15,945 nt of DNA from a bacterium (GTDB lineage: Bacteria; BMS3Abin14): positions 1-15,945 of the forward strand of contig JARGFV010000055.1 of NCBI GenBank assembly GCA_029210545.1, read 5' to 3'. The notes under the pieces were generated by a model. That model saw only the letters and a program-made list of their open reading frames with translations, was not told the origin of the DNA and searched no databases. Position 1 is the first letter of the stretch, and every line of letters starts with the position of its first letter. The translations under genes were made by a program, and so were the position numbers. Below are positions 1 to 15,945 of the stretch, piece after piece.

Positions 1-5
1 TGTTC

Positions 6-75
6 TTTTCGGTCTAAATGCTACTTCCGAAAAACTATATCCAGGAGCCTGCATGGGGTTCTCCGACAGGCTCCT
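6..75. other. Two hairpins in the leader upstream of gmk
   Basis: Two inverted repeats lie between the window edge and gmk. The first pairs ttttcgg (6-12) with ccgaaaa (27-33). The second pairs aggagcctg (43-51) with caggctcct (67-75) around a 15-nt loop. Neither is followed by a T-run on the + strand, so an intrinsic terminator is not supported. They could be the 3' end structure of an upstream gene outside the window or part of the gmk leader. Confidence 0.45.
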
Positions 76-130
76 AGTACTACAGGTTTCCGCTCAACTT
101 TAGAGAAGGCAGCATCAAGGTAAATTCTTT

Positions 131-739
131 ATGACAGATACAGTACGACAAGATTGCACAAGTCGCGGCAACCTGTTCGTCATTTCCTCCGTGTCCGGTG
201 GAGGAAAGACCACATTGATCCGCAAAATCTTGGGATCTGTCCCCGGTGTGCGGCTGGCAGTATCCCACACAACAAGGGCTCCCAGGCCGGAGGAGAAGGA
301 CGGGGAGGATTACCACTTCATCACCCGGGACCGGTTTGGCACCATGATCCATGAGGACCGGTTCCTGGAGTGGGCCGAAGTCTACGGAAAATATTACGGT
401 ACATCCGTCGATGCCGTTGATTCCGTCAGTGCAGGAGGTTGTGATGTCATCCTGGACATTGACGTACAGGGTGCCATGCAGGTCCGGACAAAAAGGCCGG
501 AGGCCGTCCTCATCTTCATTCTCCCTCCCAGCGTGGAGGAACAGGAGCGAAGGCTGCGTGGCAGGGGAACAGAGGACGAGGATGATGTCGGCAGGCGGCT
601 CGAAGCGGCCCGCCAGGAGCTTGCCTTCGCCAGTGAATACGATTACTCTGTCGTAAACGACAATCTCAATGAAGCCGTGGAGGCGGTTCGGTACATCATC
701 GAGGATCACAGATGCAAAAGCGGGACCGTCGAAAGCTGA
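131..739 (+). CDS. gmk: Guanylate kinase
   Basis: This cytosolic enzyme phosphorylates GMP (and dGMP) to GDP with ATP, supplying GTP and the precursor of (p)ppGpp. The 202-aa product has the family layout: P-loop SVSGGGKT (residues 20-27), the GMP-binding stretch SHTTRAPRP (45-53) with DGEDYHF (57-63), FLEWAEVYGKYYGT (78-91), and the core strand DVILDIDVQGA (105-115). The length is normal for bacterial guanylate kinases. The P-loop begins with Ser-Val where Ala/Gly-Pro is usual, a mild deviation that keeps the Gly-Lys-Thr core. The ATG at 131 is supported by aagg at 117-120. It heads a set with rpoZ and rel, which matches the common gmk-rpoZ-(rel/spoT) order and links GTP supply to alarmone control. 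Identity is secure; only the exact start is slightly open. Confidence 0.96.
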   Translation: MTDTVRQDCTSRGNLFVISSVSGGGKTTLIRKILGSVPGVRLAVSHTTRAPRPEEKDGEDYHFITRDRFGTMIHEDRFLEWAEVYGKYYGTSVDAVDSVSAGGCDVILDIDVQGAMQVRTKRPEAVLIFILPPSVEEQERRLRGRGTEDEDDVGRRLEAARQELAFASEYDYSVVNDNLNEAVEAVRYIIEDHRCKSGTVES

Positions 740-743
740 TGCC

Positions 744-776
744 CTCGCAAAATGACTCGAAGAGACTTCTTGCGAG
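744..776 (+). other. Hairpin between gmk and rpoZ
   Basis: ctcgcaa (744-750) pairs with ttgcgag (770-776), enclosing a second small stem gactc/gagac. It sits just after the gmk stop. There is no T-run, so it is more likely an RNA processing or stability hairpin than a terminator. Its wording (gcaaaatgact, gacttcttgcg) resembles the outer hairpin of the 150-bp repeat element near ridA. Confidence 0.4.
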
Positions 777-821
777 CTGATCAAAATGGGATCTACAGGG
801 AAACAGGAGGATAGACAGCGA

Positions 822-1151
822 ATGAAACTCAATACGATGGAGATGGCTCTTAAAAGATACCCCAACAGGTTTGAACTCACCATGATGGCAGTAGCCAGGG
901 CCAGGGAGATCAACGACGGGGACAAACCAATCGTCCAGACCGAGGAACTTGTCAAGCCGGTGGTCGCAGCTCTCGAGGAGATCGCTGGAGGCAAGATCGT
1001 CCCGGCCAGCCAGGAGGATATGATAAAGATACGAGACGCCAGAAGGATCGTCAGGGAACGTACCCTCATGGAAGCCGCCAAAGAGATGGCAGAAGATGAT
1101 GATATGGACGAGGCATACGGGGCCGCCTCTGCCGAGGATCCGGACAAGTAA
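822..1151 (+). CDS. rpoZ: RNA polymerase omega subunit
   Basis: Omega binds the beta-prime subunit, helps assemble RNA polymerase, and in proteobacteria contributes to one ppGpp binding site. The product is 109 aa from the ATG at 822, which has a strong Shine-Dalgarno (aggagg at 805-810). An ATG at 786 in the same frame would add 12 residues but lacks such a site. The N-terminal half carries the omega core: RYPNRFELTMMAVARAREI, then the region around KPIVQTEELVKPVVAALEEIAGGKI. The tail is acidic (EMAEDDDMDEAYG) and longer than in E. coli omega. The gene lies 82 nt after gmk and is followed by a terminator-like hairpin before rel, so gmk-rpoZ may form a transcript partly separate from rel. Confidence 0.93.
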   Translation: MKLNTMEMALKRYPNRFELTMMAVARAREINDGDKPIVQTEELVKPVVAALEEIAGGKIVPASQEDMIKIRDARRIVRERTLMEAAKEMAEDDDMDEAYGAASAEDPDK

Positions 1152-1196
1152 AGCCAGGCTGGACTATAGCTCAACTGGCAGCTGAAAGACTTCCCA

Positions 1197-1230
1197 CCCC
1201 TGGCCCACCCTCGGGCCGGGGATTTTTATT
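1197..1230 (+). terminator. Intrinsic terminator or attenuator between rpoZ and rel
   Basis: A GC-rich stem pairs cccc-t-ggccc (1197-1206, one bulged T) with gggccgggg (1213-1221) around the loop accctc, followed by atttttattt. This is a standard rho-independent form. It ends only 24 nt before the rel start codon, so it could also act as an attenuator for rel if transcription arrives from rpoZ. Confidence 0.72.
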
Positions 1231-1254
1231 TGAGAGGAACTGCCGGGTCTACCC

Positions 1255-3423
1255 ATGTCGATGGTCAGGCTTGACGACATCCTCGAACGTGTCCGCTCCT
1301 ATAACCCTAAAGCGGACCTCGAGCTTATCAACAGAGCTTACGTGTATTCCGCCAAGGCTCATGCCGGTCACGTGCGCCAGTCCGGCGAACCGTACCTCAT
1401 CCACCCCCTCCAGGTAGCCTGGATCCTGGCCGACATGAAGATGGACGTCTCAACGATCGCCGTCGGGCTTCTCCACGACACGATCGAGGACACCGATGTT
1501 ACCCGTGAAGACCTGATCAAACATTTCGGAGATGAGGTGGCCTATCTGGTTGAGGGGCTCACCAAGATAGGTAAGCTGGAGTTCGAGACCAGGGTCCATC
1601 ACCAGGCCGAAAACCTCCGGCGCATGATCCTTTCCATGGCCCAGGACATCAGGGTTATCATGGTCAAACTAGCCGACCGGCTTCACAACATGAGAACTCT
1701 CGAGCACCTGAATGCCGAAAAGCAGGTCAAGGTTTCCCAGGAGACCATGGATATTTACGCGCCCCTGGCGAACCGGCTCGGGATTTCCTGGATCCAGGGC
1801 GAGTTGGAGGACCTCGCGTTTCAGTACCTGTACCCTGAAGCGTGTGAGAACCTGAGACAAAAGGTCAGCCAGAAACGCAAAGAGTACAACGCCTACATCA
1901 AGAAGGTAATCAAGGTCCTCAACGGATTCCTGGACGAACACCGGATCAAGGGAGAGGTAACAGGCAGGATCAAGCACCTGTGGAGCATCTATAACAAGAT
2001 GCAGCACCAGGGGCTCCCTTTCGAACAGATCTTCGATCTCATCGCCTTCCGTATCATCGTTGATAACGTCCGGGACTGTTACGGCGTTCTGGGCATCATT
2101 CACTCCATGTTCAAACCGGTACCGGGGCGTTTCAAGGACTACATCGGAGTCCCCAAGTCCAATCGATACCAATCCCTTCATACAACGGTTATCGGACCTG
2201 TCGGCGAGAGGATGGAGATCCAGATCCGGACACGGGACATGCACCAGACGGCAGAGGACGGGATCGCCTCCCACTGGCGCTACAAGGCAGCCTCAGGGGC
2301 CGTTCCCGACGAGGACATCAAGCGGTTCAAGTGGTTCAAGCAGATCCTGGAGGAACTGACCGAGGTCGACGATCCGAGAGAACTCATGGAAACGGTTCGA
2401 ACAGACCTTTTTCCCGATGAGGTCTACGTTTTCACGCCCAAGGGGGACGTCAAGGAGTTCCCGGCGGGGGCCACTCCCATCGATTTTGCCTACAGCGTCC
2501 ACACCGACGTGGGCCATCAATGCGTTGGAGCGCGGATCAACGGACGAATGGTCCCCCTGAAGTACAAGCTCAAGAACGGTGACGTTGTGGAGATCATCAC
2601 CTCCAAGGGCCACAATCCAAGCAAGGACTGGATCAAGATGGTGGCCACCAACAGCGCCAAGTCCAAGATCCGGAGCTTCATCAAGAAGGAGGAAAGGGAA
2701 AGAAGCCTCAAGATCGGGGAGGAGCTTCTCGACAAGGAGCTTCGAAAAATGGGGACCACCCTGAAAAAGAGCCGGAAAAGCCAGGAGTTCGAGAAAACCG
2801 CCTCGGCTTTCGGTTTCCACAGGGTCGAGGATCTCATCGCAACGGTTGGTTTTGGAAAGTACTCACCGAGACAGGTATTAAGCCGCATGTTTCCGGCAGA
2901 AGAGGTCGACGATCGGCTGGGCAAGGGCGATGAGGTCAAGGAAAAGGCAAGGGAATCCAAAGCCCGGGCGCGTAAGGAGGGGATCGTGGTGGACGGGGTG
3001 GACGACCTCATGGTCCGGTTCGCCAACTGCTGCAACCCCCTCCCGGGAGACGACGTCATAGGAATCATCACCCGTGGCAGGGGAATCTCGGTGCACACGG
3101 TGGACTGCCCCAACCTGGAAGCGAACCGCTACGACAGTGACCGGATCGTGGATATCAACTGGGACGACAAGGTCAAGGTTCCCAGAACGGTCAGGATAAA
3201 GGTCACGTCCGAGGACATCAAAGGGATCCTGGCCGAGATGACGAGCATTATCTCCAACAAGAATATCAACATCAGCCATGCTGATATCCGTACCAGTGCT
3301 GAGAGCACGGCGGTCAACACCTTCGAAGTGGAGGTTGCCGACCTGAGCCAGCTCAAGGGACTTTTAAAGAGCCTTTCCGGGATCAATGGTGTGATATCGG
3401 TAGAGAGGCTCAAGACAAAGTAG
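1255..3423 (+). CDS. rel: Bifunctional (p)ppGpp synthetase/hydrolase (Rel/SpoT)
   Basis: The enzyme makes and degrades the stringent-response alarmone (p)ppGpp. The 722-aa protein has the full RSH architecture. The HD hydrolase domain carries its metal-binding residues (H50 and LLHDTIED at 72-79). The synthetase domain lies at about 237-345 and contains GRFKDYIGVPKSNRYQSLH. Its RFKD (292-295) is the RxKD signature of bifunctional enzymes, rather than the ExDD of monofunctional RelA. A TGS domain spans about 386-449, a conserved cysteine region has CC at 592-593 and HTVDCPN at 614-620, and a C-terminal ACT domain covers about 645-718. All catalytic motifs look intact, so both activities are predicted. 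This is likely the main RSH protein of the cell. The ATG at 1255 has a rather distant gagagga (1232-1238); ATG 1261 is an alternative start. Confidence 0.96.
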   Translation: MSMVRLDDILERVRSYNPKADLELINRAYVYSAKAHAGHVRQSGEPYLIHPLQVAWILADMKMDVSTIAVGLLHDTIEDTDVTREDLIKHFGDEVAYLVEGLTKIGKLEFETRVHHQAENLRRMILSMAQDIRVIMVKLADRLHNMRTLEHLNAEKQVKVSQETMDIYAPLANRLGISWIQGELEDLAFQYLYPEACENLRQKVSQKRKEYNAYIKKVIKVLNGFLDEHRIKGEVTGRIKHLWSIYNKMQHQGLPFEQIFDLIAFRIIVDNVRDCYGVLGIIHSMFKPVPGRFKDYIGVPKSNRYQSLHTTVIGPVGERMEIQIRTRDMHQTAEDGIASHWRYKAASGAVPDEDIKRFKWFKQILEELTEVDDPRELMETVRTDLFPDEVYVFTPKGDVKEFPAGATPIDFAYSVHTDVGHQCVGARINGRMVPLKYKLKNGDVVEIITSKGHNPSKDWIKMVATNSAKSKIRSFIKKEERERSLKIGEELLDKELRKMGTTLKKSRKSQEFEKTASAFGFHRVEDLIATVGFGKYSPRQVLSRMFPAEEVDDRLGKGDEVKEKARESKARARKEGIVVDGVDDLMVRFANCCNPLPGDDVIGIITRGRGISVHTVDCPNLEANRYDSDRIVDINWDDKVKVPRTVRIKVTSEDIKGILAEMTSIISNKNINISHADIRTSAESTAVNTFEVEVADLSQLKGLLKSLSGINGVISVERLKTK

Positions 3424-3459
3424 CAGTCAGCCAGACCCTCTGCTGTAAGCGAGGGCTTG

Positions 3460-3498
3460 AAGTGGCGCGTCGAATGGATTCGACTTGAAGCGCCACTT
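3460..3498 (+). repeat. Long bipartite hairpin after rel
   Basis: aagtggcgc (3460-3468) pairs with gcgccactt (3490-3498). Directly inside it, gtcgaat (3469-3475) pairs with attcgac (3478-3484) around a 2-nt loop. The only unpaired bases are ttgaa (3485-3489) on the 3' side. No T-run follows. It is one of two strong structures in the 323-nt gap between rel and the next gene, and may end or stabilise the rel transcript. Confidence 0.7.
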
Positions 3499-3502
3499 GA
3501 TA

Positions 3503-3522
3503 CCGCCGTCTGCAGACGGCGG
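3503..3522. repeat. Perfect 20-bp palindrome after rel
   Basis: ccgccgtctgcagacggcgg reads identically on both strands, with no loop. It starts 4 nt after the preceding hairpin. It could be a protein-binding palindrome or the core of a 3' end structure. The following ttctcc is only a weak U-tract, so the terminator reading is uncertain. Beyond it, from about 3540, base composition becomes AT-richer up to the secreted-protein gene. Confidence 0.65.
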
Positions 3523-3673
3523 TTCTCCAAATACAATCCATCGCCGGAATCCCCCCTACTGATTACAAAATTGTGTCTATGCTGTGAAATATTTTCATTA
3601 TGACCCCTGGCATGATTAGTAAATCCCATATTTTACGGCCACTTATAAACGTAAAAATGCGGCAAGCTTTTTG

Positions 3674-3687
3674 CAACACAAGTGTTG
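3674..3687 (+). promoter_or_regulatory. Small inverted repeat in the leader of the secreted protein
   Basis: caacac (3674-3679) and gtgttg (3682-3687) form a 6-bp inverted repeat 60 nt before the start codon at 3747. A -10-like TATAAA occurs at 3644-3649, but no convincing -35 sits at the proper distance. The remainder of 3524-3746 is AT-rich and I see no gene in it. Confidence 0.25.
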
Positions 3688-3746
3688 TGATTGTTCAATC
3701 GAAGAGAAGGAAAAATGGGCTTTGTGTTGAAAAGGGAGGTAAAATT

Positions 3747-4172
3747 ATGAAAAAAGCTACTGGGATAGCGATGGTTTTCACTTTATGTGCGATGATTATG
3801 ATGCCTGCGTTGGCCAACGCGGAGAATGGACGAATAACTTTTTTCCAGGGAGAGTTTGAAAAGGGAGAATGGTCGGGATCCTTTTACATTAGCCCGAGGG
3901 CCACCGATCTTTCCATTAAGGTTGAAAACGGTACTGTACGTGTAACGAGTGCGTTGATTGTCATTGACGGCAAACAAATATTCAAACAGAGTGATTTTAA
4001 CCAGGATGTTGGAGAGCTTAAAAAAACTCTTGTGGGTTTTGTTGGAGCCTTGCCGATTTCGGTTACTGTTAACGGAAATAAAGCGGCTACAATGTCCGTT
4101 GAGATCACAGGAGTAATCGGATCCACCTTTCCAAGAAATTTAACTGGAATTACAACCTTCCCGGGTCGGTGA
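3747..4172 (+). CDS. Small secreted protein of unknown function
   Basis: I do not recognise a named family. The 141-aa product starts at ATG 3747 after a near-ideal Shine-Dalgarno (gggagg, 3734-3739). The first 26 residues are a clear signal peptide: Lys-Lys start, hydrophobic stretch TGIAMVFTLCAMIMM, and ALANA just before the likely cleavage site. The mature part of about 115 aa has alternating hydrophobic strands and no Cys or transmembrane helix, suggesting a small beta-sandwich. The stretch with IVIDGKQIFKQSDFNQDV and the later ISVTVNGN...VEITG resembles, from memory, surface domains of the type INGxxxxxxSDFNQ...VEVxGKPG seen in deltaproteobacterial exported proteins; that link is tentative. 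Base composition and codon choice (many aaa, att, gtt codons) are clearly AT-richer than in flanking genes, which suggests acquisition from elsewhere. It appears to be a single-gene unit. Confidence 0.8.
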   Translation: MKKATGIAMVFTLCAMIMMPALANAENGRITFFQGEFEKGEWSGSFYISPRATDLSIKVENGTVRVTSALIVIDGKQIFKQSDFNQDVGELKKTLVGFVGALPISVTVNGNKAATMSVEITGVIGSTFPRNLTGITTFPGR

Positions 4173-4199
4173 TGTCTATATAGTGGTGTAAGAAGGGAC

Positions 4200-4349
4200 G
4201 TCGCAAAAAGTCCAATCCGGGACTTTTCGCTCCACGGAAAGGGAAAAGCGTCGTTTTCCCTTTCCTTACAAATCAATGACTTGCGGTGCCGGTCATTGAT
4301 TTGGGCGCCCCGCGCGGGGCGCGTTGATGACTTTTTGCGAAGTCATCAA
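4200..4349 (+). repeat. Five-hairpin repeat element, copy A
   Basis: This is a 150-bp unit whose reverse complement recurs at 4924-5073 with one mismatch. It folds as five successive hairpins: 4203-4213 with 4220-4230 (10 of 11 pairs); ggaaagggaaaa 4236-4247 with ttttccctttcc 4254-4265; aaatcaatgac 4270-4280 with gtcattgattt 4292-4302; the perfect palindrome gcgccccgcgcggggcgc 4305-4322; and gttgatgact 4323-4332 with agtcatcaac 4341-4350. The 11-mer cgcaaaaagtc (4202-4212) returns inverted at 4329-4339, giving the unit near-terminal inverted repeats. Nothing in it codes. It fills much of the 340-nt gap between the secreted protein and ridA. A short second start, gtcgcaaaaa plus ccgga (4356-4370), follows as a possible remnant of another copy. 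Confidence 0.9.
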
Positions 4350-4409
4350 CGTTAAGTCGCAAAAACCGGATTTAATCACTTTTGATCATTACCGAAATCA
4401 AATAGTATT

Positions 4410-4445
4410 GCGGGAGGCTTTTTCAAAGCCTCCCGCTTTCTATTT
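4410..4445 (+). terminator. Strong intrinsic terminator upstream of ridA
   Basis: gcgggaggcttt (4410-4421) pairs perfectly with aaagcctcccgc (4425-4436) around a 3-nt loop, followed by tttctattt. This is a strong + strand rho-independent terminator. It would stop transcription coming from the secreted protein or through repeat copy A, leaving ridA to start from a promoter in the 67 nt that remain, or from elsewhere. Confidence 0.82.
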
Positions 4446-4512
4446 ACAGAAATGATCGGGTATGTGTGCCAGGAATGAAAAGCCTGTTTTCTGAATCCGA
4501 GGAGGATTAATA

Positions 4513-4893
4513 GTGAAAAGGCATGTCGTTTCCACTGAAAGTGCCCCCGCCGCCATCGGACCGTACAGCCAGGCTGCTGTCTACGGCAATCTCGTTTTCT
4601 GTGCCGGCCAGATCCCCCTGGACCCCGGGACAGATCAGCTTGTCGAGGGTGATATCGTGACCCAGGCAAGGAGGGTCATCGATAACATCGAGGCGGTCCT
4701 GGCCGCAGCCGGCAGCAGCCTGGAGAAAGTTCTCAAGCTGGAGGTCTTCCTGATCGATCTGGCGGATTTTCCGGAGGTCAACAGTTACTTGGCCGGGATC
4801 TTTACTTCAGATCCTCCGGCGAGGGTCACCATAGGTGTGTCCGCTCTCCCCATGGGGGCGAATATTGAAATGGCCGCGACCGCGGCGATCTAG
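4513..4893 (+). CDS. ridA: RidA family reactive intermediate deaminase
   Basis: RidA (YjgF/YER057c/UK114) hydrolyses reactive enamine/imine intermediates such as 2-aminoacrylate released by PLP enzymes, protecting metabolism; it works as a trimer in the cytosol. The 126-aa product has the usual length. Recognisable parts are the N-terminal APAAIGPYSQAA (11-22), NLVFCAGQIPLDP (26-38), KLEVFLIDLADFPEVN (75-90) and the signature PPARVTIGVSALPMGANIEM (101-120). This last contains the conserved Arg (R104) that binds the substrate carboxylate and the conserved Glu (E119). Translation starts at GTG 4513, supported by gaggagg at 4499-4505 with a 7-nt spacer. The gene stands alone between two inverted copies of a 150-bp structured repeat. 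Family assignment is firm; the exact substrate is not readable from the sequence. Confidence 0.94.
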   Translation: MKRHVVSTESAPAAIGPYSQAAVYGNLVFCAGQIPLDPGTDQLVEGDIVTQARRVIDNIEAVLAAAGSSLEKVLKLEVFLIDLADFPEVNSYLAGIFTSDPPARVTIGVSALPMGANIEMAATAAI

Positions 4894-4905
4894 CCGTCGC
4901 TTGAT

Positions 4906-4927
4906 TCAAAATTCTGTAGAATTTTGA
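4906..4927. repeat. Hairpin after ridA abutting repeat copy B
   Basis: tcaaaattct (4906-4915) pairs perfectly with agaattttga (4918-4927) with a 2-nt loop. It begins 12 nt after the ridA stop and runs directly into the repeat element, so it is effectively a sixth hairpin of this copy. No T-run follows on the + strand. It may cap the ridA transcript. Confidence 0.6.
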
Positions 4928-5073
4928 TGACTTCGCAAAAAGTCATCAACGCGCCCCGCGCGGGGCGCCCAAATCAATGACCTGCACCGCAAGTCATTGA
5001 TTTGTAAGGAAAGGGAAAACGACGCTTTTCCCTTTCCGTGGAGCGAAAAGTCCCGGATTGGACTTTTTGCGAC
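4924..5073 (-). repeat. Five-hairpin repeat element, copy B (inverted)
   Basis: This is the reverse complement of the unit at 4200-4349, 150 bp with a single difference (the loop of the third hairpin has tgcaggtc here versus tgccggtc in copy A, on the same reading strand). All five hairpins are preserved. With copy A it makes a 150-bp inverted repeat separated by 574 bp that includes all of ridA. It occupies the first half of the gap between ridA and rpmB; the second half holds the rpmB terminator and a heptamer-repeat tract. Confidence 0.9.
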
Positions 5074-5078
5074 CCTGT

Positions 5079-5109
5079 TTTGAATATTAAAAAGACCCCT
5101 GACGGGGTC
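5079..5109 (-). terminator. Intrinsic terminator of rpmB (minus strand)
   Basis: Read on the minus strand, gacccc (5104-5109) pairs with ggggtc (5094-5099) around gtca, followed by ttttt and aatattc. This is a normal rho-independent terminator lying about 145 nt after the rpmB stop. On the + strand the same stem lacks a T-run, so it serves the minus strand. Confidence 0.75.
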
Positions 5110-5177
5110 CTTGAATCTCCGGGGTATGGGATCATGAAAGGTGTTTTGTATCAACCCGGAGATTATGCTTTAAGAAA

Positions 5178-5246
5178 GGTTCCGGGATCCAAGGCCTGGG
5201 TTCCGGGCATCAATCGTAGTACATGGTACTTGGTACTAAGTACTGG
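5178..5246. repeat. Degenerate 7-nt tandem repeat tract (rpmB 3' side)
   Basis: About ten 7-nt units run in phase: ggttccg, ggatcca, aggcctg, ggttccg, ggcatca, a 6-nt unit, then gtacatg, gtacttg, gtactaa and gtactgg. The last four (5219-5246) are the most regular and end 7 nt from the rpmB stop codon. Similar 7-nt tracts occur in three other spacers of this window. Confidence 0.7.
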
Positions 5247-5253
5247 CAGTTAT

Positions 5254-5445
5254 TTATACCGCTTTTTCGAAATTTCCGGTACGGATGCATTTGGTGCAGA
5301 CGGTGGCTTTCCTGACATTGCCGCCTTCCCTGATGCGCACGGTCTGCAAGTTAGGCAGGAACCGCCTCTTGGTCTTGTTATGGGCATGGCTGATGTTGCA
5401 TCCGACCATGGGCCCTTTTCCACAGATATCGCAGGTGCGTGACAT
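5254..5445 (-). CDS. rpmB: 50S ribosomal protein L28, zinc-ribbon form
   Basis: L28 is a small protein of the large ribosomal subunit. The 63-aa product opens with [20 protein letters not shown], continues with [12 protein letters not shown], and closes with [17 protein letters not shown]. The pairs CDIC and CTKC mark the cysteine-containing (zinc-binding) version. Translation starts at the ATG whose last base is 5443, preceded on the minus strand by gggaggttacc, a strong Shine-Dalgarno. A second gggaggtt lies about 20 nt further upstream, with a short imperfect stem between them. It is the only clear minus-strand gene here and has its own terminator. A TTGACA occurs upstream on the minus strand, but I see no good -10 at the right distance. 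Confidence 0.95.
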
Positions 5446-5558
5446 GGTAACCTCCCGAGGGTTTTGAACCTCCCGCTGTTGGCTTTTGTGTTGCGGGAAA
5501 AGACCTGCATTGCTACCATAACCACAGAGAAGAAGCAAGTACACTTATCCAGTGTCAA

Positions 5559-5580
5559 GTGCAGAGCGCAGCGTGCAGAG
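5559..5580. repeat. 7-nt repeat tract, left arm of an inverted pair
   Basis: Units gtgcaga, gcgcagc and gtgcaga run in phase. The tract is largely complementary to the gcactct tract at 5617-5651, so the two can form a stem with a 36-nt loop. It lies between rpmB and the divergent DUF1858 gene. Confidence 0.65.
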
Positions 5581-5616
5581 GGATAATGGGATGCCGGACA
5601 TGGAGAAATTGGGCCT

Positions 5617-5651
5617 GCACTCTACACTCTACACTCTGCACTCTGCACTCT
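5617..5651. repeat. Five-unit 7-nt tandem repeat (gcactct/acactct)
   Basis: Five uninterrupted units: gcactct, acactct, acactct, gcactct, gcactct. This is the cleanest 7-nt tract in the window. It ends 2 nt before the Shine-Dalgarno (gtgaggg, 5654-5660) of the next gene, so any change in unit number would alter the leader of that gene. Confidence 0.85.
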
Positions 5652-5667
5652 TTGTGAGGGTAACGCC

Positions 5668-5868
5668 ATGGCCAAGATAACGGGAGAAATGACTTTCAAC
5701 GAAGTTCTCAGGGCCTATCCGGATACGGTCAAGGTTCTCAGGAAATATGGCATGAACTGTTTCGGATGCCTTGGAGCCGAGGCGGAGTCCCTGGAATACG
5801 GGGCCGTGGCCCACGGTGTCGATCTCGAGGCCCTTCTCAAGGATCTCAACGAGGTTCTTCTGGGTTAA
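5668..5868 (+). CDS. DUF1858 small CxxC redox-type protein
   Basis: The 66-aa protein matches the DUF1858 family, also described as the hybrid-cluster-protein-associated redox disulfide domain. Visible hallmarks are ITGEMTFNEVLRAYPDTVKVL, the GMNCFGCLGAEAESLE segment with the CxxC pair C31/C34, and the C-terminal HGVDLEALLKDLNEVL helix. The family is thought to act in redox or metal-cluster related processes; its exact role is not known to me. ATG 5668 is preceded by gtgaggg (5654-5660) at 7 nt. It is followed closely by recG (44 nt from stop to the chosen recG start), so the two may be co-transcribed, though no functional link is apparent. A 7-nt tandem repeat stands directly in front of its ribosome site. 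Confidence 0.9.
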   Translation: MAKITGEMTFNEVLRAYPDTVKVLRKYGMNCFGCLGAEAESLEYGAVAHGVDLEALLKDLNEVLLG

Positions 5869-5911
5869 ACCCGGACTCTCGGTAACAGGTTTGAGTGCAA
5901 AGTCGCCCGGG

Positions 5912-7975
5912 GTGACAAAGCTGACCGACCTCGACGGGGTTGGTGAAAAGACTGCTTCGCGGTTGGCCGCCCTGGGTGTGGAAAGTGCCGAAGGCCTCCT
6001 TTACTTTCTACCCAGGGCATACCAGGACCGATCCAACCCCCAACCGATCCCCACCCTGAACCCCGGCCAGTTCGCCACCGTACGGGGGCAGGTCCTGTCG
6101 ATAAGCGAAAGAAGGTACCGGACGCGCCGTGTGCTCGAAGCCATGATCACCGACGGCAAAGGGGTCCTGGTACTCAAATGGTTCCGTTTCGGAAAGTGGC
6201 TCAGGAAAAACATCGAGGGGCGCTTCCCCCCCGGTTCAGAGGCGCTGGCCAGCGGCCGGGTCGACGCCTTCGGCGGCCAGGTCGAGATGCACCACCCTGA
6301 TTTGACATCGTTGGAGGCCGGTGACGGCGTGGGGCTCGTTCCCGTGTACAGCGTTTCCGAAGGGCTGAGCCAGCAGCTCATGCGAAAGGCCGTGGGCGCC
6401 GCCGTTAAATGGTGTATCGGCAAGGTGAGTGAGTACGTACCTGGCCACATCCTGGAAAAGTACGGTCTGCCCGATCTTCCCGAATCGCTGGCAGCGCTGC
6501 ACCAGCCCCCCAGGGACGCGGATGTCGGGTCTCTCAATGAGGGCACCTCCCGTTGGCATAACCGACTCAAGTTCGGAGAACTGCTCGTTTTTCAGCTTGG
6601 GCTGCTGGCACGGAGGCGTGAGCTCGACAGCAGGACCGCTCCGGTGATCACGGGTGACGGGTCCCTGGAAAGGTCTTTCCTGGGCGATCTGCCCTTTGAA
6701 CTGACAGGAGCCCAGGAACGGTCCACCAGTGAGATCAGGAGGGATCTGGCATCTGGAACACCCATGCACCGTCTGCTTCAGGGGGATGTGGGATCGGGCA
6801 AGACCCTCGTGGCATTTCTGGCAATGCTGCGGGCCGCCGAGGACGGTAGACAGTCTGTTCTCATGGCCCCTACAGAGGTCCTCGCCGGGCAGCATTACCG
6901 GAACCTGTCGGCGTGGTGTGAAAAACTGGGAATGGAAGTCGCCCTGCTCACCGGCAGCATGGACGCTGAAGGCAGGCGACGGGCGGTTGGAGGCGCCGGC
7001 AGCGGCGAGATCAAGCTGTTTGTGGGAACCCACGCCATTATCCAGGAGGGTGTGCAGTTTAAGGACCTTGCCCTTGCCGTGGTGGACGAACAGCACCGTT
7101 TCGGTGTCCTGCAGAGGCTGGCTCTGAGGGAAAAGGGTACGAGCCCCCACTTTCTCGTCATGACCGCCACACCTATACCGAGAAGCCTTACCATGGTGAT
7201 ATACGGCGACCTTGACATCAGTACCATCGACGAGCTTCCGCCGGGAAGGACGCCCGTGGAGACTGTCATCTACAAGGAGAGGGACCGGTCCCGGATGTAC
7301 TTGCGGGTTTCCAGGGAAGCAGGGCGGGGCAGACAGGTCTACATCGTCTATCCCCTCGTTGAAGAATCTGAAAAGGTGGAGCTGCTGGCCGCCAACGAGA
7401 TGGCCAGGGAGTATCGGGAGAGGATCTTTCCGCACCTGAGGATCGGGCTTCTCACCGGGAGGATGGCCCCCCGTGAAAAGGCGATTGTCATGGACCGGTT
7501 CCGACAAGGCAAGGACCAGGTCCTCGTCTCCACCACGGTCATCGAGGTGGGTGTGGATGTGCCCAACGCCACTCTCATGGTCATCGAACACGCCGAGCGT
7601 TTCGGACTGTTTCAGCTTCACCAGCTCCGGGGACGCGTCGGGAGAGGCCACGAAAAATCTACCTGCATCCTCATGGAGGGATCCTCCGCGTCGCCGGAGG
7701 CGAGGGCCCGCCTTGAGGTATTGGTGTCAACAGACTCGGGATTTACCATCGCCGACGCGGACCTGAGGATCCGTGGTCCGGGAGATTTTCTGGGTTCCAG
7801 GCAATCCGGGATGCCCGATTTCATGTACGCCCATCCCTTGAGGGACAGTGATATTATGGCCCAGGCGAGGGAAGCGGCCGGTGATATGGCGGCGGAGGGC
7901 CGGATACCCGATTTCCTGCACAAAGAGATAGGGAAATTCTGGATCGGGAGCTCACATATAACATACTCGGGTTAG
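5912..7975 (+). CDS. recG: ATP-dependent DNA helicase RecG
   Basis: RecG remodels stalled replication forks and branched DNA (fork regression, Holliday junction formation) and acts in repair. From GTG 5912 the product is 687 aa, close to the usual size. It begins with the helix-hairpin-like LTDLDGVGEKTASRLAALGV, followed by a wedge OB-fold (from about GQFATVRGQVLSI), then the two helicase domains. These show Walker A GDVGSGKT (291-298), MAPTEVLAGQHY, the DEQH box (392-395), MTATPIPRSL, VSTTVIEVGVDVPNA and QLRGRVGRG, then the C-terminal block ADADLRIRGPGDFLGSRQSG. All motifs look intact. The start is uncertain: no good Shine-Dalgarno is visible at GTG 5912, and TTG 5891 is an alternative. A longer reading from 5771 would overlap the DUF1858 gene and is unlikely. 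Confidence 0.95.
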   Translation: MTKLTDLDGVGEKTASRLAALGVESAEGLLYFLPRAYQDRSNPQPIPTLNPGQFATVRGQVLSISERRYRTRRVLEAMITDGKGVLVLKWFRFGKWLRKNIEGRFPPGSEALASGRVDAFGGQVEMHHPDLTSLEAGDGVGLVPVYSVSEGLSQQLMRKAVGAAVKWCIGKVSEYVPGHILEKYGLPDLPESLAALHQPPRDADVGSLNEGTSRWHNRLKFGELLVFQLGLLARRRELDSRTAPVITGDGSLERSFLGDLPFELTGAQERSTSEIRRDLASGTPMHRLLQGDVGSGKTLVAFLAMLRAAEDGRQSVLMAPTEVLAGQHYRNLSAWCEKLGMEVALLTGSMDAEGRRRAVGGAGSGEIKLFVGTHAIIQEGVQFKDLALAVVDEQHRFGVLQRLALREKGTSPHFLVMTATPIPRSLTMVIYGDLDISTIDELPPGRTPVETVIYKERDRSRMYLRVSREAGRGRQVYIVYPLVEESEKVELLAANEMAREYRERIFPHLRIGLLTGRMAPREKAIVMDRFRQGKDQVLVSTTVIEVGVDVPNATLMVIEHAERFGLFQLHQLRGRVGRGHEKSTCILMEGSSASPEARARLEVLVSTDSGFTIADADLRIRGPGDFLGSRQSGMPDFMYAHPLRDSDIMAQAREAAGDMAAEGRIPDFLHKEIGKFWIGSSHITYSG

Positions 7976-7997
7976 GGCTTTATCAACAGGTCCGATT

Positions 7998-8013
7998 GTG
8001 AAAATATATTCAC
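7998..8013. promoter_or_regulatory. Operator-like inverted repeat after recG
   Basis: gtgaa (7998-8002) and ttcac (8009-8013) flank a 6-nt AT spacer. The arrangement resembles a dimeric-regulator site but does not fit the CRP/FNR spacing. It sits at the start of the 326-nt gap before ndk. Confidence 0.25.
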
Positions 8014-8071
8014 GAGATCAAACGATTTGGATCCCTTCGGCTCTTTTCATCCGGATCGAACGAAACGGGTA

Positions 8072-8108
8072 TTGAAATAGCTTAACCTGTTGTAAAATAA
8101 AGGTTAAG
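8072..8108 (+). promoter_or_regulatory. Possible ndk promoter with overlapping inverted repeat
   Basis: TTGAAA (8072-8077) and TAAAAT (8093-8098) resemble sigma-70 -35 and -10 hexamers, but the 15-nt spacer is short. The -10 lies inside a perfect 8-bp inverted repeat: cttaacct (8081-8088) and aggttaag (8101-8108). A repressor bound there would cover the promoter. The transcript would have a leader of about 200 nt before ndk. Confidence 0.35.
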
Positions 8109-8169
8109 GAAGCTGCACAATTAATATGCAAATGGTATGGACCCCATTCAGGGCGTTCTCCGGAGTCGC

Positions 8170-8215
8170 TTTTACACAGGGTTGTCCACGCCTATTCCAC
8201 AATTTCTGTGGAAAA
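8170..8215 (+). promoter_or_regulatory. Cluster of DnaA-box-like 9-mers upstream of ndk
   Basis: Four sites fall within 46 bp: TTTTACACA (8170-8178), TTGTCCACG (8182-8190), TATTCCACA (8193-8201) and, on the minus strand, TTTTCCACA (8207-8215). The first and last fit the consensus TTWTNCACA exactly; the others have two and one mismatches. Starts are spaced 12, 11 and 14 bp. The last two also form the inverted repeat ttccaca (8195-8201)/tgtggaa (8207-8213). No dnaA, dnaN or other origin gene is nearby, so an origin is not claimed. Confidence 0.35.
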
Positions 8216-8301
8216 GGAAGATCAACCATTATATTTCGGTACTTTAGGGTGCCGGAACGATGTGCCGGGTTCCTGGCAAACAACGAAAGAGAGGTAAGCG
8301 T

Positions 8302-8727
8302 ATGCCCCAGATCCAGCGGACACTTTCCATCATCAAGCCCGATGGAGTCGAGAAGAACGTCATCGGCGACGTTCTGTCACGGTTCGAAAAGGCCGGTCTC
8401 AGGATCGCCGCCATGAAGATGGTACACTTGACTCCGGAGGAGGCAGGCGGGTTTTATATCGTGCACAGGGAAAGGCCGTTTTTCGGTGACCTCAAGGGTT
8501 ACATGTCCTCCGGGCCCGTCATCGTGCTGGTTCTCGAAGGCCATGACGCCATCGCCGTCAACCGGGATCTCATGGGGGCCACCAACCCCGCGGAGGCTGA
8601 TCCGGGAACCATCAGGGCCGACCACGCCGAGAGCATCGAGAGGAACATCGTCCACGGTTCCGATTCCCGGGAATCGGCCGATTTCGAGATCCCGTATTTT
8701 TTTTCAGCCATTGAGGTCCATGGCTGA
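8302..8727 (+). CDS. ndk: Nucleoside diphosphate kinase
   Basis: Ndk transfers the gamma phosphate among nucleoside triphosphates and diphosphates through a phosphohistidine, balancing NTP and dNTP pools. The 141-aa product has the typical length. It starts [14 protein letters not shown], contains [36 protein letters not shown] and the active-site segment [12 protein letters not shown] with catalytic H118. All expected motifs are intact. ATG 8302 is preceded by gagaggt (8289-8295). An in-frame ATG at 8260 exists but lacks a comparable ribosome site and would add 14 residues not seen in the family. The gene follows a long structured leader and ends within a hairpin. Confidence 0.96.
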
Positions 8728-8730
8728 AAA
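8701..8730. other. Hairpin spanning the ndk stop codon
   Basis: ttttcagccat (8701-8711) pairs perfectly with atggctgaaaa (8720-8730) around an 8-nt loop. The TGA stop (8725-8727) is inside the right arm. The T-run precedes the stem rather than following it, so it is not a standard + strand terminator. It could protect the ndk mRNA end. Confidence 0.55.
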
Positions 8731-8739
8731 GAGTATCCG

Positions 8740-8767
8740 GTAGACAGTATTCAGTAGGCAGACTAGC
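8740..8767. repeat. 7-nt repeat tract between ndk and rlmN
   Basis: Units gtagaca, gtattca, gtaggca and gactagc run in phase directly after the ndk hairpin. They are degenerate but share g-t-a at the start of three units. Confidence 0.5.
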
Positions 8768-8801
8768 CCGATGGCCCCGGCGACTTAGTCCAAAAGCATT
8801 T

Positions 8802-8836
8802 ACTGAAATCTGACTACTTGAATCTGAGTACTGCGC
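8802..8836. repeat. 7/14-nt repeat tract in front of rlmN
   Basis: actgaaatctgact (8802-8815) is followed directly by acttgaatctgagt (8816-8829) and then actgcgc. This is a 14-nt repeat built from two 7-nt halves. It ends 2 nt before the rlmN start codon and occupies the place where a Shine-Dalgarno would be expected. Confidence 0.6.
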
Positions 8837-8838
8837 TT

Positions 8839-9876
8839 ATGACCAACTTTTTCGACCTGACATTTGAGCAACTCGAAAAGCTCCTCGCTGAGCTGGACCC
8901 GAAGCCGTTCCGCACTGACCAGGTGCTGAAATGGGTGTACGTCCGCGGTGCCGCCGATTTCGGAGCCATGACCGACATGCCCCTCGTGCTTCGTGAAGAA
9001 CTTTCTTCAATGGTCGAACTCAACCCCATGAGAGAGATCGAACGCCATGATAGCGATGACGGAACGGTGAAGTTCCTGCACATTCTCGAAGATGGCGAAA
9101 TGATCGAATCGGTGATCATACCCGAAGAGGGTCACAAGACTTTGTGCATCTCCACCCAGACCGGATGTGCCATGGGGTGCGTTTTCTGTGAGACCGGCAG
9201 GACAAGGGGCGGAAGAGACCTGACACCGGGAGAGATCCTGGCCCAGGTGGTGTACGCTGTCAGGTACGTTGGCGACAGGCTCGATCTTCGCAACCTGGTG
9301 TTCATGGGCATGGGGGAGCCCCTCCGGAACCTGGAATCCCTGCTCTGTTCCCTGGAGATCATTCTCAGCGACAGGGCCCTCGATTTCAGCCCGCGGAGGG
9401 TCACGGTCTCCACCTGCGGCTGGGTACCGGGGGTACTCTGCCTTGCCGGGGCCGGACTGGATGTGAACCTGGCTGTATCCCTCAACGCCACCGAGGACGC
9501 CACCAGGACAAAGCTCATGCCGGTGAACCGTAAATACCCTATCAGGGAGCTCATGAAAGCGGTGAAAAGCTTTCCCGTCAAGGCGCGACGGAGGATCACC
9601 TTCGAGTATGTGCTTATCGAAGGGGTGAACGACACCCTTGAGGATGCCTGGAGACTCGCCTACATCCTCAAGGGGCTGCCGTCCAAAGTGAACCTGATCC
9701 CGTGCAACGACAACAGATCCGGCCTGAAGGCCCCGTCCCCATCCAGGATCGAGGCCTTTCAAAGCGCCCTGTTCGCAAAAGGGGTGCTCACTACTGTCAG
9801 GAAGAGCAGGGGGCAGGAGATCGAAGCCGCCTGCGGACAGCTGAGGGCCGCCGCGGAAGTGAGAAACCATGGCTGA
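8839..9876 (+). CDS. rlmN: Dual-specificity 23S rRNA/tRNA adenine-C2 methyltransferase RlmN
   Basis: RlmN is a radical SAM enzyme that methylates C2 of A2503 in 23S rRNA and of A37 in some tRNAs, tuning translational accuracy. From ATG 8839 the product is 345 aa, within the family range. The radical SAM cluster motif is CAMGCVFC (C110, C114, C117). Other marks are LVFMGMGEPLRN, VTVSTCGWVPG, LAVSLNATEDATR, FEYVLIEGVND, NLIPCNDN and the C-terminal SRGQEIEAACGQL, whose C332 corresponds to the Cys that carries the methyl intermediate. No strong Shine-Dalgarno is visible because a 7/14-nt repeat fills the spot; an upstream TTG at 8818 is possible but less likely. Its stop overlaps the sigma-factor start by 8 nt, so the two are probably translationally coupled. 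Confidence 0.95.
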   Translation: MTNFFDLTFEQLEKLLAELDPKPFRTDQVLKWVYVRGAADFGAMTDMPLVLREELSSMVELNPMREIERHDSDDGTVKFLHILEDGEMIESVIIPEEGHKTLCISTQTGCAMGCVFCETGRTRGGRDLTPGEILAQVVYAVRYVGDRLDLRNLVFMGMGEPLRNLESLLCSLEIILSDRALDFSPRRVTVSTCGWVPGVLCLAGAGLDVNLAVSLNATEDATRTKLMPVNRKYPIRELMKAVKSFPVKARRRITFEYVLIEGVNDTLEDAWRLAYILKGLPSKVNLIPCNDNRSGLKAPSPSRIEAFQSALFAKGVLTTVRKSRGQEIEAACGQLRAAAEVRNHG

Positions 9877-11149
9877 AAAAGACAAGTCTCAGACCCGGAC
9901 ACGGACACAGAAAAAAGCCGCGCAAAAAAAAAGCTCGGGGACCGGAACTCTGCCAAAGGCTCCATCCGGATCCAAAACCAGGGACTCATCCGACTTCGCC
10001 CCTGGAGCTTCCAACTTCGCCTTACAGGCTAGGATGGACAAGACGACGGACAAGAAACCCGAAACCGGAACTGAAGCTGAACCCAAAGCCCCATCCAAGG
10101 CGAAAGCCGGTGATAAGGCCAAGGTTAATACGAAGGCCAGGACCCGTGCTTCCACTGTGTCTGAGTCTGTGTCCGAGACTCAAGGTGAGTCTCAGCTGGT
10201 CCCCGATGACCAGATCGAGATCCTTCTAGGCGAGGATGATTCTGTGCCGGAGGAAGTCAAAGTCCTGCCTGAACCGTCCAGGGATGCCGACAGATCCAGG
10301 CCGGCCATCTACGATCCGGTCACCGCTTACTACCAGACAGTTCGTCACTACCCCATTCTTACCCGTGAGGAGGAGAAACGGATCGCCATCAATTATCTTG
10401 AGGACGGGGACCTGGACGCCGCCTACGAACTCGTCACCTCAAACCTGAGGCTGGTCATCAAGATCGCCCTTGAGTACCGACGACTCTGGCGGGAGATCGT
10501 GGATCTCATCCAGGAGGGGAACGTTGGCCTCATGCACGCGGTTAAAAAATACGATCCTTACCGCGGTGTGCGGTTCTCTTCCTATGCGGCGTGGTGGATA
10601 AGGGCCTACATCATCCGCTATATCATGAACAACACGCGCATGGTCAAGATCGGGACGACCCAGGCCCAGAGGACCCTGTATTTTCAGCTGAGCAAGGAGA
10701 GGGAGCGGCTCCGGAAGATGGGGATCGAGCCGGACTCAAAGGCCATCGCCGGGACCCTCAAGGTCAAGGAGTCGGAGGTCGAGGAAATGAGCATGCGCCT
10801 CAGCGGCGGAGACCTTTCCCTCGAGGCTAAAAGGGGAGATGACGGCGATTTTACCCTCCTCGACACGATACCGGCCCTCGAACCGGACACCGAAAGGCGG
10901 GTAGCCGATGCACAGGCCCGTTCGATCTACCTGAAAAAGCTTTCCGGTTTTGTGGATTCCCTGGCTGAGCGCGACCGGAAGATCTTTACGATGAGGTGGA
11001 TGAGGGACGACCCGCTGACCCTTCAGGAGGTCGGGGAGCACCTCGGGATCACGCGAGAACGGGTAAGGCAGCTCGAGGCCAGGATTATCAGGAACCTCAG
11101 GACGTTCCTGGAAGAGGAGGGCCTGAGTGCGTCGGATTTCTTCGGATAG
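9869..11149 (+). CDS. rpoH: RpoH-like (sigma-32 type) sigma factor with long N-terminal extension
   Basis: Region 2 (about 182-260) contains LRLVIKIALEYRR, DLIQEGNVGLMHAVKKYDP and FSSYAAWWIRAYIIRYIMNN. It is followed by VKIGTTQAQRTLYFQL (259-274), which matches the RpoH-box position (Q-R-x-L-x-F-x-L) seen in heat-shock sigma factors. Region 4 ends with LTLQEVGEHLGITRERVRQ (383-401). Region 1.1 is absent. Residues 1-145 are an unusual Lys/Thr/Ser/Ala/Glu-rich, probably disordered extension; a typical sigma-32 of about 285 aa has none. ATG 9869 overlaps the rlmN stop, and the downstream protease starts inside this gene, so the three are coupled. The likely role is stress or heat-shock transcription; a general RpoD-like role cannot be excluded. 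Confidence 0.82.
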   Translation: MAEKDKSQTRTRTQKKAAQKKSSGTGTLPKAPSGSKTRDSSDFAPGASNFALQARMDKTTDKKPETGTEAEPKAPSKAKAGDKAKVNTKARTRASTVSESVSETQGESQLVPDDQIEILLGEDDSVPEEVKVLPEPSRDADRSRPAIYDPVTAYYQTVRHYPILTREEEKRIAINYLEDGDLDAAYELVTSNLRLVIKIALEYRRLWREIVDLIQEGNVGLMHAVKKYDPYRGVRFSSYAAWWIRAYIIRYIMNNTRMVKIGTTQAQRTLYFQLSKERERLRKMGIEPDSKAIAGTLKVKESEVEEMSMRLSGGDLSLEAKRGDDGDFTLLDTIPALEPDTERRVADAQARSIYLKKLSGFVDSLAERDRKIFTMRWMRDDPLTLQEVGEHLGITRERVRQLEARIIRNLRTFLEEEGLSASDFFG

Positions 11150-12611
11150 AGCAGGTTTTTGCAGCGTGTCGAGGTGTTTCGGCACGCTGTTCGCCTGCCT
11201 GCTTTTCGGCCTGGTTCTTTTCCCCGGTCCGGGCGGGGTCTCCGCACAAGCCGAAGGACCGGTGCTCAAGGACCTTCAAAACACCCAGGAAGCCTTCGTC
11301 CGTATCAGCAAAAGCGTCACCCCTTCCGTCGTTAACATCCGCACGTTCCGTAAGTTCAGCCGCAACTACAGCTTTAACGACCGCCTCTTCGGCGACATGT
11401 TCGAACCGTTCCAGGAGTTTTTCGGGCGCGACTTTTCACGGAGGTTCTCCGGGCCCGGGGATGAGAAAACGGTCCAGGTGGGTCTCGGGTCGGGAGTCAT
11501 CGTGCGCGGGGAGGGGATCGTCCTGACCAACAACCACGTTATCGAGGGCGCCGACGAGATAAGGGTCACACTGGACGACAGGAGCGAGACTACAGCCACA
11601 GTGGTCGGCAGCGATCCCAGGACCGACATCGCCGTGCTGAGGCTTCCAAAGGGCCGTTATGCCGCCGCACCCCTTGCCGATTCCGATGCCATCGAGGTGG
11701 GGCAGTGGGCCGTGGCCATCGGAAACCCCTTTGGACTTGGGCAGAGCGTGACGGTCGGGGTGGTCAGCGCCAAGGGGCGCGCCGACGTGGGGATAGCCGA
11801 TTTCGAGGATTTCATCCAGACCGACGCGGCCATCAACCCTGGAAACAGCGGGGGGCCGCTCATCGACCTGAACGGCCGCGTTATCGGGATCAATACCGCC
11901 ATCTTCAGCCGGAGCGGAGGGTATCAGGGGATCGGCTTCGCCATCCCCACGAACATGGCCGTCACGGTCATGGACAGCCTCCTGCGTACAGGCAGGATCG
12001 TGAGGTCCGACCTGGGGATCAGGGTTCAGGATGCCACACCGGAGATCATCCGGGCCATGGGCGCCTCTGTGAAGGCCGGGGTTGTGGTCACCGAGGTCCT
12101 TGCGGAGGATGCCAGGAAAGGGGCCGGTTTAAAGCGGGGCGATATCATCACCAAGGTCAAGGGGAGGGACGTCAGGGACACAGGCTCGTTTTACCGGATG
12201 ACCAGTGTCCTGAGGGTTGGTGAAGTGGTCCCCCTGGTGGCTGTAAGAGATGGCATTCCAAACACCTTCATGGTCACGGTGGGTAAACTTCCGGAACGCC
12301 CCAAAGAATCCGGAGACAGGCTCAGGACCGCCCTTGGTTTTTCGGTGGAGGTTCTCACCGAAAAGCTCGCCGAGGAGCTGGGGTACCGCTACGAGCGCGG
12401 CGTCCTGATAACGAGGGTCACCAGGGCCAGCCAGGCCGACCGGGCGGGGATCGAACCGGGGGACCTTATCCTTCGTGTCAACGGGAAGGACACACCTGAC
12501 CTGAAGGCGTTCCGCTCAGCATTCGAAGCCGTGGACTGGGGGGACGAGGTGATCCTCGAGCTGGGCCGGGGAGGGAAGAAAATGAAGGTGGGGATGCTAT
12601 TAAAGCAGTAG
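11127..12611 (+). CDS. htrA: HtrA/DegP-type periplasmic serine protease
   Basis: This family degrades or refolds damaged envelope proteins. The 494-aa protein starts at GTG 11127, supported by gaggagg (11114-11120), and overlaps the sigma-factor gene by 23 bp. Residues 1 to about 42 form a signal peptide (Arg-rich start, hydrophobic FGTLFACLLFGLVLF, then GVSAQA). The trypsin-like domain has the complete triad: H137 in TNNHVIEG, D167 in RTDIAVL and S241 in NPGNSGGPL. Two PDZ domains follow at about 295-388 (SDLGIRV...GLKRGDII) and 400-490 (GIEPGDLILRVNG). The Phe/Arg-rich segment at 83-108 matches the LA-loop position of DegP-like proteases. Coupling to a stress sigma factor fits an envelope or heat-stress role. 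Assignment to DegP, DegQ or MucD subtype is open. Confidence 0.95.
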   Translation: MRRISSDRAGFCSVSRCFGTLFACLLFGLVLFPGPGGVSAQAEGPVLKDLQNTQEAFVRISKSVTPSVVNIRTFRKFSRNYSFNDRLFGDMFEPFQEFFGRDFSRRFSGPGDEKTVQVGLGSGVIVRGEGIVLTNNHVIEGADEIRVTLDDRSETTATVVGSDPRTDIAVLRLPKGRYAAAPLADSDAIEVGQWAVAIGNPFGLGQSVTVGVVSAKGRADVGIADFEDFIQTDAAINPGNSGGPLIDLNGRVIGINTAIFSRSGGYQGIGFAIPTNMAVTVMDSLLRTGRIVRSDLGIRVQDATPEIIRAMGASVKAGVVVTEVLAEDARKGAGLKRGDIITKVKGRDVRDTGSFYRMTSVLRVGEVVPLVAVRDGIPNTFMVTVGKLPERPKESGDRLRTALGFSVEVLTEKLAEELGYRYERGVLITRVTRASQADRAGIEPGDLILRVNGKDTPDLKAFRSAFEAVDWGDEVILELGRGGKKMKVGMLLKQ

Positions 12612-12642
12612 CCGGTAGCCAGGATCCAGCAGCCGGTAATAT
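12608..12642. repeat. 7-nt repeat tract after htrA
   Basis: Units gtagccg, gtagcca, ggatcca, gcagccg and gtaatat run in phase, overlapping the last bases of htrA (stop at 12609-12611). The unit ggatcca also occurs in the tract beside rpmB. Confidence 0.6.
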
Positions 12643-12681
12643 ATTGCCGAACATCTGACGATAATCATGTATTGTCTGAGC

Positions 12682-12709
12682 ACTTAGTACTTAGTACTGA
12701 TTACTTCCA
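12682..12709. repeat. 7-nt repeat tract before the ABC ATPase
   Basis: Units acttagt, acttagt, actgatt and acttcca run in phase and end 11 nt before the Shine-Dalgarno of the ATPase gene. Together with the tract at 12608-12642 it takes up over half of this 120-nt spacer. Confidence 0.65.
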
Positions 12710-12731
12710 ACCTCCGCGACGAGGAGGAACA

Positions 12732-13490
12732 TTGATCTCCATCACCAGCCTTTACAAGCAGTACGGCGATTTCGAGGCGGTCCACGACCTGTCTCTTGAG
12801 GTTCCGGCCGGCGAGGTGTTCGGCTTCCTCGGTCCCAACGGTGCCGGGAAGACCACCACCATCAAGGTCCTTTCCGGCCTGCTGCCGCCAACTTCCGGCG
12901 CCGTGGCCATCGCGGGGTTTGATATCGTCCGTCAGCCCATCGAAGCCAAATCGGTGACCGGGTTCATCCCTGACACACCCTTCATCTTCGACCGGCTGAC
13001 GGGCAGAGAGTTCCTGCGGTTCGTGGGAAGGCTCTACGGCATGAGCGCCGCCGCCGCCCTGGATGGGGCCGTCGAACAGCTGGAGTTTTTTGAACTCACC
13101 AGCTGGGGGAACCATCTGGTAGAGAGCTATTCCCACGGGATGAGGAAAAGGCTGGCCATGGCGGCGGCCCTGCTTCATGCCCCGAAGGTGCTCATCGTGG
13201 ACGAGCCCATGGTGGGCCTGGACCCCAAGGGGGCCCGCAAGGTGAGAAAGATGTTCCGCGACCTCGCCGCCGATGGGATGACTGTTTTTCTGACCACCCA
13301 CGAACTGGCCACCGCCGAGGCAGTATGCGACCGGATAGGGATCATCCACCACGGTAAACTCACGGCGCTCGGCAGCGTCAGCGAACTGGCTGACCTGGTT
13401 CGGGCCCCCGGGATCCACCTGGAAGAGGTGTTCCTCCGGCTCACCATCGAGAGCGAAGGAGAACAGATTTTCACCGACATTCCTGGATAA
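12732..13490 (+). CDS. ABC transporter ATP-binding protein (ABC-2 exporter type)
   Basis: This is the cytoplasmic ATPase of an exporter whose membrane part is encoded next. The 252-aa protein has Walker A GPNGAGKTT (34-42), signature YSHGMRKR (133-140) in place of the classical LSGGQ, Walker B VLIVDEP (153-159), D-loop GLDPKG and the H-loop TTHE (H190). At the Q-loop position the sequence reads GFIPDTPFIFDRLTGREF, with Asp instead of Gln, as in EcsA-like and some other ABC-2 ATPases. Translation most likely starts at TTG 12732 after aggagg (12722-12727), spacer 4 nt. A longer reading from TTG 12672 would translate the 7-nt repeat tract and is rejected. The substrate cannot be told from the sequence. 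Confidence 0.92.
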   Translation: MISITSLYKQYGDFEAVHDLSLEVPAGEVFGFLGPNGAGKTTTIKVLSGLLPPTSGAVAIAGFDIVRQPIEAKSVTGFIPDTPFIFDRLTGREFLRFVGRLYGMSAAAALDGAVEQLEFFELTSWGNHLVESYSHGMRKRLAMAAALLHAPKVLIVDEPMVGLDPKGARKVRKMFRDLAADGMTVFLTTHELATAEAVCDRIGIIHHGKLTALGSVSELADLVRAPGIHLEEVFLRLTIESEGEQIFTDIPG

Positions 13491-13515
13491 AGAGAGAATG
13501 TCGCTGAAAATCTGT
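13463..13515. repeat. 20-bp inverted repeat around the ATPase stop codon
   Basis: The left arm (13463-13482, acagattttca-c-cgacattc) and right arm (13496-13515, gaatgtcg-c-tgaaaatctgt) pair at 19 of 20 positions. The TAA stop (13488-13490) lies in the 13-nt loop. No T-run follows. It could pace expression between ATPase and permease or be an inverted duplication of the gene end. Confidence 0.8.
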
Positions 13516-13614
13516 GTCTGGGGTCTGTGGTTAAAAGCTTTTATGTGACTTGTGGTGATACCACCAAGGTACGCATTAACCGGATGAACCGAAAATGGAA
13601 ACTTGGATTACACC

Positions 13615-15312
13615 ATGAATACCCACGCAGGGTTCGTCAGATCAATTTTCCTTCTCACCGGTTACCGGGTGCGCGAGTTCGTCAACATCTTCCGTTTCGG
13701 AGGTCGGAAGAACCTGTTCTGGGCCGCCATCATCACGTTTCTGGCCGTCACTTTCATATGGTTCGATCACCTGTTCTTCCTGCGTCTCATAGCCGCCATC
13801 CAGGAGAAACTGGAGTTCCTGGCCCCCTTCATGCTCCATCAGCTCATCCACACGCTGTTTTTATCGTTTTTCGGGCTCCTGGCCCTGTCCAGCCTCTCGT
13901 CGGCCATTTCGGGCTTTTACATGAGCTCAGAGATCCCTTTGCTTGTCACGACGCCCCTTTCTCCCACAGCTTTTATCCTCCAGCGGCTGGTCCTGGTCTT
14001 TTTCCAGAGTTCATGGATGATCTTCGTGTTCGGGGCGCCCCCCTTCTTCGCCTACGGAAAACGCCTTGGCCTCGGATGGGAGTTCATCGCGGGGTGGGCT
14101 CCTGTCTTTTTTCTCCTGGTGTCCATACCGGTATTCACCGGCTGTTCCCTGGCCATGATCCTCATGCGGATCCTCCCGGCGTCGAAGGTCAACCATGCAG
14201 TGAGCTTTATCAGTCTGGCCGTGGCCTCCCTCATTATCATCCTGTTCCGGATGAGCCGGCCCGAGAGGCTATTCATGGACGTTCCGGAAGAGGAGGTCAT
14301 GGAGTTCGTCACGGCCATGACGGTCCCCGAATCACCCCTCATGCCCACGAGCTGGGCCACAACGGCTGTTGTTAACCTGAGCACCGGGGGAACCGGTGCG
14401 GTGTACTGGACCAACGTCGTGTACCTGGTGGGAGCAACTCTCGTTACTCTTGCGGCGTTCTACCTCATCTTCAGGCTGTTTTATTTTAAAAGCCTGGCCG
14501 CCGCGGACGAGGGACACGTCCGCAAGGAAAGGGCGGGGATCAGCCTGACGGAGCGCCTCATGGGAAGGATGGATCCGATCATGGGCTCATACCTGACAAA
14601 GGACATGCTCCTTTTCGCGAGAGACCCGTCCCGCTGGACACAGCTTTTCCTCCTGGGAGCCCTCGTGGTCCTGTATGTCTACAACGCCTACAGTTTTCCT
14701 CTCGGTGGGATGTTCTACAAAAACATGGTGGCCTTTCTGAACCTGGGCATCAGCGGGTTCGTGCTGTCGGCCCTGTGCGTCCGGTTCGTGTTCCCCTCGG
14801 TGAGCCTGGAAGGGCGGGCCCTCTGGGTCACCCTGTCCTCGCCCGTGCCCATGAAGCGCTTTTTTATCGCCAAGTACCTTTTCGCCGCCGCCCCCCTGTG
14901 TCTCGTTTCTTTCATCCTGTCCATGGCCACGAACTACGTCCTCGGGGTCCGTGGGGACATGATGCTCCTGTTCACCGCGGCGTCCCTCGTCATGGCCCTG
15001 GCGCTGACAGGACTTTCTCTGGGCATGGGGGCGGTGTACCCGCGCTTCGATTTCGAGAACGAGGCCCAGATACCGGCCTCGGCAGGTGGTGTCGCCTCCA
15101 TGATCATCAGCCTGGCCTACATCGGGGGGATGGTGATCTTCCTGGCAGCGCCCGTGTACCGGTTTTTCGCCTACCGCATGGGGTTAGCGGCGCTCACCAG
15201 GACCGATTCACTCATCAGCCTCGCCGGGGCGGGGATCATGTCCCTGCTGGTGGCGGGGATACCGCTTGCCGCGGGACTGCGCAAGGTGGGGGATTGGGCG
15301 GGCCCCAGGTGA
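13615..15312 (+). CDS. ABC-2 type exporter membrane protein
   Basis: This is the 565-aa membrane partner of the preceding ATPase. About a dozen hydrophobic helices are visible, for example AAIITFLAVTFIWF, FGLLALSSLSSAISGFY, APVFFLLVSIPVFTGC, VNHAVSFISLAVASLIIILF, VVYLVGATLVTLAAFYLI, LFLLGALVVLYVYNAY and IISLAYIGGMVIFLAAPV. A soluble stretch around 291-345 separates two halves. The conserved segment SSEIPLLVTTPLSPTAFI (after the second helix pair) and LSSPVPMKRFFIAKYLFAA are, from memory, typical of the large putative-exporter family Pfam ABC_tran_2. ATG 13615 is chosen because the protein then begins MNTHAGFVRSIFLLTGYRVREF; the ribosome site is weak, and a TTG at 13603 would add four residues. 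The 124-nt gap from the ATPase contains an inverted repeat. Substrate unknown. Confidence 0.85.
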   Translation: MNTHAGFVRSIFLLTGYRVREFVNIFRFGGRKNLFWAAIITFLAVTFIWFDHLFFLRLIAAIQEKLEFLAPFMLHQLIHTLFLSFFGLLALSSLSSAISGFYMSSEIPLLVTTPLSPTAFILQRLVLVFFQSSWMIFVFGAPPFFAYGKRLGLGWEFIAGWAPVFFLLVSIPVFTGCSLAMILMRILPASKVNHAVSFISLAVASLIIILFRMSRPERLFMDVPEEEVMEFVTAMTVPESPLMPTSWATTAVVNLSTGGTGAVYWTNVVYLVGATLVTLAAFYLIFRLFYFKSLAAADEGHVRKERAGISLTERLMGRMDPIMGSYLTKDMLLFARDPSRWTQLFLLGALVVLYVYNAYSFPLGGMFYKNMVAFLNLGISGFVLSALCVRFVFPSVSLEGRALWVTLSSPVPMKRFFIAKYLFAAAPLCLVSFILSMATNYVLGVRGDMMLLFTAASLVMALALTGLSLGMGAVYPRFDFENEAQIPASAGGVASMIISLAYIGGMVIFLAAPVYRFFAYRMGLAALTRTDSLISLAGAGIMSLLVAGIPLAAGLRKVGDWAGPR

Positions 15313-15372
15313 ATCAATCTCGGAGAAAGCAATTTCTGTAAAAAAGGCAAGAGCGGGCTCTCACAGATCTCA

Positions 15373-15389
15373 TCACGCCTCTGGCGTGA
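15373..15389. other. Short hairpin after the permease gene
   Basis: tcacgcc (15373-15379) pairs with ggcgtga (15383-15389) around tct. There is no T-run, so a terminator is only possible. It lies between the permease stop and the left end of the insertion sequence. Confidence 0.35.
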
Positions 15390-15420
15390 CGAAGAAGGAA
15401 GGGAACGAACGTGAGACAGG

Positions 15421-15945
15421 TGTTAGTCCAAAGTAGTAATGTCCCCTCTGTCCAAGTTACAAATGTCCCCTACTTCAACTTTTGCAAGGGGGCGACATGT
15501 CAGAGGAGATATTCACAATGAGCCACAAGGAACTGGATCGTGTCACCGTTATGAATGCGTTAGTCTCCGGTGCCATCAAGCAAAAAGTCGCTGCTGCTCA
15601 GTTAGGGTTGAGCATCCGCCAGATAAAGCGTTTGGTTAAGCGCTTCAAACGGGAAGGGCCGTCTGCCTTGGTCTCCCGCCGCCGGGGTCGGCCGAGCAAC
15701 CGGTGTCTGCCCGAGGAAACACGCAACAAAGCGATCGAGCTCATACAGAAACGTTACCATGACTTTGGACCGACCCTTGCCCATGAGAAGCTCACCGAGA
15801 AACACGAGTTCTCCCTTTCCGTAGAGACCCTCCGGCAATGGATGATCAACGAAGGTATCTGGAAACCCAAAAAACGCAAATATCCCAAAGCCTTTCAGTT
15901 GCGTGAACGGCGCTCACGTTTCGGAGAACTCATCCAGATCGACGG
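15421..15945 (+). mobile_element. Insertion sequence, left part (IS1202/ISNCY-like), cut by the window edge
   Basis: From about 15421 (tgttagtccaaagtag) the style of sequence changes from host spacer to IS end. Two direct copies of aatgtcccct (15438-15447 and 15462-15471), 24 bp apart, are the kind of subterminal repeat to which a transposase binds. A transposase gene follows. The right end is outside the window, so the terminal inverted repeat and target duplication cannot be checked; the exact left boundary is an estimate. Confidence 0.75.
15518..15945 (+). CDS. Transposase, IS1202/ISNCY-like, 3' truncated by window end
   Basis: The open frame runs to the window edge without a stop (142 complete codons). 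It starts at ATG 15518 after gaggag (15503-15508); an in-frame ATG at 15497 is an alternative. The N-terminal part is a helix-turn-helix region (SGAIKQKVAAAQLGLSIRQI followed by KRLVKRFKREG), then a basic linker with RRRGRPSNR. Next comes a second DNA-binding segment (FGPTLAHEKLTEKHEFSLS and ETLRQWMINEGIW). The last visible residues, RFGELIQID, reach the first Asp of the DDE catalytic domain. This layout matches ISNCY/IS1202-type transposases. Whether the full gene is intact cannot be seen here. It is oriented away from the ABC exporter genes. Confidence 0.85.
   Translation, partial: MSHKELDRVTVMNALVSGAIKQKVAAAQLGLSIRQIKRLVKRFKREGPSALVSRRRGRPSNRCLPEETRNKAIELIQKRYHDFGPTLAHEKLTEKHEFSLSVETLRQWMINEGIWKPKKRKYPKAFQLRERRSRFGELIQID

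Follow-up and report, generated by a model that had tools for sequence, protein, structure and literature searches.

The inverted repeats around ridA as copies of an abundant, modular MITE with a candidate IS1182-like parent

The two inverted repeats that frame ridA in the window (the whole 15,945-nucleotide stretch analysed here) are, with high confidence, copies of a high-copy MITE, a non-autonomous DNA transposon. A non-autonomous mobile element was one of the readings offered in the preliminary description, and it is now backed by hundreds of copies, terminal inverted repeats (TIRs), 6-bp duplications and an insertion sequence with the same ends. The elements have the properties by which MITEs are recognized: they are short (46-564 bp, too small for a transposase gene), end in TIRs, produce a target duplication, lie in many dispersed intergenic copies and have ends in common with an IS1182-like element. 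MITEs as a kind are already known; this family is new, and a literature search with partial coverage found no description of the element. The host bacterial family is uncultured and little studied, and the element adds to it a clean MITE of very high abundance, whose target is defined and for which there is a candidate parent. Its hairpin modules covary and multiply, so that it could serve to study why MITEs keep secondary structure.

Table 1. Features of the ridA locus, in window coordinates
Feature	Position	Strand	Remarks
MITE copy 1, A-to-E orientation	4194..4347	+	154 bp; boundaries by comparison with other copies
Hairpin A of copy 1	4203..4230	+	includes left terminal inverted repeat
Hairpin B of copy 1	4236..4265	+	stem GGAAAGGGAAAA/TTTTCCCTTTCC
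Hairpin C of copy 1	4269..4303	+	stem CAAATCAATGAC/GTCATTGATTTG
Hairpin D of copy 1	4305..4322	+	perfect GCGCCCC/GGGGCGC palindrome
Hairpin E of copy 1	4323..4350	+	right terminal inverted repeat, palindromic in itself
GTCGCAAAAA	4356..4365	+	possible remnant of another element end
Terminator-like hairpin	4410..4436	+	12 pairs, then TTTCTATTTA; between copy 1 and ridA
ridA (Pfam Ribonuc_L-PSP)	4513..4893	+	native place and orientation, outside the element
MITE copy 2, inverted	4926..5079	-	154 bp; boundaries by comparison with other copies

Ends, target site and distribution of the element

Comparison of flanks defined a full unit running from GATAGGGTCGCAAAAAGTC to GACTTTTTGCGAAGTCATC, ~154 bp long (mostly 152-155 bp), with terminal inverted repeats of ~19 bp and the consensus GAYRGnnTCGCAAAAAGTC. 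The inverted 11-mers noticed earlier near the ends (CGCAAAAAGTC) are real and belong to these longer repeats. The genome that contains the window has 427 TIR ends at ≤1 mismatch, compared to 0 for the reversed pattern, and the TIRs occur as inward pairs.

Target duplications, suggested from the outset as a sign of mobility along with empty sites, were scored in the 121 elements with both flanks. Exact 6-bp direct repeats flanked 45 of these, compared to a mean of 2.4 and a maximum of 7 when flanks were permuted. The duplication length is specifically 6, with lengths 3-5 and 8-10 not beyond chance, and the target consensus is TC-AANNTT-GA. Beside the 45 direct matches there were 8 inverted ones, no more than the 8 that are self-palindromic. 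The comparison for empty sites succeeded in part: at one site compared between congeners (G004 against G009) the flanking DNA runs across without the element, giving a near-empty site, and a fully clean empty site was sought between G003 and G011 and not obtained, as the intergenic DNA there had otherwise diverged.

The mobile reading had been made to depend on the unit recurring in its genome (2.72 Mb, 241 contigs), and roughly 200-250 copies are present. A first look gave 371 candidates, the 40 scored as copies had 93-100% identity, and 33 element places in a 367-kb sample correspond to ~245 per genome. Mapping of these 33 places put 2 inside open reading frames. Element contexts track the supply of intergenic DNA, the neighbours are all kinds of genes, and where genes stand in tandem 29 elements are opposite to them and 21 in the same orientation, with no bias. 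A gene-level RNA device is therefore unsupported, since the element does not align with gene orientation and its contexts follow intergenic supply.

Of 11 further genomes from this bacterial family, 10 carry the element, compared to 0/49 genomes searched from other families; searched viral contigs contained neither the element nor its parent. Copies from G000, G003, G006 and G011 are intermingled across genera, at 92-97% identity, and copies in other genera are 95-97% identical to those of the window's genome, compared to a sequence match of ~71-75% for the genes compared between a G003 stretch and G000. These sequence identities suggest recent horizontal spread between genera as the natural reading, with the caution that metagenome contigs may be cross-binned. 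The sampled stretches include 12 contig ends, and seven of these fall inside copies (L061, L067, L068, L070, L071, L076, L078), indicating that the repeats probably broke the assembly, with the element accounting for much of its fragmentation.

A candidate parent of the IS1182 type

The parent of the MITE is probably an insertion sequence of IS1182-like type, whose ends match its own. The window's own genome holds a 520-codon DDE transposase reading frame between TIR-type ends, GACGGCATCGCAAAAAGTA (also written GACGGCATCGCAAAAAGTATC) and GATGGACCCGCAATTAGTC, and the end pattern of the IS1182-like element is GAYGG....CGCAAAAAGT. The candidate parent transposase falls close to the IS1182 family (NCBIfam NF033551, Pfam DUF772 + DDE_Tnp_1), and the ends around it match those of the MITE. 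The transposase matched NF033551 with E 1.6e-33 and a score of 116 bits, below the curated cut-off of 270 and obtained on a copy with an internal deletion. In G009 and in G007, which appears from a transposase match to be the MAG SZUA-204, homologous 5' ends of the insertion sequence carry this TIR too and border directly on AATAAT and AAGGTT; in all, 4 of 5 insertion-sequence junctions abut AANNTT or AANNAT. IS1182-like relics occur in three genera and all are defective: the own-genome copy has a 229-bp deletion covering the stretch around the Glu presumed to be catalytic (a role taken from the family motif), the remaining two show a frameshift or a truncation, and no intact transposase of this type was found.

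When other transposase loci (PF01609, PF01797, PF05598) were checked for TIRs, the IS1182-like element alone fit. An IS1634 transposase of the same genome was considered as a parent and proved to be an insertion victim instead, its gene being broken by an element copy at a contig end (L159 1291-2121). A 2.4-kb TIR-bounded interval in G004 was likewise set aside, as it contains a host histidine kinase (named from sequence) between two elements. A search for a relative among solved structures found none. The nearest transposase among plasmid records, from Microvirga and 36% identical, shows the same TIR shape (GACGGGGCGGTAAAAAGT), which ties the TIR type to the transposase type. Unlike the MITE, this relative lies within an inverted repeat and is not flanked by a target duplication, and the parent is therefore assigned with less confidence than the MITE itself.

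We propose that the elements were cut or copied by a DDE transposase acting in trans and encoded by an IS1182-like insertion sequence that shares their ends. It is possible, though not likely, that the same MITE was moved by some other, unseen transposase with similar ends and that the IS1182-like relics are cousins. The lack of an intact IS1182-like copy would fit such a history, as would the report that IS1272, of the IS1182 family, replaces inverted repeats without duplications (PMC5678879), in contrast to the 6-bp duplications of the present MITE, a difference that extends to the Microvirga relative. The close TIR identity at both ends, the AANNTT or AANNAT junctions and the finding that no other checked transposase locus has its own paired TIRs point back to the IS1182-like parent.

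Similar elements have been described in other bacteria. The Chunjie MITE of Geobacter uraniireducens, 235 bp long with 38 full copies in one genome (PMC10969869), also combines TIRs and duplications with dozens of intergenic copies of variable size; it is a different element, likened here by description only. ERIC, which reaches up to 711 copies in Photorhabdus, and the Correia elements are strongly structured intergenic MITEs present in high copy number (PMC10969869), again likened by description, and from unrelated hosts.

The BIME-like structural repeat entertained in the preliminary description, which would be a REP/BIME-type repeat spread by a RAYT (Y1 HUH) transposase, is highly improbable. 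The repeats are palindromic and intergenic as it would predict, and the genome does have Y1 transposases, one of which, a RAYT-like gene, is ~840 bp from an element copy (L180, G000:C150), probably by chance. To our knowledge, REP elements have neither DDE-type TIRs nor direct target duplications, and we reject this reading because true TIRs and direct 6-bp duplications are both present. The other examined Y1 loci are without a paired canonical TIR, bar L185, where a Y1 fragment of 76 aa has a short TIR pair ~1.2 kb away.

Hairpin modules and size variants

Each unit contains five adjacent hairpins, A-E, as originally described. Folded as RNA, the unit has an MFE of -81.7 kcal/mol, whereas shuffles averaged -45.4 (z -9.0, 0/200 shuffles), and folding as DNA is also more stable than shuffles (z -8.2). 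An Rfam search with the unit returned chance matches only (E 0.63), none above the gathering score. Across 56 copies drawn from 11 genomes, standard pairs make up 92.8% of the cells in 53 pairs, and double-change cells number 75 compared to 26.6 after shuffling (0/500), while every slid control scored far lower than the real stem pairing. In the copy at L067, the whole stem of hairpin C has been replaced by a different complementary stem.

The stem structure is thus maintained, via selection within the element or template-switch homogenisation of quasi-palindromes, and these compensatory changes support the selection on structure proposed earlier, or else a homogenisation of structure. We suggest that the hairpins are the element's own properties, which may aid transposition or tolerance, rather than devices acting on ridA, and that selection and/or template-switch repair would keep them palindromic.

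Forms with the same ends include smaller (46 and 133 bp) and larger (166-564 bp) ones, and modules can be lost or multiplied. Large forms contain A-B modules in tandem multiples; the 564-bp form (L070 3802-4362) has the A-B module ~5 times plus extra C-D modules, with both terminal repeats kept. Folding of the leader of the insertion sequence as a source of modules A and B gave no significant structure. This modular behaviour resembles that of BOX elements from Streptococcus pneumoniae, intergenic repeats with fixed ends, variable hairpin modules and stable folds (PMC3049150). BOX elements differ in their ends, modules and host, the likeness drawn here being one of behaviour, whereas TIRs and 6-bp duplications are demonstrated for the present MITE. 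A more elaborate scheme, rather unlikely as a whole, would have five independent covarying hairpin cassettes, open to multiplication and swapping, driven by an IS1182-like transposase, a type known to insert into inverted repeats, with the hairpins perhaps gathered by repeated self-targeting and perhaps with horizontal spread between genera.

Solo 22-bp palindromes of the GATGACTTTTTGCGAAGTCATC type (the E module) were also seen directly beside full elements, at L080 16537-16559 and L121 ~2246-2270.

Two element copies around ridA

The arms at 4200-4349 and 4924-5073 form an inverted repeat of 150 nt with 149/150 positions identical (99%) by alignment, which reproduces the single difference reported at first. 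Comparison with other copies corrected this 150-bp unit to the approximate element boundaries in Table 1. At the A end of copy 1 the outer 6 bp are altered (AGGGAC in place of GATAGG), the right flank is AACGTT and the target duplication is no longer present. Copy 2 has a changed last base (CCTGTT in place of CCTGTC), and its flanks, AATTTT on the inner side and TTGAAT on the outer, are without an intact target duplication.

The near identity of the pair is nothing special. Several unlinked copy pairs reach 99.3% identity, and copy 1 has an exact (100%) match on another contig, which makes the gene conversion once proposed between copies 1 and 2 superfluous. Nor is a close pair surprising, because elements occur every 8-11 kb; a second such pair, 305 bp apart, is present in the sampled stretches. 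The framing of ridA by two elements is incidental and ridA itself is not special, and we read the pair as what would be two independent insertions flanking a gene that never moved.

A conserved structured RNA, a purposeful regulator of ridA or a switch that inverts ridA could account for the strong folds, the covariation and the symmetrical pair, yet we give such readings very little credence. Elements on both sides of ridA were found in 0/10 relatives. In every relative whose ridA neighbours lie in the compared DNA, the genes follow the order relA-ridA-(rpmB reversed)-recG with ridA pointing the same way, and the inversion by recombination that had been envisaged was not seen. The variety of neighbouring genes and the lack of orientation bias genome-wide also speak against these readings, as does the terminator-like hairpin between copy 1 and ridA. 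The idea of a transcript with a 150-bp double-stranded stem and ridA in its loop fares no better: a strong terminator hairpin precedes ridA, so that transcription is unlikely to run through both copies, and the stem is unlikely because each copy would sooner pair with itself. A composite transposon of two MITEs with ridA as cargo, for which the two inverted copies with outward-facing TIRs around one gene might be taken, is almost certainly wrong, given that the outer duplication does not match and that ridA in relatives adjoins relA and/or rpmB, as here.

Two further features of the window were recorded. Between relA and ridA (3747-4172) is a gene for a small predicted secreted protein, without a Pfam match and not at this place in relatives. 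Intergenic tandem repeats of ~7-base units (CACTCTG/CACTCTA, CAACCCT, GAGGTTT), often adjoining elements, occur at 5551-5655 of the window and in the flanks of L014, L191 and L126.
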